A stretch of 64,000 nt of DNA from Fibrobacterota bacterium (GCA_029557215.1 JAKPQQ010000215.1:1-64000); one strand, 5' to 3'. Counted from the stretch's first letter, positions 1 through 64,000 are shown. Numbers and translations: made by a program. Notes: generated from the sequence alone by a model not told the origin.

Positions 1-27
1 ATGGGACCCCTGAACTGTCGGGGATTC

Positions 28-79
28 CTTGTTCAATTCCCCTCCCGTGGAGGGGTACGCCGAAGGCGGGGGGTGGTTT
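28..79 (+). repeat. Intergenic GC-rich palindromic repeat, copy 1
   Basis: About 52 bp that recur with one substitution at 5414-5464. The core is a CCCTCC/GGAGGG hairpin followed by a GCCGAAGGC palindrome. Positions 1-232 hold no convincing gene; this repeat and the palindrome at 201-220 are all I see there. Confidence 0.75.
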
Positions 80-200
80 TGCTCAACGCCGGCAACGCGG
101 TGATCGCCTGAGGACGGCCCCCACGGAGCAACAGAAGGCAAAACCGCAGACCACCCCATCCGGCAGAGGTGACCACCCATCGGAGGCGCCCTTGCCGTAA

Positions 201-220
201 GGACGCAAAATTTTGCGTCC
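201..220. repeat. Perfect 20-bp palindrome upstream of structured RNA copy A
   Basis: GGACGCAAAATTTTGCGTCC is a perfect inverted repeat lying 12 bp upstream of the conserved block of the RNA element at 233-504. It could be a terminator-like hairpin of a gene left of the window or an insertion target. The second RNA copy also has a hairpin at its 5' edge, with unrelated sequence. Confidence 0.6.
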
Positions 221-232
221 CCACGGATGGGC

Positions 233-504
233 GCCCGCTATCCCGCGGCGCGAGCCGCCGAAAATTGTCGGGGGTCCAGGGGGGGGAGCATATTCGCAGG
301 ACCGCCCACCGGTCAACGCCACGGCAGTGGCGTTGGATGAAAACGCCAGCAGGCGGTTCGAGAGGGCGAGTCCCCCTGGTGCCTGGTTCCAAGGACCCGG
401 CAGGAGGGTCCTTGGCCCGCCGGGGTTCACGGGGGCGTCGGGTTACGCCCCCGTGGAAAGCTCGCCACCCGCATAGGGTGGCTGTCCAAAGAGCTGACCT
501 TCAG
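233..504 (+). ncRNA. Structured RNA element, copy A (HEARO/omega-RNA-like)
   Basis: This stretch is roughly 85 percent identical to 3478-3750 and folds into the same series of hairpins. A GCGGC stem with a GCGA tetraloop lies at 245-258. A long-range stem pairs 299-306 with 352-359. A CAACGCCAC stem with a GGCA loop spans 314-335. Further stems are CCAAGGACCC/GGGTCCTTGG at 389-415, CACGGGGGCGT/ACGCCCCCGTG at 428-455, GCCACCC/GGGTGGC at 464-482 and CTGA/TCAG at 494-504. Several pairs differ from copy B in a compensatory way (A-U to C-G at 321/328, A-U to G-C at 497/501), which is direct evidence for selection on RNA structure. Size, hairpin density and occurrence as dispersed copies resemble HEARO (omega-RNA), the guide RNA of IscB elements; that identification comes from memory of the family, not a search. 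No IscB gene is near. Strand is assigned by assuming the GNRA loop and the order of the HEARO-like stems. Confidence 0.75.
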
Positions 505-882
505 GGCGAGGCACGGTTCGGCGCTGCTCACCGCAAGTGCCTGCGCCTTCGCCCTTCGAGACGGCCTTCGGCCTCCTCAGGACGAACGGCCATATTGGGT
601 CGCCCCCACGAAACAACAGCGAGGCCTCGCCACCCGCCAGGGTGGCTGAAGGGGTCCGGGGTGGAACCCCGGAGAGGGGGTAGCGAAGGATCCCGGCCGT
701 GCGGTCCGTCCGTAGGGGCGACCGCTACGGCATCAAAAAGCTGGCGGGGCACCCGGATGGGTGCCAAGCTGCCTCGCCCTTCCAGGACCACAACCGCACG
801 GCCGGAGCCGCAGCGAGGGGGACGCCTCCCCATTTTTTCTTCTTTCATAAACGACTTCAAATCCAGAATCGGGAGCACGCAC
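505..882. other. Non-coding stretch with several hairpins before the deacetylase gene
   Basis: No supported gene. Visible structures are a GCCACCC-GCCA-GGGTGGC hairpin near 629-646, a CCGGGG/CCCCGG hairpin near 657-673, and a TTCGAGACGG-type palindrome near 557-590 resembling intergenic repeats seen in many bacteria. A short GC hairpin followed by a run of six T at about 834-839 may end a transcript running from the RNA element. The in-frame open stretch upstream of the deacetylase start is GC-bias artefact. Confidence 0.5.
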
Positions 883-2118
883 ATGACGCGGATCGCCTCT
901 ATCCTCCAAACCTCGTTGTTGGGCGCCGCCGCGGTGTTGGCCGGGCCGGTGACGACCGTTCCGTGGAACGGCCACAAGGGCGCGGTCACCTTCACGTACG
1001 ACGATGCTTGCGCCTCGCAGATCGCCAACGTCTTCCCGTCCCTGGAATCGCGCAAGATCCACGCGACGTTCTTCGTGCCCGGCGGATACAACTTCAACTC
1101 CACCCTGGATAGCTGGAAGCAGGCCGCCAAGGCCGGCCACGAGGTCGCCAACCACACGGCTTCTCACGCCGATCTTTCGGGACTCGATTCGACGAAGATC
1201 GAGCAGGAGATCCGCGGCCAGGATTCGGCCATCAAGGCCCTGGATCCATCGGTGGAATCGGTCACCCTGGCCTACCCGTTCTGCAACACCAGTCCCCTGG
1301 TGAACCGGATCGCCAACCGCCACAACATCATCGCCCGCACCTGCGGCGGCAACGCCCAGTTCGAATGGACCACCAAGCCGTCGGAATGGATGAGCATGAC
1401 CTCGTTCATCCTGCAGGACGACGCGACAACCGCCACCGCCTTGACGGAAATCGACAACGCCGCCAAGAACGGCACCTGGTTCGTGACCCTGAACCACGGC
1501 GTGGGCGGCGACTGGATGTTCATCTCCACCGAACAGATGAACAGCCTGTTCGATCGCGCGATCCAGAACGGCGCATGGGTGGGGACCTACCAGGAGATCG
1601 CCGCCTACTGGCGCGCATCCAAGACCATGGACACCGTGTCGGCCGCCTCCGGAGCCGCCAACTGGAACCTGAAGTGGACCTCGCCGCATCCCAAGATGCC
1701 CAGGAGCGTGCCGCTGCGGGTCAAGCTGGATCCAAGCGTTTTCGGAACCGCACCCATCGTCAGCCAGGGTTCCCAGCGGATCACCCCTCAAACCGACGGC
1801 TCGTTCGTGATCGACTTCATGCGGCTGGAAATGATGGTCGCCAAGGCCGGATCCAACATCAAGGCCAAAGCGCGCGCGCATGCATCGCTCACGACCACCC
1901 GCGACGGCTGGAAGATCCTGGGGCTCCAGGAGCCATCGGCCACCTACACGGTACGCGCCGCGTCGGGTGAATCGCTCGCCTCCGGGGTTGTGGCCATGTC
2001 GACCAACGGACTGATCCCGTTTCCCGAGCGCAACGCCACCGAAGCGCGGTTCCTGGAACTGCGATCGATCGACACCGGCCTGCAACTCTGGAGTTCGGCT
2101 CTGCCCCTGGCGCGGTAG
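883..2118 (+). CDS. Secreted polysaccharide deacetylase (NodB/CE4-like)
   Basis: 411 residues. A signal peptide is visible at residues 1-20. The NodB homology domain follows: TYDD at 38-41 (the TFDD motif, catalytic Asp40 and metal Asp41), HTASH at 91-95 (metal His91 and His95), AYPF at 130-133 and LNH at 203-205. Family members remove acetyl groups from xylan, chitin or peptidoglycan at the cell surface or outside the cell. Residues from about 240 on look like a beta-rich accessory domain with no motif I recognise. I chose the ATG at 883 because it opens a clean signal peptide; upstream codons are low-complexity. The next gene on the same strand, 84 bp on, encodes an expansin, so the pair plausibly acts together on plant cell wall. 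The exact substrate cannot be told. Confidence 0.88.
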   Translation: MTRIASILQTSLLGAAAVLAGPVTTVPWNGHKGAVTFTYDDACASQIANVFPSLESRKIHATFFVPGGYNFNSTLDSWKQAAKAGHEVANHTASHADLSGLDSTKIEQEIRGQDSAIKALDPSVESVTLAYPFCNTSPLVNRIANRHNIIARTCGGNAQFEWTTKPSEWMSMTSFILQDDATTATALTEIDNAAKNGTWFVTLNHGVGGDWMFISTEQMNSLFDRAIQNGAWVGTYQEIAAYWRASKTMDTVSAASGAANWNLKWTSPHPKMPRSVPLRVKLDPSVFGTAPIVSQGSQRITPQTDGSFVIDFMRLEMMVAKAGSNIKAKARAHASLTTTRDGWKILGLQEPSATYTVRAASGESLASGVVAMSTNGLIPFPERNATEARFLELRSIDTGLQLWSSALPLAR

Positions 2119-2202
2119 GGCGCGAAGAACACCGCCCCCCCGCAGGATCCAACTCCCTGCGCAGAAGACGCGAACCCGTCGGTTTGACGATCTTTCCATC
2201 CC

Positions 2203-3447
2203 ATGAAGATTTCGCGCTTTTTCCCGACACTGGTCGCTCTGGCCGTCGCGCCGCTTTCGGCCATGAACGAAGGCATGGCCACCCACTTCCAGGGCGTGGG
2301 CTACCCCTACGGCGCCTGCGGCGTCTCCGACGAAGTGGCGGCCACCGATGGCGCGATGGACACGCTCACCGGCCAAGGGAATCCGTTCGACTACGTGGCC
2401 TTGAACGTGTTCGACACCCCCAAGCGCTACGACATGCCGGCCGCCCGCCCGATGAAGGGAGCCGACACCGTGCTCATCGGAGCCTACGACAACGGACGCA
2501 ACTGCGGCCGCTGGATCCGGTTCGAACTGGGCGACACCTGCGACGGCGCCAACGACGGAGCCGCCGGCAAGGAGTTCTGCAGGGGCGGGACGGGCTGGCA
2601 TCCCAACGCCTACACGGGATCAGGCGGCTACGCGATCGTGTTCGACCAGTGCACCGACGGCAACGCCTGGTGCCGCGATTCCAAATGGCATCTTGACCTT
2701 CACACGCCCATCCTGGGAAGGCTGCGCAAGGATGGACAACTTCTGCCACCCATGGCCTGGCCCGTGCTGGACGCTTCGGGCAAACCGCAGGCCGACGCCA
2801 ACAACCCCTGGTCGATCTTCTACCAGGTGTCGGGATTCCTGAACCCCAAGATCTCCTGGGAGTTCGTTCCGGCCCCCAACTACCAGGGCGAACCGCGATT
2901 CTACTTCAGCGTCGATTCCAAATCCTGGTACTACCGCGTGATCGTGACGCACCTCGAGAACGGGATCCACGGCGTGGAACAGCTGGTGGGAACCGAATGG
3001 AAGCCCGCCCGGATGGAAGGCGACATGGGACAACTCTGGATCCTCCCCGACCCATCAACAAAAACCGTCACCCTGAGGATCACCGACGCCCACGACAAGC
3101 CGGTGATGGCCGGAAGGACCTGGACCATGGACTTCCCGACCACCTGCGGAACCGTGTGCACCAAACCCGCCACCCCTGCCGAAAACGTGGTCGGCAAAGG
3201 AGGCGAAGCCGCGTCCGCGACCGCTCGCCCGGCTGCCGGAAAGCTCGTCCGGATCGGGAACAGGCTGATGTTCCCCGGACAAGGACCGGATCGGCAAGCC
3301 ACCTGGATCTCGCCGAACGGAACACGGATCCCGATGGCGATCCACCAAGGCATGGCCGACATCCCCCGACTCGCACCCGGCGCCTGGACCCTGGCCTGGA
3401 AGACCCCGGACGGCTCCGCCCATCGATCCCACCTGATCGTACCGTAA
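2203..3447 (+). CDS. Two-domain expansin-like protein
   Basis: 414 residues with a signal peptide (1-20). Residues 21-172 match the expansin double-psi beta-barrel: an ATHF start, a GACG motif at 37-40, Cys-rich spacing, and HLDL at 163-166 matching the HFDL motif of plant expansins. Residues about 215-322 match the expansin second domain: FYFSVDSKSWYYRVIV aligns with the plant pattern around NLVLVTNV, followed by the GTEW and DMGQLW positions. Expansins loosen cellulose/xyloglucan networks without hydrolysis. A further ~70-residue C-terminal segment (345-414), with ISPNG and ending LIVP, resembles the tails of the GH43 and GH5 enzymes nearby and may be a secretion or anchoring domain. It follows the deacetylase gene in the same direction; the structured RNA begins 30 bp after its stop. 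Confidence 0.82.
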   Translation: MKISRFFPTLVALAVAPLSAMNEGMATHFQGVGYPYGACGVSDEVAATDGAMDTLTGQGNPFDYVALNVFDTPKRYDMPAARPMKGADTVLIGAYDNGRNCGRWIRFELGDTCDGANDGAAGKEFCRGGTGWHPNAYTGSGGYAIVFDQCTDGNAWCRDSKWHLDLHTPILGRLRKDGQLLPPMAWPVLDASGKPQADANNPWSIFYQVSGFLNPKISWEFVPAPNYQGEPRFYFSVDSKSWYYRVIVTHLENGIHGVEQLVGTEWKPARMEGDMGQLWILPDPSTKTVTLRITDAHDKPVMAGRTWTMDFPTTCGTVCTKPATPAENVVGKGGEAASATARPAAGKLVRIGNRLMFPGQGPDRQATWISPNGTRIPMAIHQGMADIPRLAPGAWTLAWKTPDGSAHRSHLIVP

Positions 3448-3457
3448 AACCCACCCC

Positions 3458-3478
3458 CATTCCGCCGAAGGCGGAATG
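3458..3478 (+). terminator. Hairpin after the expansin gene, abutting RNA copy B
   Basis: CATTCCGCC (3458-3466) pairs with GGCGGAATG (3470-3478) across a GAA loop, 11 bp after the expansin stop. There is no T run, so a terminator role is uncertain. It abuts the first conserved base of the RNA element and could instead mark the insertion target. Confidence 0.45.
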
Positions 3479-3750
3479 CCCGCTGACCCGCGGCGCGAGC
3501 CGCCAAAAATTGTCGGGGATTCCAAAGGGGCGAGCATATTCGCAGGACCGTCCAGCGTCCAACGCCCCGGCAGGGGCGTTGGGTGGAAACCCCAGTGGGC
3601 GGTCCGAGAGGGCGAGTCCCCTTTGGTGCCTGGATCCAAGGACCCGGCATGAGGGTCCTTGGCCCGCCGGGGTTCACGGGGGCGTCGGGCCACGCCCCCG
3701 TGGAAGGCTCGCCACCCGATAGGGTGGCAGTTCAAAGAGCTGGCTTCCAG
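3478..3750 (+). ncRNA. Structured RNA element, copy B (HEARO/omega-RNA-like)
   Basis: Second copy of the element at 233-504. Equivalent stems: GCGGC-GCGA-GCCGC at 3490-3503; long-range GGACCGTCC (3545-3553) with GGGCGGTCC (3597-3605); CCAACGCCCC-GGCA-GGGGCGTTGG at 3559-3582; CCAAGGACCC/GGGTCCTTGG at 3636-3662; CACGGGGGCGT/ACGCCCCCGTG at 3675-3702; GCCACCC-GATA-GGGTGGC at 3711-3728; CTGG-CTT-CCAG at 3740-3750. Differences from copy A fall mainly in loops or occur as paired changes that keep the stems. The 100 bp from 3751 to the next gene show nothing further. Confidence 0.75.
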
Positions 3751-3852
3751 GACGTCACACCAGACACACCGGGACTCCACCGACCCTGAAGTTGTAACCT
3801 GATCCTCCAGGTACAGGCCCACGGGTCGCGTGGCCGTGATCGGGAGGGATGC

Positions 3853-5316
3853 ATGCGGGTTCTGTTGACGGGCGCGAACGGCTACATCGGCAAACGTCTG
3901 CTTCCCTTGCTGGTGCGGGCGGGACACGAAGTCGTGTGCTGCGTGCGCGACCGACGGCGGTTCCCCTCCGAGGGGATCTACGCCCACCCCGCCGTCACGG
4001 TGCTGGAAATCGACTTCCTGAAAAAGCCGGCCCTGGACGCGACCATTCCCCGGATCGACGCGGCCTACTACCTGATCCATTCCATGAGCGACGCGAGCCG
4101 CGATTTCTGCGCCCTGGAGGAAGCTTCGGCGATCCATTTCCTGGAGCTGGCCAACCGCCTGGGAGTACGACAGATCCTGTACCTGGGAGGGATCGTCAAC
4201 GAAGCGCGATTGTCCCGGCATCTCCAGTCGCGCAGCAACGTGGATGCGATCCTCCGCTCGGGAGGCATCCCCGTCACGACCCTCAAGGCGGGCATCGTGG
4301 TGGGATCGGGAAGTTCGTCGTTCGAGATCATCCGCGACCTCGTCGAGAAGCTGCCGATCATGGTCACCCCCCGCTGGTTGAACACGCGCATCCAGCCCAT
4401 CGCCGTGCGCGACGTGCTGGAATTCCTTCTGCGCTGCCTGGGCGACCCGCGGTTCGCGGGCGGATCGTACGACATCGCAGGCCCCGACATCCTCACCTAC
4501 AAGCAGATGCTCCTGCAGTTCGCCGAGGTGCGCGGGCTCAAGCGCCGCATTTGGACAATCCCTGTCATGACGCCGCGGTTGTCCTCCTACTGGCTGTACT
4601 TCGTGACGTCGACGTCGTACAGGTTGGCCGTGAACCTGGTGAACAGCATGAAGGTGGAGGTGGTGGCGCGCCCCAACGACCTCGCCTCGCAACTGGGCAT
4701 CGCCACCATCCCCTACCGTCGGGCCGTCGAACTGGCCTTCGAGACCATCGAGCGCAACGGCGTGGTTTCCAGTTGGAAGGATTCCCGGGTTTCCAGCGGA
4801 TTCGGGGAATCGCTCATGGAGCGTGTGGTCGTCCCCCGGAACGGCTGCTACTTCGATCGCCGCATCAAGCCGATCGCGGGCGACACGTCCAAGGTCCTGG
4901 ACGCGATCTGGTCGATCGGCGGGGAGACGGGTTGGTACTACGGCGATTGGCTGTGGCGACTCCGAGGAATCATCGACAAGATGTTCGGTGGCGTCGGGTT
5001 GCGGCGAGGCCGGACCGATCCGCATCGGATCCGCACGGGCGACACCTTGGACTTCTGGCGTGTCCTGGCCGCCGACCGCGACGCGGGACGTCTGCTCCTG
5101 TACGCCGAGATGCGGCTGCCCGGCGAGGCCTGGCTGGAATTCCGGGTGGTCAAAGACCCCGGCGGCGATCGTCTGGAGCAATGCGCGACGTTCCGCCCCA
5201 AGGGCTTGTCGGGTCGGGCCTACTGGTACGCGGTCCTGCCGTTCCACCACTTCGTCTTCGAAGGAATGGCCCGCGGAATCCTGGAACGCGGGGCGGCTTC
5301 GCCCGCGAACGAGTGA
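3853..5316 (+). CDS. NAD(P)-binding SDR-family protein with DUF2867 domain
   Basis: 487 residues. The N-terminus carries the Rossmann fingerprint TGANGYIG (6-13) and the flow of an atypical SDR/NmrA-like fold up to about residue 300. YYLIHSM and YLGGIV segments sit where such proteins carry their active-site region. The C-terminal third resembles DUF2867 (the WYYGDWLWRLRG stretch). Fusions of this kind are common conserved proteins of unknown substrate, annotated as SDR family oxidoreductases. The start follows a GGGAGG ribosome binding site. The gene stands alone, with about 300 bp to the next gene. Confidence 0.8.
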   Translation: MRVLLTGANGYIGKRLLPLLVRAGHEVVCCVRDRRRFPSEGIYAHPAVTVLEIDFLKKPALDATIPRIDAAYYLIHSMSDASRDFCALEEASAIHFLELANRLGVRQILYLGGIVNEARLSRHLQSRSNVDAILRSGGIPVTTLKAGIVVGSGSSSFEIIRDLVEKLPIMVTPRWLNTRIQPIAVRDVLEFLLRCLGDPRFAGGSYDIAGPDILTYKQMLLQFAEVRGLKRRIWTIPVMTPRLSSYWLYFVTSTSYRLAVNLVNSMKVEVVARPNDLASQLGIATIPYRRAVELAFETIERNGVVSSWKDSRVSSGFGESLMERVVVPRNGCYFDRRIKPIAGDTSKVLDAIWSIGGETGWYYGDWLWRLRGIIDKMFGGVGLRRGRTDPHRIRTGDTLDFWRVLAADRDAGRLLLYAEMRLPGEAWLEFRVVKDPGGDRLEQCATFRPKGLSGRAYWYAVLPFHHFVFEGMARGILERGAASPANE

Positions 5317-5341
5317 AGGTGTTCGCGCCAAGCGGCAGGAC

Positions 5342-5464
5342 GACCACCCCGTCCGGCTTCGCCGTCCACCCCTCCAAGGGAGGGGAATGAGCTGCAGAAA
5401 GCACCATAAGCGTCTTGTTCAATTCCCCTCCTGTGGAGGGGTACGCCGAAGGCGGGGGGTGGTT
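5342..5464. repeat. Inverted pair of GC-rich palindromic repeats
   Basis: The left arm at 5342-5388 is an imperfect inverse copy of the right arm at 5414-5464; the right arm is nearly identical to 28-79. Each arm contains its own CCCTCC/GGAGGG hairpin, so the pair can form a large cruciform between the SDR gene and the GH5 gene. The rest of 5317-5620 shows no gene. Confidence 0.65.
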
Positions 5465-5620
5465 TGCCCCTCGAACAGTTGAAGGGGTTCGCACAATCAC
5501 AGGTGATACAGCTACTCCGACTTGGAACGATGTTGCCCCATACGTTTGACCGGGCGAAACGGTAGATTGGATTCTTGACGAACGGTCCACAGCCGATCGA
5601 CCGAACCGAGGAAGCGAACC

Positions 5621-7369
5621 ATGAAAACACGAATCCTTCACGTCCTGTTGGGCGCCTGCCTGCTTCTTCCCGCTTGGGCCACCGCCGGCGCCAAGTCGTT
5701 CGTGAAAGCCCAAGGCCGCGGCGTCAACCTGGGCAACATGCTCGAAGCCCCGTCCGAAGGGTCTTGGGGCGTGACCATGCAAAAGACCGACTTCGCGCTG
5801 ATGGCCTCCAAGGGCTTCCAGAACGTGCGGATCCCCATCCGGTGGGATGGATCGGGTGTCGGGGGACTCCGGTTCGCTCGGGTCGCCCGCACCGAACCCT
5901 TCGCGGTCGATCCCCGGTTCTTCGCGCGGGTCGATTCGGCCATCCTGTGGGCCCGCCAGAACCGCCTGGTGGTGACCATCAACGACCACCACCACGACAG
6001 CCTGTTCCAAGGCTACGTGAAGGAAAAGCCACGGTTCATCGCCATGTGGCGCCAGATCGCCGAACGCTACCGCGATCTCCCCACGGATTCCGTCGCCTTC
6101 GAGATCCTGAACGAACCCAACACCCAGGTCACGGTGGAAGCCTGGAACGAACTCCTGGACACCACATTGAAGGTGATCCGCGAAAGCAACCCCACCCGCC
6201 CGGTGGTGGTCGGCACCGCCAACTGGGGAGGGCTGTCGGGGTTGTCGGGACTGCGGCTTCCCGAAAACGACACGAACATCGTCCTGACCATCCACTACTA
6301 CGAACCGTTCGCGTTCACGCACCAGGGGGCCGACTGGGTGGACCCGGTGCCGCCGACCGGCGTGACCTGGGAGGGCACCTACTACGAAAAGCTCGCCGTC
6401 CGGCAGGCCATGGACGCGATCGCCGACTACGCCAAGCCGCGCGGTCTGCCCGTGTTCATCGGGGAGTTCGGCGCCTACAGCACCGCCGATGTCCGTTCAC
6501 GCGCCCGCTGGACCCGCCACTGCGCCCGGTTGTTCGAGTCGTACGGATTCTCCTGGGCCTACTGGGAATTCAAGGCGGGGTTCGGGATCTACGACGAATC
6601 TTCCGGAACTTGGCAGGATTCGCTGGTGGGCGCGCTCGTCTCCGACGACACGACGATCCTTGAGAGAGGCGCCCCTCCCGCGGGTGGGACGGATCTTGTC
6701 AACCAGGGCGACTTCTCGTCGAAGCTGGACTGGAGCTTCAACGCGTCCCAGGGGGTCGCGAGATTCACGCTCGACAGCGGCGCCGCCAAGTTCGCCATCA
6801 CCACCGCCGCGAAGGAGGCCTGGGGAATCCAACTCATCCAGAGCCCCGTCGTGCTGCAAAAAGGGCTTGTGCACGTGCTCCAGTTCGACGCCTGGGCGTC
6901 CTCGCCTCGCGCCATCGACGGAGGCCTGGGCATGAGCGAAGATCCTTGGACCGGGTACGTTTCGGCATCCGCCAGCCTGTCGACCACCCGCAAGACCTTC
7001 TTCGCGAGCTTCGTGCCCGCCGTCACCGACGAAAACGCACGCGTCTACTTCAATCTGGGTCCGGACACGGGAACGGTGCGCATCGACGACGTCAAGCTGC
7101 TGGTGTGGCCATCCAACACTTCGGTGGGGCCGGCTTCCCGGAAATCGGCATCGACGCCGGTGCGCTGGACGGGCAACGCCCTGGTCTGGAACGGAAAGGA
7201 CCACCCCCGATTCGACCGGGTGGTTTCGCCCACGGGACGAATCGCCGCACGTCTGGAATGGACGCGCTCGGGCGACGCCTGGACCGCCAGCGCCACAGGT
7301 CTGGGCGCGGGAACATGGATCGCGGCGGGCCCCGCCGGAACGGCGATGTTCACCAACACGGCACCTTGA
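5621..7369 (+). CDS. Secreted GH5 endoglucanase with carbohydrate-binding module
   Basis: 582 residues. Signal peptide 1-23. The GH5 domain (about 27-340) shows RGVNLGNM at the start, the NEP motif with acid/base Glu165, and IGEFG with nucleophile Glu282. Such enzymes cut beta-1,4-glucan or related glycans outside the cell. Residues about 355-490 form a beta-sandwich binding module of the CBM4/9/11 type: NQGDFSSKLDW at the start and IDDVKL at the end. The last ~70 residues hold a VSPTGR motif and resemble the tails of the expansin and GH43 proteins. The gene is convergent with the GH43 gene, with a shared strong hairpin between them. Confidence 0.88.
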   Translation: MKTRILHVLLGACLLLPAWATAGAKSFVKAQGRGVNLGNMLEAPSEGSWGVTMQKTDFALMASKGFQNVRIPIRWDGSGVGGLRFARVARTEPFAVDPRFFARVDSAILWARQNRLVVTINDHHHDSLFQGYVKEKPRFIAMWRQIAERYRDLPTDSVAFEILNEPNTQVTVEAWNELLDTTLKVIRESNPTRPVVVGTANWGGLSGLSGLRLPENDTNIVLTIHYYEPFAFTHQGADWVDPVPPTGVTWEGTYYEKLAVRQAMDAIADYAKPRGLPVFIGEFGAYSTADVRSRARWTRHCARLFESYGFSWAYWEFKAGFGIYDESSGTWQDSLVGALVSDDTTILERGAPPAGGTDLVNQGDFSSKLDWSFNASQGVARFTLDSGAAKFAITTAAKEAWGIQLIQSPVVLQKGLVHVLQFDAWASSPRAIDGGLGMSEDPWTGYVSASASLSTTRKTFFASFVPAVTDENARVYFNLGPDTGTVRIDDVKLLVWPSNTSVGPASRKSASTPVRWTGNALVWNGKDHPRFDRVVSPTGRIAARLEWTRSGDAWTASATGLGAGTWIAAGPAGTAMFTNTAP

Positions 7370-7410
7370 TTCCCTGACCGACTTCGCGAAGCATCCTTTC
7401 GTCCGTACAT

Positions 7411-7439
7411 TCTCCCTCTCCCGACCTCGGGGAGGGAGA
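7411..7439. terminator. Hairpin between convergent GH5 and GH43 genes
   Basis: TCTCCCTC and CCCGA on the left pair with TCGGG and GAGGGAGA on the right, 13 base pairs with a single-base bulge. It lies between two convergent stop codons and could end transcription from either side, though no T run follows. Confidence 0.5.
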
Positions 7440-7445
7440 TCCGCA

Positions 7446-9542
7446 TCACGGCAGCACCGCCAGCGTCGCCGTCCCGCCGGGGACCGATCGGAGCAGGACG
7501 GTTCCCTGGATGGACGCGGGGATCGCGAAATTCCCTTGGCCGGGAAGCGACGCGAGGCGGCGTCCGGACAGGTCCGACACGTGGACCGCCGCGGCCGGGA
7601 CCGGGCCTTGGACACGAACCATCCTCCCCAGAACAGAAATCGTCCAGCCGGAGGGAGCGGTCGCCGCGCCTCCGATCGCCGCGTTCTCGGTCTCGCGGAA
7701 CGTCCAGCGCTGGTTCTTGGTGTCCCAGTTGCGGTACTGCATCACCTTCGCGTCGTCGGCCGTGCCGGTCGCGCCGCCGTCCACGTCCAGCGATTTGCCG
7801 GAGCAGCCGTTGACGATCTGGTGGTTGCCCGTGCCGTCGTCGACCACCTGCCAGCGCGTGCCCGCGCCCGTGTCGGACACCAGCGCCAGCGGAGCCCCGT
7901 CCAACAGCGAATCGGAAGCCACCGCCAGACGTTTTCCGTCCTGCTCGAACGCCCACCAGCCCGATCCCAGGGACCTGGCCTTCCAGATCTGGACGCCTGC
8001 GCGAGGGGCGACGGCCCGCTGCACCATGCCCGAGGCCGTGGTGGTCAGCGCCTTGCCGCTGTGGGCGGCCCGCAGGACGTAGGACGTTCCGTGCACCAGC
8101 GGCGCCACGGGAACGATCTCCCATTCCTGGTGGTCGCCCCACGTGTAGGCCCCCAACGCGAGCTTGGCGTGTTCGGCGCCCGACGCCCCCGCGACTTCGG
8201 CCACCTTGCCAAGGGTGTTGGCGGCCACCAGACGCCACCACGGACCCTCGGAGCGCACGAGGTGCCATTTCTGGTTCCACTTGTCGGAGGCCGCGTACTG
8301 CAGGATGCCCGCTCCCACCTCCCGGGATTCGTCCGAGACGTCCATGCGCATCCCCGAGTGGACGGAAGCGAACCGGTATTCCGAATTTCCCAGGTTCTCC
8401 AGCTTCCAGCGCTGCGACGGTGTGCCGGAATCCGTCACGATCTCCAGCCGGGCCGCCGATGTCTTGTTGGGGACCGCGAGCACCTTGCCCGTGGCGCGGG
8501 AGCGGATCTTGTAGACGCCGCTCTGGAACCAGGGTTCGCCGCGGATCCAACCCGAATCGAGTCCCGGATACCACCGGTCCATCCAAGCAACCGACAGCGC
8601 CCCCCCCGACACGACCGCGGGGAGCATGACCATGCGCGAAAGCGAAAAGTCCCTCACCGACCAGCGATCGCCCATGTAGACGAAATTGCGCCCATCGTTT
8701 CCCGGCAAGGCGAACGCCCATCCCACCTGCGATTCGTAGGTGTGGGTGCCCGACACCGCGAGTCCCTTGCCACTGGACCACGGTCCCGCCAGCGACTTGG
8801 CCGTGAAGTAGCGATTGTCGTTGAAGTCCCAACCGGTGCACCACGACATCATCCAGTAGTAGGTGCCCGCCGATTTCACGATCGCGTGGCCTTCGCACTC
8901 CATGTCGTTGGACGCCGACCCGCGGTAGACTTCCTCCACGATCTTGGTGTAGGTGTCGTCGAGCTCGAACAGGCTGACGTTCTGGTTGCCTTTGGTGGTG
9001 CAGATCAGGTAGGCCTTGCCGTCGTCGTCCTGATAGACATTGAGGTCGCGGCTGTCGATGTCCATGGGGCGGTAGTGGCCCTGGAACTTGAAGTCGCCGT
9101 CGATCCTGTCGGAAGTGGCCAAGGCGACCTCGGCCACGCTGTAGGCGTTCCATCCCTCGTAGTGCATCCAGATCACGAACTGGCCGGTCTTCTTGTTGTG
9201 GAGGATCTTGGCGCGTTCAACAACCGCGTCCTTGTCCAGGGCGGGATCCGAATCGCGCCGCAGGATCTGCTTGACCCAGGTCCAGTGGACAAGATCCGTC
9301 GAGACGTAGAGATTGATCCCGTGGAAGGCATGGTTGTCGCGGGAACGGTCGATCCCCCACATGTACCACTTCCCGTCCACCTGGATGATCCCGCCTTCGG
9401 TGGCCGACACGACCTTGCCCCGGTCGTCCAGCCAATCGCCACCGGGCACCACGGGCTCGCGGCAGACGGCCCAGGAGGACACCGCGGCGCACATCAACGA
9501 CAAGACCGCGCGACGGGCGCGACCGGATTGGGCGATCATCAT
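7446..9542 (-). CDS. Secreted GH43-family glycosidase with two ricin-type trefoils
   Basis: 698 residues. An N-terminal signal segment (about 1-26) is followed by a five-bladed GH43-like domain (about 30-330): GGIIQVDGKWYMWGI near the start and MECEGHAIVKSAGTYYWMMS, carrying the likely general acid Glu. The overall look is that of the galactan-active GH43 subfamilies rather than xylosidases. Two beta-trefoil lectin domains with QRW/QKW/QEW repeats follow (about 335-470 and 475-625). The C-terminal ~65 residues carry VSDLSGRRL and end LAVLP, like the sorting tails of Bacteroidota and Fibrobacterota secreted proteins. The start is supported by GGAG seven bases upstream of ATG. Activity on an arabinogalactan-type side chain is an inference. 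Confidence 0.82.
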   Translation of the reverse strand: MMIAQSGRARRAVLSLMCAAVSSWAVCREPVVPGGDWLDDRGKVVSATEGGIIQVDGKWYMWGIDRSRDNHAFHGINLYVSTDLVHWTWVKQILRRDSDPALDKDAVVERAKILHNKKTGQFVIWMHYEGWNAYSVAEVALATSDRIDGDFKFQGHYRPMDIDSRDLNVYQDDDGKAYLICTTKGNQNVSLFELDDTYTKIVEEVYRGSASNDMECEGHAIVKSAGTYYWMMSWCTGWDFNDNRYFTAKSLAGPWSSGKGLAVSGTHTYESQVGWAFALPGNDGRNFVYMGDRWSVRDFSLSRMVMLPAVVSGGALSVAWMDRWYPGLDSGWIRGEPWFQSGVYKIRSRATGKVLAVPNKTSAARLEIVTDSGTPSQRWKLENLGNSEYRFASVHSGMRMDVSDESREVGAGILQYAASDKWNQKWHLVRSEGPWWRLVAANTLGKVAEVAGASGAEHAKLALGAYTWGDHQEWEIVPVAPLVHGTSYVLRAAHSGKALTTTASGMVQRAVAPRAGVQIWKARSLGSGWWAFEQDGKRLAVASDSLLDGAPLALVSDTGAGTRWQVVDDGTGNHQIVNGCSGKSLDVDGGATGTADDAKVMQYRNWDTKNQRWTFRETENAAIGGAATAPSGWTISVLGRMVRVQGPVPAAAVHVSDLSGRRLASLPGQGNFAIPASIQGTVLLRSVPGGTATLAVLP

Positions 9543-9651
9543 GGAAGGACTCCGAGTCTGCAGGATTCCCGCAATCTAGCCCGGTGCCCCGCGACCCGCA
9601 CCCGATTGGACCACGAAAGCGTTGACAACCGAGTCTCCGAACCTCGGGCGA

Positions 9652-10047
9652 TCAGTCGGCCAATCTTTGCACGAGCCCTTCTGGAATCCTGGGGCGGCCG
9701 CGCGCGTCCAGGACCGTGGTCACGAACCTGGCCTGGAGCATCGCGACGCCGTCGTCGCGGACGATCTCCTGCTGGAAGACCATGCGGATCTTGCCTTCCA
9801 TGGAGCAGCGCACGGTCACGAAGAACCCGTCGCCGGGACGCAGAGGCTTGCGGTAGTCCAGTTCGGCCCGCACCACCACCGGGAATTCGCCCCGCTGGGC
9901 CATGGCCGCGAAATCGACTCCGCGGGACAGGAGAAATTCGTGGCGGGCGTGCTCCAGGTAGTTCTGGTAGACGGCGTTGTTGACCAGCCCCTGCAGGTCG
10001 CACTCGTAATCGCGCACCTTGAGCTGGATTCGAAAGAGTTCGGACAT
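9652..10047 (-). CDS. 4HBT-fold acyl-CoA thioesterase (FadM/YbgC-like)
   Basis: 131 residues, the usual length for a single hotdog domain. The segment VRDYECDLQGLVNNAVYQNY matches the conserved active-site stretch of FadM/YbgC thioesterases, and DYRKPLRPGD is the following strand. The likely role is hydrolysis of an acyl-CoA. The start MSELF was chosen because the family motif begins a few residues later; a longer reading frame upstream overlaps the divergent kinase gene and is rejected. Confidence 0.85.
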   Translation of the reverse strand: MSELFRIQLKVRDYECDLQGLVNNAVYQNYLEHARHEFLLSRGVDFAAMAQRGEFPVVVRAELDYRKPLRPGDGFFVTVRCSMEGKIRMVFQQEIVRDDGVAMLQARFVTTVLDARGRPRIPEGLVQRLAD

Positions 10048-10129
10048 GGCGCGCCAAGTTAGGCAATCGCGCCGGAACATGGAAACCGCCCGCGTCGCCA
10101 CGGTAGCGGATATGGTAGAATCGGCCCAC

Positions 10130-12349
10130 ATGCCCAACCAGCTCCCGAGTCGTCTCGCGAGGACCTCCGACCCGCTCGTGGGCGTGATCCTCGATTGCGT
10201 CCGAGCCCTGCTCCCGGTGGAAAACCTGGATGTGCTCCTGCGCACCGGCGTGGAGCTCGCGAGGACCCGCCTGGGCGCCGAACGCTGCGCCCTGTGGCTG
10301 CTGGATTTCGACAAGACCACGCTCCGAGGCACCTGGGGAACCGATCTGCAAGGCGGCACGACCGACGAACACGACCTGCGATGTCCGGTCGGATCGCTGG
10401 AAGAAGAAATCGGATGCGCCTTCCAGGCGATGGAAGGCTGGCACCTGAAGCGCGACGAACGCCGCTACAGCTGGCAGAACGGCCGCCTTGTGGAAGAAGG
10501 CACGGGCTGGAACACGGTGATCCCGATTCCCGGGCTGGATGGCAACGTGGGCTGCTTTTTCCTGGACGCGGCGATCAGCGAAGCCCCGCTGGACCCGCGC
10601 TTCCAGGACATGATGGCGCTCTACTGCGCCCTGCTCGGACAACTGGCGGGCCGCCGACTGGCCGAAGAACGCGAAAACGTCCTGTCCAGAGGACTGGAAT
10701 CCGTCCTCGCCGCCGCCGACGAGCTGTTGGCCTACGACGATCTGGAACGCCTGCACCGGCGGATCGTGGAGCTTTCCCGCGAACGGCTCGGAGTGGCGCG
10801 AGCGGGACTGTTCGTATCCACCGAAGGCTCCGAAACCAGGTTCCAAGGCACCTGGGGAACCGATTGGGACGGCCGCACCACCGACGAGCACAAGGGAGCC
10901 TTCGATTTCCAGGAAGGCAGGCGCTTCGAGGAGCACGGAACGGTGGTCGTCAGCAATCCCCGTTGGAGCGCCTTCCAGCCATTCCCCATGTCGTGGTTCG
11001 AGCCCGACGGCACCCGGGTCGACGTCGCCGACGGCTGGAACGCCGCCATCCGCCTCAAGGTGGGCGAGCGCACGCTCGGGATCCTGTTCGTGGATCCCGG
11101 CCGCACCCGCGAACCGTTGGACCCGCGCAAGATGGACCTGCTGGCGACCTACTGCGCGCTGGCCGCGAGGATCCTGGAGCGCAGGCAGGCGCAGGACGAA
11201 ATCCGTCGCGCCAACGAACAGCGGCTGGATTCCCTGGGCGTCCTGGCCGGCGGACTGGCCCACGACTTCAACAACCTCCTGGCGGCGATCCTGGGGAGCG
11301 TGGAACTGCTCATCGAGCTCCCGCGGCTGGATTCCGACCTGGCCCGCAACCGGCTCGCCGACGCCCGGGACGCCTGCCTGCGGGGCAAGGCGCTGGCCGG
11401 ACAACTTCTGACCTTTTCCAGGGGCGGGGCGCCGGTCAGGCATCCCATCGACACCCTGCCGTTCGTCGAGGAGGCGATCCGATCGTCGGTGGGAGCGCAT
11501 CCGCTGCGCTGGAGCGTCCAGTATCGCGAACCTCCCTGGAACCTGCTGGCCGACGAGGCCCAGATGGGACAGGTGTTCCAGAATCTGACCGTCAACGCCT
11601 GCCATTGGCAGCCGCACGGCGGAAGCCTGTGGATCGGCATCGAAAACGTGCGGATCGAGGATGGGGATCCGCAGGTCCCGGCCGGGACCTACCTGCGGAT
11701 CGACGTGCAGGACGCCGGCCCCGGAATCCCCGAACAGCTGCGGGGCCGGGTGTTCGATCCCTATTTCACGACCCGCTCGGGAGGGACCGGCCTCGGGCTG
11801 GCCACATGCCACTCGATCGTGGCGCGCCACGGCGGGCGCATCGAATGCCTGCCTTCGTCTCAGGGCGCGTTGTTCCGGTTGCTCCTGCCGGCGACCCAGG
11901 CGGCTCCGGCGAAGCACCCCCGGCGTCCCGACCGGGCCGTCGACCTCGCGGGCGCGCGGATCCTGGTCATGGACGACGAACCGGTGCTGCGCAACATGCT
12001 CCGCGACATGCTCGAATTCCACGGCGCCAAGACGATCCTGGTGGAAGACGGCACCCAGGCAGAGCAGGCCTGGGAAGACGGAATCCGGCAAGGCGCGCCG
12101 TTCCACGCCGGAATCCTGGATCTGGTGGTCGATCAAGGCCTGGGCGGGCTCGAAGCCGCCCGAAGGATCCGATCCATGGACCCGAACGCGCGACTCCTGG
12201 TCTGCAGCGGATATTCCAACGATCCCCTTTTTTCCGATCCCGACGCCTACGGATTCTGCGGAACCATCCAAAAACCGTTCCGTCTGTCCGAATTGCTGGA
12301 TTCCGTCGCGAAATCGATTGCGGGAACGCGGCACGGCGATCATTCTTAA
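10130..12349 (+). CDS. Hybrid sensor histidine kinase, GAF-GAF-HisKA-HATPase-REC
   Basis: About 739 residues, no membrane segments, so a cytoplasmic sensor. Two GAF domains (about 10-185 and 200-345) carry the same signature GTWGTD, a few residues, then TTDEH, showing they arose by tandem duplication. The kinase core has GLAHDFNN with phospho-acceptor His378, an N box (NLTVNACHW), DAGPGIPE, and GTGLGLA. The C-terminal receiver has ILVMDDEP and phospho-acceptor Asp664. The stop codon overlaps the start of a single-domain response regulator, so the two are translationally coupled. The signal is unknown. An upstream in-frame ATG at 10112 is a possible alternative start. Confidence 0.88.
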   Translation: MPNQLPSRLARTSDPLVGVILDCVRALLPVENLDVLLRTGVELARTRLGAERCALWLLDFDKTTLRGTWGTDLQGGTTDEHDLRCPVGSLEEEIGCAFQAMEGWHLKRDERRYSWQNGRLVEEGTGWNTVIPIPGLDGNVGCFFLDAAISEAPLDPRFQDMMALYCALLGQLAGRRLAEERENVLSRGLESVLAAADELLAYDDLERLHRRIVELSRERLGVARAGLFVSTEGSETRFQGTWGTDWDGRTTDEHKGAFDFQEGRRFEEHGTVVVSNPRWSAFQPFPMSWFEPDGTRVDVADGWNAAIRLKVGERTLGILFVDPGRTREPLDPRKMDLLATYCALAARILERRQAQDEIRRANEQRLDSLGVLAGGLAHDFNNLLAAILGSVELLIELPRLDSDLARNRLADARDACLRGKALAGQLLTFSRGGAPVRHPIDTLPFVEEAIRSSVGAHPLRWSVQYREPPWNLLADEAQMGQVFQNLTVNACHWQPHGGSLWIGIENVRIEDGDPQVPAGTYLRIDVQDAGPGIPEQLRGRVFDPYFTTRSGGTGLGLATCHSIVARHGGRIECLPSSQGALFRLLLPATQAAPAKHPRRPDRAVDLAGARILVMDDEPVLRNMLRDMLEFHGAKTILVEDGTQAEQAWEDGIRQGAPFHAGILDLVVDQGLGGLEAARRIRSMDPNARLLVCSGYSNDPLFSDPDAYGFCGTIQKPFRLSELLDSVAKSIAGTRHGDHS

Positions 12350-12759
12350 TGGGAATGGATTCCGTCCCAATCCGCATCGAAGCCAGGATCCTGGTGGTCG
12401 ACGACGAAAACCTGGTGCAGCAATTCCTCCGGGAGATCCTGGAACGCTCCGGGGCACGCGTCCATGTCGCGGATTCGGGTTCGGAAGCCTTCCGGCTTCT
12501 GGACGTCGCGCACGCGCATGGCCGCCCCTACGAGATCGTCATCACCGATCTCACGCTGGGCGACGGCCCCGACGGAATCGGGGTCGCCAAACGGGCCCGC
12601 GACCGGTTCGCCGCCACCCGGGTGGTCGCCTGCACCGGCCACTGCGAAGACAGGATCTTTTCCGCGCCCGGCGATTTCGGGTTCGACGGCTGCATCGCCA
12701 AGCCGTTCCTGCTCCAGGACATCGTCGAACTGGTGGGAGCGCTCTCGAAACCCCGCTGA
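12349..12759 (+). CDS. Single-domain response regulator
   Basis: 136 residues forming one receiver domain. The acidic pair is Asp18/Asp19, the phosphorylation site Asp67 (in ITDLTL), and the conserved Lys sits in AKPF. No output domain. The start ATG shares its A with the TAA stop of the kinase, so it is translated by coupling. It probably acts as a phosphate sink or docks onto another protein. Confidence 0.88.
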   Translation: MGMDSVPIRIEARILVVDDENLVQQFLREILERSGARVHVADSGSEAFRLLDVAHAHGRPYEIVITDLTLGDGPDGIGVAKRARDRFAATRVVACTGHCEDRIFSAPGDFGFDGCIAKPFLLQDIVELVGALSKPR

Positions 12760-12841
12760 AGGGGACCGACGCGCGCCACGGAAGCGAGGGGCTTGATTCC
12801 AGGAATCGCGAATGCGAGAATCCGAGTTCAGGAGACAAGCA

Positions 12842-14275
12842 ATGACCCCACTCAACCGCCCTTGGATCCCGAGACTTCTGGCGATCGCCGCCATGGTCGT
12901 CGTCGGCGCCTGCAACATCTTCAATCCTTCCGGAACCGGAGACGACAAGGACACCACGGCCGACGATTTTATCCAGTCCGGCCAGGAAGCCCTTCGCGAA
13001 CTCCGCTTCCAGGACGCGTTCAACGCGTTTTCCACCGCGCTGGCGCTGGATTCCAACAAGTCGCTGGCCTGGCACGGACTGGCCAAGGCCACGCTGGGCA
13101 AGGACAGTTTCGACATCGCCTCCCTGGTGGACATCGCCGACACCATCGGCAATCTCGGCGACAACGAAAAGCTGGACTTCCTGCTTTCGCTGGGCGACAC
13201 CGGCATCACCAGGATCTACCGCCCGCTCATGCGCGTGGCGTCCATCTACGACAGATTCCGGGTGCGCGACTCGCTCGGCAGGACCGACAAGGTGTTCGGG
13301 ACCCGGCTGATCCTCACCGAACTGTCGACGCTGGTGAACAACCGCTCGTACTTCCTGCTCATCGACGCCAACCGCGACACCATCGTGCAAAGGGGCGAGA
13401 TGGCCGGCCTCAAGATGATGTCGATCGCCTCCGGCGGACTGGAGATCAGCGCGGAAAAACTCGTGGAGCAGGGCGGCCTGGACAGCACCACCGGCGCGCT
13501 GCCCGATTCCACCCGCGACAACATCAACGGCATCCTGATGAACGTCACGACGATCACCCAGGACACCAACATGCTGAACCAGCTGCTGGCGGGCGCGAGC
13601 GGCGGCGAAGACGGATCGCTCACCGGCGGTTCGGAGGCCACGGAAGAACTCAACAAGGAAGCCAAGAGCTTCATCCAGAAGCTGGGATCGTCCACGAGCT
13701 TCTTCCTGATCAACGACACGCTGGACAACGACGGCGACGGATGCCCCAACGAGGAGATGTTCGGCGACGGCCTCGACAACGACGGCGACGGACTCAAGGA
13801 CGAGGACGGCCGCATCGGCATCCGCAAGATCTACACGCCGACTCCCGATTCGCTGGGGATGCTCACGCCTCCAGACAGTTTCCGTCACAACGCGATGAAG
13901 GCTTCGGGGTCGGAGATGCGGGTGATCCGGCTTTCGCAGGCCCGACCGCCGGAATTCGCCCAGTACTTCGACGAGAAGCTGGCGCTGACCTACCACGACG
14001 CCACCGGCCGGACCAAGCTGTTCAAGGACCTGCGGTGGGTCTCGATCTCCGACTCGAGCGCGGGCGTGCGCAACGACACGATCTGGACGCGGGTCCTGGC
14101 CCAGGAAGAAACCACGCCCCAGGCGTACAAGTCGCTGGACGGGAACAAGAAGGAAGAGATCAAGATCCTCGCGATCGTGGAGATCCGCAAGAAGGTCCTC
14201 GCCGAATCCGACGTCAAGAAGCGGATCGATCTGGGCAAGAAGACCGTGGGAGGGTGCTGGGACCATGCTCAATAA
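12842..14275 (+). CDS. Lipoprotein with TPR-like start and calcium-type DNDGDG repeats
   Basis: 477 residues. It starts with a lipoprotein signal ending VVVGAC, so it is probably attached to a membrane. The next ~100 residues look like a TPR hairpin. Around residues 297-325 there are tandem LDNDGDG and DGLDNDGDGLKDEDG motifs, as in thrombospondin type 3 or EF-hand-like calcium-binding repeats. The remainder is unrecognised. The start has an AGGAG site nine bases upstream. It overlaps the following outer-membrane barrel gene by 11 bp, which suggests the two products work together in the envelope. Confidence 0.7.
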   Translation: MTPLNRPWIPRLLAIAAMVVVGACNIFNPSGTGDDKDTTADDFIQSGQEALRELRFQDAFNAFSTALALDSNKSLAWHGLAKATLGKDSFDIASLVDIADTIGNLGDNEKLDFLLSLGDTGITRIYRPLMRVASIYDRFRVRDSLGRTDKVFGTRLILTELSTLVNNRSYFLLIDANRDTIVQRGEMAGLKMMSIASGGLEISAEKLVEQGGLDSTTGALPDSTRDNINGILMNVTTITQDTNMLNQLLAGASGGEDGSLTGGSEATEELNKEAKSFIQKLGSSTSFFLINDTLDNDGDGCPNEEMFGDGLDNDGDGLKDEDGRIGIRKIYTPTPDSLGMLTPPDSFRHNAMKASGSEMRVIRLSQARPPEFAQYFDEKLALTYHDATGRTKLFKDLRWVSISDSSAGVRNDTIWTRVLAQEETTPQAYKSLDGNKKEEIKILAIVEIRKKVLAESDVKKRIDLGKKTVGGCWDHAQ

Positions 14276-15461
14276 CGACAATCTTCCGACACGAACAGTC
14301 CTCTTCGCTCTCGTGCTCGCCACGGCGAGCATGGCGGGCCCCCTCAACCGGTCGTGGCGCTCGCTGGGCATGGGCGACGCCGGCGTGGCGATCTCCGACG
14401 ACGCCGAGGCGGTGCACCGCAATCCCGCGGGCCTCTCGCAGCTGGGGTTCAAGGGGTCGTGCGCTCCCCTGGACAACCTGGGCTACAAGCGCAACGCGGT
14501 CGACGCCTGGATCGTGGGCGTGGGATTCGACGTGGATCCCGAACTGGCCATGAAGCTCTACCGGTTCTACGACCGGTACGACTCGTCGTTTTCCGCCGCG
14601 GAGGACGACCCCAAGGGCCTGTTGAAGAACAAGCAGCTGTTCGACGACATCTACGAGTTCGACCGGCTTCCGATTCCTGTCAACACCTCGATCGACATGG
14701 GCGGCGCCATCCGCAACTACGGCGGCGCGCTGTGGACCGACAACGAGATCAGCCTCCAGATCGACCGGGGCGCCCTCACCCCCAAGGCGGGGATCCGCCT
14801 CGGTTCGACCATCGCCGCCGAAGCCGCCACGTCGCGTTCGTTCATCGACGACCGGTTGAACCTGGGGTTCGGCTACCGGATCGTGGCCCGCACCGACGAA
14901 TTCCGGGAATACGACATCACCGAGCTGCAGACCGAAGGCGAAAAGGGAGCCACCCGGATGCTGCTCAAGTCGTTGTCCAACATCCGTCGCTCCGAAGACT
15001 GGGGACACGGCCTGGATTTCGGGGTGATCTGGTTCCAGACCCCGGGGCTGCGCTACGGCGGCGCGATCCAGAACGTGGGCATGAAGTTCTACGGGAAGTT
15101 CGTCACGCCCGATCTTTCGGCAGGCGTGGCGTGGGCGCCGCGTCCGTTCCAGCGCAACGACAAGTGGAGCCGCAAGATCAACTTCGCGATGTCGGCCACC
15201 GAACTGCTGGAAGACACCCTTGGCTACAAGCCGTTGTCCAAGCTCAACGTGGGAGCGGAATGGGAGCAGACCGTGATCCCGCACACGATCGTGGGACGGA
15301 TTTCGGTGGGCCTGAAGGGCGGCTACCCCACCGCGGGCGTTTCGGGCATGCTCCTGCATTTCCTCAAAGGCGAATTCCTGACCTACGCGGAAGAAGGCGG
15401 CAAGTTCACCGGCGACGAGGAAAACCGCTACTACATGGTCCGGCTGGGCATCGGGTTGTGA
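14265..15461 (+). CDS. Outer-membrane beta-barrel protein, PorV/UPF0164-like
   Basis: 398 residues with a signal peptide ending near MAGP. The segment SLGMGDAGVAISDDAEAVHRNPAGL is the classic opening of PorV, TraF-like and FadL-like outer-membrane barrels. The rest alternates hydrophobic and polar residues as in beta strands. PorV itself shuttles cargo in type IX secretion; whether this protein does so is not shown. It overlaps the upstream lipoprotein gene by 11 bp, a strong hint of coupled translation. Confidence 0.72.
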   Translation: MLNNDNLPTRTVLFALVLATASMAGPLNRSWRSLGMGDAGVAISDDAEAVHRNPAGLSQLGFKGSCAPLDNLGYKRNAVDAWIVGVGFDVDPELAMKLYRFYDRYDSSFSAAEDDPKGLLKNKQLFDDIYEFDRLPIPVNTSIDMGGAIRNYGGALWTDNEISLQIDRGALTPKAGIRLGSTIAAEAATSRSFIDDRLNLGFGYRIVARTDEFREYDITELQTEGEKGATRMLLKSLSNIRRSEDWGHGLDFGVIWFQTPGLRYGGAIQNVGMKFYGKFVTPDLSAGVAWAPRPFQRNDKWSRKINFAMSATELLEDTLGYKPLSKLNVGAEWEQTVIPHTIVGRISVGLKGGYPTAGVSGMLLHFLKGEFLTYAEEGGKFTGDEENRYYMVRLGIGL

Positions 15462-15628
15462 GTTCGCCCGATCCCCGCAAGGCTCCCGCGGCGCGGCCGT
15501 CGGCCGAAGTTTCGCAAGACCTGCTCAAGCAATGGCTTTCCCAGGGATCGCAGGCGCCCAAGCCCGACTCGGCTACGTCCTCGGGACGGCCCGGTCCGCA
15601 AGACGCAATCCGTCCGCCGCGGAAGTGA
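15458..15628 (+). CDS. Possible small protein, 56 residues, GTG start
   Basis: A GTG overlapping the stop of the barrel gene (GTGA) opens a 56-residue frame rich in Pro, Ala, Ser and Lys. Its last 56 bases run into the 3' end of the convergent FAD dehydrogenase gene. I recognise nothing in it; the overlap pattern is the only support. Confidence 0.3.
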   Translation: MSSPDPRKAPAARPSAEVSQDLLKQWLSQGSQAPKPDSATSSGRPGPQDAIRPPRK

Positions 15629-17171
15629 CGATCCCGCCCGACCACCCGGCGCCTTCCCCCAGCGCGTAGAGCCCCTCGATCCCCGGCACGGCGAGCGTGG
15701 TCGCCTCGCGCGGAACGCGAAGCGGAGAACTCGTGCGGGTTTCCGGCGCGATCATGAGGCCGTGGCGGATGAACCCGGGGATCTTGCGGTCGAAATCCAC
15801 CAGCGCCTTGGCCAGCTCGCTGGAAACGAACTCCGGAAGCAACGTGGCGAGATCGCTGGGAGCCAACCCGCGGGCGTAGCTGGATTCGGGCAGATCCTGT
15901 CCGACCTTGCCTTCCAGGAAATCCGACGCCCGCTGGGCCGGAGCCCGGAAGCCGCCGCCTCCCAACGCGTAGGCGTCGCGCTCCAGCTTGCGCTGGAAGT
16001 TCACCCCGGTCCACACGTCGTCGGCGACGCCGTTGCCTGCGGCCCACGCAGCCAGCTCCTGCCGGTGCACCGGCACCACGAACCCGGAATTGGCCCACCT
16101 GCCGGCGCGGGCCCTGAAGCTCATGCCGTTGGTCGCCAGCTCGCGGGAATCGGTGGTGGTGGGCAGCACTTCGCCGCCCGGGCACATGCAGAACGAGTGC
16201 GCGCCCGGCCCGTCCGGCGTCCTGCACGAAAGGAAGTATTCGGCCGCGCCCAGGAGGTCCGTGTCGGCCTTGGGGCCGTACTGGCGGCGGTCGATCATCT
16301 CCTGGGGGTGTTCGATCCGCACCCCCACCGCGAAGTCCTTGGCCTCGAACCCCACGCCGCGCGCGGCGAGCATCTCCAGGGTGTCGCGGGCCGAATGCCC
16401 GATCGCCAGCACCAGCGCCTCGACGGATTCCGTCTTGCCGGAAAACGTCGCGGACGCGACCTTCCCGGAACGGACCTCGAAATCCTCCAGCCGCGACAGG
16501 AAGCGGAATTCGCCGCCCAGGGATTCGAACCGCTTGCGCAGGCCCGCCACCAGCACGCGCATGCGGTCGGTGCCCAGGTGGGGCTTGGCGCGCCACTGGA
16601 TGGAAGGATCCTCGCCCACGTCCACCCACTGCTTGAGCGCGGCCTGCACCAGGCGGTTGCGGGTGCGCGTGGTGAGCTTGCCGTCGGTGAACGTGCCGGC
16701 GCCGCCTTCGCCGAACAGGAAGTTGGTCTCGGGGTCCAGGTCGGCTCCCTTGATGAACCGCCGGGCCGCGAGACTGCGGGTGGCGAGGTCGGCGCCGCGC
16801 TCGTGCAGCACCACGCGGTAGCCCTTTTCCGCCAACGCGATCGCGCAGGCGATGCCGCAGGGTCCCGAACCCACCACGTGCACGCGCTCGGGCAGCGCCA
16901 GGCTCCCGATCAACAGGTCGTCGGGTTCGGGCTTGGGTTCGCCCAGCGGCTCCAGCATGTGGCGATGGAAGGGGCGATCGGTGACCAGCTCCAGGGTGAA
17001 GCGCTTGACCGGCTTGGACTTGCGGGCATCCACGCTCTCGCGCGTGATGGTTGCCTGCACCAGGGCCCTCGGGTCGATCCGCCAATCGCGCAGGGCCTTT
17101 TCCACGGGGTCGGACGTGTCGCGCGGATCCATGGCCAGCCCGTGCAGGCGGTAGCGGAAGGTCTTCTTCAA
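15573..17171 (-). CDS. FAD-dependent dehydrogenase (COG2509 type)
   Basis: 532 residues. A ~90-residue N-terminal domain beginning KKTFRYRL precedes the FAD-binding Rossmann motif VGSGPCGIACAIAL and the GGAGTFTDGKL loop. FCMCPGGEV and GEGAGWSGGI near the C-terminus are typical of this conserved dehydrogenase family, whose substrate is unknown. The start is a TTG that overlaps the TGA of the HAD gene (TTGA); an ATG 13 codons on would cut the conserved N-terminal strand. It is part of a minus-strand run with the HAD gene. Confidence 0.8.
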   Translation of the reverse strand: MKKTFRYRLHGLAMDPRDTSDPVEKALRDWRIDPRALVQATITRESVDARKSKPVKRFTLELVTDRPFHRHMLEPLGEPKPEPDDLLIGSLALPERVHVVGSGPCGIACAIALAEKGYRVVLHERGADLATRSLAARRFIKGADLDPETNFLFGEGGAGTFTDGKLTTRTRNRLVQAALKQWVDVGEDPSIQWRAKPHLGTDRMRVLVAGLRKRFESLGGEFRFLSRLEDFEVRSGKVASATFSGKTESVEALVLAIGHSARDTLEMLAARGVGFEAKDFAVGVRIEHPQEMIDRRQYGPKADTDLLGAAEYFLSCRTPDGPGAHSFCMCPGGEVLPTTTDSRELATNGMSFRARAGRWANSGFVVPVHRQELAAWAAGNGVADDVWTGVNFQRKLERDAYALGGGGFRAPAQRASDFLEGKVGQDLPESSYARGLAPSDLATLLPEFVSSELAKALVDFDRKIPGFIRHGLMIAPETRTSSPLRVPREATTLAVPGIEGLYALGEGAGWSGGIVTSAADGLRLADRAVPRT

Positions 17172-17872
17172 GCGGCGATCCTCTCGAGCAGTTCGATCAA
17201 GCTGGCGGTGTCCGACAGGTCGGGAACCACGGCTTCGGCGCCGCAGTCGGAAAGTGCCTGCATCGAGTAGTCTCCGGTGGCCACGCCCAGGCAACCGATC
17301 CCCGCCACCTTGGCGCAGCGCACGTCCTCGGGGGTGTCGCCCACCACCACGGCCTTCGCCTCGCGGCCCGGGAAACGCGCCGCCCAAGCCTCCAGCGCCT
17401 CGCGCGCCAGGGGCCCCTTGTCCGGCACATGGTCGCCGTAACCGCCCACCGGAGTCCCGTCCAACGCGAACAGATCCCACACGCCCAGGGCCTGGAGCTT
17501 GACGCGGGTGCCCTGGAAGAAGTTCCCCGTGACCAGCCCGTTGTGGAACCCGGGATGGGCATCCACCGCCCGGAGCAGCTCGCCCGCGCCGGCCAGGAGC
17601 CACGGCGGATTGGCGGCCAGGAATTCCTCCAGGACCTTGGCGTAGAGCTCGCCGAACACGGAGAAGGCGGGAAGATCCGACGCCCCCGCCTCGCGCGCGA
17701 GTTCGTGCCAGATGCCGAAATCCGTCCTGCCCGCCATGGGGATGTCGGAAAACGTCTTCCCCGGGAACAGGCGTTCCAGGGTGGCGTAGAACGCGCGTTT
17801 GCCTTCGCCGTGGCCGTCCAGCAAGGTGCCGTCGATGTCCCACAGCACAAGAGTCGTCGTCTCACCGCTCAC
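17168..17872 (-). CDS. HAD-family phosphatase (phosphoglycolate phosphatase-like)
   Basis: About 234 residues. Motif I is LWDIDGTLL (nucleophile Asp and +2 Asp). A helical cap follows, then VTGNF (motif II), a KGPLAREAL lysine (motif III), and VVVGDTPEDV (motif IV). This is the layout of small-molecule phosphatases such as Gph. The GTG start at 17872 has GGAG seven bases upstream; ATG at 17896 is an alternative. The stop overlaps the TTG start of the FAD dehydrogenase gene. Confidence 0.8.
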   Translation of the reverse strand: MSGETTTLVLWDIDGTLLDGHGEGKRAFYATLERLFPGKTFSDIPMAGRTDFGIWHELAREAGASDLPAFSVFGELYAKVLEEFLAANPPWLLAGAGELLRAVDAHPGFHNGLVTGNFFQGTRVKLQALGVWDLFALDGTPVGGYGDHVPDKGPLAREALEAWAARFPGREAKAVVVGDTPEDVRCAKVAGIGCLGVATGDYSMQALSDCGAEAVVPDLSDTASLIELLERIAA

Positions 17873-17950
17873 CAAGGCGCTCCGACCATGAGGCATCCGT
17901 GAAGAAGACTGCGCGCCGGAATGGGTTCCCAAGGCGCGGCGCGTCGGATA

Positions 17951-17990
17951 CAGTCCCCCTCCCTGCCAGGGAGGGCCGGGGTGGGGGATG
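17951..17990. repeat. CCCTCCCT-type palindromic repeat after ispG
   Basis: CCCTCCCT (17957-17964) and AGGGAGGG (17968-17975) form a hairpin with a GCC loop, next to a GGGGTGGGGGATG tract. The same arrangement, in the opposite orientation, lies at 28351-28391. Together with 46791-46850 this marks a dispersed repeat family placed next to gene ends. Confidence 0.6.
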
Positions 17991-17992
17991 TT

Positions 17993-19804
<1,812 letters not shown>

Positions 19805-19815
19805 GGCACGGAAAT

Positions 19816-20484
19816 CTACTTGGTCGCGACGACCGCGTAGCAGATGCCCAGATCGAAGCTCCTGGGCCGCACGTCGCGGAACCCCTTGCGCTCCAGAAGC
19901 TCGACGTAGGCCTGCACGGGAACGAACCCGCGCGTGGATCTCACCAGGTATTCGTAGGCGTCGCGGTTGGATCCGAACGCCTTGGCCACCAGCGGCAGCG
20001 CCACAGGAGCGACCAACCCGTAGAACGCCCTGGCCGCCAGCGTGGACGGCCGGAAGAACTCCAGCGTCAGGAACACGCCGCCCGGCTTGAGCACGCGGGC
20101 CACCTCGTCGACGCCCATCGCGAGGTCGTCCAGGTTGCGCATCCCGAACCCGCACAGCACGGTGTCGAAACTCGCGTCCTTGAACGGCATATTCAACGCG
20201 TCGGCCTGGATGCCCGAAGGCAGGCCCTTGGCCGGAAGCGACGACATCATCCCGAAGGAAAAGTCGGCCACCCGCGAAAGCGAGGTCGCCAGGCCCGCGT
20301 CGTGCGCCGCGTTCAGGAAATCGCCGGTCCCCCCGCAGAGATCCAGGATCTTCTGGCGGCGCTTGGGGAGCATGTCCACCGCCTTGCGCCTCCAGGCCAG
20401 GTCGCGCCGTGCGGATAGGACATGGTCCAGCATGTCGTAGCGACCGCTGATCCGATCGAACATCTCCTGGATGGCCTTGCTCAA
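19816..20484 (-). CDS. ubiE: Demethylmenaquinone methyltransferase (UbiE/MenG family)
   Basis: 222 residues. Family marks: FDRISGRYDMLD near the start, SAM-binding LDLCGGTGD, ADALNMPF, FGMRNL and LKPGGVFLTLEF. It performs the last C-methylation of the quinone ring. The chosen start is a TTG that overlaps the TGA stop of the decarboxylase gene, with AAGGAG eight bases upstream; the first ATG lies further inside at MFDRI. The neighbouring UbiD-type decarboxylase suggests both act in menaquinone synthesis by the futalosine route, whose first enzyme is encoded at 53.4 kb. Confidence 0.9.
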   Translation of the reverse strand: MSKAIQEMFDRISGRYDMLDHVLSARRDLAWRRKAVDMLPKRRQKILDLCGGTGDFLNAAHDAGLATSLSRVADFSFGMMSSLPAKGLPSGIQADALNMPFKDASFDTVLCGFGMRNLDDLAMGVDEVARVLKPGGVFLTLEFFRPSTLAARAFYGLVAPVALPLVAKAFGSNRDAYEYLVRSTRGFVPVQAYVELLERKGFRDVRPRSFDLGICYAVVATK

Positions 20485-22283
20485 AGCCCCAACTCCTTCC
20501 AATATCCGTCCACGCGCGCGACCACCGCCGGATCCTGTTTGATGATCCCGGGCCAGGCGCCGCGGTCGTAGCCTTCGTCGGCGCGCTTCTTGGTGCAGTC
20601 GAACCCCAGCGCCTTGCCGGGCCGGGAGGAATCCAGCACCACCACGTCGCGCGACGGGTCCATGTTGGCACCGCCCACCACCAGCGCCATGCCGCCCGAT
20701 TCCAGGGCCTGGGCGTCGTCGAACACCGCGACCGCCAGGATCCGGCTCGACAGATGCTGTCGCTTGAGCGACTTCAGGAACTCCTTGCCCTGCCCCGCCC
20801 TGGACTTGGCGATCTGCACCAGCAGGATCCGTCCGTCGCCGCCGGCGGGAACGCTCGCGCGCACGACGCCCGGGTGCGAGGCCGCGTCGAAGCTCCAGGA
20901 AGGGCCGTCGTCGGAGGCCGCGCGCGGGAACATGTCCTCGCCGTGGATGCGCGTGGTCGCGTCGATCCCGATCTTGCCCCCGAAGTCGCAGGCCGCCGCG
21001 TGGTCCAGGGTGTCGGCGGGCCCCTGCGAAAGCGCCGTGTCGCGCACGGCGTGCCAGTTCCTGTCGATCGCCGCCAGGACCGCGCGGGTGTCTGACAGGT
21101 CGGTTCCCTGGTCCAGCGCGACGCACATCTTGGTGAACATCATCTGGCCGGTGCCCCACACGGCGTGGAAGCTCTTGTGGGCGTGGCCCGGATACCGCTT
21201 GCGGATCGCGGCCAGCACCAGGTTGTGGAACACGCCTTCGGGCGGGAGTCTCAGGTCGCGGATCTCGCCGTGGACGCGCCGCAACAACGGCAGGAAGAGC
21301 CGTTCCGTGGCCAGGCCCATCCAGTTGTCCTCCTTGGGAGGCAGCCCCACCACCGTGGCCGGATAGATCGCGTCCTTGCGGTGCGTGATCCGTTCCACGT
21401 GGAAGGCCGGATACATCCCCTCCTGCGAGTAGTAGCCGGTATGGTCGCCAAAGGGTCCTTCCAGACGCAGGTCGTCGGGATCCACCCATCCTTCCAGGAC
21501 GAAATCCGCCTCGGCGGGAACCCCGATCCCGTGGATTCCGCAAGGAACCATGGGCACGCGGCGGCGTTGCAGGAACCCTGCCAAAAGCATCTCGAACACG
21601 TCCGGCGGCAGCGGAGCGGTGGCCGCCCAGGTGAGCACGGGAGGGCCGCCCAGGGCGACCGCGACCGGAATCCGTCTTGCGGATTCGTCCAGGTGCCTGC
21701 GACCGTCCTTCTGGCGCTGCCAGTGCATGCCCGTGGTGCGCGAATCGAACACCTGCATGCGGTACATGCCGCAATTGGACTTGCCGTCGGGCGAACGCGA
21801 AAAGACCATCGGGAAGGTGATGAACGGCCCCGCGTCGTCGGGCCAGGTGGTGAGCACCGGCAGGGCTCCCAAGTCCACCTGCGGCGCCACCGTTTCCTGG
21901 GCGGGCGCCCTGCCGACGCGCTTGGGGAAGGCGTGGCGCAATCCGGCCAGGGCCTTGGCCATCCGCCAGGCGTCGCCCATGGACTTGGGCGGCTCGATCT
22001 CGGCGATGCGGGCGATGCGTTGTTCGGCTTCGTCCAGCGATTGGGACCCCAGCGCCCAGGCCATGCGGCGCTCGGACCCCAGGATGTTCACCGCGACGGG
22101 AAACGCCGAGCCCTTCACGTTCGTGAACAGGAGGGCCTTGCCGCCGCCGGTCTGGCGCATCACGCGATCGGCGATCTCGCAGACTTCCAGGTGCCGGTCG
22201 ACCGCGCGATCCACGACGGCCAGCTCGCCGCGACGGTCGCAGTATTCCAAAAACGAGCGCAAGGATCGAAACGATGGTATCAC
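20481..22283 (-). CDS. UbiD-family decarboxylase, probably for menaquinone synthesis
   Basis: 600 residues, matching the long UbiD relatives of Helicobacter and Bacteroidota rather than the ~490-residue E. coli UbiD. It starts with FRSLRSFLEYCDRRGEL, as in the family. EGPFGDHTGYYS and the adjacent E and R positions form the prenylated-FMN site. Such long forms are assigned to 1,4-dihydroxy-6-naphthoate decarboxylation (MqnL) in the futalosine pathway. That fits the mqnA gene elsewhere in the window but is an inference. The start is the GTG at 22283, since upstream codons overlap the divergent transporter gene and lack similarity. Its stop overlaps the start of the methyltransferase gene. Confidence 0.82.
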   Translation of the reverse strand: MIPSFRSLRSFLEYCDRRGELAVVDRAVDRHLEVCEIADRVMRQTGGGKALLFTNVKGSAFPVAVNILGSERRMAWALGSQSLDEAEQRIARIAEIEPPKSMGDAWRMAKALAGLRHAFPKRVGRAPAQETVAPQVDLGALPVLTTWPDDAGPFITFPMVFSRSPDGKSNCGMYRMQVFDSRTTGMHWQRQKDGRRHLDESARRIPVAVALGGPPVLTWAATAPLPPDVFEMLLAGFLQRRRVPMVPCGIHGIGVPAEADFVLEGWVDPDDLRLEGPFGDHTGYYSQEGMYPAFHVERITHRKDAIYPATVVGLPPKEDNWMGLATERLFLPLLRRVHGEIRDLRLPPEGVFHNLVLAAIRKRYPGHAHKSFHAVWGTGQMMFTKMCVALDQGTDLSDTRAVLAAIDRNWHAVRDTALSQGPADTLDHAAACDFGGKIGIDATTRIHGEDMFPRAASDDGPSWSFDAASHPGVVRASVPAGGDGRILLVQIAKSRAGQGKEFLKSLKRQHLSSRILAVAVFDDAQALESGGMALVVGGANMDPSRDVVVLDSSRPGKALGFDCTKKRADEGYDRGAWPGIIKQDPAVVARVDGYWKELGL

Positions 22284-22357
22284 GTTGGTCCAAAGATACC
22301 TTTCGCGCCATCTTGAACCCCTGGGTTCCACATCGCGACCAATGCGCCGGAACACGA

Positions 22358-23671
22358 ATGCTCGAATCTCGCCCTGAGGGCAACCTCACCTCCCACCACG
22401 GCCATTTCGGATGGCGCCGGATCTACCGGACTCCCCGCTCGGCGATCGCGACGCTTTGGCACGCGCCGCTGGCCAACGCGCGATTCGTCATCGTTTCCGG
22501 CGCGTTCTGGACCGTGAACCTCGCGATCACCGAACCCTACCGGTTCCTGTTCTTCAGCCGGCTCGGACTTTCGCCCGAGGCCATCGGCAAGTTGTTTTCC
22601 GCCGACCTCGTGATCCGCGCCATCGGGCTCCTGCTTTCCGGAACCATGATGCGAGCCTTCGGAGCCAAGCGCATGCTGGTCCTGGCCGACATCGTTTCGT
22701 GGGTGGTTCCGTATCTGCTGCTGGGGTTCGCGACCCAACCCTGGCACGCCGTCGTCGCCGTGCTGCTCACCTCGCTCAATTCCTTCGCCAGCACCCCCTA
22801 CAATTGCCTTCTCGCCGAAGGCATGCCCGCCGAGCGCCGAACCAAATCCTACGCGTTCCTCCACCTCTGGAACATGGCGCCGGCCCTGCTTGTCCCGTGG
22901 CTGGCGGGCGAGCTGATCAACAACAGCCCGTTCGGACCCACGCTGCGCATCCTGTTCCTGGTCCAGGCGGGATCGATGGCCGTCGGGATCTGGTTCCGGT
23001 ACCGCAAGCTCCACGACCTCCAACCGGGATCGACCTCGGCCAAACAAGGCCTGCTCGGCACGCTGCGCCAAATCGTGAAGACCCCCGGCTTTCTTCCCTC
23101 CTGGAGCGCGTTGGCCATCCAGGGCGTGTTCCAGAGCGTCACCAACGCGTTCCTGGCGATCTATCTCACGCGCGAACTGCGGATGTCCGACAGGATGCCC
23201 GGCTGGCTCGCGGAAATGGGCGCCATCGGATTCGCCGTCGGGACGCTGGCCATCCAACCCAAGCTGAAGGAATCGAACGTCCCCCGCTTCGCGGCCGTGG
23301 CGCTCACCATCCACGCGGCGGCGATCGCCCTGCTGCTGTTGCATCCAAGCCGCAATTGGACCATGGCCATCTGGCTCGTGGGCGGACTCTGCTCGGCGGT
23401 GCACGGCGCCGCCACCAGCTCGCTCTTGACTTCGGCGCTTCCGGAAAACGCCCGCGACCACGGATTCGCCTTGAGCTACGTGGGAGTGCACCTGGTGGGC
23501 GCCCTGTGCATGCCCCTCGCCGGAATCCTCCTCGATCGGCGCCTGGGCATGTTCCCGTTGCTGGTGACGGGATTCCTGCTGGCATGGGCGTTCGGAATCT
23601 GGCTCACCCGAACCATGAATCCCGTCGCGACGGTATCCACCTGGCAACCAGAGGACGCCTCCCAGAGCTGA
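22358..23671 (+). CDS. Major facilitator superfamily transporter
   Basis: About 437 residues with some twelve hydrophobic segments, typical of MFS carriers. The protein starts with a short cytoplasmic stretch; the first membrane helix begins near FVIVSGAFWTVNLAI. Substrate unknown. An earlier in-frame ATG at 22274 would overlap the divergent decarboxylase gene, so ATG 22358 is preferred. Confidence 0.75.
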   Translation: MLESRPEGNLTSHHGHFGWRRIYRTPRSAIATLWHAPLANARFVIVSGAFWTVNLAITEPYRFLFFSRLGLSPEAIGKLFSADLVIRAIGLLLSGTMMRAFGAKRMLVLADIVSWVVPYLLLGFATQPWHAVVAVLLTSLNSFASTPYNCLLAEGMPAERRTKSYAFLHLWNMAPALLVPWLAGELINNSPFGPTLRILFLVQAGSMAVGIWFRYRKLHDLQPGSTSAKQGLLGTLRQIVKTPGFLPSWSALAIQGVFQSVTNAFLAIYLTRELRMSDRMPGWLAEMGAIGFAVGTLAIQPKLKESNVPRFAAVALTIHAAAIALLLLHPSRNWTMAIWLVGGLCSAVHGAATSSLLTSALPENARDHGFALSYVGVHLVGALCMPLAGILLDRRLGMFPLLVTGFLLAWAFGIWLTRTMNPVATVSTWQPEDASQS

Positions 23672-23680
23672 TCGGTCGGG

Positions 23681-24589
23681 TCAGGCCTCCGCCTGAAGGA
23701 CCCGAGCCGGGGCCGGATCCGACGGCTCCGAAGCCCGCGGCCGGGCGTCCCAATCGCGCCAGACGACGTCGGGATGCTCCTTGAACCGTTCCTGCATGAC
23801 CTCCAAGGCCTGGCGGTTGTTGTCGACCAGGATGCAGTCGCGGCCATTTCTTGTCGCGGCATCCCCGAACGATCCGCTTCCCGCGAAGAAATCGCACAGC
23901 ATGTCGCCCGGACGCGAATGGACCTTCACGATGCGCTCCAGGATCCCCAACGGCTTCTGGGACGGGTAGCCGGTCTTCTCCCTGGACTGCGGACTCACGA
24001 TCGTGTGCCACCAGGCGTCGGTGGGGGTCTTCCCGCGTTCGGCCTTCTCAGAACCCACCAGATGCGGCGACAGGTAAGGTAGCCGGTCGCAGGCGTCCAG
24101 ATCGAACACGTACCGCTCCGGATCCTTGGCGTACCAGAAAATGACATCGTGCTTGGCCGGCCAGCGCCGCTTGGTGCGGGCTCCGTAGTCCCAGGCCCAG
24201 ACGATCTCGTTCATGAACGAGCTCCGCCCGAACAACTGGTCGAGCAGGACCTTGCAGTAGTGGGATTCGGAAACGCCCATGTGCAGGAACAGGCTGCCGT
24301 CGTCGGCCAGGACACGCTTGGCTTCCACGAGGCGTTCTTCCAGGAACAGGAGATGCTCGTCCTGGTGGAAGATGTCGGAAAACGACTTGGTCCCCACCCG
24401 GACCGACGCGTAGCGCCGGTCCTCGAACCCCAGATGCCCCTCGCCGCGCCGTTCGATGCTGATCTCGTGGCGATGCATGATCTTGCCCGTGTTGTACGGC
24501 GGATCGATGTACACGAGCGAAACCGAACCGTCGGGAATCCTCTTCAGGACCTCGAGATTGTCGCCGAAATGGATTTCAAGCCTGGCCAA
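23681..24589 (-). CDS. Solitary DNA methyltransferase (N6-adenine/N4-cytosine, beta class)
   Basis: 302 residues. The catalytic motif DPPY is at 29-32 and the SAM-binding motif FFAGSGSFG near residue 247; this order defines beta-class enzymes. The segment between matches the N6_N4_Mtase family. No restriction endonuclease or specificity gene lies beside it (neighbours are an MFS transporter and glgB), so it is an orphan. It may be regulatory or a remnant of a restriction system. Recognition sequence unknown. Confidence 0.88.
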   Translation of the reverse strand: MARLEIHFGDNLEVLKRIPDGSVSLVYIDPPYNTGKIMHRHEISIERRGEGHLGFEDRRYASVRVGTKSFSDIFHQDEHLLFLEERLVEAKRVLADDGSLFLHMGVSESHYCKVLLDQLFGRSSFMNEIVWAWDYGARTKRRWPAKHDVIFWYAKDPERYVFDLDACDRLPYLSPHLVGSEKAERGKTPTDAWWHTIVSPQSREKTGYPSQKPLGILERIVKVHSRPGDMLCDFFAGSGSFGDAATRNGRDCILVDNNRQALEVMQERFKEHPDVVWRDWDARPRASEPSDPAPARVLQAEA

Positions 24590-24638
24590 CGTTCCTCCCG
24601 CTCCCCATGGACTGCGGCACGGAACGAAGATTAGTTCG

Positions 24639-26594
24639 TCATTCCACGATTTCGTCGTCGGGTTGTTGGGGCACCGATTCCGGCACCAGCACCAGCACGC
24701 CCAGCGGCGGCAGGTCCAACTGCGCGCTGGCAGGCAAGCCCTGCCAGGACTCCCAGGTCGCCTCGCGGCCGCCGTAGTTGCCGATCCCCGAACCTCCGTA
24801 GAATTCGGCGTCGGAATTCATGCGTTCCTTCCAGGTACCGGCCCAGGGCAACCCCACGCGGTAGCCGTGGCGCGGCACCGGAGTGTAGTTGAAGATGAAC
24901 ACGACCGGTTTGTCGCGCGGATCGGACGACTTGCGCATGAAGCTCACCACCGAGTGTTCGGAATCCGAACAATCGATCCACTGCATGCCCCGATGGTCGC
25001 AATCGCCCTCGTGCATGGCGGGCTCTTCGCGGTAGAGCTTGTTCAGGTCCGACACCCATCTGCGAAGGCCGTTGTGGGTGGGGAATTCCAGCAGATGCCA
25101 GTCCAGCGAGCGCGCTTCGCTCCACTCGCGCCACTGTCCGAACTCGGCGCCCATGAACAGCAGCTTCTTGCCGGGATTTCCCCACTGGTTGGCGTACAGA
25201 AGGCGCAGATTCGCCATTTTCTGCCACCAGTCTCCGGGCATCTTCCCGATCAGGCTGCCCTTCATGTGGACGACTTCGTCGTGGGACAGCGGCAGCATGA
25301 AGTTTTCCGACCAGGCGTACAGGAACCGGAACGTCAGGTGGTCGTGGTGCCACTTGCGGTGGATGGGTTCCTTCTGCATGTAGGCCAGGGTGTCGTGCAT
25401 CCAGCCCATGTCCCACTTGAACGTGAAGCCCAATCCCCCGACGTAGGTGGGACGGCTCACGCCGGGCCAGGCGGTGCTTTCTTCGGCGAGGGTGAAGGCC
25501 CCCGGGTGCAGCGCGTGGATGCGGATGTTCATGTTGCGCAGGAATTCGATGGCGTGGATGTTCTCGCGACCGCCGTACTCGTTGGCCACCCACTCGCCGT
25601 CCTTGCGGGAGTAGTCCAGGTAGAGCATGCTCGCGACCGCGTCCACGCGCAACCCGTCGATGTGGTAGGTCTCGAGCCAGAACAGCGCCGACGCCAACAG
25701 GAAATTGGCGACTTCGTGGCGTCCGTAGTTGAAGATCAGGGTGGACCAGTCGCGGTGTTCGCCCTGGCGAGGATCCGCATGTTCGTACAGGTGCGTGCCG
25801 TCGAAGAACGCCAGGCCCGGGAAATCCTTGGGGAAGTGGGCGGGAACCCAGTCCAGGATGATCCCGATCCCCTCGCGGTGCATGTGGTCGACGAACGCCA
25901 TGAAGTCGGCCGGCGTACCGTAGCGGCTGGTGGGAGCGAAGTAGCCGGTGGCCTGGTAGCCCCACGATCCGTCGAACGGATGCTCGGTGATGGGCAGGAG
26001 CTCCACGTGCGTGAATCCCAACTCATTCACGTAGGCCGACAGCTTGGGCGCCAATTCCCGGTAGTTCAGGAATCGCCCTTCCTCTTCGGGGACTCGAGCC
26101 CAGGATCCCAGATGGACTTCGTAGATGCTGATCGGGCGTTTGAGGGGATCTGTGGCGCCGCGCACGCGCATCCAATCGTCGTCGCCCCAGGAATAGGCCA
26201 GGTCGGCGATCCGGGAAGCGGTTCCGGGGCGCATTTCGGTGGAAAAGGCGAAGGGATCGCTCTTTTCCACCCAGTAGCCGTCGACCTCCGAAACCAGGTG
26301 GAACTTGTAGGTCTGGCCCACCGAGGCGCCTTCCACGAAGCACTGCCAGATTCCGCCTTCGCCCTTCTCCATGAGATGGGCGTCCGGGTTCCATCCGTTG
26401 AATTCGCCGATCACCGCGATGCGGCGCGCGTTGGGCGCCCAGACCGCGAATCCCACGCCGGTGGCTCCCCGGTGGGTGCAAGGGTGCGCGCCGAGCTTTT
26501 CCCAGACGCGTTCGTGGGTCCCTTCGCCGTAGAGATGGCGGTCAAGTTCGCCGAAGATGGGATATTCTGGCAGCTTCACGTTGCGTCCGATCAT
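24639..26594 (-). CDS. glgB: 1,4-alpha-glucan branching enzyme
   Basis: 651 residues, full length for GlgB. An N-terminal CBM48 domain (about 30-135: [23 protein letters not shown]) precedes the GH13 barrel. [17 protein letters not shown], the nucleophile Asp in DGLRVDAV, the acid Glu in LAEEST and the [10 protein letters not shown] motif are all present. It makes the 1,6 branches of glycogen in the cytoplasm. The start [11 protein letters not shown] is the only one before the first domain. No other glycogen gene is next to it. Confidence 0.96.
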
Positions 26595-26695
26595 TCCCCG
26601 CTGGAGGGAGGCTTGTTGACAAAAATCGCTACGTCCCGCCGTGATGGCAGCGGACGTGGTCCATGTTAGCATTCCTGGCCGGAACTTGGCACGTG

Positions 26696-27547
26696 TCAAA
26701 TGGTGTCGGCCTCGGAATCCCGCGCCTTGCGTGCCCGGACCGCGGGTCGAAGCGCCTCCACGATCTGGTTCCCGCACACCCCGTTGTGGAACACGATGCT
26801 CGGACTTCGGCAGGTGGCGGCGCTTCCGTCCTGCCCCACCAGGGCTCCGCCCGCTTCCCGCACGATCGCCCATCCCGCCAGCACGTCCCATTCGTGGAAC
26901 CTGTCGATCAGGTAGGCGTCGATCCGGCCTTCGGCCAGAAGGCACAGGTCGTGGACCGCCGCTCCGGAAATCCGCCAGCGCATGGCCTTTTCCAGAAGCG
27001 GCAGATGGGCCTTGAGGATCTTGCGCTGGAACGCCCCCGGATGGTCGGTGCGGCACACATCGGTTTCGTGGATCAGGAACCGGTCCAGCCGGTCGGTGGA
27101 ACTGACCTGCAACTGCCGGCCGTCGCAGAAGGCGCCGCCCCCGCGCACCGCCCAGTATGTCTTGTTCAGGGCCGGGAACCGGATCACTCCCAGTTCGGCG
27201 TCGCCGTCGGGGCCGCGCAACCCGATGCTCACGCCGTATTCCGACATGCCCCGGGAGAAATTGACCGTGCCGTCGATCGGATCGACCACCCACACGTACC
27301 CGGATGTCCCCTCCGATTCGGCTCCCTCTTCGCCCAGGAATCCGTCTTCGGGAAAACGCTCCCGCAGTTGTTCATAGATCAGTTTTTCCGCAGCCTCGTC
27401 GGCCTCGGTCACAAGGTCCAGGATTCCCTTGTCCCGCACGAAGAACCCTTCCTTCTGGAACTTGAGGACAAGCTCCCCCGCCGCTTGGGCCACTTCGAGT
27501 GCAGCCGACAGATGGGCATCCAGGATCGTAGGAAGGCGTGGCGTCAT
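26696..27547 (-). CDS. Inositol-monophosphatase-family phosphatase
   Basis: About 283 residues. The lithium-sensitive phosphatase motifs are all present: [16 protein letters not shown] (metal-binding) and [15 protein letters not shown]. Family members hydrolyse inositol phosphates, PAP, or fructose-1,6-bisphosphate; the sequence does not decide which. ATG codons at 27547, 27559 and 27565 are all possible starts. The region to sodB (27566-27750) is divergent and must hold promoters for both. Confidence 0.85.
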
Positions 27548-27750
27548 GACCACAATCATACCCATTCCGGATTCCGATTCGAGTCGCCAAAAGACCTGAA
27601 GACAGATTTTTCCATCTGGAAATCCTGGATCGGAGAGCGATGGCGGTGGAACGAACTGATTTGGCAGGCGCCCTTTGCCAGCGCTGCGAATCCATGTATG
27701 TTACAATCTACCGGGTTGACACAATTTCTCATACTCGCAAGGAGACAACC

Positions 27751-28341
27751 ATGTCGCACATCGTTCCCGCCCTCCCCTATGCCGTCAACGCCTTGGCACC
27801 GATCATCTCGGAAGAGACGATCTCGTACCACTACGGCAAGCACCACGCCGCCTACGCCACCAATCTCAATGGTCTGCTGGAAGGCACCGGCCTGGAAAAC
27901 CTGAGCCTCGAGGAACTCCTGGCCGCCAAGGAAAAGTGGCCAGAAGCCAAGAAAACCGGCATCTACAACAACGCGGCCCAGGTCTGGAACCACACCTTCT
28001 ACTGGGAATCGCTGACCCCGGGTGGATCGAAGCCTTCGGCCGAACTGGCCGCCGCGATCGACAAGGCGTTCGGATCGTTCGACGAATTCAAGAAGAAGTT
28101 CGTGGCCGACTCGGTGGGCAACTTCGGCTCGGCCTGGACCTGGCTCGTGAAGTTGCCCGACGGCTCGTTGGCCATCGAGAAGACCTCCAACGCCGTCATC
28201 GCCAGCACCGGCAAGCCGCTTCTTGTCATCGACGTCTGGGAACACGCCTATTACATCGATTACCGCAACCTCCGCCAGAAGTACGCGGAATCCCTGTTCG
28301 AGATCTGGGACTGGGCCCGCGCGTCCAAGCGCTTCGCCTGA
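27751..28341 (+). CDS. sodB: Iron superoxide dismutase
   Basis: 196 residues. Metal ligands are visible in YHYGKHH (His27), NHTFYW, and DVWEHAYYID. The Gln in AAQVWNHTFYW is in the position used by iron enzymes, rather than the manganese type. It converts superoxide to hydrogen peroxide and oxygen in the cytoplasm. AAGGAG lies eight bases before the ATG. The gene stands alone and ends in a palindromic repeat and an intrinsic terminator. Confidence 0.95.
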   Translation: MSHIVPALPYAVNALAPIISEETISYHYGKHHAAYATNLNGLLEGTGLENLSLEELLAAKEKWPEAKKTGIYNNAAQVWNHTFYWESLTPGGSKPSAELAAAIDKAFGSFDEFKKKFVADSVGNFGSAWTWLVKLPDGSLAIEKTSNAVIASTGKPLLVIDVWEHAYYIDYRNLRQKYAESLFEIWDWARASKRFA

Positions 28342-28350
28342 TCTGATCCT

Positions 28351-28391
28351 GGACCATCCCCCACCCCTTTCCCCTCCCTGTCAGGGAGGGG
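28351..28391. repeat. CCCTCCCT-type palindromic repeat after sodB
   Basis: CCCCTCCCT (28371-28379) pairs with AGGGAGGGG (28383-28391) around GTC, preceded by a CATCCCCCACCCC tract. It is the inverse orientation of the repeat at 17951-17990. Confidence 0.65.
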
Positions 28392-28412
28392 TCAATTGTT
28401 GTTGAACACCAC

Positions 28413-28447
28413 GGGTCGGTGCACATCGTTGCACCGGCCCTTTTTTT
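28413..28447 (+). terminator. Intrinsic terminator of sodB
   Basis: GGGTCGGTGCA (28413-28423) pairs with TGCACCGGCCC (28430-28440), eleven pairs with one G-U, followed by seven T. This is a textbook rho-independent terminator 72 bp after the sodB stop. Confidence 0.9.
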
Positions 28448-28523
28448 GTGCCCCCAGATCCCGACGCTGCCAAAGCCCATTCACTTGTCAAGTGCGACGA
28501 AGATTCCATTCTTTCCTGGCCTG

Positions 28524-29099
28524 ATGCCGACGCCTTTGGAAGAACGCCTTCGAGAGATCGTCCGAAACTCTCGATTCATCATGGCAACGATGAGTGCAGC
28601 TCGATCATTGCATCTGCCGCAATGGTGCATCGGTGCGGGTGCGATCCGGAATCTGGTGTGGGACCATCTGCACGGATACACCACGTCGAAAAAGCCTGGC
28701 GACATCGATTTCGCCTATTTCGATCCTTCCGACATTTCTTGCGAGCGAGATCGACTGGTGGGGAGCATGCTGGAGGGATCCTGCCCCGGCATCCCTTGGG
28801 AAGCGGTCAACCAAGCTGGCGTGCATCTTTGGTATGAAGAGTGTTTTGGCAAGCCTATCGAACCTTTCCATTCCCTCTCGGAAGCGTTGGCTTCCTGGCC
28901 GGAATTCGCCACTTGCGTCGGTGTGCGCTTGGAGGATGACAATTCCTTGACCGTCATCGCTCCGCATGGACTCGCAGATCTTTTCGAGATGAAGATCCGA
29001 CGGAATCCAACTCGAATCGATCTCGAAACATTCCGCAGACGGATCTCGGATAAACGTTTCGCCGACAAGTGGCCCTTGGTCCGGATCATCGACGGTTAA
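28524..29099 (+). CDS. Nucleotidyltransferase-family protein (DUF925-like)
   Basis: 191 residues. The segment CIGAGAIRNLVWDHLHGY followed by PGDIDFAYFD matches a small conserved family annotated as nucleotidyltransferase, with the GDIDFAYFD acidic pair as the candidate active site. Substrate unknown. GC content and codon use in this gene are visibly lower than in its neighbours, hinting at transfer. The ATG at 28524 was chosen because upstream codons overlap the sodB terminator. Confidence 0.75.
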   Translation: MPTPLEERLREIVRNSRFIMATMSAARSLHLPQWCIGAGAIRNLVWDHLHGYTTSKKPGDIDFAYFDPSDISCERDRLVGSMLEGSCPGIPWEAVNQAGVHLWYEECFGKPIEPFHSLSEALASWPEFATCVGVRLEDDNSLTVIAPHGLADLFEMKIRRNPTRIDLETFRRRISDKRFADKWPLVRIIDG

Positions 29100-29112
29100 A
29101 TTCATACGATCA

Positions 29113-29541
29113 ATGCCCATCCACGCTCGACCGTCGCACAGACGTCATCCTGGACTCCAAATCGCGCTGATTCTGGCAACCATCGCGGTCGGATTGGCCT
29201 CGCGGAAATTTCCCGGCTTGTTGCCGACGTTTCTTGGTCAGTATCCGGGCGATGCGTTGTGGGCGACCATGGTCTTCTTCCTGTGGGGCCTGGTCCTTCC
29301 GAAGGCAAGCATCGCGCGCGTAGCCGCATTGGCGCTGGCCACCAGCTGGATCGTGGAATTCGCGCAATTTATCCAGGCTCCATGGCTTGTCGCCCTCCGC
29401 TCCACCACGATCGGGCACCTGATACTTGGCTCCACTTTCCACGCGCCGGATCTTGTCGCCTACACCGTCGGTGTGGGGTTGGGTGCGGGCTTGGAGCGAG
29501 CCCTCCGCGGCAAAATCCAGAAGGAGACGAAACAGCCATGA
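29113..29541 (+). CDS. DUF2809 membrane protein
   Basis: 142 residues with three to four hydrophobic segments. The pattern ASRKFPGLLPTFLGQYPGDALWA, then WIVEFAQF and FHAPDLVAYTVGVGLG, is that of DUF2809, a small integral membrane family of unknown role. Its stop overlaps the start of the M28 peptidase gene (ATGA), so the two are cotranslated. Confidence 0.82.
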   Translation: MPIHARPSHRRHPGLQIALILATIAVGLASRKFPGLLPTFLGQYPGDALWATMVFFLWGLVLPKASIARVAALALATSWIVEFAQFIQAPWLVALRSTTIGHLILGSTFHAPDLVAYTVGVGLGAGLERALRGKIQKETKQP

Positions 29542-30440
29542 CCATTCCATGCATCGCCGTCCTGATCGCGACCTGTATGTCGTCCAGCTCCTCGGAGAAA
29601 CCGCCCCGGACCGAGCGATTGCGGCAATTGGTGACGGAGCTGGCCATCCCGACTCGAAACTGGCTGGACACGGCGTCCTTGAACCGGACCGCTTCCTTTG
29701 TCCGACAACAGATCGAATCGTCGGGATTCGCCTGCTCGGAACAGGTCTTCGTCGTCGACAAACGAAACTACAGGAACCTCGAGTGCACGATCCCGGGGAA
29801 ATCGAAGGATCTCGTCGTGGTGGGAGCCCATTATGACGTCGCAGGAGAACAACCCGGAGCCGACGACAACGCCAGCGGTGTCGCCGGGTTGATCGAACTG
29901 GCTCGCGCGTATTCGGAAACCGGACACAAACCGCGCAGCAGCATCCGTCTGGTGGCATTCACCTTGGAAGAACCGCCGTTCTACGCCACCGAGGACATGG
30001 GCAGTTTTCACCACGCGAAAAAGCTCAAGGACTCCGGATTCACCGTCAAGGCGATGATCGCGCTGGAGATGATCGGCTATATCGGCGATTCGCTCGAACA
30101 ACGGTACCCGCCGGGAGTTCCATCCGATCGGTACCCCAAGTTCGGCAACTTCTACGCCGCCGTGTCCAACATGGAATCGGCGGGATTGACGAAAGGATTC
30201 AAGGCCGTCGCCGACAAATCCAAGACGATTCCCGTCGTCACCCTGAACGCGCCAGAAGGTGTGGAATGGTCCGACCACATGAACTACTGGAAATTCGGCT
30301 TTCCCGCCTTCATGCTCACCGACACGGCCTTCCTGCGAAACTTCGCCTACCACACCGCCGCGGACACCCACGACCGTTTGAACTACCCCGCGATGTCCCA
30401 ACTCGTGGATCTGCTGTTCAAATACACCAGCAAGCTCTGA
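29538..30440 (+). CDS. M28-family zinc aminopeptidase, probably exported
   Basis: 300 residues. Zinc ligands appear as GAHYD, ADDNASG, and the Glu pair in LEEPPF; SDHMNY and the final H positions complete the M28 pattern. The first residues form a short hydrophobic stretch ending IATC, a weak lipoprotein box with Thr where Gly, Ala or Ser is usual. It would release N-terminal amino acids from peptides. It overlaps the upstream DUF2809 gene by 4 bp. Confidence 0.82.
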   Translation: MTIPCIAVLIATCMSSSSSEKPPRTERLRQLVTELAIPTRNWLDTASLNRTASFVRQQIESSGFACSEQVFVVDKRNYRNLECTIPGKSKDLVVVGAHYDVAGEQPGADDNASGVAGLIELARAYSETGHKPRSSIRLVAFTLEEPPFYATEDMGSFHHAKKLKDSGFTVKAMIALEMIGYIGDSLEQRYPPGVPSDRYPKFGNFYAAVSNMESAGLTKGFKAVADKSKTIPVVTLNAPEGVEWSDHMNYWKFGFPAFMLTDTAFLRNFAYHTAADTHDRLNYPAMSQLVDLLFKYTSKL

Positions 30441-30470
30441 AGCCCTCCCGAAGCGGGTACTTTTGAGGGA

Positions 30471-31142
30471 ATGATCAAACGCGAATTGCTCCAGACCGTG
30501 ACGGTCCCGGGCAGTACGGCCCAGATGACTCTGCAGAGGCAGGGCAAGGAATACTCCATCTGGGTCGATGGGGTGCCGCTGATGACCACCCGCCAGAGCG
30601 GATCCGAGGTGGCGCTGGCCGAGCTGGGTTGCGCGCATCTCAAGGGAAAAGCTGACGGCGAAGTCCTGGTGGGCGGCCTGGGGATGGGCTTCACGCTCGC
30701 CGCCACGCTTGGGATGGTGGGCCCCGACGCCAAGGTGAAGGTCGCGGAACTCGTCCCGGCCGTGCACGAATGGAATCGCGACCTGCTCGGGGAGTTCGCC
30801 GGTTTTCCCTTGAAAGACCTGCGCGTCTCGGTGGACATCGCCGACGTGGCCGATGTGCTGCGATCCAACCCCAACCGGTTCGACGCGATCCTGCTGGATG
30901 TCGACAACGGCCCCAGCGGCATGACCCAGGACAAGAACACCTGGCTGTACTGGCCCGAAGGCCTGGGTGTCGTGGCCAAGGCGCTGCGCCCCAAAGGCGT
31001 GGTCGCGATCTGGTCGGCGTATTCCGATCCCGCGTTCCACAAACGCCTGCTCCAGCGGGGTTTCAAGGTCCAGGAACACCAGGTCGGCGCCCGCGGCAAG
31101 GGGGGCGGCAGCCGCCATTTCATCTGGACAGCCCAGAAATAA
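30471..31142 (+). CDS. Spermidine-synthase-like methyltransferase-fold protein
   Basis: 223 residues. VLVGGLGMGFTLAATLG is the Rossmann motif of the polyamine aminopropyltransferase superfamily, with VAELVPAVHEWNR and ILLDVDNGPSG following at the usual spacing. It is shorter than true spermidine synthase (about 280) and lacks a clear putrescine-binding segment, so the substrate is open. It starts 31 bp after the peptidase gene. Confidence 0.7.
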   Translation: MIKRELLQTVTVPGSTAQMTLQRQGKEYSIWVDGVPLMTTRQSGSEVALAELGCAHLKGKADGEVLVGGLGMGFTLAATLGMVGPDAKVKVAELVPAVHEWNRDLLGEFAGFPLKDLRVSVDIADVADVLRSNPNRFDAILLDVDNGPSGMTQDKNTWLYWPEGLGVVAKALRPKGVVAIWSAYSDPAFHKRLLQRGFKVQEHQVGARGKGGGSRHFIWTAQK

Positions 31143-31229
31143 CCGACCGCACCACGGATTGGGCTGGCTCTATTTGCCAGTGCAGCCTTCCACGAGACTT
31201 CCTCCGACGAGTTCAGGGTAACACAACAG

Positions 31230-32444
31230 ATGATCAGCGCCTCCAAAGCATCCTTCGTCAACCGCTCCGCGACCATTTCCTTCGAGGCCGCGGTGGAGAT
31301 CGCCGACGATCTTTCCATCGACATCCGCCTGGACCATGACCCGAAGCTGTTCGAAAAATTCGCCGCCCTGTGCAACCAGATCGAAAAGGCCGGTGGCGCC
31401 ATCTCCGACGACGGCTACTTCTACGCCGCCTTCACGGTGGACGGACAACGCGTGCAGGCCAACGACATCCTGATCGCGACGCGGCCCGAGGCCCTCGAAT
31501 CCGGTCTGCGCATCGAATCCAAGGTCGATCTGCTGACCTACGGAGACCAGCCCCCGAGCGACCACCTGGAACTCCTGCTCAACGTCGGACGCGACCAGAT
31601 GGTGGCAGGACTGGGCATCCTGGGGGAATCCTTCGAGACGACGGATTTCGGGACCGTGGAAATCCTGGCCGGACCCGATACCGGACGCTGCATCTTGCGC
31701 AGCCAGCTCAAGACCGGCATCCCTTACCCCGAAAACAAGATCCTGGAAGTCGTCCGATTCCTGTCCGGGATCGACGTGAACTGGATCGAGGCGCAAGCCG
31801 CCGGCAAGCGCGTGGTCCGCGCGGCCAGGGACCCGTTGTTCCTGGATCACGAATTTTCCCCCATGCCCCAAGGCGACCGGGCCTCGGCCATCAAGATGTT
31901 CGACGCCATCGCGAAATTCGTGGGAGCGAACGCGCAAAAGCATTCCAGCAGCGAGATCGACACGCTGTCGAACATCCGGCAGGCCAGCAGGAATCTGGTC
32001 AATTTCCGTCTGGTCTTGGGCGCCGCGGTGGAACACCTGCTCAAGCGGTTCCCGGGCAAGGTCGGCATCGGCCAGGACACGTTGCAGCATGTCGACGAAA
32101 GCATCTTCCTGGTGGACAACGCGGGGCTGCACCCGAGCATCAAGGAAAAGCTGAAGTCGGCCCTGGTCAACCAGCGCAACCTCCAGCCCAAGCACGTGCT
32201 CGCCGCGATGAAGGCCCTGGGTCTGGTGGAGAGCTTGCACATCAAGACCTACGAGAACATCCGCAACATGGGATCCCAAGGCGATTCGTCGAGCCTGAAG
32301 GAGGCCAACGACACCCTGCGCAAAACCTCGGTGGTCCTGGATCTCGTCTACCGGATCCTGCTCAACGGCGTCGCGTATTCCGGCCGCTACCGTTCGCCCA
32401 TCAAGCAGGTAGACACGATGCTGAAATCCGTCCCCTTGGCCTGA
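31230..32444 (+). CDS. Unrecognised 404-residue protein heading the helicase block
   Basis: I do not recognise a family. The first ~200 residues look like a mixed alpha/beta region; from about residue 225 on the sequence is strongly helical, with repeated Lys/Arg-rich segments (RQASRNLVNFRLVLGAAVEHL; QRNLQPKHVLAAMKALG). There is no signal peptide, membrane segment or nuclease motif. It lies 9 bp upstream of an SF1 helicase gene and so is probably its operon partner. A nucleic-acid-related role is only an inference from context. Confidence 0.72.
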   Translation: MISASKASFVNRSATISFEAAVEIADDLSIDIRLDHDPKLFEKFAALCNQIEKAGGAISDDGYFYAAFTVDGQRVQANDILIATRPEALESGLRIESKVDLLTYGDQPPSDHLELLLNVGRDQMVAGLGILGESFETTDFGTVEILAGPDTGRCILRSQLKTGIPYPENKILEVVRFLSGIDVNWIEAQAAGKRVVRAARDPLFLDHEFSPMPQGDRASAIKMFDAIAKFVGANAQKHSSSEIDTLSNIRQASRNLVNFRLVLGAAVEHLLKRFPGKVGIGQDTLQHVDESIFLVDNAGLHPSIKEKLKSALVNQRNLQPKHVLAAMKALGLVESLHIKTYENIRNMGSQGDSSSLKEANDTLRKTSVVLDLVYRILLNGVAYSGRYRSPIKQVDTMLKSVPLA

Positions 32445-32453
32445 ACCGGTCGC

Positions 32454-34235
32454 ATGGAAGACGACGCGCCCGACGACCCGACGGATTCCGACGTCCTTTC
32501 TCCCGAAGCCGCGCTGTTGCGCAAGTTGCGGCTGGAAGTCGCGCGCGAAGCGGAAGAAGGCCGCCGGGAGGTGACCCGCGATTGGGCCAAACCTCTGGAG
32601 CGCCGGATCGAAGACGGCCTGGCGATCGCCGGTGCCATGTGCGAGCACAAGGGCAATGGTTGGATCGAGGTCGACTGCCCCGGACAGAAGAGCCGGTTCC
32701 GGGTCGGCGATCTGGTGCGGGTGGGATTCGGGAATCCTCTGACCGAGCGAGCCATCACCGCCTTTGTCGAAGAAGACACGTCCGACAATCTGCTCCTGTA
32801 CGCGAGCCCTCGGGAACAAGGTCTGTACGCCGCCGAACTCGCTTCGCTGCCCGGCGAGCGGGTGCTGGACCTGGGTGTGATGGACCTGAGCGCCACGGTC
32901 ATGGGCGCGCTCCAACTGGTGTCGGAAAGCCGACGCGGACAGGATCGCGTGCTCCCGCTGCTGTTGGGCAGAATCCGTCCACATCTGGACAATGACCTTT
33001 ATCGGCAAGCACTCTCGCTGGGAGCATCGGCCGGTCTGAACTGGAACCAATGCGAAGCCCTGGCCCAAGGCTATTCCAGCGACCTCTGCGCCTTGGTGCA
33101 AGGCCCTCCGGGAACCGGCAAGACCCGGGTCCTGGCCGAACTGGCCGGTCTGTTGGCGAAGGCGGGCAAACGGGTGCTGGTGACCTCGCTCACGCACCGG
33201 GCGATCGACAACGCGCTGGTGGCCATCGGCAAGCGATGGGGTCGCGACGTCCCGTGCGCCAAGTTCGGCGGATCGGCACCCGAGCACCCGGCGGTATTTT
33301 CGTTCCCGGATTGGAAATCCTGCCCCTGGAAGCGGTTCACCTACGGACTGGTCGCCGGCGCCACCCCGTTCGCCGCCGCGGGCGCCCGCCTGGAAGGCGC
33401 GGATTTCGACATCGCGCTCATCGACGAGGCTTCGCAGCTCACGGTTCCCAACGCATGCATGGCCCTGATCAAGGCCGACCGGTGGGTCCTGTTCGGCGAC
33501 CACCGCCAACTGCCTCCGGTGATGCACACGCTGAGCGGTCCCGAACTCCCCAAGGCGTCGATTTTTGGCATGCTGGCCGGGCGCGGCTACAGCACCATGC
33601 TCACCGAAACCTGGCGGTTGGGTCCGGTGCTGGCCGATTGGCCCAGTCGGCACTTCTACGGCGGCGCCCTGGAGCCGTCCCAAGCTTTCGCGCACGAGAC
33701 GTTGATGCTCCGCCAAGCCCCCCAACGGTTCCAGGCACTGCTCGACCCCGCGCACCCGCGCGTTTTTTGTCGAGTGGCGCATCGCGATTCACGACGCAGA
33801 TCGGAAGAAGAAGCCGACCTCGTGGCGGGAATCGTGCAGGAGCTGCTGCGCTGCGGCGTCGCGCCCAGGGAGATCGCGGTCATCGCGCCGTTTCGCGCCC
33901 AGGCCAACGCCATCCGCATCGCCCTGCAGAAATCGGATCCGGACCGGGTTCCTTCGCGCGATCTCGTGGTCGATACCGTGGAGCGCATGCAGGGCCAGGA
34001 GCGCGACGTGGTGATCGTGTCGTTCACGGCATCGGATCCCGCATGGGTCACGCGCCTGGCCGAGTTCTACTTCCAGCCCGAACGTCTAAACGTGGCCGTG
34101 ACGCGCGCCAAACGCAAACTGATCCTGGTCGGATCGCCCCGCGTGCTCGACGCGTTCCCCGCCGACCCGCGGCTTCGCGAAGGCGTAAACCTTCTGCGTT
34201 CCCTGCTGGCCGAATCGACCTTGGTGGACGCGTAG
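32454..34235 (+). CDS. SF1 helicase of the UPF1/DNA2/NAM7 type
   Basis: 593 residues. A ~190-residue N-terminal part contains a beta domain (GNGWIEVDCPGQKSRFRVGDLVRVG) like domain 1B of UPF1-type helicases. The motor has GPPGTGKT (Walker A), LIDEASQL (motif II), GDHRQLPPV (motif III), TVERMQGQERDVVIVSF and RLNVAVTRAK (motifs V/VI). It would unwind or translocate on DNA or RNA using ATP. It sits between the unrecognised protein (9 bp gap) and a UvrD-like helicase (44 bp gap), all on one strand. Confidence 0.87.
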   Translation: MEDDAPDDPTDSDVLSPEAALLRKLRLEVAREAEEGRREVTRDWAKPLERRIEDGLAIAGAMCEHKGNGWIEVDCPGQKSRFRVGDLVRVGFGNPLTERAITAFVEEDTSDNLLLYASPREQGLYAAELASLPGERVLDLGVMDLSATVMGALQLVSESRRGQDRVLPLLLGRIRPHLDNDLYRQALSLGASAGLNWNQCEALAQGYSSDLCALVQGPPGTGKTRVLAELAGLLAKAGKRVLVTSLTHRAIDNALVAIGKRWGRDVPCAKFGGSAPEHPAVFSFPDWKSCPWKRFTYGLVAGATPFAAAGARLEGADFDIALIDEASQLTVPNACMALIKADRWVLFGDHRQLPPVMHTLSGPELPKASIFGMLAGRGYSTMLTETWRLGPVLADWPSRHFYGGALEPSQAFAHETLMLRQAPQRFQALLDPAHPRVFCRVAHRDSRRRSEEEADLVAGIVQELLRCGVAPREIAVIAPFRAQANAIRIALQKSDPDRVPSRDLVVDTVERMQGQERDVVIVSFTASDPAWVTRLAEFYFQPERLNVAVTRAKRKLILVGSPRVLDAFPADPRLREGVNLLRSLLAESTLVDA

Positions 34236-34279
34236 GAGCACCTGCGCCCACCCGCGATTCCTAGGTTGATTCGGCTACG

Positions 34280-36244
34280 ATGGCGCGTCTTCTTCCGGAA
34301 CATCCCAGCTGCAGCGTGTCGCCCATGGTCGCCAGGGTGCACAGGCTAGTGCAAGCCCTGCCCGAGCGGTTCTTCGCGTGGTCGCCCGTGGTGCGGGAAG
34401 GTTCCGACCTCCCCGATTTCTGGGTGGTGGAAGAAAAGACCGGGCGATGCGTCCATCTGGTGGTGTCCGACGCCACCGAGGACCAGGCGCGCGGCCCGGG
34501 CCTGTTCGAGGCGGCGGAGGCATGGAGACCGCCGTCGGAGACGGAATCCGCACGCGTGGAACGCGTCAAGGATCGCCTTGGCGAAGACGCCGGCGCGGGC
34601 GCGGTGTTGTTCCCGGACATTCCCGCCGACATGCTCGACAAGAACATCGGGGGGTGGCCCCGCGCCGGTCGCGAAATCTGTCGACCGGCCGCGTTCACCG
34701 ACTGGATCGACGCGCAGCTGGGCCAAGCGCTCGATCCCGAACGCTCGCGAACGATCCGCTCCCTGTTCTGCCCGGAAACCGTGCTGCACAAACGCCACGC
34801 GATGCGTCGGAATCCGTCAGAACCCGATGTTCCGCGATTCTTGACCTGGAAACAGGAAGAAATCCTGAAGACCGACCTCGATCCGGGAGCGGATGGTCGC
34901 CAGGCCGCCGGGGATTTCGGGCTCCTGGTGGTGCAAGGGGTGGCCGGGAGCGGCAAGACCCTGATCCTTTTGCACCGGGCCCTGCTGCTGTCCAAACTCC
35001 GGCGCGAAAGCCGCATCCTGGTGCTCACCTGCAACAAGCCGCTCCAGGTGGAACTCCGACGGCGGTTCCAGGAATTGTCGGGAAGATCGGCGTCGGTGGA
35101 GATCCTGACGTTCCATGGATTCTGCCTCAAGCGCTGGCCGGGCGAAGACCGCCCCCGCGTCCTGCAGGCCTCGCTGCGGCGATCTCTCCTGGACGAATCG
35201 CTCGCCACCCTGCGACGCCCGCTTCTGATGCGCCGGCACCTGGAGGAGGAACTCGCCTGGATCTTCGACAACGGATTCCAGGACGAAGACACCTACGCGA
35301 AATCGCCGCGTCGGGGCCGCGGATTCCGGATGGACGCAGAACTCCGCGCCGGAATGTGGACCGCCGCGAACCGGTTCCGGACCGAATGCGCCAAGGAGAA
35401 GGCCGCCGATTGGAACCTGCTCCCGTTGTTGTTCCGCGAAAGCGCCCAGGGCAAGGAACTCGCGGGCTACGACGCGATCCTGGTCGACGAGGCGCAGTTC
35501 TTCGCACCGGTCTGGTTCGATTGCCTGCGAGCGTTCCTCGCGCCACGCGGCCACCTGTTCCTGTCGGCCGATCCCACCCAGGGGTTCCTCCGCAAAGGGA
35601 CCTCGTGGAAATCGGTGGGGCTTTCCGTCCACGGCAGATCGCGGCGCCTGGAACGCAGCCACCGGTCCACGCGCGCCATCATGGAGCTCGCCTGGCGGGT
35701 GTGGAGCACCCGCGCGGAGGCGACGGATTCCGACATCGTGGTCCCCCGGATGGAAGGGATGGGGGACGGTCCCGCTCCGACGTGGTACCGCTTCCCCGAC
35801 GTCCGTTCGGAGTTCGCCTGGATCGAAGACCAGGTGGCCGGCTTCCTGGACGGCGGCGGAGCCCCCCGCGACATCCTGGTGCTGCACGACGACTGGAACG
35901 GAGCCGCCGAACTGCGCGAACGGCTGGAATCGCGCATCGGTGCCGATCGCATCGCCGACGCCCGCGACGGATCCAAGCCGCAGGCCCTGCGCGTGTGCCA
36001 GCTCAACGCCGCCACCGGCCTGGAAAGCCCCGTGGTGTTCCTGTCGGGAACCCAGAGGATCTTCGAGCGGGAAGGATCTCCGGAACTGGACGAAGAAGCC
36101 CGCTCGCAGGCGCGCGACGAGGCCACGCGCAAGATCTACATGGCCCTCACGCGCGCGGGATGGCGCCTGGTGGTCACGAGCACCGGCCCGCTGCCGCCGG
36201 AAATCGTCCAGTGCTTCGGAGCGAACCCTCCGACCGGAGGCTGA
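34280..36244 (+). CDS. UvrD-like SF1 helicase with degenerate NERD-like N-terminus
   Basis: 654 residues. The helicase core has VQGVAGSGKT (Walker A), ILTFHGFC, ILVDEAQFF (motif II), SADPTQG (motif III) and a C-terminal half ending YMALTRAGWRLVVT (motif VI). The first ~110 residues resemble the NERD nuclease fold by layout (SDLPDFWVVEEKTGRCVHLVV), but the usual E-x-K pair of the catalytic strand is absent, so any nuclease activity is probably lost. Together with the two upstream genes it forms a block with two different SF1 motors. A later ATG at residue 16 is an alternative start. Confidence 0.82.
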   Translation: MARLLPEHPSCSVSPMVARVHRLVQALPERFFAWSPVVREGSDLPDFWVVEEKTGRCVHLVVSDATEDQARGPGLFEAAEAWRPPSETESARVERVKDRLGEDAGAGAVLFPDIPADMLDKNIGGWPRAGREICRPAAFTDWIDAQLGQALDPERSRTIRSLFCPETVLHKRHAMRRNPSEPDVPRFLTWKQEEILKTDLDPGADGRQAAGDFGLLVVQGVAGSGKTLILLHRALLLSKLRRESRILVLTCNKPLQVELRRRFQELSGRSASVEILTFHGFCLKRWPGEDRPRVLQASLRRSLLDESLATLRRPLLMRRHLEEELAWIFDNGFQDEDTYAKSPRRGRGFRMDAELRAGMWTAANRFRTECAKEKAADWNLLPLLFRESAQGKELAGYDAILVDEAQFFAPVWFDCLRAFLAPRGHLFLSADPTQGFLRKGTSWKSVGLSVHGRSRRLERSHRSTRAIMELAWRVWSTRAEATDSDIVVPRMEGMGDGPAPTWYRFPDVRSEFAWIEDQVAGFLDGGGAPRDILVLHDDWNGAAELRERLESRIGADRIADARDGSKPQALRVCQLNAATGLESPVVFLSGTQRIFEREGSPELDEEARSQARDEATRKIYMALTRAGWRLVVTSTGPLPPEIVQCFGANPPTGG

Positions 36245-36283
36245 CCCGGCGCCGGACAAGGATCCCGGGAACCGTCGCCGGTC

Positions 36284-36934
36284 CTATGCGGAAAGTTCTG
36301 TCGCCAACATCCGCAGCGCCTTGCCGCGATGGCTGAGGGCATGCTTGGTCTCCGACGGAAGCTCCGCGAAGGTCTTGTCGGACACCGATTCGTCCTGGAG
36401 CACCGGAAAAAAGAGCGGATCGTAGCCGAACCCGCCGGTGCCCCGCTCCTGGATCCCCACCCGCCCTTCGCAGAACGCGAGCGCCGAATGATGGTGCGCA
36501 CCCGACAAATCCTGGAAATGGATCGCGCAGGCGAACGCGGCGGCGGTGGTGTCGCCAGGCTTCATGCCGGTGTGGACCAATCGGCGCACCAGCTCGGACC
36601 GGTTGGCTGCATCGCCCGATCCGGCACCCGCCATTTCGGCGAACCGCGCCGAATACACGCCCGGCGCGTCATCCAGGACGTTCACCGCCAAACCCGAATC
36701 GTCGGCGGCCACGGCGTCGGGCATGGAAGCGAGGTCGGCGGTTCGCAACGCGGCCACCGCGAATCCGCATTTGAGCGCGGCGTTCCCGACAAAATCCGGT
36801 TCGGTCTCCTCCGGCTCGGGAACGGCGGGAAGCCAATCGCGGATGGACGCCACGCGCCAACCCAGGGGAGCGAGGATTTCCGAAAATTCCTGGAGCTTGT
36901 GTTTGTTGCCCGTCGCGACCGCCATGGTTTTCAT
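36284..36934 (-). CDS. rdgB: XTP/dITP diphosphatase (non-canonical purine NTP pyrophosphatase)
   Basis: 216 residues. ATGNKHKLQEF at the start, DDSGLAV, PGVYSARF, GFGYDPLF and the SHRGKALR tail are the HAM1/RdgB signature. It removes ITP and XTP from the nucleotide pool. It is convergent with the helicase gene, 40 bp away. The 246 bp from its start to the metalloprotease gene contain no gene and must hold two divergent promoters; I see no clear elements there. Confidence 0.95.
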   Translation of the reverse strand: MKTMAVATGNKHKLQEFSEILAPLGWRVASIRDWLPAVPEPEETEPDFVGNAALKCGFAVAALRTADLASMPDAVAADDSGLAVNVLDDAPGVYSARFAEMAGAGSGDAANRSELVRRLVHTGMKPGDTTAAAFACAIHFQDLSGAHHHSALAFCEGRVGIQERGTGGFGYDPLFFPVLQDESVSDKTFAELPSETKHALSHRGKALRMLATELSA

Positions 36935-37180
36935 GGCATGCAAAGGTAGAGCACCACCGACGTAGGAATCCGTCCGACATGAAATGACCGGTTTCGCCGA
37001 TGGCAATCGCGCCGCGCGCACCCGATCTTTGGAACCGGAACCTGGCATGCGGATCGTTCGCGACAAGGCCCCGCTGCCATGCGGGACCGTTTCGCGCCGC
37101 ACGTCGCGCTCCCGGGCCATCCCGGCCGTGCCGGACGTGGATGCCCACCAATTTCCCACCTCCGGCACGAAGGAGCTCCC

Positions 37181-39280
37181 ATGATCGGATCGCATAGGAA
37201 TCGTCGAACCGCAATATCCCTCGGATTGGCCGCCGCCCTGGCCGCGGCGGCAGGTGTGCAAGCCGCTCCGCTGTTCGCACCTGAGAACGAGAGGGCGCCC
37301 TCGATATCGGCCCAGCAATCCAAGCGGCTCGCCAGCCTGCGCAAGGAGCTGGGCAAGAAGATCGTACGCATGGTCAAGATCGACGTCGACGCGCTCCAAG
37401 ACAGCACCCTGGAGTTCGGACTCGAAGGCAATTCCATGCGCCGCGCCAAACGCGACCACATCGAGCGGCACAAGGACGGCGGCTACTCCTGGTGCGGCAA
37501 GCTCGAAGGCATCGACGGCGAAGCGGTCATTTCCGTCAACGGAGACGAGATCGAAGGCACCATCCAGGATGGAACCAAGCTCTACCAGATCCGCCAGATC
37601 GGGCCTGGCAACCACGCCCTGATCGAAGTCGACCAGTCGCAGTTCCCGGAGAGCGGCACACCCGTGGCCAACCAGGACGACATCGCCCGCATCCGCACCC
37701 AGATCGACAACGCGCTGATGGCGATCGGAACCAGCCAGATGGGATCCGACACGTCGATCGTCCGCGTCGCGGTCGCCTACACGGCCCGTGTCGACAGCCT
37801 TCTCGGCGGCGCCACCGCGGTGGCGAACCGGATCAACCAGGCCGTTTCGCTCACCAACCAGAGCTACAGGAACAGCCAGGTCAAGGCGCGGCTCCAGCTC
37901 GCCGGAAGGGTCCGCATGACCTACCGCGAAACCGGCAAGACCTACAGCCAGATGCTGTCCGACTTCCGCGGCACCACCGACGGGAACATGGACAACATCC
38001 ACACCCTGCGCAACTCCTGGTCGGCCGACATCTCTGTCCTGCTGGCCGACATGGGAGGCACCGGCGCCTGCGGTGTGGCCTACGTGATGGCCTCGGCCAC
38101 CAGCGCCTTCGCGGTGGTCGACTACAACTGCGCCACCAGCGTCTACACCTTCGCGCACGAGATCGGCCACCTGTACGGCGCCCTCCACAACATCGAGGAC
38201 TCCCCGGCACTCACCCCGTTCGCCTACGGCCACGGGTTCCGCCAGCCCACATGGCGCACGGTCATGTCCTACAACTGCTCGCCTTCCTGCCCGCGGATCA
38301 ACTACTGGTCCAATCCCCGCGTCACTTACGGCGGCGTGGCCATGGGCACCGTCGATCGCCAGGACAACGCGCGCGTCCTGAACACCACCGCCCCGATCCT
38401 GGCGAGCTTCCGCGTCTCCGTGCCCGGCATGTGGCGCTACACGGGAACCCCCTGCACGGGCGGCTCCTGTCCGGGATGGCAGATGATGGACAACAATCCG
38501 AACATCGTGGCCATGGCCGCGAGCACGTCCTACACCTACCAACTGCGCAACAACGGGGCGATCTACCGGTACACCGGAGTCCCTTGCTCGGGAAGCTCCT
38601 GCACCGGCTGGACCCTGCTCAACAGCACATCCACCAACGTGGCGATCGCCGCCGACGGAACCAACCTGTACCGCATCCTGCGAAACGGCGAAATCTGGCG
38701 CTACAACGGCAGTTCCTGGCAGATGCTCGACAACAACCCCAACGGCAAGGCGATCGCCGCCTCGGGAGGCAACCTCTACCAGCTGCACCAGACCGGCGCG
38801 ATCTGGAGGTTCACCGGCACGGTCTGCAGCGGATCGAGCTGCCCCGGTTGGACCTTGATCCACTCCGGCACCGGGAACAAGGCCATCGCCGCCGACGGCG
38901 CCAGGCTCTACCGCATCGAGAACTCGGGCCTGGTGGCCCGCTACTCCGCCGGCGCCTGGACCACGCTCAGCACGGCGACCAACAACCGCGACATCGTCGC
39001 GGGCGGCGGATACCTCTACGAGCTGAAGTCCAACGGCCAGATCTGGCGCCACAACGGATCGGGTTGGACCATGCTCGACAACAACCCCGCCACGGTGGCC
39101 CTCACAGCCGGTTCCGGCACCAGCCTGTACCAGCTCCACGCCGACGGCAAGGTCTGGCGCTTCACCGGAACCGTCTGTTCGGGAAGCTCCTGCCCGGGCT
39201 GGCAGATGCTCGACAACAACCCGAACACCACCGGCATCGAAGCCGCGGGTTCGGCGCTCTTCCAGCTCCACGGCAACTGA
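37181..39280 (+). CDS. Secreted zinc metalloprotease with beta-propeller-like repeats
   Basis: 699 residues. Signal peptide ends near VQAAP. A propeptide-like region leads to a metzincin catalytic domain: HEIGHLYGALHN (HExxHxxGxxH) with a Met-turn in TVMSY. From about residue 425 the protein is a run of ~40-residue repeats of the form WRYTGTxCxGxSCPGW, MLDNNPN, AIAADG, LYRI, resembling tachylectin-2-type or similar five- to seven-bladed propellers that bind sugars. Alternating blades carry a paired-Cys insertion. AGGAG precedes the ATG. An intrinsic terminator follows. Likely a secreted protease targeted by its lectin part. Confidence 0.82.
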   Translation: MIGSHRNRRTAISLGLAAALAAAAGVQAAPLFAPENERAPSISAQQSKRLASLRKELGKKIVRMVKIDVDALQDSTLEFGLEGNSMRRAKRDHIERHKDGGYSWCGKLEGIDGEAVISVNGDEIEGTIQDGTKLYQIRQIGPGNHALIEVDQSQFPESGTPVANQDDIARIRTQIDNALMAIGTSQMGSDTSIVRVAVAYTARVDSLLGGATAVANRINQAVSLTNQSYRNSQVKARLQLAGRVRMTYRETGKTYSQMLSDFRGTTDGNMDNIHTLRNSWSADISVLLADMGGTGACGVAYVMASATSAFAVVDYNCATSVYTFAHEIGHLYGALHNIEDSPALTPFAYGHGFRQPTWRTVMSYNCSPSCPRINYWSNPRVTYGGVAMGTVDRQDNARVLNTTAPILASFRVSVPGMWRYTGTPCTGGSCPGWQMMDNNPNIVAMAASTSYTYQLRNNGAIYRYTGVPCSGSSCTGWTLLNSTSTNVAIAADGTNLYRILRNGEIWRYNGSSWQMLDNNPNGKAIAASGGNLYQLHQTGAIWRFTGTVCSGSSCPGWTLIHSGTGNKAIAADGARLYRIENSGLVARYSAGAWTTLSTATNNRDIVAGGGYLYELKSNGQIWRHNGSGWTMLDNNPATVALTAGSGTSLYQLHADGKVWRFTGTVCSGSSCPGWQMLDNNPNTTGIEAAGSALFQLHGN

Positions 39281-39306
39281 TCCGCTCCTCCGTCGGATCT
39301 TCCTTG

Positions 39307-39329
39307 GGCGACCTTCCGGTCGCCTTTTT
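39307..39329 (+). terminator. Intrinsic terminator of the metalloprotease gene
   Basis: GGCGACC (39307-39313), loop TTCC, GGTCGCC (39318-39324), then five T. It lies 27 bp after the stop codon. Confidence 0.85.
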
Positions 39330-39436
39330 CGTTTCCGGTCCAACCGACCGTGCCGCGACCAAGGCTCCGCCCGGACACGTGTCGATGCGATGTTTCATGC
39401 CCTCGGATTCGGCCAAACGGTTTCTTCCAAAGCTCT

Positions 39437-41770
39437 ATGTTTAAGCACATCTTGAAAACAAATTCCACAGTCGAGTTTCCGGCACCGACCGCATGGAGCC
39501 AATTCTTGTCCTTCGCGCAAGGGCTGCCGTTGGTCGCCTTGCTGCTGCTGACCATGTGGTCCACCAGCAACCTCGCCGAATCGCCGCGCTGGGGTGGACG
39601 ACCGAACGGCGCCGGCACGATCCAATCCGTGAAGATCGGATCGCCCTTGCACAAGGCGGGCATCCAACCGGGCGATTCGATCGCCGAGATCGACGGGACC
39701 CCGATCCCCGAATGGTTCTGGGCGGAAGAACCCGATCTGCTGGAAACTTGGACGCGGCTCGACTCGTTCCATCTCCTGCAGCGACGATTCGATTCCGCCT
39801 GGAACCGCCCGACGATATCCGTCGGAATCCGACGCTACGGCCTACCGAGCACCGCGATCCTGGAATCGGCGAGGTTCGGGATCCCGGGCGCGATGCGCGC
39901 GGCGCTTCCGCTGCTGGCATGCGGATGGTCGTTCGCGCTGCTGGGATTCCTGCTGTTCCGCAAGCGCAAGGATCGCGTCACCACGCTCACCTACCTGGTG
40001 GGGATTTCCACCTGCGCGACTCTTGTCGCGCTGGCTCCCATCGCCGCCCGGGAGGTGGTGGTCGGCGGCGATTCGCATCTTCTCGGTCTGGCGAACGTGG
40101 TCTTCGCCCACGTCGCGACCTGCCTGGCGTTGAACTTCTCCCTCGCGTTCCCGTCCTGGCTTCGACCGTTGGCCCGCCGCGCCTGGCTGTCCAGGATTCC
40201 CTGCGCGCTCGCGACGGTTTCCGTCGCATGCCACATGGCCAGGATCCCCGATTCGCCGAGCCTCCTGCCCTATCTCCTCCCGTCCCTGTTCGTGGCGCTG
40301 TTCATGGCCGTCACGCTGTACCGCCTGGCGTCGAACAAGGACCCGATCGCCAAACCGCAGCTGCAGTGGATCGCCTTGGCGTTCCTGTGCGGATTGTCTC
40401 CGTGGCTCGCGTTCTCGGCGCTGCCCGTCTTCGTGGGCGGCCCGCGTTTGCCGGAAAACGTCACCATGCTGTTCTTCGCGCTCGCGCCGATCGGCGTCGC
40501 GTTCTCCATCACCCGGTACCGCCTTCTGGAGGTCGGGCGCATCCTCGACTGGGTGACGGTCCACTTCGCGCTGGTGGTCGGGCTTTCGGCGCTGGAACTG
40601 GCGGCATGGCGATGGACCATCGGACTGTGGCCCGAATCGCGCCATCTGCAGCAATCCCTCCTGGCGCTGCAGGTTGCCTTGCTGGTGCTCCTGTACGCGC
40701 CCCTGCGCGACATCCTGCTGAGAGGCCTCGCGCGGATCTCGGGCCGCCTGCGGCCTCCGTTCGAACTTACCGTCAAGGAGTTCCTGACCAGGACGTCTTC
40801 CGGCATCGACCCCAGGGGCGCGGTGCAGGGAGCGCTCGCCAGCTCCCTGCACCCGGAAGAGGTCCTGTGGTCCACCAGCATCGAGGATCTGCCGCGCGAA
40901 CTGTTCGAGACGCTGCGTCCCCACCATTCCGGAACGCTCGGCATCGACCTTCCCGGCTGTCCTCCCGGCATGCTCGCCGCGGCGTGGATCCCGGTGGAAG
41001 GTCCACGCGGCCTGGAAGCCCTCGTGCTGCAGCCAAGACAAGGGAAGGCGTGGCGGAGGTCGGATCTGGAAACGGCCAGCGTCCTGATCCGCACCCTGGA
41101 GCCCGTCCTGCGGTCGCAGGCCCTCCAGGAGGAACGCGAAGTCAAGGAGCGCGAACACAAGGAGCAGCGCGAGGCCGTGCTTCGCGAGATCCACGACGGG
41201 ATCGGATCGCGCCTGTTCGGGCTGTCCCTCCTGGCCAGCACCCGAGCGGGCGCCGACCCCGATTCGCTGGTCCAGAAACTGTCCATCATCGAATCCGAAG
41301 CCAGGCAGGCGCTCGGCGAGCTCCGCACCGGGATCTCCATCCTGGGGGCGCCGCCGAGGGAGTTCCTCCCGGCGCTCCTGGAAATGCTGGGGCGGCACGA
41401 ACGGTTCCTGTCGTGCGCGGGAATCGAGCTCGTCTCCCTGGTCGATTCGTCCGTCGGCGGCGCGCGGCTTTCCAGCGCGGCCTCCATCGCGATCCTCCGG
41501 ACCCTGCAGGAAGCCCTGACCAACGTCGCCCGGCACTCCGGAGCCGCCACCGCGAGGATCTCGGTCCGCGTGTCCGGTGACGACCTGGAAATCGTCCTGG
41601 CCGACGACGGGGGCGGGTTCTCTCTTGACAAGATCCGTCTTGGCAACGGCATCCCCGGCATGGCCGCGCGCCTGGAGACGATCGGAGGCGGCGTCCGTGT
41701 GGAATCCGCCCCCGGTCGAGGCACCACGGTCCGGATCGCGGCGCCCCGCGAAAAGGAGACCGTCGCATGA
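39437..41770 (+). CDS. Membrane sensor histidine kinase with PDZ domain (NarL-type)
   Basis: 777 residues. One membrane helix (about 31-45) is followed by a PDZ-like domain at about 60-105 (GTIQSVKIGSPLHKAGIQPGDSI) probably outside the membrane, then about seven more hydrophobic helices (about 150-430). The cytoplasmic part has a HisKA_3 dimerisation helix with REIHDGIGSRLFGLSLL (phospho-acceptor His) and a HATPase domain (EALTNVARHSG; DDGGGFS). It overlaps the LuxR-type regulator gene by 4 bp. PDZ domains bind protein C-termini, so the kinase may sense misfolded or cleaved envelope proteins; that is an inference. Confidence 0.85.
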   Translation: MFKHILKTNSTVEFPAPTAWSQFLSFAQGLPLVALLLLTMWSTSNLAESPRWGGRPNGAGTIQSVKIGSPLHKAGIQPGDSIAEIDGTPIPEWFWAEEPDLLETWTRLDSFHLLQRRFDSAWNRPTISVGIRRYGLPSTAILESARFGIPGAMRAALPLLACGWSFALLGFLLFRKRKDRVTTLTYLVGISTCATLVALAPIAAREVVVGGDSHLLGLANVVFAHVATCLALNFSLAFPSWLRPLARRAWLSRIPCALATVSVACHMARIPDSPSLLPYLLPSLFVALFMAVTLYRLASNKDPIAKPQLQWIALAFLCGLSPWLAFSALPVFVGGPRLPENVTMLFFALAPIGVAFSITRYRLLEVGRILDWVTVHFALVVGLSALELAAWRWTIGLWPESRHLQQSLLALQVALLVLLYAPLRDILLRGLARISGRLRPPFELTVKEFLTRTSSGIDPRGAVQGALASSLHPEEVLWSTSIEDLPRELFETLRPHHSGTLGIDLPGCPPGMLAAAWIPVEGPRGLEALVLQPRQGKAWRRSDLETASVLIRTLEPVLRSQALQEEREVKEREHKEQREAVLREIHDGIGSRLFGLSLLASTRAGADPDSLVQKLSIIESEARQALGELRTGISILGAPPREFLPALLEMLGRHERFLSCAGIELVSLVDSSVGGARLSSAASIAILRTLQEALTNVARHSGAATARISVRVSGDDLEIVLADDGGGFSLDKIRLGNGIPGMAARLETIGGGVRVESAPGRGTTVRIAAPREKETVA

Positions 41771-42408
41771 CCGGACTTCCATTGGAAAACCTCGACATCC
41801 TCGTCGCCGACGACCACGCGGTGGTCCGCAGAGGGATGCGGCACATCCTGGAGCAGGACGGCGCCAGGGTCGTGGAAGCCGGCTCCGGGGAGGAATGCCT
41901 GGACCTGGTCGGTTCCACGAGGTTCGACGTCCTCCTGATCGACATCTCGCTCCCGCGCAAGAGCGGCCTGGAGGTGGTGTCCGAACTGCGCGAATCGGGC
42001 AGCAAATTGCCGATCCTGGTGGTCAGCATGCACCCGGAAGAAAACTTCGCCCTGCGCGCCCTGAAGCTGGGCGCCCAAGGATATCTGCCCAAGACGGCCG
42101 ATTCCGGCGAGATCGTGAAGGCCGTGAAGACCCTGCATTCGGGCAAGCGCTACCTGACCGCGATTTCGGCCGAGCGGCTCGCGCAATCGGTGGGATCCAG
42201 CGATCTCCCGCTCCACGAGACGCTGTCCAACCGGGAGTTCGAAGTGTTCCGCCTGCTGGGATCGGGCCGCAGCCTGTCCGACACGGCCACCCTCATGGGC
42301 ATTTCCCCGAAGACCGTGTCGACCCTGCGCGAACGGATCCTGCGCAAGACGGGGTTCACGGGGAACATGGAAATCGTGCGCTACAGCCTGGAACACGGCC
42401 TGATCTGA
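41767..42408 (+). CDS. NarL/LuxR-type response regulator
   Basis: 213 residues. Receiver domain with ADDH at 14-17, phosphorylation site Asp59 and the conserved Lys in LPKTA; then a LuxR-type helix-turn-helix (LSNREFEVFRLLGSGRSLSDTATLMGISPKTV). Its start overlaps the stop of the PDZ-kinase gene (ATGA), so it is the cognate partner. Target promoters are not evident here. Confidence 0.92.
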   Translation: MTGLPLENLDILVADDHAVVRRGMRHILEQDGARVVEAGSGEECLDLVGSTRFDVLLIDISLPRKSGLEVVSELRESGSKLPILVVSMHPEENFALRALKLGAQGYLPKTADSGEIVKAVKTLHSGKRYLTAISAERLAQSVGSSDLPLHETLSNREFEVFRLLGSGRSLSDTATLMGISPKTVSTLRERILRKTGFTGNMEIVRYSLEHGLI

Positions 42409-42418
42409 CCACCAAAGG

Positions 42419-42760
42419 TCAGATTTCGTCGACCCGCTCCACGAGCGCCGATTCGTCGAGCATCTCCAACACCACCGCACCGGGCTCCAGACGGAATCCC
42501 ACCGTGGCGGAAAGCCCCTCCCCGCGCCGCTCGAGGCTGCACGCGAAGTCCTGCTCCTCGCGCCAGCGCAGCTTCAGGCGTCCGTGGACGGAATCCGTCC
42601 ATTCGATCTCGTCGTCGCGGACTTCAAGCCCTCCGCGTTCGCCGCGGCGCGCCTTGCGGTAGGCTTCCAGGGCCGCGAGCACCACCGGCGCGGCGGCCAA
42701 CACGGCCTCGCGCGGCGATCCCGACGGGGCGGGAGGGAGAGGGACGGATTTGTGGGTCAT
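42419..42760 (-). CDS. Small protein of unknown function
   Basis: 113 residues, acidic C-terminus, no signal peptide. The middle (EVRDDEIEWTDSVHGRLKLRWREEQDF) looks like a compact beta domain. No family recognised. It is convergent with the response regulator gene, ten bases apart. The reading frame and codon use are consistent with a real gene. Confidence 0.6.
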   Translation of the reverse strand: MTHKSVPLPPAPSGSPREAVLAAAPVVLAALEAYRKARRGERGGLEVRDDEIEWTDSVHGRLKLRWREEQDFACSLERRGEGLSATVGFRLEPGAVVLEMLDESALVERVDEI

Positions 42761-42828
42761 GGGTGGCAAGATGCAAACCGGAGCCGGGGACGGATTGTTG
42801 GAGGCAACCAGCCGCGCAGCGGGCTCGG

Positions 42829-44391
42829 CTACAGCCAGCGCACCACCACGTCGCCGTGTTGCTCGCGGAGCAAGCGCTCTTCCCACGGCATCTCCCGACC
42901 CGCCGGGGTGCGATCGAAGATCGCCAGCGTCTGCGTCGCGTCGCGACCCACCTTGTCGGCGTAGCGCGCGATCTGCTTCAAACCCTTCTCCAGAGTGGTC
43001 GCACGGCCATCGCGGAGGTGCACCAGCTTGATCTCGATGATGTGCTTGAAGCCCTTCCACTCGATCAGCATGTCGATCCGCTCGCGTCCCACCGCCGCCT
43101 CGCGCGTGAGCTTCGCGCCTCCGTTCAAAACACGCTGGAAGAAGGCCATCAGCAGCAGGTGAGGGAACACTTCCGTATAGTCGGACTTCTGCTCCCACAG
43201 ATCGCCATTGCGACGCCAGAAGTCCGCGAACTCGTCGAAGAGGGTTTCCATGTCCAGATCGCCGTCGTCCTTCCGCCACTTGAACTCGGGGGCCGGGATC
43301 GCCAATTGCTGCCCGTAGTTCAGGGTGCGGATGAGAACCTCGCGGTAGATGGGGTTGGCGATGCACGGAACGCCGTCTTCGAGCGTGACCAATCCCAGAT
43401 CCAGGCACAGACGGAATTCGTCCCCTTCTGCCATGGTAGGATCCGATGCCCCGGCCAGGATGGGCTGCACCACGTGCTTCACCTTCGGGTCGCGCAGCCG
43501 CTCGGCCAGGCTGTCGATATGCACCGCCCGGCTCTTGATGAGCACTTCCTTGGCCGCCTCGATGTGGTCGGCAGTAACGGGGGAACCGTCGAGGACAAGC
43601 TTCGTGACGCTCAGGTCGGCAAGGGTATTCACCAGCCAAGGCTGGCCACCGGTGAGGCGAAACACCTCGGACAGGGCCTCGTCGGTAAAAATCTGTCCTG
43701 TCGCCTCCGTGTGTTGCCCAAGCAATTCGCGGACTTCCGCTTCGGTGAAGTTCCGAAGGGTGTAGGACTCCTTCTTGATGTTGAAGGGCGATCCCGGATT
43801 GAGCGCGACGCCATCCTTGCTGTGGACCAGATAATCCTTGAGATCCCGCATTCCCACCAACGCGACGCTCGTGGGAAAGCGCCCCACGCCGCGGCTGGCG
43901 AACCCTCCGCTCAACTGGCGCAGGAAGCTGATCAAGGTGGGGCCGGAAAGGGTGTCCACCTCGTCGAACAGGATCACCAACGGCTTGGGGGCGCACAGCT
44001 CGGCCCACTCCTTGATCGTCGCCGTCAGCTGGATGGCGGGGTCGGAGCCAGCTGGGGATTTCGATGGAACCGGTACGCAAAAATCACCCGCATAGTTGCG
44101 GATCGCGCTACAGATCGCAGGCATAGCCAGCGACAAATCCTCGATCCCCTGGCACGCCTCGACGCTCACGTAGCAGGCCACCACCTGTTCCGAAGCGTTG
44201 AGGGTGCGCATCCACGACATCAGAAAGCTCGTCTTGCCCGTCTGGCGCGGCGCGTGCAGAACCCAATAGAGCTCCTTGTCGATCAGCCGCTGCAAGTCGG
44301 CCTTGGGGAGACGCGCTTCGGGAGGAAGCATATAGTGCATCTCCGGACGGCACGGACCCGTGGTGTTGAATTCCTTCGACGAGGTGGTCAT
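42829..44391 (-). CDS. ATPase with C-terminal PD-(D/E)XK nuclease-like domain
   Basis: 520 residues. A Walker A motif APRQTGKTS at 47-55, Walker B LVILFDEVDTL, and the helical region of the AAA-like family that carries a winged helix (LTGGQPWLVN). The C-terminus has RIDMLIEWKGFKHIIEIKLV, the D...E-x-K core of PD-(D/E)XK nucleases. Proteins of this layout occur in many copies in Bacteroidota, spirochaetes and archaea; their role is unknown, and mobile or defence functions are suspected. Standing alone, with a GC-structured intergenic region on its upstream side. Confidence 0.8.
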   Translation of the reverse strand: MTTSSKEFNTTGPCRPEMHYMLPPEARLPKADLQRLIDKELYWVLHAPRQTGKTSFLMSWMRTLNASEQVVACYVSVEACQGIEDLSLAMPAICSAIRNYAGDFCVPVPSKSPAGSDPAIQLTATIKEWAELCAPKPLVILFDEVDTLSGPTLISFLRQLSGGFASRGVGRFPTSVALVGMRDLKDYLVHSKDGVALNPGSPFNIKKESYTLRNFTEAEVRELLGQHTEATGQIFTDEALSEVFRLTGGQPWLVNTLADLSVTKLVLDGSPVTADHIEAAKEVLIKSRAVHIDSLAERLRDPKVKHVVQPILAGASDPTMAEGDEFRLCLDLGLVTLEDGVPCIANPIYREVLIRTLNYGQQLAIPAPEFKWRKDDGDLDMETLFDEFADFWRRNGDLWEQKSDYTEVFPHLLLMAFFQRVLNGGAKLTREAAVGRERIDMLIEWKGFKHIIEIKLVHLRDGRATTLEKGLKQIARYADKVGRDATQTLAIFDRTPAGREMPWEERLLREQHGDVVVRWL

Positions 44392-44548
44392 GGGTTCAAT
44401 CTAGGTTCTGCGATTGGCACCTACATGGGCGCCTGCCCGTGCTGCACTCGGGCACCGGGTGCTGCTCGACTCGCTGGTTGGCTCGCTGGTTGAGACGGCG
44501 ATTCCAGGTGCGCACGCGATCGAAGGCGTTGCGGGTCGCCCGGCGGCG

Positions 44549-44606
44549 GGTGCCGCACATCCGTGTAGGGGCGATTCACGAATCGCCCGTGGACGGATGC
44601 GGCACC
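44549..44606. repeat. Long two-part hairpin in the lepA-downstream region
   Basis: GGTGCCGCA and TCCG (44549-44563, with a CA bulge) pair with CGGATGCGGCACC (44594-44606). Inside, GGGCGATT (44569-44576) and AATCGCCC (44581-44588) close a CACG loop. The inner part resembles a short GGGGCGATTC palindrome common between genes in many bacteria. 44392-44677 holds no gene. Confidence 0.65.
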
Positions 44607-44677
44607 GACCGGAGGGAAGCCCGGAGGAGGGCGGCCCCGCCAGGGTTGGCGCCCCAACGATGCGTCAGATCAGCTGT

Positions 44678-44954
44678 CCCACCCATATCCAACACGGCCA
44701 GGAACGCTTCCTGCGGGACTTCCACCGATCCGATGGACTTCATCCGCTTCTTGCCTTCCTTCTGCTTCTCCAGCAGCTTGCGCTTGCGCGAGACTTGCCT
44801 GACGGGTCTATCGTGGATGCAGCCGAAGGGAAGAGGATCCGCCGCCGTACGTTTTGGTACGGCAAGCGATCCGATGACAAAGGATGCGCCGCGAGAGACC
44901 TGTCAGGTGTCGCCGCCGTAGCACTTGGACGTTACGTCCTGGCGCAGCGCCTTT
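44678..44954 (-). pseudogene. Partial duplicate of the lepA 3' end, interrupted
   Basis: 44678-44788 is identical over 111 bp to 44963-45073, the last codons of lepA. 44908-44954 matches 45079-45125 with four differences. In intact lepA these two parts are separated by only 5 bp; here 119 bp intervene. The fragment has no start and cannot make protein of its own. It looks like a tandem duplication of about 285 bp whose second half then diverged and took an insertion. Confidence 0.8.
44798..44907. mobile_element. MITE-like insert with 11-bp terminal inverted repeats
   Basis: CCTGACGGGTC (44798-44808) and GACCTGTCAGG (44897-44907) are inverted repeats with one mismatch that still allows G-U pairing. 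The interior contains a GCCGTAC/GTACGGC hairpin. The element lies where the duplicated lepA fragment is split. It is too short to encode a protein. No target duplication is clear, so it may be a structured repeat rather than a true MITE. Confidence 0.45.
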
Positions 44955-44956
44955 GG

Positions 44957-46765
44957 TCAGTCCCCACCCATATCCAACACGGCCAGGAACGCTTCCTGCG
45001 GGACTTCCACCGATCCGATGGACTTCATCCGCTTCTTGCCTTCCTTCTGCTTCTCCAGCAGCTTGCGCTTGCGGCTGATGTCGCCGCCGTAGCACTTGGC
45101 GGTCACGTCCTTGCGCAGCGCCTTCACGGTGGTGCGCGCGATGATCTTGTTGGCCAGCGCCGCCTGCACGGCGATGTCGAACTGCTGGCGCGGGATCAGC
45201 TCCTTGAGCTTCTCGCAGAGCGCCAGGCCGTAGCTGAAGGCCTTCTCGCGATGGATGATCACGCTGAACGCGTCGACCGGATCGCCGTTGAGAAGGATGT
45301 CCAGGCGGTTGAGGTCGCCCTCGCGGTAGCCGATGGGTTCGTAGTCCAGGGAAGCGTATCCCTTGGTCGCGCTCTTGAGGCGGTCGAAGAAGTCGAACAT
45401 GACTTCGCCCATGGGAAGTTCGAACTCCAGCGTCACCTGTTCTTCCGAGATGTAGTTGGTGTTCAGGTAGACGCCGCGCTTCTCGTTGCAGAGCTTGTGG
45501 ATGTTCCCGATGTATTCGGCCGGCGTGAAGATCTGCGCCTTGATCCAGGGTTCGGCCAGCGAGTCGATCGCGTTCGGGGGCGGCAGCTGCGAGGGGTTGT
45601 CCACCTCGACCATCGTTCCGTCGGTCTTGGTCACGTGGTATTCCACGCCGGGAGCGGTGGTGATGATGTTCATGTTGAATTCGCGATCCAACCGCTCCTG
45701 CACGACTTCCATGTGCAAGAGTCCCAGGAAGCCGCAGCGGAATCCGAATCCGAGCGCCCCCGAGCTTTCGGGAACGAAGGAGATGGCGCTGTCGTTGAGC
45801 TGGAGCTTTTCCAGCGATTCGCGCAGCTCGGAGTAGTCGTCCGGGTCCACCGGGTACAATCCGGCGAACACCATCGGCTTGACCTCGCGGTAGCCGGGAA
45901 GGGGCTCTTCTGCCGGACGCGCCATGTCGGTGAGGGTGTCGCCGGTCTTGATGTCCGACAGATTCCGGACGTTGCCCACCAGGTAGCCGACCTCGCCGGC
46001 CGACAGTTCGTCGCACGGCACGCGGGTGCGCGTGAGGATGCCGATCTCGATGGCGTCGTATTCCCCGCCGGAACGCATGTAGCGAAGCTTCATGCCCTTC
46101 TTGAGCGTGCCTTCCACCACGCGCACGTAGGCGATGCCGCCGCGGTAGCTGTCGTAGACCGAATCGAACACGAAGGCGCGAAGGGGCTTCTCGCGCTCGG
46201 CCTTGGGGGCCGGGAAGAACTCGACGATCTTTTCCAGCAGCTCGGTGATCCCGATGCCGGCCTTGGCCGAGACCCGGGGGATCTCGTCGGGATCGAATCC
46301 GATCAGCTCGCCGACCTGCTTGGCGAAGAGGTCGGGCTGCGCGGAAGGCAGGTCGATCTTGTTCAGGATGGGCAGGATCTCGAGATCCGCGCCCATGGCC
46401 AGATACAGATTGGAGATCGTCTGGGCCTGGATTCCCTGGGTGGCATCCACCACCAGGATGGCGCCTTCGCACGCCCGCAGGCTGCGCGAGACTTCGTAGG
46501 TGAAGTCCACGTGGCCCGGCGTGTCGATGAGGTTCAGGTAGAACGTCTCGCCCTTGTGCTCGTGCACCAGGCGGATCGCCTTGGACTTGATCGTGATGCC
46601 GCGTTCGCGCTCCAGATCCATGCTGTCCAACAGCTGGGCCTGCATGTCGCGTTTTTGCACCGTGCCCGTGTTTTCGAGCAGTCGGTCGGCCAACGTCGAC
46701 TTGCCGTGGTCGATGTGGGCGATGATGCAGAAGTTGCGGATCCGCGCTGGTTCGGGTCGATTCAT
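44957..46765 (-). CDS. lepA: Elongation factor 4 (back-translocating GTPase)
   Basis: 602 residues, full length. G1 AHIDHGKST, switch region with RGITIKS, G3 DTPGHVDF, G4 NKIDLP, then the EF-4-specific C-terminal domain ending [14 protein letters not shown]. It acts on the ribosome at the membrane or cytoplasm. The start [17 protein letters not shown] is preferred because upstream codons fall in the repeat region. Its last 111 bp are duplicated just downstream. Confidence 0.96.
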
Positions 46766-46790
46766 AAGCCGCTGAAAGGTAGTCTCTTGA

Positions 46791-46850
46791 CCATCCCCCA
46801 GCCTTCGCTTGCTCCAACCCACCCCCCCGCCCGCCCTACCAGGGCGGGAG
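46791..46850. repeat. GC-rich palindromic repeat upstream of lepA
   Basis: A CCATCCCCCA tract and a CCGCCCT-ACC-AGGGCGG hairpin (46831-46847). It follows the same plan as the repeats at 17951-17990 and 28351-28391 and lies between the lepA start and the end of the next gene. Confidence 0.5.
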
Positions 46851-46878
46851 CCGGTTCACAGGCCCTGCTCTGCCACCG

Positions 46879-48951
46879 CTAGTCGGCGATCAGGAGCCTT
46901 CCGCGGGTGACGCCTGCGGTGCCGCGCCAGACGTACATGTACACACCCGGTCGCACCATCCTGTTTTCGCGGTTGCGCAGATCCCAGACGACTTCCGTTT
47001 CGCCCACCTGCGGGACGATTTCCCGTACCAGGCCGCCGTCGGATGCCAGGATGTCCAGCCGCTCGGAACCCTTGATCCCCGACACGGGAAAACGGATCGC
47101 TTCGCCTTGCCGGGAAGGATTGGGCCGCGGTTCGAGCACCTTGGCCCGCGGTGCGACCGCGCTGCCGAACAGCACCCTCACCGGCCGGGACAGATCCAGC
47201 TCGCCCAAGGCGATGGTGGTCGATCCATCCGACTCGGAAACGGCCACGGGAGTCCATTTTCCGTCGCCGGTCCCGATGAACGCGTTGGATGCGCCCATCC
47301 CCTGCATGCGCAAAGCGGCGTTCTTCAGGACCAGGACGCGATCGGCGTCTTCCAGCACGATGGCATGGCCTCCCGCGGCACCCGCCACCGATGCTCCGAA
47401 CGGATCCTTGGACGCGGATGGCTTCCAGACATCCAGATGCAACAACGGTGTCGCCGCGGCTTCGGTCCGCGACTCTCCCATCAGGACCGGGCCCGCCGGC
47501 GAGCTCCACGTCCATCCCTGGCCCGCATGCGCGGGAACGCGCACCGGCGCGGCGATCTGGCTCCAGTAGGACCGCGAAGATTCGTCGCTGGACTGGGCGC
47601 GCAAGGCCACCGGATTCCCTGGATTGGCGAAGGCCCAGGCGGAACGGGTCGCATCGGCGGCAGAATAACGCACAGAACCGGTATGCCAGGAAACGAAGTT
47701 CCCCAGAGGCGAGGTCCTGGCCCACCCCATGACGGCGCCTGGATCGGGAATCCACACGAGCAGCCGATCCTCCCTCGGGCGGAGGGTGTCCACCAGGATC
47801 TGGAATCCCCCGAGCGGCAGAGGCAACTCCGTCGTGGCATCCTGCTTGGTCAGGATCTCCGACAGGATCGGGAATTGCGCGGCATCCGGATACGGCGAAA
47901 ACCCGGCAGGCCTCCAGGTCGAACGCTTGCCCGTCAAGGCCAACCGCATTGCGTTGCGGACCAGCTGCGAATCGAAGCTTCCCCCGCGAAGCGCCAGCAC
48001 GTTGCGCAGGCTCGCGAGGAAATTCGGCGGTTGCGAAGCCTCGACCTTGCGCGATTCCCAAAGCTCGCGAACCACCCCGTCGCCAAGATCCGTCATCATT
48101 CCGCGGACGAACCACCCGTGGGGGTACCCCTGTTCCTTGATTCCGGTCGGAAAGGGCGACAAGCTGCCGACGCGGGACAACGCGGACGAAAACTGCAGAT
48201 AGTCGCGACTTTCCGGCGCGACCCTGTTTTCCAGGGCGACCGCCGATGCCTCGTGGAATCCGTGGCGATCGAGATGGACTTCGTAGTTGAACTGGACGGC
48301 GTGGAACAACTCGTGGGCGCAGGTGGCTCGAGTGGCCTCGGCCCAATCGACACCGTAGTCGAGTCGGATGGTCGCCCCATCGAGGTCCCGAACCAGCGAG
48401 GGCCTCCAGGGTCCGAAGGTCGTCAGGTTCGCCGCCAACGCCAGAAGGCTCCGACCTTGCCAGCCATCCGGATACGCGATCCCGAAATATTTGCCGGTCA
48501 GGTTCAACGCGGCGGCCACGTCCAGGAACTCCACCGGGTACTTCCCCGGCGGGACGGCTTTGGTCCAGTGGTAGGAATTCGCCGAAGCCTTGGGTGGAAG
48601 GTACCCCAGGGTATCCACGAAGACCCGCCAGGAATGCTCCAACGCATCCGCCGCCACGCGGACGATCCCGGGAATGCTGTCGTCGGTCACGCCATCCTGG
48701 GTCTTGAGCGGGAGCGCCGCGCTTCCTTGGATGTTGTGGACCGCTTCCGTTCCCGTCGACCTGGTGGTCCACCAGATCACGAAATGCTCGGTCTGGTAGG
48801 ACTCGACGACCGCCGCCGCTTGTCTTGGAGCCAGAAGCGATGCGCTACGGAGTTGCTGAAGTCGCGGCATCCGGTCGACGATGTCCGGCAACGCGCAACG
48901 CCGGACTTCGCCCGAAACCCAGGCGAGGATGGTGAGCAGGAAGATCACCAC
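46879..48951 (-). CDS. Secreted HExxH protein with FlgD-like C-terminal domain
   Basis: 690 residues. A hydrophobic N-terminal helix is followed by a region with HELFHAVQFNYE (zinc-metalloprotease HExxH) near residue 215 and an EASAVALEN glutamate downstream. This resembles putative secreted metalloproteases of Fibrobacterota and Myxococcota that I cannot name precisely. The last ~80 residues begin PNPSRQGEAIRFPV and end GVYMYVWRGTAGVTRGRLLI, the FlgD-like Ig domain often used as a type IX sorting tail. The start is a GTG; upstream is the divergent murI. Confidence 0.68.
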   Translation of the reverse strand: MVIFLLTILAWVSGEVRRCALPDIVDRMPRLQQLRSASLLAPRQAAAVVESYQTEHFVIWWTTRSTGTEAVHNIQGSAALPLKTQDGVTDDSIPGIVRVAADALEHSWRVFVDTLGYLPPKASANSYHWTKAVPPGKYPVEFLDVAAALNLTGKYFGIAYPDGWQGRSLLALAANLTTFGPWRPSLVRDLDGATIRLDYGVDWAEATRATCAHELFHAVQFNYEVHLDRHGFHEASAVALENRVAPESRDYLQFSSALSRVGSLSPFPTGIKEQGYPHGWFVRGMMTDLGDGVVRELWESRKVEASQPPNFLASLRNVLALRGGSFDSQLVRNAMRLALTGKRSTWRPAGFSPYPDAAQFPILSEILTKQDATTELPLPLGGFQILVDTLRPREDRLLVWIPDPGAVMGWARTSPLGNFVSWHTGSVRYSAADATRSAWAFANPGNPVALRAQSSDESSRSYWSQIAAPVRVPAHAGQGWTWSSPAGPVLMGESRTEAAATPLLHLDVWKPSASKDPFGASVAGAAGGHAIVLEDADRVLVLKNAALRMQGMGASNAFIGTGDGKWTPVAVSESDGSTTIALGELDLSRPVRVLFGSAVAPRAKVLEPRPNPSRQGEAIRFPVSGIKGSERLDILASDGGLVREIVPQVGETEVVWDLRNRENRMVRPGVYMYVWRGTAGVTRGRLLIAD

Positions 48952-49020
48952 CTACATGGTACAAACAGAAGCTCCGAACGTCCGTCGGAATCGGCGCCCC
49001 AGTCGTTACATTGGATAGCG

Positions 49021-49893
49021 ATGATAGGTGTCTTCGATTCCGGCTTCGGGGGTCTGACGGTGTTGGACGCTCTGATCGAGCGTCTGCCGAGGCACGATTT
49101 CCTGTACCTTTCCGACAACGCTCGAGCGCCTTACGGTGCGCGCAGTCCGGAAGTCGTCCAGAGATTCACCCTGGAAGCCGTGGAATGGCTGTTCGAGCAA
49201 GGGTGCCCGCTGGTGGTCCTGGCCTGCAACACGGCTTCGGCCCGGGCCCTGCGGACCATCCAACTCAAGCATCTGCCCCGGCACCGCGCCGATCGACGCG
49301 TTCTGGGAGTGGTCCGTCCATCCGCCGAAGCCCTGGCCGGCCTTCCTCCCGGAACGATCCCGGGCCTGACACCACCGTCCCAGATCGACGGCATCGTCGC
49401 CGTGCTGGGAACGGAAACGACCATTTCTTCCGACGCCTACGGGATCGAACTGCGCAAACTCGCTCCGCGCCTGCGCCTGATCCAGCAATCCTGCCCCTTG
49501 TGGGTCCCGCTGGTGGAGGCCGGAGAAACAGAAGGTCCCGGCACCGAATGGTTCCTGCATCGTTATCTGGATCCCCTGCTGGAGCGCCCCGATCCACCTC
49601 GGAGAATCTTGCTAGGTTGTACTCATTACCCACTGCTTCTGGACGGAATCCGGCGCATCGTACCTCCCGGGATCGAAGTGCTTGCCCAAGGAGGGTTGGT
49701 GGCGGAGCGTCTGGCGGACTGGCTTCGCAGGCATCCCGAGATGGATGTCCGGCTTGGCAAGGAAGGTCGGCGCAGATTCGCCACCACCGACGATCCGGCT
49801 TGGTTCGCCTCCAACGCAGCGCGGTTCTTGAAGCATCCAGTCGAAGCGTTCCAAGCGCACCTGAAATACTACGAGAAAGGACATTGGGAATGA
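49021..49893 (+). CDS. murI: Glutamate racemase
   Basis: 290 residues. GVFDSGFGGLTVL at the start, catalytic Cys in LACNTASA and the second in GCTHYPLL. It makes D-glutamate for peptidoglycan. A ~20-residue insert around RPSAEALAGLPPG is longer than in E. coli MurI. tRNA-Arg follows 32 bp after the stop. Confidence 0.94.
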   Translation: MIGVFDSGFGGLTVLDALIERLPRHDFLYLSDNARAPYGARSPEVVQRFTLEAVEWLFEQGCPLVVLACNTASARALRTIQLKHLPRHRADRRVLGVVRPSAEALAGLPPGTIPGLTPPSQIDGIVAVLGTETTISSDAYGIELRKLAPRLRLIQQSCPLWVPLVEAGETEGPGTEWFLHRYLDPLLERPDPPRRILLGCTHYPLLLDGIRRIVPPGIEVLAQGGLVAERLADWLRRHPEMDVRLGKEGRRRFATTDDPAWFASNAARFLKHPVEAFQAHLKYYEKGHWE

Positions 49894-49925
49894 CGAGCAA
49901 TTGTTGTTATGTTTGCCTTTCTCCC

Positions 49926-49999
49926 GCGCTCGTGGCGCAATTGGATAGCGCGTCGCCCTCCGAAGGCGAAGGTTGTGGGTTCGACCCCCGCCGAGCGCA
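49926..49999 (+). tRNA. tRNA-Arg (anticodon CCG)
   Basis: Complete cloverleaf of 74 nt: acceptor GCGCTCG/CGAGCGC, D arm GCGC/GCGC, anticodon stem TCGCC/GGCGA with loop CTCCGAA (anticodon CCG at 34-36), T arm GTGGG/CCCGC with TTCGACC loop. No encoded CCA. It reads CGG arginine codons, common in this GC-rich genome. Confidence 0.95.
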
Positions 50000-50014
50000 T
50001 AGGACGGAATGCTT

Positions 50015-53000
50015 ATGAGGTTCGAGACTCGCGCTGTCGGGGTCTTCGAAGTCCTCTCCGTCCAACTGGTGGCCGATGAAGTCTTCGACGCAGGCCGCCT
50101 CCGCCAGGAAACCCTCCGACTCGTCGAGAGGGGTTCCCGGCGCATCATCATCGATCTTGGCGGCGTGGAATACCTGTACTCGGACTCCATCAACGCTCTT
50201 GTCGCCCTGAACCGGCGCATGCTGGAAAGCAGCGGCCGGATGGGCATCCTGGTGCCGCACCCCAAGGTCTACGACATCCTGGTGCGGGCCGGGCTGGAAA
50301 ACATCATGCGGCTCTACCGTTCGGAAGCCGAACTGCAGAGCGATTCCCGCGAACTCATGCGCCAGTCGTCGGCCTGGACGCGACCGGCCGAACTGCTTTC
50401 CGCGGCCACCGCCTCGCAGATGGTCTCGCCGACCACCTTGGCCCCCAAGAATCCGGGCGACCTGCGGGACGCGGCGAGCGCCAGCCAACGCATCCCGCGC
50501 CGACGCGTCGGATCGCGCGTGGAAGTCAAATCCCGTCGCCGAGGCGGACGAGGGCTCGACCAGGATCCCGTCGGGCCCGATTTCCAGCTGCCTCCGCAGC
50601 TGCCGGTGCTCCCCAGCGAATCGTCCACCTTGCGGGCGTTGTCGCAGGATTCGTCGTCGTTCGAGCATTCGCCTCCTCCCCGACCGGGAAGAACGCCCCC
50701 TCCCGCGCCCGCGCAACCCAAGTCGGCCAGCGAAGCCACGGTGTTCCATATTCCGGACAGCTCCCAGCACGACGGTTATTCCACCGACGCCTGGTTGCTC
50801 TCCCTGACCTCGCAGCAAGAGCCGCCCTCGCCTTCGGCTTCGCAGATGGTCGCGCAGGAGATCGCCGCCGACAGCTCGAGCTTCCTTCCCAAGGTCGCTC
50901 CCGGCCAGCCTCCGCTCCAAGACGCGCCATCGCAATTTTCCGCCGAATTCCGATGGGACGATTCGGCGATCCATCCGGTCGACACGCCATCCACGCCTCC
51001 TCCGGCACCTCGCGGGTACGCGCCTCCGCCCCAAGCCTACCAGCCACCCCCGCAGACCTACGCCCCACCGCCGGCGCAAGCATCTCCGTGGACATCCGGA
51101 CAGCAGCCGCACCCGGCACAGCCCCAAGCTCCGCAGAACCGGCAAGCCAGCCAGGCCGAATCGCCGTTCCTGAACGACCCACGCTCGTCCTACCACGACG
51201 TCCCCAGCGCCCACTCGTCGGCCGGCTCACCGGGGTCCGCGTCCGGCGTCAATCCTCGTTCCTCCGTCAGCGATCCTTGGCAGCCGCCTCCGTTCCAGCC
51301 ACTGCCTCCCGATCAGGACATCCGTTCGGCGATCTTCTACGACCACGCGCCTCCGCCGGCCCCGAACCCGCCTCCCGCGCCCAAAGACGCGGCGTGGTCC
51401 GATCCGACCATGGTCATGCCGACGCAGGCACCGGAAGCTCGTCGCCAGGCATCGCCGGCTTCGTCGGGAGCCCACCAGATTCCGGTCCCTCCGCCCGCGG
51501 CCGCGCGTTCCGGAGCCTCGGCGATGGACAGCTGGTTCGGTGGACAGCCCGCGACCCAGCCTCCCCCTGCCCCTCCCGCTCCACGGGCGGCGGCCTCCAG
51601 CACTTCGGTCCACTCGGCTGCGGCGAGCCACACACACACCTCGCTCCCCACCCAACAGCAACCCGATCTGGGAAGCTGGTTCGACAACGGAACACCCGCG
51701 CCGGCACCGGCACCCAGGCCCGCGCCGCCACAACCCGCTCCGCGTTCGCAAGCTTCGGCGACGGATAGCTGGATCTCGCAACCCTCGAGCGCCCCACCCC
51801 CCTCGCCCAGATCGGCGCCTCCCGCTCCCCGATCCAACCCCTCGGCCCAGGACAGCTGGATTTCGCAGTCGCCGGCATCCGCCAGACCGGCTCCCAAATC
51901 GGGGTTCACGCCAAAGCCCGCTCCCGTGCCGACACCGGCACCCAAACCGGCGGCATCGCCTCTGGACAGTTGGATCACGCAATCGCCGGTGGCAGAAAAA
52001 CCCGCCCCGCGATCGACGCAGCATCATCCTGCGCCGTCTCCCGCGCGCGCGGCCGAACCCACCGCCGCCCAGGACAGCTGGATCACGCCATCACCGGCGG
52101 CGTCTCCCAAGTCCAGCCCAAAGAGGTCATCGCCCAAGGATTCCCCGGTCGGCGGAACCGCTTGGAACGATCCATCCCCTCGACAGGGCTCGAAGCGTCC
52201 TCCTCCGGCAACCAAACCTCCATCCTCCTTCGTGGATCTCGACGATCTCGATGCCGAGGAACCGTCCCGCAGGAGTCCGCTGCTGTTGGCGCTCATCGCG
52301 CTCGCGGTGGTCGCGATCATCGGGTTGGGGATTTTCTTCCTGGGCGGGGCCAAGAAGAACGCGACGGATGTTCCTCCAGGAACCACCTCCACCGATTCCT
52401 CCTCGGTGGAGGCCGCACCGCCGCCTCCCGCCGAAGAAGCTCCGGTCGCCGAAACCGCCGAAGAAGTGGCAGCGCCGGAGCCTGTCGAAGAAAAGGTCGT
52501 CCAGAAGCCAGAGCCAAAAAAATCCAAACCGGAACCGAAGAAGACCGCGAGCAAGGAGACGAAAAAGCCTCCTCCGGCGCCGGTGGCACCCGCCCCGGCT
52601 CCCGAGGAGGAACACTCTCCGATCAAGGTCTTCGTGACTTCGCGCCCTTCGGGTGCGACGCTGTTCCTGGACGGATCCAAGACGTGCAAGACCCCTTGCG
52701 AGGTCACCGTCCGCCGCAGGGGACAGCTGGAATTCAATCTGGCCGGCTACCGCAAGCAGACCAAGGCCGTGGACCCGGAAGAAACCCGCGGCACGATCAA
52801 CGTCCAACTCGTGCCCGACGGCGGCGGAAGCGGAGTCGGGAAGATCTACCTCACCAGCGCGCCCACCAACGCGGAAATCGTGGTCGCCGGAAAGGTGGTG
52901 GGCAAGACACCGCGCATGGTCGAACTCCCCGTGGGTTCGCAAAAAGTGACCGTGCGTTCCGGAGTGCTTTCCCGGTCGCGTTCGCTCGACATCCAGTCGG

Positions 53001-53032
53001 GCACCAACACCGCCGAACATTTCAGCCTCTGA
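50015..53032 (+). CDS. STAS-domain protein with DSW-motif linker, membrane helix and two PEGA domains
   Basis: 1005 residues. A cytoplasmic STAS domain (about 1-110: FETRAVGVFEVLSV, IIIDLGGVEYLYSDSINAL) is of the anti-anti-sigma type; the phosphorylatable Ser may be in YSDSIN. A Pro/Ala/Ser-rich linker of about 640 residues carries six short motifs DSWI, DSWF or GSWF, at residues about 504, 553, 583, 612, 650 and 686. A single membrane helix lies at about 754-778, then a Lys/Pro-rich stalk and two PEGA domains (about 868-935 and 942-1000) outside the membrane. STAS proteins usually bind a partner kinase; PEGA domains are surface or wall-facing. Fifteen bases separate it from the tRNA. The start at 50015 has AGGA ten bases upstream; ATG 50009 is an alternative. 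Confidence 0.83.
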   Translation: MRFETRAVGVFEVLSVQLVADEVFDAGRLRQETLRLVERGSRRIIIDLGGVEYLYSDSINALVALNRRMLESSGRMGILVPHPKVYDILVRAGLENIMRLYRSEAELQSDSRELMRQSSAWTRPAELLSAATASQMVSPTTLAPKNPGDLRDAASASQRIPRRRVGSRVEVKSRRRGGRGLDQDPVGPDFQLPPQLPVLPSESSTLRALSQDSSSFEHSPPPRPGRTPPPAPAQPKSASEATVFHIPDSSQHDGYSTDAWLLSLTSQQEPPSPSASQMVAQEIAADSSSFLPKVAPGQPPLQDAPSQFSAEFRWDDSAIHPVDTPSTPPPAPRGYAPPPQAYQPPPQTYAPPPAQASPWTSGQQPHPAQPQAPQNRQASQAESPFLNDPRSSYHDVPSAHSSAGSPGSASGVNPRSSVSDPWQPPPFQPLPPDQDIRSAIFYDHAPPPAPNPPPAPKDAAWSDPTMVMPTQAPEARRQASPASSGAHQIPVPPPAAARSGASAMDSWFGGQPATQPPPAPPAPRAAASSTSVHSAAASHTHTSLPTQQQPDLGSWFDNGTPAPAPAPRPAPPQPAPRSQASATDSWISQPSSAPPPSPRSAPPAPRSNPSAQDSWISQSPASARPAPKSGFTPKPAPVPTPAPKPAASPLDSWITQSPVAEKPAPRSTQHHPAPSPARAAEPTAAQDSWITPSPAASPKSSPKRSSPKDSPVGGTAWNDPSPRQGSKRPPPATKPPSSFVDLDDLDAEEPSRRSPLLLALIALAVVAIIGLGIFFLGGAKKNATDVPPGTTSTDSSSVEAAPPPPAEEAPVAETAEEVAAPEPVEEKVVQKPEPKKSKPEPKKTASKETKKPPPAPVAPAPAPEEEHSPIKVFVTSRPSGATLFLDGSKTCKTPCEVTVRRRGQLEFNLAGYRKQTKAVDPEETRGTINVQLVPDGGGSGVGKIYLTSAPTNAEIVVAGKVVGKTPRMVELPVGSQKVTVRSGVLSRSRSLDIQSGTNTAEHFSL

Positions 53033-53430
53033 TGGCGGAAAACGCTCCATCCCTGGTGCCCCTGGCACGCGAAAACGGCTTTGGCGAAGAAGGCCTGCGC
53101 CTGTTGCTGGCGGTGATCCACGGTCTGTCCATGCGCCGATCGCTGGCGGGCGACGGTCCGCACCTGGGAGCCGAACACGTGGCGATGGGGTTTTTCCATA
53201 CCGTCCAGGAACGGTTCGGGGTTCTGACCCGCGACGTCCTGGAGCACTGGGGACTCGAATCCCCCGCGTTGCTGGGCAAGGCGGTGGCGCTGTTGGTGGA
53301 CGCCGGCTTCCTGGCGCGTTCCAGCGACGAACTGGACGACTACGACCGGATCCCGGAGCCTCCCGAGGAATGGCCCGAACCGCCCGATCCTCCTCCCGTG
53401 CGCGAGACCACGTCGTGGAGCGGAGGCTGA
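53032..53430 (+). CDS. Minf_1886-family protein
   Basis: 132 residues. GAEHVAMGFFHTVQERFGVLTRDVLEHWGL followed by GKAVALLVDAGFLARSSDELDDY is the pattern of the Minf_1886 family, a small protein of unknown function found in Fibrobacterota, Verrucomicrobia and others. The ATG shares one base with the stop of the STAS gene. Its Pro-rich tail overlaps the start of mqnA. Confidence 0.8.
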   Translation: MAENAPSLVPLARENGFGEEGLRLLLAVIHGLSMRRSLAGDGPHLGAEHVAMGFFHTVQERFGVLTRDVLEHWGLESPALLGKAVALLVDAGFLARSSDELDDYDRIPEPPEEWPEPPDPPPVRETTSWSGG

Positions 53431-54179
53431 ACCCGGACACCCCGCTTTCCAAGGTGCGGATCGCTTCCGTGCCCTATCTCAACGCGGCCCCCCTCGTGCA
53501 CGGGCTTCCCGACATCCGCAGCGCGGTGCCTTCCAAACTGGCGCATTGGCTGGATTCCGGCGAATGCGACCTGGCCGTCCTTTCGATCGGGGCCGCGCTG
53601 GAACGCCCCGATTGGCGGGTGCTGCCGGATCTCGGCGTGGCCGCCGACGGAGCGGTCCGCACCGTGCTGGTCCTGCACCCCGGCCCTCTGGACAAGATCC
53701 GTCGCCTGCGGCTGGATCCCGCCTCGCGCACCTCCAACATCCTGGCGCGGATCGTGGTCGAGGAAGCCTCGGGCGCCGCGCCGGAAATCGCCGACGACGC
53801 CCAGGCCCGCGTGGTGATCGGCGACCCCGCCTTCGCGCACGACCCGGACCGCGAAGGGACCGACCTCGCCCTGGCCTGGAAGCGGCTCACCGGCCTCCCC
53901 ATGGTCTTCGCGGGGTGGATCGCTGGAAGACGGCTTTCGCAGGACCCGATCCTGCTGCAGGAAACAAGGGTCGCGCTGCTGGAGGCCTGGCGGGCCAACA
54001 TGGCGGACTTGACGGAAATCGTCGAGTCGCAGGCGGTGGTGGCGCCGGAAACCGCCCGCGCCTATTTCCAGGAGAACATCCACTACCCGCTCGACGAGCG
54101 TTTCCACGCCGGCGCCGACCTCTTCGCGCGCAAGGCCGCCGCCCTGGGGTTCGGGTCCGGATCGGTGCCGTGGGCGTGA
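53415..54179 (+). CDS. mqnA: Chorismate dehydratase of the futalosine pathway
   Basis: About 254 residues. VRIASVPYLNAAPLVHGL at the start, VIGDPAF in the middle, and the periplasmic-binding-protein-like fold of MqnA/MqnD. It makes 3-enolpyruvoyl-benzoate from chorismate, the first step of menaquinone synthesis by the futalosine route. The start is uncertain: GTG at 53415 or GTG at 53454; both lie at or after the stop of the Minf_1886 gene. It overlaps the next gene by 4 bp (GTGA). Confidence 0.9.
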   Translation: MERRLNPDTPLSKVRIASVPYLNAAPLVHGLPDIRSAVPSKLAHWLDSGECDLAVLSIGAALERPDWRVLPDLGVAADGAVRTVLVLHPGPLDKIRRLRLDPASRTSNILARIVVEEASGAAPEIADDAQARVVIGDPAFAHDPDREGTDLALAWKRLTGLPMVFAGWIAGRRLSQDPILLQETRVALLEAWRANMADLTEIVESQAVVAPETARAYFQENIHYPLDERFHAGADLFARKAAALGFGSGSVPWA

Positions 54180-55426
54180 TCGTCCAGGCCGAACGCATGT
54201 GGCTGGGCCCCGGCCGCATCGAGGAAGGCTGGGGACTGCGGACGGAAAACGGGAAGATCCAGGACGTGGGCCCGGTCCGCAAGCTGCGCCAGGGACGCCC
54301 GCTGGGCGAAACGGTGCTGGACTGCGGCCGCACCCTCCTGATGCCGGGCCTGGTGAACGCGCACGTGCACCTGGAACTGGGTTGGCTGCGCGACCGGACC
54401 AACGCCCGGCTGGGGTTCGCATCCTGGGTGCGCGACCTGCGCCGATTCCAGATCGAGGACGAAGCCGCCATGGGCAAGGACGAATTCCGTCACGCCATGG
54501 TCCAGGCGATCCGCCTGGGCGCGATCGAGATGCTGCACCACGGCACCACCACCTTCCTGGACGTGTCCAACACCGGGCTCCCGGGCGAGATCCTTCCCGG
54601 GAACGGCCCCCGGTCGCTGGCCGCGCTGGAATGCCTGGGCCTGGATCGCCGGAAGGCCGCGAGCGTCCTGGAGCGGGCCGAAGCCTACCTGGAAGCGGGT
54701 CCGCGCGGACGGATCAGCCCGCTGGCGGTGCCGCACGCCCTTTATTCGTGCTCGGGTCCGCTCCTGAAAGGAATGGGCGCGCTGGCCGGCCGCCAGGGGT
54801 TCACGAGCATCCACATGGTGGAAAGCTCCGAGGAGGCCGACCTCTACCAGCTGGGCATGGGCAAGCTCAAGGGATTCGTGGACGAAATCTGTCCCGACCA
54901 CGACATCCTGGTGGGCGAGGACCCGCTGGAGCGGTTCGAGCGGTTCGTGGGACAGGTTCCGTCGTTCCTGGCCGTGCACGGCTACGCGCTGTCGCCGGGA
55001 CAGGTCCAGCGGTTGTCGCGCATGGGCGCGGCGGTGTGCCTGTGCCCTTCCAGCCGCGGGTTCTTCCTGCATCCGTCCATCCCCCTGGCCGACCTGGCGC
55101 GCCACAAGATCCCCGTGTGCCTGGGAACCGACTCGCTCGCGTCGGCCCCCACCTTGTCGCTCTGGCGCGAGATGGCCGTCCTGCACCAGGAGCACCCCGA
55201 CCTGGACCCGGGACGGATCCTGTCGTGGGCCACCGAAGGCGGCGCGCGCGCCCTTGGCGTGCCGGCCGGTCGCCTGCAGGCGGGCCTTTCGGCCGACTGG
55301 ATCGCGGTGGAGACCGCGGATGTGCCCGACGACGACCTGGAATCGTTCCTGGTCGACGAGGAACCCGACGTGCGGGTGGTGTGCGTGGAAGGCGAGATCC
55401 TGCTGGACGGCCGCTGGGAGGGGTGA
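54176..55426 (+). CDS. Amidohydrolase, probable aminodeoxyfutalosine deaminase (MqnX-like)
   Basis: 416 residues. Metal-binding HVHLELG, HMVESSEEADLY, HGYALS and GTDSLAS are the zinc or iron sites of the amidohydrolase superfamily (cytosine deaminase and S-adenosylhomocysteine deaminase group). Its GTG start overlaps the mqnA stop. Some futalosine-pathway bacteria use such a deaminase to turn aminodeoxyfutalosine into futalosine, so the linkage makes that the likely job; it is an inference. Confidence 0.82.
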   Translation: MIVQAERMWLGPGRIEEGWGLRTENGKIQDVGPVRKLRQGRPLGETVLDCGRTLLMPGLVNAHVHLELGWLRDRTNARLGFASWVRDLRRFQIEDEAAMGKDEFRHAMVQAIRLGAIEMLHHGTTTFLDVSNTGLPGEILPGNGPRSLAALECLGLDRRKAASVLERAEAYLEAGPRGRISPLAVPHALYSCSGPLLKGMGALAGRQGFTSIHMVESSEEADLYQLGMGKLKGFVDEICPDHDILVGEDPLERFERFVGQVPSFLAVHGYALSPGQVQRLSRMGAAVCLCPSSRGFFLHPSIPLADLARHKIPVCLGTDSLASAPTLSLWREMAVLHQEHPDLDPGRILSWATEGGARALGVPAGRLQAGLSADWIAVETADVPDDDLESFLVDEEPDVRVVCVEGEILLDGRWEG

Positions 55427-55589
55427 AAAGCCTCCCGAGCCCGTTCGCAAAAACAAATCGTTCGCGCCTTGCATCTCCGACAATCCTCGATCGCGAAAGG
55501 CTCCGAAGCCTGCTACCGTTCGCGGATCGCCTTCCACGAGTTCACGGCAACGGGCGGCGCGGTGGCTTTGGCGATCGTATGATGTATCC

Positions 55590-56432
55590 ATGGAGAAGAC
55601 CGGCCCGGATATCTTCCGCTACGCGGACTACCGCCAGTTCCTCAAGGATTGGTGGAGCTGGAAGAAGCGTTCGTCGCGCATCGCGTCATTCCGTTCCTTC
55701 GCCATGAAGGCGGGCACCGCCCCGAGCCTTCTCAAGGACATCATCGAAGGACGCCGGCGCCTGACCGCCGACACCGTCGTGAAGTTCACCCCGGCCTTGG
55801 GGCTGTCCGATCCCGAATCGTCCTACCTGGCCCTGCTGGCGCGGTTCGGGAACGCCCGCAACGTCGCGGAAAAGAACCACGCCTTCGCCGAAATGGCCAA
55901 GGTCCGGCGCAAGATGTTCCTCAAGTTCCTGCCTCCCGAGAAATACGCCCTGTGGACCACCTGGTACCACGCTTCCATTCGGGAATTGACGGCGCTGGAG
56001 GACTTCCAGGAAGATCCCGAATGGATCGCCCACCGGCTGGAACCACCCATCTCGGTCCGGCAAGCCAAGGACGCCCTGGCCCTGTTGATGCGCACGGGAC
56101 TCCTGCAACGCGACGATCGCGGTCGGTTGCGCCCGGCCGAACCCGCCGTCAGCACGGAATACGAAACGCCCAACCAGCTGGTGCGGCACTTCAACCAGGA
56201 GATGATCGGCTTGGCGCTCACGGCGCCCGATCGGTTCGAACCGTCCCAACGCGAAGTCGGAGGCCTCACCCTGGGGTTGTCGGCCGAATGCTACGACCGG
56301 ATCAAGGAACGGATCCGGATCTTCAAGGAGGAGATCCTCGCCATGGTGGTGGAAGACCCGCGCGGATCCGAAACGATCGCCCAGTTGAACATCCAGCTGT
56401 TCCCCCTCTCGCGCAAGGAGGTGGCGGCATGA
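55590..56432 (+). CDS. TIGR02147-family protein
   Basis: 280 residues. FRYADYRQFLKDWWSWKK at the start, then FRSFAMKAGTAPSLLKDIIEGRRRLT (a helix-turn-helix-like part), KYALWTTWYHASIREL, and a C-terminal QLNIQLFPLS are the marks of TIGR02147, a family expanded in Fibrobacter succinogenes and of unknown role. The HTH-like segment suggests DNA binding. It overlaps the small lipoprotein gene by 4 bp. The 163 bp before it show no gene; a TATGAT hexamer lies just before the start. Confidence 0.88.
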   Translation: MEKTGPDIFRYADYRQFLKDWWSWKKRSSRIASFRSFAMKAGTAPSLLKDIIEGRRRLTADTVVKFTPALGLSDPESSYLALLARFGNARNVAEKNHAFAEMAKVRRKMFLKFLPPEKYALWTTWYHASIRELTALEDFQEDPEWIAHRLEPPISVRQAKDALALLMRTGLLQRDDRGRLRPAEPAVSTEYETPNQLVRHFNQEMIGLALTAPDRFEPSQREVGGLTLGLSAECYDRIKERIRIFKEEILAMVVEDPRGSETIAQLNIQLFPLSRKEVAA

Positions 56433-57076
56433 AGAAGCTCCTTTGCCTGGTCGCGTTCGCCTTGGGTTCGTGCGCGCTCGACCGCGAAACCGGCACCGGC
56501 AGCCAGACCGGCAACTCCATCGTGTCGGGAAGGATCGCCACCGGCGACACTTCGCTGCCCACCGGAACGGAAATCCATATCCGGCCGCTGGGATGGACGC
56601 CTTCCCAGCCCACCGACACGACGCGGATCCGCACCGTCAAATCCGACGCCGAGGGCCGATTCGAATTCGTGGGCGTGCCTCCGGGCACCTACCGGCTGGA
56701 AGCCAAAAAAGCCAAGAAGGGCTGGAGCCGCACCGTCAAGGTGGCGCGGGACACCGCACTGGCACTTCCCACCGGAACCCTCGCCGCGCTGGGAGGCCTC
56801 CAGTGCCAGATCCGCATGTCGGATTCCACCCGCGGCGGCAGGGTCGAGCTCTACGGTCTGGACCTCTGGGACACGTTGCCCGCGATCGGAACCCCGCAGG
56901 TGGTCGCGAGCTTCCAGGAGGTCCCGGTCGGGACGCAGACGGTCAGGATCTGGTCCAAGACCATGTCCACGGTGCTGGCCGACATCCCGGTGCGGATCGG
57001 TCCCGACAGCGCGAGCACGGTGGAATACGACGGACGCAAGGTGGAAAACGTCGGCCCCGTGGAAGACGAGGACTGA
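56429..57076 (+). CDS. Lipoprotein with carboxypeptidase-regulatory-like domain
   Basis: 215 residues. A lipoprotein signal (LLCLVAFALGSC) is followed by a beta-sandwich domain with DAEGRFEFVGVPPGTYRLEA, the common carboxypeptidase-regulatory-like (Ig-like) pattern, and a second beta domain. Cotranslated with the TIGR02147 gene (ATGA overlap), which suggests the latter controls or partners with this lipoprotein. Confidence 0.8.
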   Translation: MKKLLCLVAFALGSCALDRETGTGSQTGNSIVSGRIATGDTSLPTGTEIHIRPLGWTPSQPTDTTRIRTVKSDAEGRFEFVGVPPGTYRLEAKKAKKGWSRTVKVARDTALALPTGTLAALGGLQCQIRMSDSTRGGRVELYGLDLWDTLPAIGTPQVVASFQEVPVGTQTVRIWSKTMSTVLADIPVRIGPDSASTVEYDGRKVENVGPVEDED

Positions 57077-57083
57077 ACCGGGG

Positions 57084-58139
57084 TCACGGATCCAGGGGAA
57101 CGAAGTCCGGGTAGGCCGTGCGGCCCGGTTCCTTGATCCAGACCGCGGCGGTGTCGCCCACCTCGGAAAGCTCCCACGAAAGCCCGCCCGTCCCGGGGCG
57201 CAGCATCGCCGATTTCTCGTTCTTGTCCACCCACGACCACTGCGTGTACGACACTTTCTGGTGGGGGCTCGTGTTCAGGAACTCCACGAACCGGCGCGAC
57301 CTGGCCCAGTCGATCCTGCCGTTTCCCGACGCCTCGGTGACGCTCCATTCGGTGGCGAACACGGGCACCTTCTCCAGCACGCCCTTGAGGTCGTCGGCCA
57401 TGCCGTGGGTGGCCGCGTAGCCGTGGTAGGCGTACATGACGTTGCGGACGCTGTCGCCGGCGGCATCCACCGTCAACGGGTCTTCGGCGGCCTTGATGGT
57501 GCGCCGCGACCATTCGGGCGTGCCCACCACGATCACCGTGGACGAATCGTTGCGGCGGATGATCGGGATGATGGTCTTGGCGTAGGACTTGATTTCGTCC
57601 CAGCCGACGAACTTGGGTTCGTTGCAGATCTCGTAGATCACGTGGGGATCGCCCGCGAAATAACGGGAGGTCTTCTCCCAGAATCCGGAAGCCTCCTCCA
57701 GGTACTTGTTGGGGTCGTCCTCCATGTGCCAGTCGACGATCACGTAGACGCCGTTGTCGCGGGCCCATCCGGCGATCATGCGCATGCGCGCGTCCCACGA
57801 AGCCCCGCCCTTGGCGTATTCGAAGGCGGGCACGGGGATGCGCACCACGGTGGCGCCCATCTTGTCGACCATGAACGCCACGGCCGAGCTCTTGAGATTC
57901 TCCTCGTGCCAGTTGATCCAGAAGAACGACACGCCCCGCAACTGCACGGGCACGCCCGACGCGTCGGACAATTGCCGTCCGATCACCCGGAGCTTGCCGT
58001 GCTTGGCCACCAATCCCTCCGGTACGGGCTTGGCGTTGGAATGGAAGACGCCCGCGCACCCTCCCAGGAACACCAGGGCGGCGGCGAACGCGAGCGGGCG
58101 CTTCAGCGGTCGCCTTTCCAGATCTGCCAAAGCACCCAT
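57084..58139 (-). CDS. GH5 cellulase-type lipoprotein
   Basis: Up to 351 residues. A lipoprotein signal (PLAFAAALVFLGGC) leads into a GH5 barrel: QLRGVSFFWINW, the NEP motif (EICNEPKF, acid/base Glu) and VFATEWSVTE (nucleophile Glu). It would hydrolyse beta-glucan at the cell surface. The ATG at 58139 lies inside an overlapping 42-codon membrane ORF; a CTG at 58106, with GGAAAGG seven bases upstream and overlapping that ORF's stop, fits the lipoprotein signal better and may be the true start. It is convergent with the TIGR02147/lipoprotein pair, 7 bp apart. Confidence 0.85.
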   Translation of the reverse strand: MGALADLERRPLKRPLAFAAALVFLGGCAGVFHSNAKPVPEGLVAKHGKLRVIGRQLSDASGVPVQLRGVSFFWINWHEENLKSSAVAFMVDKMGATVVRIPVPAFEYAKGGASWDARMRMIAGWARDNGVYVIVDWHMEDDPNKYLEEASGFWEKTSRYFAGDPHVIYEICNEPKFVGWDEIKSYAKTIIPIIRRNDSSTVIVVGTPEWSRRTIKAAEDPLTVDAAGDSVRNVMYAYHGYAATHGMADDLKGVLEKVPVFATEWSVTEASGNGRIDWARSRRFVEFLNTSPHQKVSYTQWSWVDKNEKSAMLRPGTGGLSWELSEVGDTAAVWIKEPGRTAYPDFVPLDP

Positions 58140-58231
58140 CCAAGCCAACCCAGGACGATGTTGAGGACCCAGAACGGTGCGGCCACGATCCAGGCCGCAG
58201 TGGTCATGTTTTTGGCGAGTTCGTCGAACAT
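58103..58231 (-). CDS. Small Trp-rich membrane protein, 42 residues
   Basis: Too short for most gene finders. MFDELAKNM, then a hydrophobic helix with five Trp (APFWVLNIVLGWLGWVLWQI) and a basic end KGDR. It overlaps the start of the GH5 gene and its TGA overlaps a CTG in that gene's frame (CTGA), the same pattern as other coupled pairs in this window. I recognise no family. Confidence 0.55.
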   Translation of the reverse strand: MFDELAKNMTTAAWIVAAPFWVLNIVLGWLGWVLWQIWKGDR

Positions 58232-58263
58232 CCGCCCTATCTAAACCAAACCAACGCATTCGG

Positions 58264-60738
58264 TCAATCCCTCGGTACCGTGTCGGCTCCGGACGAATCC
58301 GGCCAGAACTTCGAATCGCTGCCTTCGGGCGCATCCGCGAGGGCCGTTTCGATCGCCTTTAGTAGCCGTTGCGCCTGCACGGGTTTCGCCACGATCGTCT
58401 CGACCCCCGAATCGCCGGGGTCGTCGGCCAGCCCCACCACCGGGACCACCACCCCGCACCGCTTGATCAGGGGCTTCCATGCGTCGTCGTCCAGGTCCAC
58501 GACCACTAGGTCGCACTCCCCGGCGTCGACATGGGCGATGGCTTCGCGAGGATCCCGAACCTCCACCGGCACCAGGCCCAGGCGTTCGACCATGCTCGTG
58601 ACCATCCCCCGCAGGACGATTCCCGTCACCGCGACCGCGACCCTCGCCTTGGGGATCGCGAGCGTCTCGATGCCCTTGGCGATCGCGGCCGGTCCCGCCG
58701 GAAGCGCGACCACCTCGGCGCGGAACGCCACCAGATGGATGCGCAGATCCCGGACGTGTTCGGGTTCGGAGAGCACCAGAAGATTCGCGGCCGGCGGCAG
58801 GAGGCCGAGTTCGTTCCGCTCCATCAGGGCCGCCGAGTCCAGGACCACCACATGGCTGGTGCCGTAGGCGTGCCGGCCCGATCCCGGTTCCACCACCTCG
58901 CCGACCAGGTTCATCTGCCACAGGATCTTCTGCACGAATTCGCGCAGCCTCGCGTCGCAGAGCAGGAGTCGGATCCGGATGTTGCGGCGGGTCGCGAGGG
59001 CGCCCACGATCGGCTTGCGATCCACGACCGGCGCTTCGAACTCGAAATGGAACCGGGAGCCTTCGCCAAGTCGGCTTTCCACCTGGATCTCCGATCCGGC
59101 GGCCCGCACGATCCGGCTCGCGATGGTCAGACCAAGCCCCGTTCCGCCGTAGCGCACCGCGGTCTCGGACGTCGCCTGCTCGAACGGCTCGAAGATCGCC
59201 TCCAGGCGATCGGGCGGGATCCCGGCGCCGGTGTCCACGACCTCGAGCCGGATCCGCGCGCGTCCGTCCCGCTGCGAAACCAGGCCGAGCGAAACATCCA
59301 CGCCGCCGACCTGGGTGAACTTGATCGCGTTGCCCACGAGGTTGTTGAGCACCTGCCGAAGTCGCGCCGCGTCCAGGCGCACCAGCGACGGGAGCGCCGG
59401 ATCGATCCACACGTCCAGCCGGACGTTTTTCTTGACCGCCACCTGCGAAAGCACCCGCAGAGGATCCACCACCGCGGATTCCAGATCGACCTCGTCGGGC
59501 ACCAGTTCCACGACGCCCTTTTCCAGGCGCGCGTATTCCAGCACGCCGTTGATGGTCTCCAGAAGCCCCAGCGCCGCCCCGCGCGAAAGTTCCAGGGCTT
59601 CGCGGGTCTCGGCGTCGTGGTCGGACTTCAAGACGAATTCCGTCAAACCGATCACGCCGTTGAGCGGCGTGCGCAGCTCGTGGGTCATGGAGGCCAGGAA
59701 GTTCACGCGGGCGCGTTCGGCGGCGTTCGCCCGTTCCAGGGCCGTGGCGAGGTCGGCCTGGGTGGAACGCATGGCCGCGACCATCTCGTCGATGCGCCTG
59801 GACAGCATCCCGATCTCGTCGTCCTTGGGATCGCCGACGGCCGGGGCGGTGATGCCCTCCTCCCGGATCCTCTGGACGCCGCGGGTCAGGCGCATGAGCC
59901 GGAACAGCACCATGCGCTCCAGCAGGAACAAGGCGAGCACCACGAACGACACCGACGCGCCGGCGAAGTGGAACAGGAAGTCGAACGAGGCCTTGTCGCC
60001 CAGCGCGTACAGCGGACGTCCGAGCCCCAACGCCAGGAAGACGTCGCCTCCATCGACGGGTTCCAGCCGCACCCGGAGCACCACGCTGTCGCGATGCACG
60101 AGCTCGACGCCGAAGGGAGCCCCCCGGAGATCGGCCGCGGAATCGATCCAGACGTCGCACTGGATGTCGGTGGCCAGTCCGTCCAGCAGTTCGCGGTCCA
60201 CCTCGCGAGCCATGGCGAGCCAACCGCGCCGCGGACCGAATCCGTCGGAATTCCTGACCTCGCGGATGGACGCGAACACGAGTCCGGAATCCGTTCCCAT
60301 GAGCCCCGTCCAGGGATACCTCCCCTGGGAGATCTGTTCCCGCAACCTGGACTCGAGATCGTCGCCTCGGACGACCGACGCGGGAAGCGCGCCCCTGACG
60401 GAAAGCGACGTGTCCCAGTAGACCAGGAGATCCTCGCCCAGGATCGAAAGCGTGGAGTCGCCCAGATTGGACTTCTCGAAGTCCGCTCCACCCTCCGCCA
60501 GCCACCGGGCCGCGGCGTCCCACTCCGCCCAATCCCGGGTCTTCATCTGCTCGGTGGCGGCGATCCGCTCGATCGCCCGGATCGAGCGACGGACCACCCG
60601 CGAGAACTCCTCCGATTCCAGTTCGTCGAACCCGGAACGGATCCGCTCGATTCCCAGCGCGCAGGCCAGCACGGCGAGCGTCGCGAACAAGGAGGCCGGC
60701 AGAGCCAAGGTCCTCCATCTCAGGCCGCCTCCGACCAT
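58264..60738 (-). CDS. CHASE4-type hybrid histidine kinase with two degenerate receivers
   Basis: 824 residues. Membrane helix near 8-28, an extracytoplasmic CHASE4-like domain (about 40-250: FSRVVRRSIRAIERIAATEQMKT, DWAEWDA), a second helix, HAMP, then HisKA with THELRTPLNG (His353) and a HATPase domain (NLVGNAIKF; GGTGLGLTIA). Two C-terminal receiver-like domains follow; each keeps one acidic residue (VVVLDS; LVVVDLDDD) but lacks the full acidic pair, so at least one is probably a pseudo-receiver. The regulator gene ends 1 bp upstream. Confidence 0.85.
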   Translation of the reverse strand: MVGGGLRWRTLALPASLFATLAVLACALGIERIRSGFDELESEEFSRVVRRSIRAIERIAATEQMKTRDWAEWDAAARWLAEGGADFEKSNLGDSTLSILGEDLLVYWDTSLSVRGALPASVVRGDDLESRLREQISQGRYPWTGLMGTDSGLVFASIREVRNSDGFGPRRGWLAMAREVDRELLDGLATDIQCDVWIDSAADLRGAPFGVELVHRDSVVLRVRLEPVDGGDVFLALGLGRPLYALGDKASFDFLFHFAGASVSFVVLALFLLERMVLFRLMRLTRGVQRIREEGITAPAVGDPKDDEIGMLSRRIDEMVAAMRSTQADLATALERANAAERARVNFLASMTHELRTPLNGVIGLTEFVLKSDHDAETREALELSRGAALGLLETINGVLEYARLEKGVVELVPDEVDLESAVVDPLRVLSQVAVKKNVRLDVWIDPALPSLVRLDAARLRQVLNNLVGNAIKFTQVGGVDVSLGLVSQRDGRARIRLEVVDTGAGIPPDRLEAIFEPFEQATSETAVRYGGTGLGLTIASRIVRAAGSEIQVESRLGEGSRFHFEFEAPVVDRKPIVGALATRRNIRIRLLLCDARLREFVQKILWQMNLVGEVVEPGSGRHAYGTSHVVVLDSAALMERNELGLLPPAANLLVLSEPEHVRDLRIHLVAFRAEVVALPAGPAAIAKGIETLAIPKARVAVAVTGIVLRGMVTSMVERLGLVPVEVRDPREAIAHVDAGECDLVVVDLDDDAWKPLIKRCGVVVPVVGLADDPGDSGVETIVAKPVQAQRLLKAIETALADAPEGSDSKFWPDSSGADTVPRD

Positions 60739-60739
60739 G

Positions 60740-61492
60740 TCACGCTCCCGACGAGACGGATTCCGTCCGGGCCGCGAGCTTCTCGCGCAGCCGATCCCGC
60801 TTTTCCGTCGCCGCCGACATCGCCTTGGCGGTCGACGCCAACGCCTGCCGGAACGCCTGCCAATCGCAGCTTCCCTGGGCCCTGAAGGCCTCCAGCAAGG
60901 CGGGCAGCGCGCCCTGCGCCAGCACCTGGGCGCCTTCGCGAAGCGCCATGGCCGCCTTCCCGGCGGCATCCTCCTTGGATGCGGGATCGGGACCGTTCCC
61001 GAAGACCGCCACCGCCTCCTGGACCAGCGCACGGAACGTGTCGAACAGCTCCTCGTACTTCTCCTGGCTCAGTCCCGTCTCTTCCAGGATCTGGAACTTG
61101 GAGCGCAGCGGCTGGTCGCTTCCCGGCGACTCGATCATGTACTGCCTCACCTTGGGCAGCAGGGTCTCTTCCCGGATGGGTTTCACGAGGTAGTGCTTGC
61201 ACCCCAAGCCGACGACCTTCCTCACCGTTTCGGCGTCAGAGATGCTCGTCATGATGATCACGGGGATCAGCTTCAGGCTCTCGTCGCGCGCCATCGCCTC
61301 CAGCAGCTGGTAGCCATCCATCTCGGGCATCATCAGATCCGAAAGCACGAGCTGGATGTCCTTGCGCACGGCAAGTTTTTCCAGCGCCTGTTTCCCGGTC
61401 TTGGCCTGGACGGTTTCCAGTCCGTGGGAATGCAGGAGCATTTCCAGCGTCCTGAGGCTGATTGGGTTGTCTTCGACGACCAGGATGCTCAT
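60740..61492 (-). CDS. Response regulator with C-terminal helical extension
   Basis: 250 residues. Receiver with VVEDNP, phospho-site Asp52 (SDLMMPEMDG) and the Lys in VKPI. The C-terminal ~120 residues are helical (coiled-coil-like, ending LREKLAARTESVSSGA), with no DNA-binding motif recognised. AAGGAG precedes ATG 61492. It is one base from the hybrid kinase gene and so its likely partner. Confidence 0.87.
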   Translation of the reverse strand: MSILVVEDNPISLRTLEMLLHSHGLETVQAKTGKQALEKLAVRKDIQLVLSDLMMPEMDGYQLLEAMARDESLKLIPVIIMTSISDAETVRKVVGLGCKHYLVKPIREETLLPKVRQYMIESPGSDQPLRSKFQILEETGLSQEKYEELFDTFRALVQEAVAVFGNGPDPASKEDAAGKAAMALREGAQVLAQGALPALLEAFRAQGSCDWQAFRQALASTAKAMSAATEKRDRLREKLAARTESVSSGA

Positions 61493-61585
61493 CGACGCTC
61501 CTTCGCGGAAACCCGATGATACCACGCTCGCCGGCAGGGGGTCAATCTCTTCGGGTCCGATCCCCCGAAGCCGCCGCCAAGCGGT

Positions 61586-62050
61586 TCATTTCCCGGTTCG
61601 GGCGGCCTTCCGTTCCTGGGCTTCCTGGTACAGGGCGTCCTCTTCGGGCGTGGTGGTCCGAAGCGGCGGCACCGGCGCCGGTCGATGGTCGGCACCCAGC
61701 GCCACGTACACCATCCTGGCCGTGTGGACCAGCTCCAGCGTGTCGGCGATGGGGTCTTCGTGGCTCACCTTCACCTCCACTTCCATGGAGGTGCGCCCCG
61801 CCCAGACCAGCCTGGCGTCGAACTGCAGCACGCTGCCCACGACCACGGGCCGGTGGAACACCATGCCTTCCACCGCGACGGTCACCACGGTGCGCCGCGA
61901 ATGGCGCGTGGCGGCCAGGCCGCCGTTCTCGTCGACCAGCTTCATGATCCAGCCGCCGTGCACGTGTCCCATGTGGTTGGCGTGTTCGGGCAGCATGAGC
62001 GCGTGGCTGGTCACCCGCGTGTCGGAGGGGGTCTTGGGAGCGAGCGTCAT
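61586..62050 (-). CDS. Acyl-CoA thioesterase (hotdog fold, YciA-like)
   Basis: 154 residues. MLPEHANHMGHVHGGWIMKLVDENGGLAA is the active-site region of YciA/BFIT-type acyl-CoA hydrolases. Cytoplasmic, general acyl-CoA hydrolysis. Its ATG overlaps the stop of the MetX-MetW gene (ATGA), so it is cotranslated with it, though no pathway link is obvious. Confidence 0.88.
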   Translation of the reverse strand: MTLAPKTPSDTRVTSHALMLPEHANHMGHVHGGWIMKLVDENGGLAATRHSRRTVVTVAVEGMVFHRPVVVGSVLQFDARLVWAGRTSMEVEVKVSHEDPIADTLELVHTARMVYVALGADHRPAPVPPLRTTTPEEDALYQEAQERKAARTGK

Positions 62051-63960
62051 TTTCCGTCCTTGCGCGCGATGCGCACGATGGCGCGGTCGGCGCCCAGGTT
62101 GCGAAGGCCGGCCTTCAGCAGCAGCCTTCCCACGAACGAATCGGCCTGCTCGCGGATCTCCAGGATCTCGATGCGGTTCTCGCGGCAGTAGGCCTGGAAA
62201 TCGTCGAGCGTGAACGGATGCAGGTTGGGGGTCTCGTACCACTCGAACGGCAGGTCCCGGGTCTTGGGCATGCGCCCCGAAAGCAGCACGGACAGCCGGG
62301 AGTTCCAGACCGCGAAGTTGGGGAAGCTCACGATGGCCTCGCGCCCCACGCGCAGGATCTCGCGCAGGAGTTCCGGGGGCCGCGCCACGACCTGCAGGGT
62401 CTGGTTGAGCACCACGTGGTCCCAGGCGCCGTCGGGGAGCCTCGACAGCGCGTCGACCGCGTCGCCCTGCAGCACCGACAATTCCCGTCCCAGCGACCCG
62501 ATCACGGCGTCCAGGTCGATGTCCAACCCTTCGCCGGTGCAGTTCCTGTCGCGGATCAGGTGGTCCAGCAGGCGGCCGTCGCCGCACCCGATGTCCAGCA
62601 CCCGCGAACCCGGACGGACCATCCCCGCGATGACCGCCTTGTCCTCGTCGAACTCCCAGCTCGGCGGGTCGGCCGGTGCGCGACCGGATTCCGTCGCGGC
62701 GCCGCGCTGCGAAAGGAACGCCGTGAGCACCCGGTCGAGCTGGTCGACCTCCAGCAGGAACCCGTCGTGCCCGTGCGGGCTGGCCAGTTCGCAGAAGCTC
62801 ACGGGCTTGCCCAGCTGCAGGAGCACCTCGGCCACCTGCCACGATTCCGACGCCGGGAACAACCAGTCGCTGGAAAGCGCCACCACCAGGAATCGGCAGC
62901 GGCTGCGCGAGAACGCCTCCTGCAGGCGCGTCTTGGCGGCGGCCTCCTTGGCGGCCCCGCGCGCGGCCTCGTCGGGGAGGGCCGCGAGGGTTTGGCGATC
63001 GGGATCGGGAGTGGCCCCGTAGCTGCGCGCCAGATCGAACCCGTCCATGGCCTGGGTGATGAACAGGTAGGCGTTGGCGTCGAAGCGCTGGACGAACTTG
63101 GTGCCCTGGTGCTCCAGGTACTTTTCCACCTCGAAGGCGGTGTGGAAGCGCTCGGGAGCGTCGTTTTCCCGCTGGCGGCGTCCGAACTTGCCGGCCATGC
63201 CTTCTGCCGACAGGTAGGTGATGTGCGCGATCTTGCGCGCCAGCGACAAGCCTTCCACCGGACCTTGGCCCGAAGCGTATTGCCCGTGCTCCCAACCCTT
63301 GTCGTTGAGGATCGCGTTGCGCCCCAGGATGTCGAACGCCAACGCCTGGGCCGAAAGGCTGGGGGCCGCCGCCACGCACACGCAGCGCTCCACGCGATCG
63401 GGGTGGCGCAGGCTCCATTCCAGCGCCTGCATGCCTCCCATGGAACCGCCGACCACCGCGTAGAGGTTCTTCACGCCGAGCTGGTCCAGCAAAAGCCTCT
63501 GCACTTCCACCATGTCGCCGATGGTGATGTCGGGGAAGTCGTAGCCCCAGGGCTTGCCGGTGGACGGATTGACGGACATGGGGCCCGTGGTCCCGGAACA
63601 CCCGCCCAGCATGGACGCGCAGACCACGAACCAGCGGCGCGTGTCCACCGTCTTGCCGGGCCCCACCATGTCGTCCCACCACCCCTTGGACTTGGCGTTC
63701 TCGAAGCTCCCGTGGAACCCCGCCACGTGGCAGTTGGCGGTCAACGGCGTGGTCACCAGGATCGCGTTGCCACCGTCGGGCGCGAGCGTGCCGTAGGTCT
63801 CGTAGGCGACTTCGATCTCGGGGATCGACTCGCCGCTTTCGGTGCGGAATCCGTCGGGGCCCAGCGCGAGCTTGGCGACGCGGGTCTCCACGACGCCCAC
63901 GGAGCGGCTGCGGTCGTAGGGTGCTCCATCCTTGACCCAGGTGGAATCGGCGATGTCCAA
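62047..63960 (-). CDS. metX: MetX-MetW fusion: homoserine O-acyltransferase joined to a methionine-biosynthesis methyltransferase-fold protein
   Basis: 637 residues. Residues about 20-410 are MetX: VAYETYG, GGSMGGMQALEW with catalytic Ser173, SDWLFP (Asp) and HGHDGFL (His). It acylates homoserine at the start of methionine synthesis. Residues about 435-637 are MetW: VLDIGCGDGRLL, LSRLPDGAWDHVVLNQTLQ, FPNFAVWNSRL and FEWYETPNLH, the full-length pattern of a protein normally encoded separately beside metX. The start is a TTG with GGGAGG eight bases upstream. The upstream gene on this strand is only a short fragment in this window. Confidence 0.9.
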   Translation of the reverse strand: MDIADSTWVKDGAPYDRSRSVGVVETRVAKLALGPDGFRTESGESIPEIEVAYETYGTLAPDGGNAILVTTPLTANCHVAGFHGSFENAKSKGWWDDMVGPGKTVDTRRWFVVCASMLGGCSGTTGPMSVNPSTGKPWGYDFPDITIGDMVEVQRLLLDQLGVKNLYAVVGGSMGGMQALEWSLRHPDRVERCVCVAAAPSLSAQALAFDILGRNAILNDKGWEHGQYASGQGPVEGLSLARKIAHITYLSAEGMAGKFGRRQRENDAPERFHTAFEVEKYLEHQGTKFVQRFDANAYLFITQAMDGFDLARSYGATPDPDRQTLAALPDEAARGAAKEAAAKTRLQEAFSRSRCRFLVVALSSDWLFPASESWQVAEVLLQLGKPVSFCELASPHGHDGFLLEVDQLDRVLTAFLSQRGAATESGRAPADPPSWEFDEDKAVIAGMVRPGSRVLDIGCGDGRLLDHLIRDRNCTGEGLDIDLDAVIGSLGRELSVLQGDAVDALSRLPDGAWDHVVLNQTLQVVARPPELLREILRVGREAIVSFPNFAVWNSRLSVLLSGRMPKTRDLPFEWYETPNLHPFTLDDFQAYCRENRIEILEIREQADSFVGRLLLKAGLRNLGADRAIVRIARKDGK

Positions 63961-63963
63961 AGT

Positions 63964-64000
63964 TCAGGCCTCCCTGGCCAGGTTCGTGCGCAGCATCCAG
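63964..64000 (-). CDS. 3' end of an upstream gene, truncated by the window
   Basis: The last residues read WMLRTNLAREA before a TGA at 63964-63966, immediately upstream of the metX gene on the same strand. Too short to identify. Confidence 0.4.
   Translation of the reverse strand, partial: WMLRTNLAREA

Follow-up and report, generated by a model that had tools for sequence, protein, structure and literature searches.

The two repeats at positions 233–504 and 3478–3750 of the analysed DNA are copies of a new family of structured elements of about 270 nt, previously uncatalogued. The family is of a known kind, that of orphan structured RNAs and dispersed repeats. A functional single-stranded fold is very probable, and the fold is conserved over two families of one phylum. 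The window, which comprises the first 64 kb of contig C12 from the draft genome G000 (4.04 Mb in 318 contigs, 80.6% complete), carries the two repeats as direct copies in intergenic DNA, with a spacing of about 3246. Their ungapped blocks are 84–93% identical, so the pair of direct copies described in the earlier note is real. The features of both copies and the genes around them are as follows (window coordinates):

201–220, + strand: H0 of copy 1, perfect hairpin GGACGCAA-AATT-TTGCGTCC, about 25 nt 5′ of H1
233–504, + strand: structured element, copy 1, with type A apical arm; core 276–415, 156.8 bits with the covariance model
245–258, + strand: H1 of copy 1, GCGGC-GCGA-GCCGC, with a GNRA loop
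276–379, + strand: apical arm P2/P3 of copy 1; internal loop of conserved sequence (..ATTCGCAGG / CCGAGAGGGCGA..)
380–415, + strand: P4 hairpin of copy 1 (389–415) with the upstream pseudoknot strand
380–383 with 399–402, + strand: candidate pseudoknot 1 of copy 1, UGCC with the P4 loop GGCA
414–455, + strand: P5 hairpin of copy 1 (428–455) with the upstream pseudoknot strand
414–419 with 439–444, + strand: candidate pseudoknot 2 of copy 1, GGCCCG with the P5 loop CGGGTT
464–482, + strand: P6 hairpin of copy 1, GCCACCC/GGGTGGC
883–2118: polysaccharide deacetylase-like gene, between the two copies
2203–3447: second gene between the two copies
3458–3478, + strand: H0 of copy 2, CATTCCGCC-GAA-GGCGGAATG, 10 nt past the stop codon of the preceding gene
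3478–3750, + strand: structured element, copy 2, with type A apical arm; core 3522–3662, 160.2 bits with the covariance model
3490–3503, + strand: H1 of copy 2
3522–3626, + strand: apical arm P2/P3 of copy 2
3636–3662, + strand: P4 hairpin of copy 2, candidate pseudoknot 1 in the loop
3675–3702, + strand: P5 hairpin of copy 2, candidate pseudoknot 2 in the loop
3711–3728, + strand: P6 hairpin of copy 2
3853–5316: NAD-binding epimerase-like gene, after copy 2

Elsewhere in the window, a TIGR02147-family protein of a Fibrobacter-type paralogue family lies at 55590–56432, which suggests a Fibrobacterota-like host.

The fold and its covariation

Both window copies fold better than their dinucleotide shuffles (z −5.6 for copy 1 and −6.1 for copy 2, with 0 of 200 shuffles as good in either case), and the complement of copy 2 reaches a z of only −4.2. 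Covariation was counted for the pairs of P2–P4 over 17 copies from three genomes (G000, G001 and G075). Standard pairs fill 95.4% of the pair cells vs 82.4 ± 0.8 after shuffling, 77 cells are double-compensated vs 22.0 ± 3.8, and 19 pairs carry double changes vs 11.9 in the shuffles, counts that are inflated by the kinship among the copies and come from an alignment fitted to the model. Every slid-register control drops to 31–56% paired, and the double changes are present in all four helices and between genomes. The covariation proposed from the two window repeats thus holds with more copies, and it argues against a random repeat and for a structured element with a function, as the earlier note had claimed. 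The G-U and U-G cells outnumber the A-C and C-A cells by 20 to 3, which identifies the + strand as the folding strand; this excess alone does not separate RNA from single-stranded DNA. A coding function is unlikely, as the substitutions between the window copies lack the codon-position enrichment typical of a conserved frame, and single-base indels occur in other copies.

Several differences between the window copies had been taken as compensatory. The change from A321-U328 to C3567-G3574 is real and lies within the inner P3 stem, and the swap of G-U to G-C is present in the long-range stem at 299–306, which is the outer P3. For A497-U501 and G3743-C3747, the bases were read correctly, but the pair is not part of the conserved fold, because its 4-bp mini-hairpin is disrupted in three other copies (C310, C149 and C179).

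The first helix, H1, has five base pairs and is capped in most G000 copies by a GNRA loop; copy C9 has replaced every one of these pairs and kept the pairing (ACTAG-AGGG-CTGGT). The internal loop of the type A P2/P3 arm is conserved in sequence, with ATTCGCAGG on one side and CCGAGAG..CGA on the other, and the arm carries a 3′ bulge AAA..CCAG. P6 is found at the same place in many copies, with a different stem sequence in some.

Two hairpin-loop pseudoknots are supported rather than proven, since the independent changes are few and were read by inspection. In the first, GUGCC before P4 can pair with the P4 loop GGCAU/C, and both sides are changed in G001 (GUGCG with CGCAC). In the second, GCCCG between P4 and P5 can pair with the P5 loop CGGGY, and compensatory forms are present in C9 (GCGCC/GGCGC) and C23 (GCCGU/GCGGC). 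Both are weak or shifted in G075, the first is reduced in C93, and the second is lost in C249a. A further candidate, the pairing of the P3 loop with the strand following P2 in a manner similar to the omega-RNA nexus, was rejected on inspection, as it fits the G000 copies but not those of G001 or G075.

Copies, exchangeable arms and genomic setting

BLAST finds 33 matching pieces in the own genome, G000. The covariance model R1, which covers P2–P4 and was built from 7 copies, gives 13 matches there, 12 spanning the whole model and one partial. The core is thus essentially complete in 12 copies; partial and mosaic ones occur as well, and the set is spread over many contigs. Among 168 genomes of the phylum, R1 detects four diverged copies in G001 (E 5e-10 to 3e-8), the only other genome of the genus, and one in G075, from another family of the same phylum (E 6.7e-11). 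The remaining 165 genomes of the phylum give no match in this search, the strict filters of which may miss weak ones. The second model, R2, built from 17 copies, scores true copies at 75 bits or more and all else at 33 bits or less, the copies being largely its own building set; it has no match at E ≤ 1 in the included loci from Bacteroidota and other phyla. No plasmid or phage relatives of the element were found. On viral contigs, one pattern match proved to be a coding region with a score of 10 bits and was rejected; two more patterns matched nothing.

The copies bear one of two arm types, A or B, on the same conserved base. The identity of the base is 0.892 between arm types and 0.886 within them, whereas that of the arm is 0.62 between and 0.79 within. 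Arm type makes a difference to the arm but none to the base, so arms have been swapped, which points to recombination of arms. In the mosaics C120b, C249c and C107, a different palindromic element, about 160 bp long, stands in place of the arm and one half of P4; all three loci share this variant.

By simple gene calls, the copies are intergenic and lie among unrelated genes, mostly close to a gene 3′ end. They have no recurrent gene family as neighbour, different copies and different genomes have hardly any flanking proteins in common, and copies of 94–97% identity sit in different gene contexts; the earlier description of the repeats as lacking a partner gene alongside therefore stands. Of about 17 full copies with an identifiable 3′-side gene, about 13 point against the 3′ end of that gene, which lies on the opposite strand; the two window copies are exceptions. 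This orientation bias (one-sided binomial p about 0.02–0.05, for 13/17 or 13/18) is suggestive only, because the test was picked after the data had been seen and the copies are few. Of 14 G000 copies examined, 10 have a perfect hairpin directly 5′ of H1. The stems of these hairpins fall into several unrelated sequences, and the hairpin of the copy 1 type (GGACGCAAAATTTTGCGTCC) also stands alone at C157, C192 and C170. The neighbours include several restriction-modification or candidate defence genes, and the segment C249:1-10800 forms an island of lower GC. The genome G000 contains other small palindromic repeats as well.

Proposed mobility and the alternative explanations

We give about an even chance to the reading in which the family is a non-autonomous mobile element, its fold recognised by a trans-encoded protein and its copies placed beside hairpins. 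Both the mobility and the partner are inferred here. The dispersal over many contigs and unrelated gene contexts, with no constant neighbour, speaks for mobility, as do the swapped arms, the mosaics and the 5′ hairpins of unrelated sequence; against it, no transposase, reverse transcriptase or recombinase could be linked to the element, and no target-site duplication or empty site is evident. In the proposed mechanism, the + strand would fold, as RNA or as single-stranded DNA, into H1, the P2/P3 arm, P4 and P5 with loops pairing just upstream, and the 3′ hairpin P6. A protein encoded elsewhere would recognise the folded strand, perhaps via the conserved internal loop, and the same protein would place the copies next to existing hairpins, most often against a gene 3′ end. 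Group IIC introns insert adjoining hairpins in a fixed orientation, and the element would resemble them in this respect. No Rfam intron match indicating a group II domain V/VI was obtained at the scanned copies, and no reverse transcriptase was seen adjoining copies.

The family may alternatively belong to the intergenic repeats of the BIME, BOX or ERIC type, which would act in cis at transcript 3′ ends, as a terminator, mRNA stabiliser or protein-binding site, and spread mainly by recombination. Like BIME/REP, BOX and ERIC, the element is built of palindromic modules scattered mostly between genes and close to gene 3′ ends, with modular tails that recur alone and in tandem (C90), and the other small palindromic repeats of the genome fit the same picture. 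However, the folding strand is mostly antisense to the adjoining gene, and the pattern scan of the window shows no terminator-like site at either copy. The fold is also far more elaborate, with cross-family compensatory evolution and swappable arms, and two pseudoknots together with a conserved internal loop exceed the needs of terminators or BIMEs, which leaves this explanation rather unlikely. A Y1 (RAYT/IS200-type) transposase is present in G000; REP/RAYT as a general explanation is ruled out, because no Y1 transposase was found in G001 and G075, two of the three copy-bearing genomes.

A large attC-like integron site, in which an integrase recognises the folded single strand and the copies mark cassette ends, is improbable on the balance of the following evidence. 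As in attC, a single strand folds, which in most copies lies 3′ of a gene and antisense to it, and several neighbours are foreign-looking genes. Some copies also lie near cassette junctions. Copies C149, C310 and C249a have a further 340 bp upstream in common, a segment which ends, in two cases, at GTTAGGC/G followed by ACCCTCCGGGCGG. The GTTAGGC core with 20–38 bp is found near C149 and C249a and is decayed near C310, and a near-identical junction at C305 adjoins the integron-integrase homologue of G000 (TIGR02249, about 261 bits vs a curated cut-off of 265), with an attI-like GTTAGGC core. On the other hand, the core at those loci adjoins an attC-like palindrome of its own and is set about 400 bp away, on the 5′ side of the element; the element is thus near an attC and is not the attC itself. 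Most copies have no GTTAGGC core nearby, no R′/R″ core (GTTRRRY) bounds the element, and the cassette junctions lie near three copies only. The element is much larger than attC, and its pseudoknots are unlike it. An integron integrase is probable in G075 (split match), yet G001, with its four copies, has Xer-like matches only.

The elaborate fold with its sequence-conserved internal loop, kept in three genomes, would also suit an independent trans-acting cellular ncRNA, an ornate RNA class amplified in the lineage. In this regard, the element is similar to GOLLD, ROOL and OLE, large conserved bacterial folds with no assigned role (PMC12286853); it differs from them in being smaller, dispersed in a dozen copies and without Rfam homology. 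The many copies, including mosaic and damaged ones, the lack of an evident promoter in the pattern scan of the window, and gene neighbours that differ in each genome make such an RNA decidedly improbable.

The earlier note had likened the repeats to HEARO, the omega-RNA of IscB. The size of 200–270 nt, the several hairpins, the pseudoknots and the intergenic location are shared, but the assignment is not supported by Rfam similarity, protein partner or layout. An Rfam scan that includes RF02033 gives nothing relevant for the window copies, RF02033 has no match in the own genome (both at E ≤ 10), and the diverged homologous loci show weak irrelevant Rfam matches only, outside the elements. In G000, which is 80.6% complete, neither the IscB RRXRR domain (PF14239) nor the TnpB domain (PF07282) reaches its cut-off. 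Across the 168 phylum genomes, RF02033 finds no match and PF14239 is below its cut-off throughout; as the control genomes are silent too, the absence of HEARO and IscB is likely rather than proven. RF02033 matches about 65% of HEARO nuclease 5′ UTRs (PMC9755519), so the missing Rfam match alone would not exclude a diverged omega-RNA, and the absence of the protein and of the guide counts for more. Omega-RNA combines a three-way nexus with a 5′ guide and a guide-adaptor hairpin, and its pseudoknot joins a loop to a downstream strand (PMC9640706). In the element, the P2/P3 arm is linear, the P4 and P5 loops would pair with upstream strands, and the place of a free copy-specific 5′ guide is taken by a palindromic hairpin in 10 of the 14 G000 copies examined. 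Multiple copies without an adjoining protein would suit a stand-alone guide RNA for IscB, TnpB or another RNA-guided nuclease whose gene lies elsewhere, but given these differences we regard that role as very improbable.

A fold this elaborate, kept over such distances, goes beyond most non-autonomous repeats and could reflect a cellular function. It is doubtful, although conceivable, that the family represents a new class of non-coding mobile RNA which is pseudoknotted, bears exchangeable recognition arms, is placed by an enzyme in trans beside nucleic-acid hairpins and resides partly in integron cassettes. The element is absent from Rfam, its complex fold is well supported, and it comes with natural variants in the form of two arm types, mosaics and diverged homologues. 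If the mobility in trans is true, a structured RNA would join the short list of mechanisms by which bacterial elements are known to move without encoding a protein of their own.

Replaced and partial forms of the element

The P2-P4 part of three copies of the structured element is replaced by a palindromic element of about 160 bp, GGCTTCGATACAACC..GGTTGTATCGAAGCC, at the following loci:

L147, about 1290-1460: palindromic element
L150, 1-240: palindromic element
L156, 1-90: palindromic element

The structured element's tail module, which spans about 125 bp and carries the GCCACCC..GGGTGGC hairpin, forms tandem repeats without the element core at a contig end (locus L157, 1-400). In G001, the only other genome of the genus, one copy is without the 5′ hairpin H1, and its 5′ end coincides exactly with the end of a transposase-like gene (locus L160, 6396-7748).

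Neighboring repeat families

A second hairpin-rich repeat family, with weak scores in the two covariance models of the element, R1 and R2 (23-33 bits), lies close to element copies in G001:

L128, about 998-1240: second-family repeat
L132, about 1180-1400: second-family repeat
L134, about 940-1150: second-family repeat

A 52-bp repeat, 98% identical between window positions 28-79 and 5414-5465 and unrelated to the structured element, occurs also close to another element copy (locus L015).

Integron-like features and a lower-GC island

An attC-like palindrome (CACATAATGCGAAATTTTGCGTATT..), which terminates in GTTAGGC/G followed by ACCCTCCGGGCGG, is located close to three element copies (L148:3838, L150:7855 and L146:about 8136), and its GTTAGGC/G core is decayed at L146. 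The window's own genome encodes an integron-integrase homologue (C305:3509-4795, locus L178; TIGR02249, 261 bits versus a cut-off of 265), accompanied by an attI-like GTTAGGC core at 4924, shortly past which the contig ends in repeats. Three element copies lie within an island of lower GC (38-61%; L150, 1-10800), whose foreign-looking genes, including DUF3800, HSDR_N, HTH/ATPase and others, lie on the same strand.
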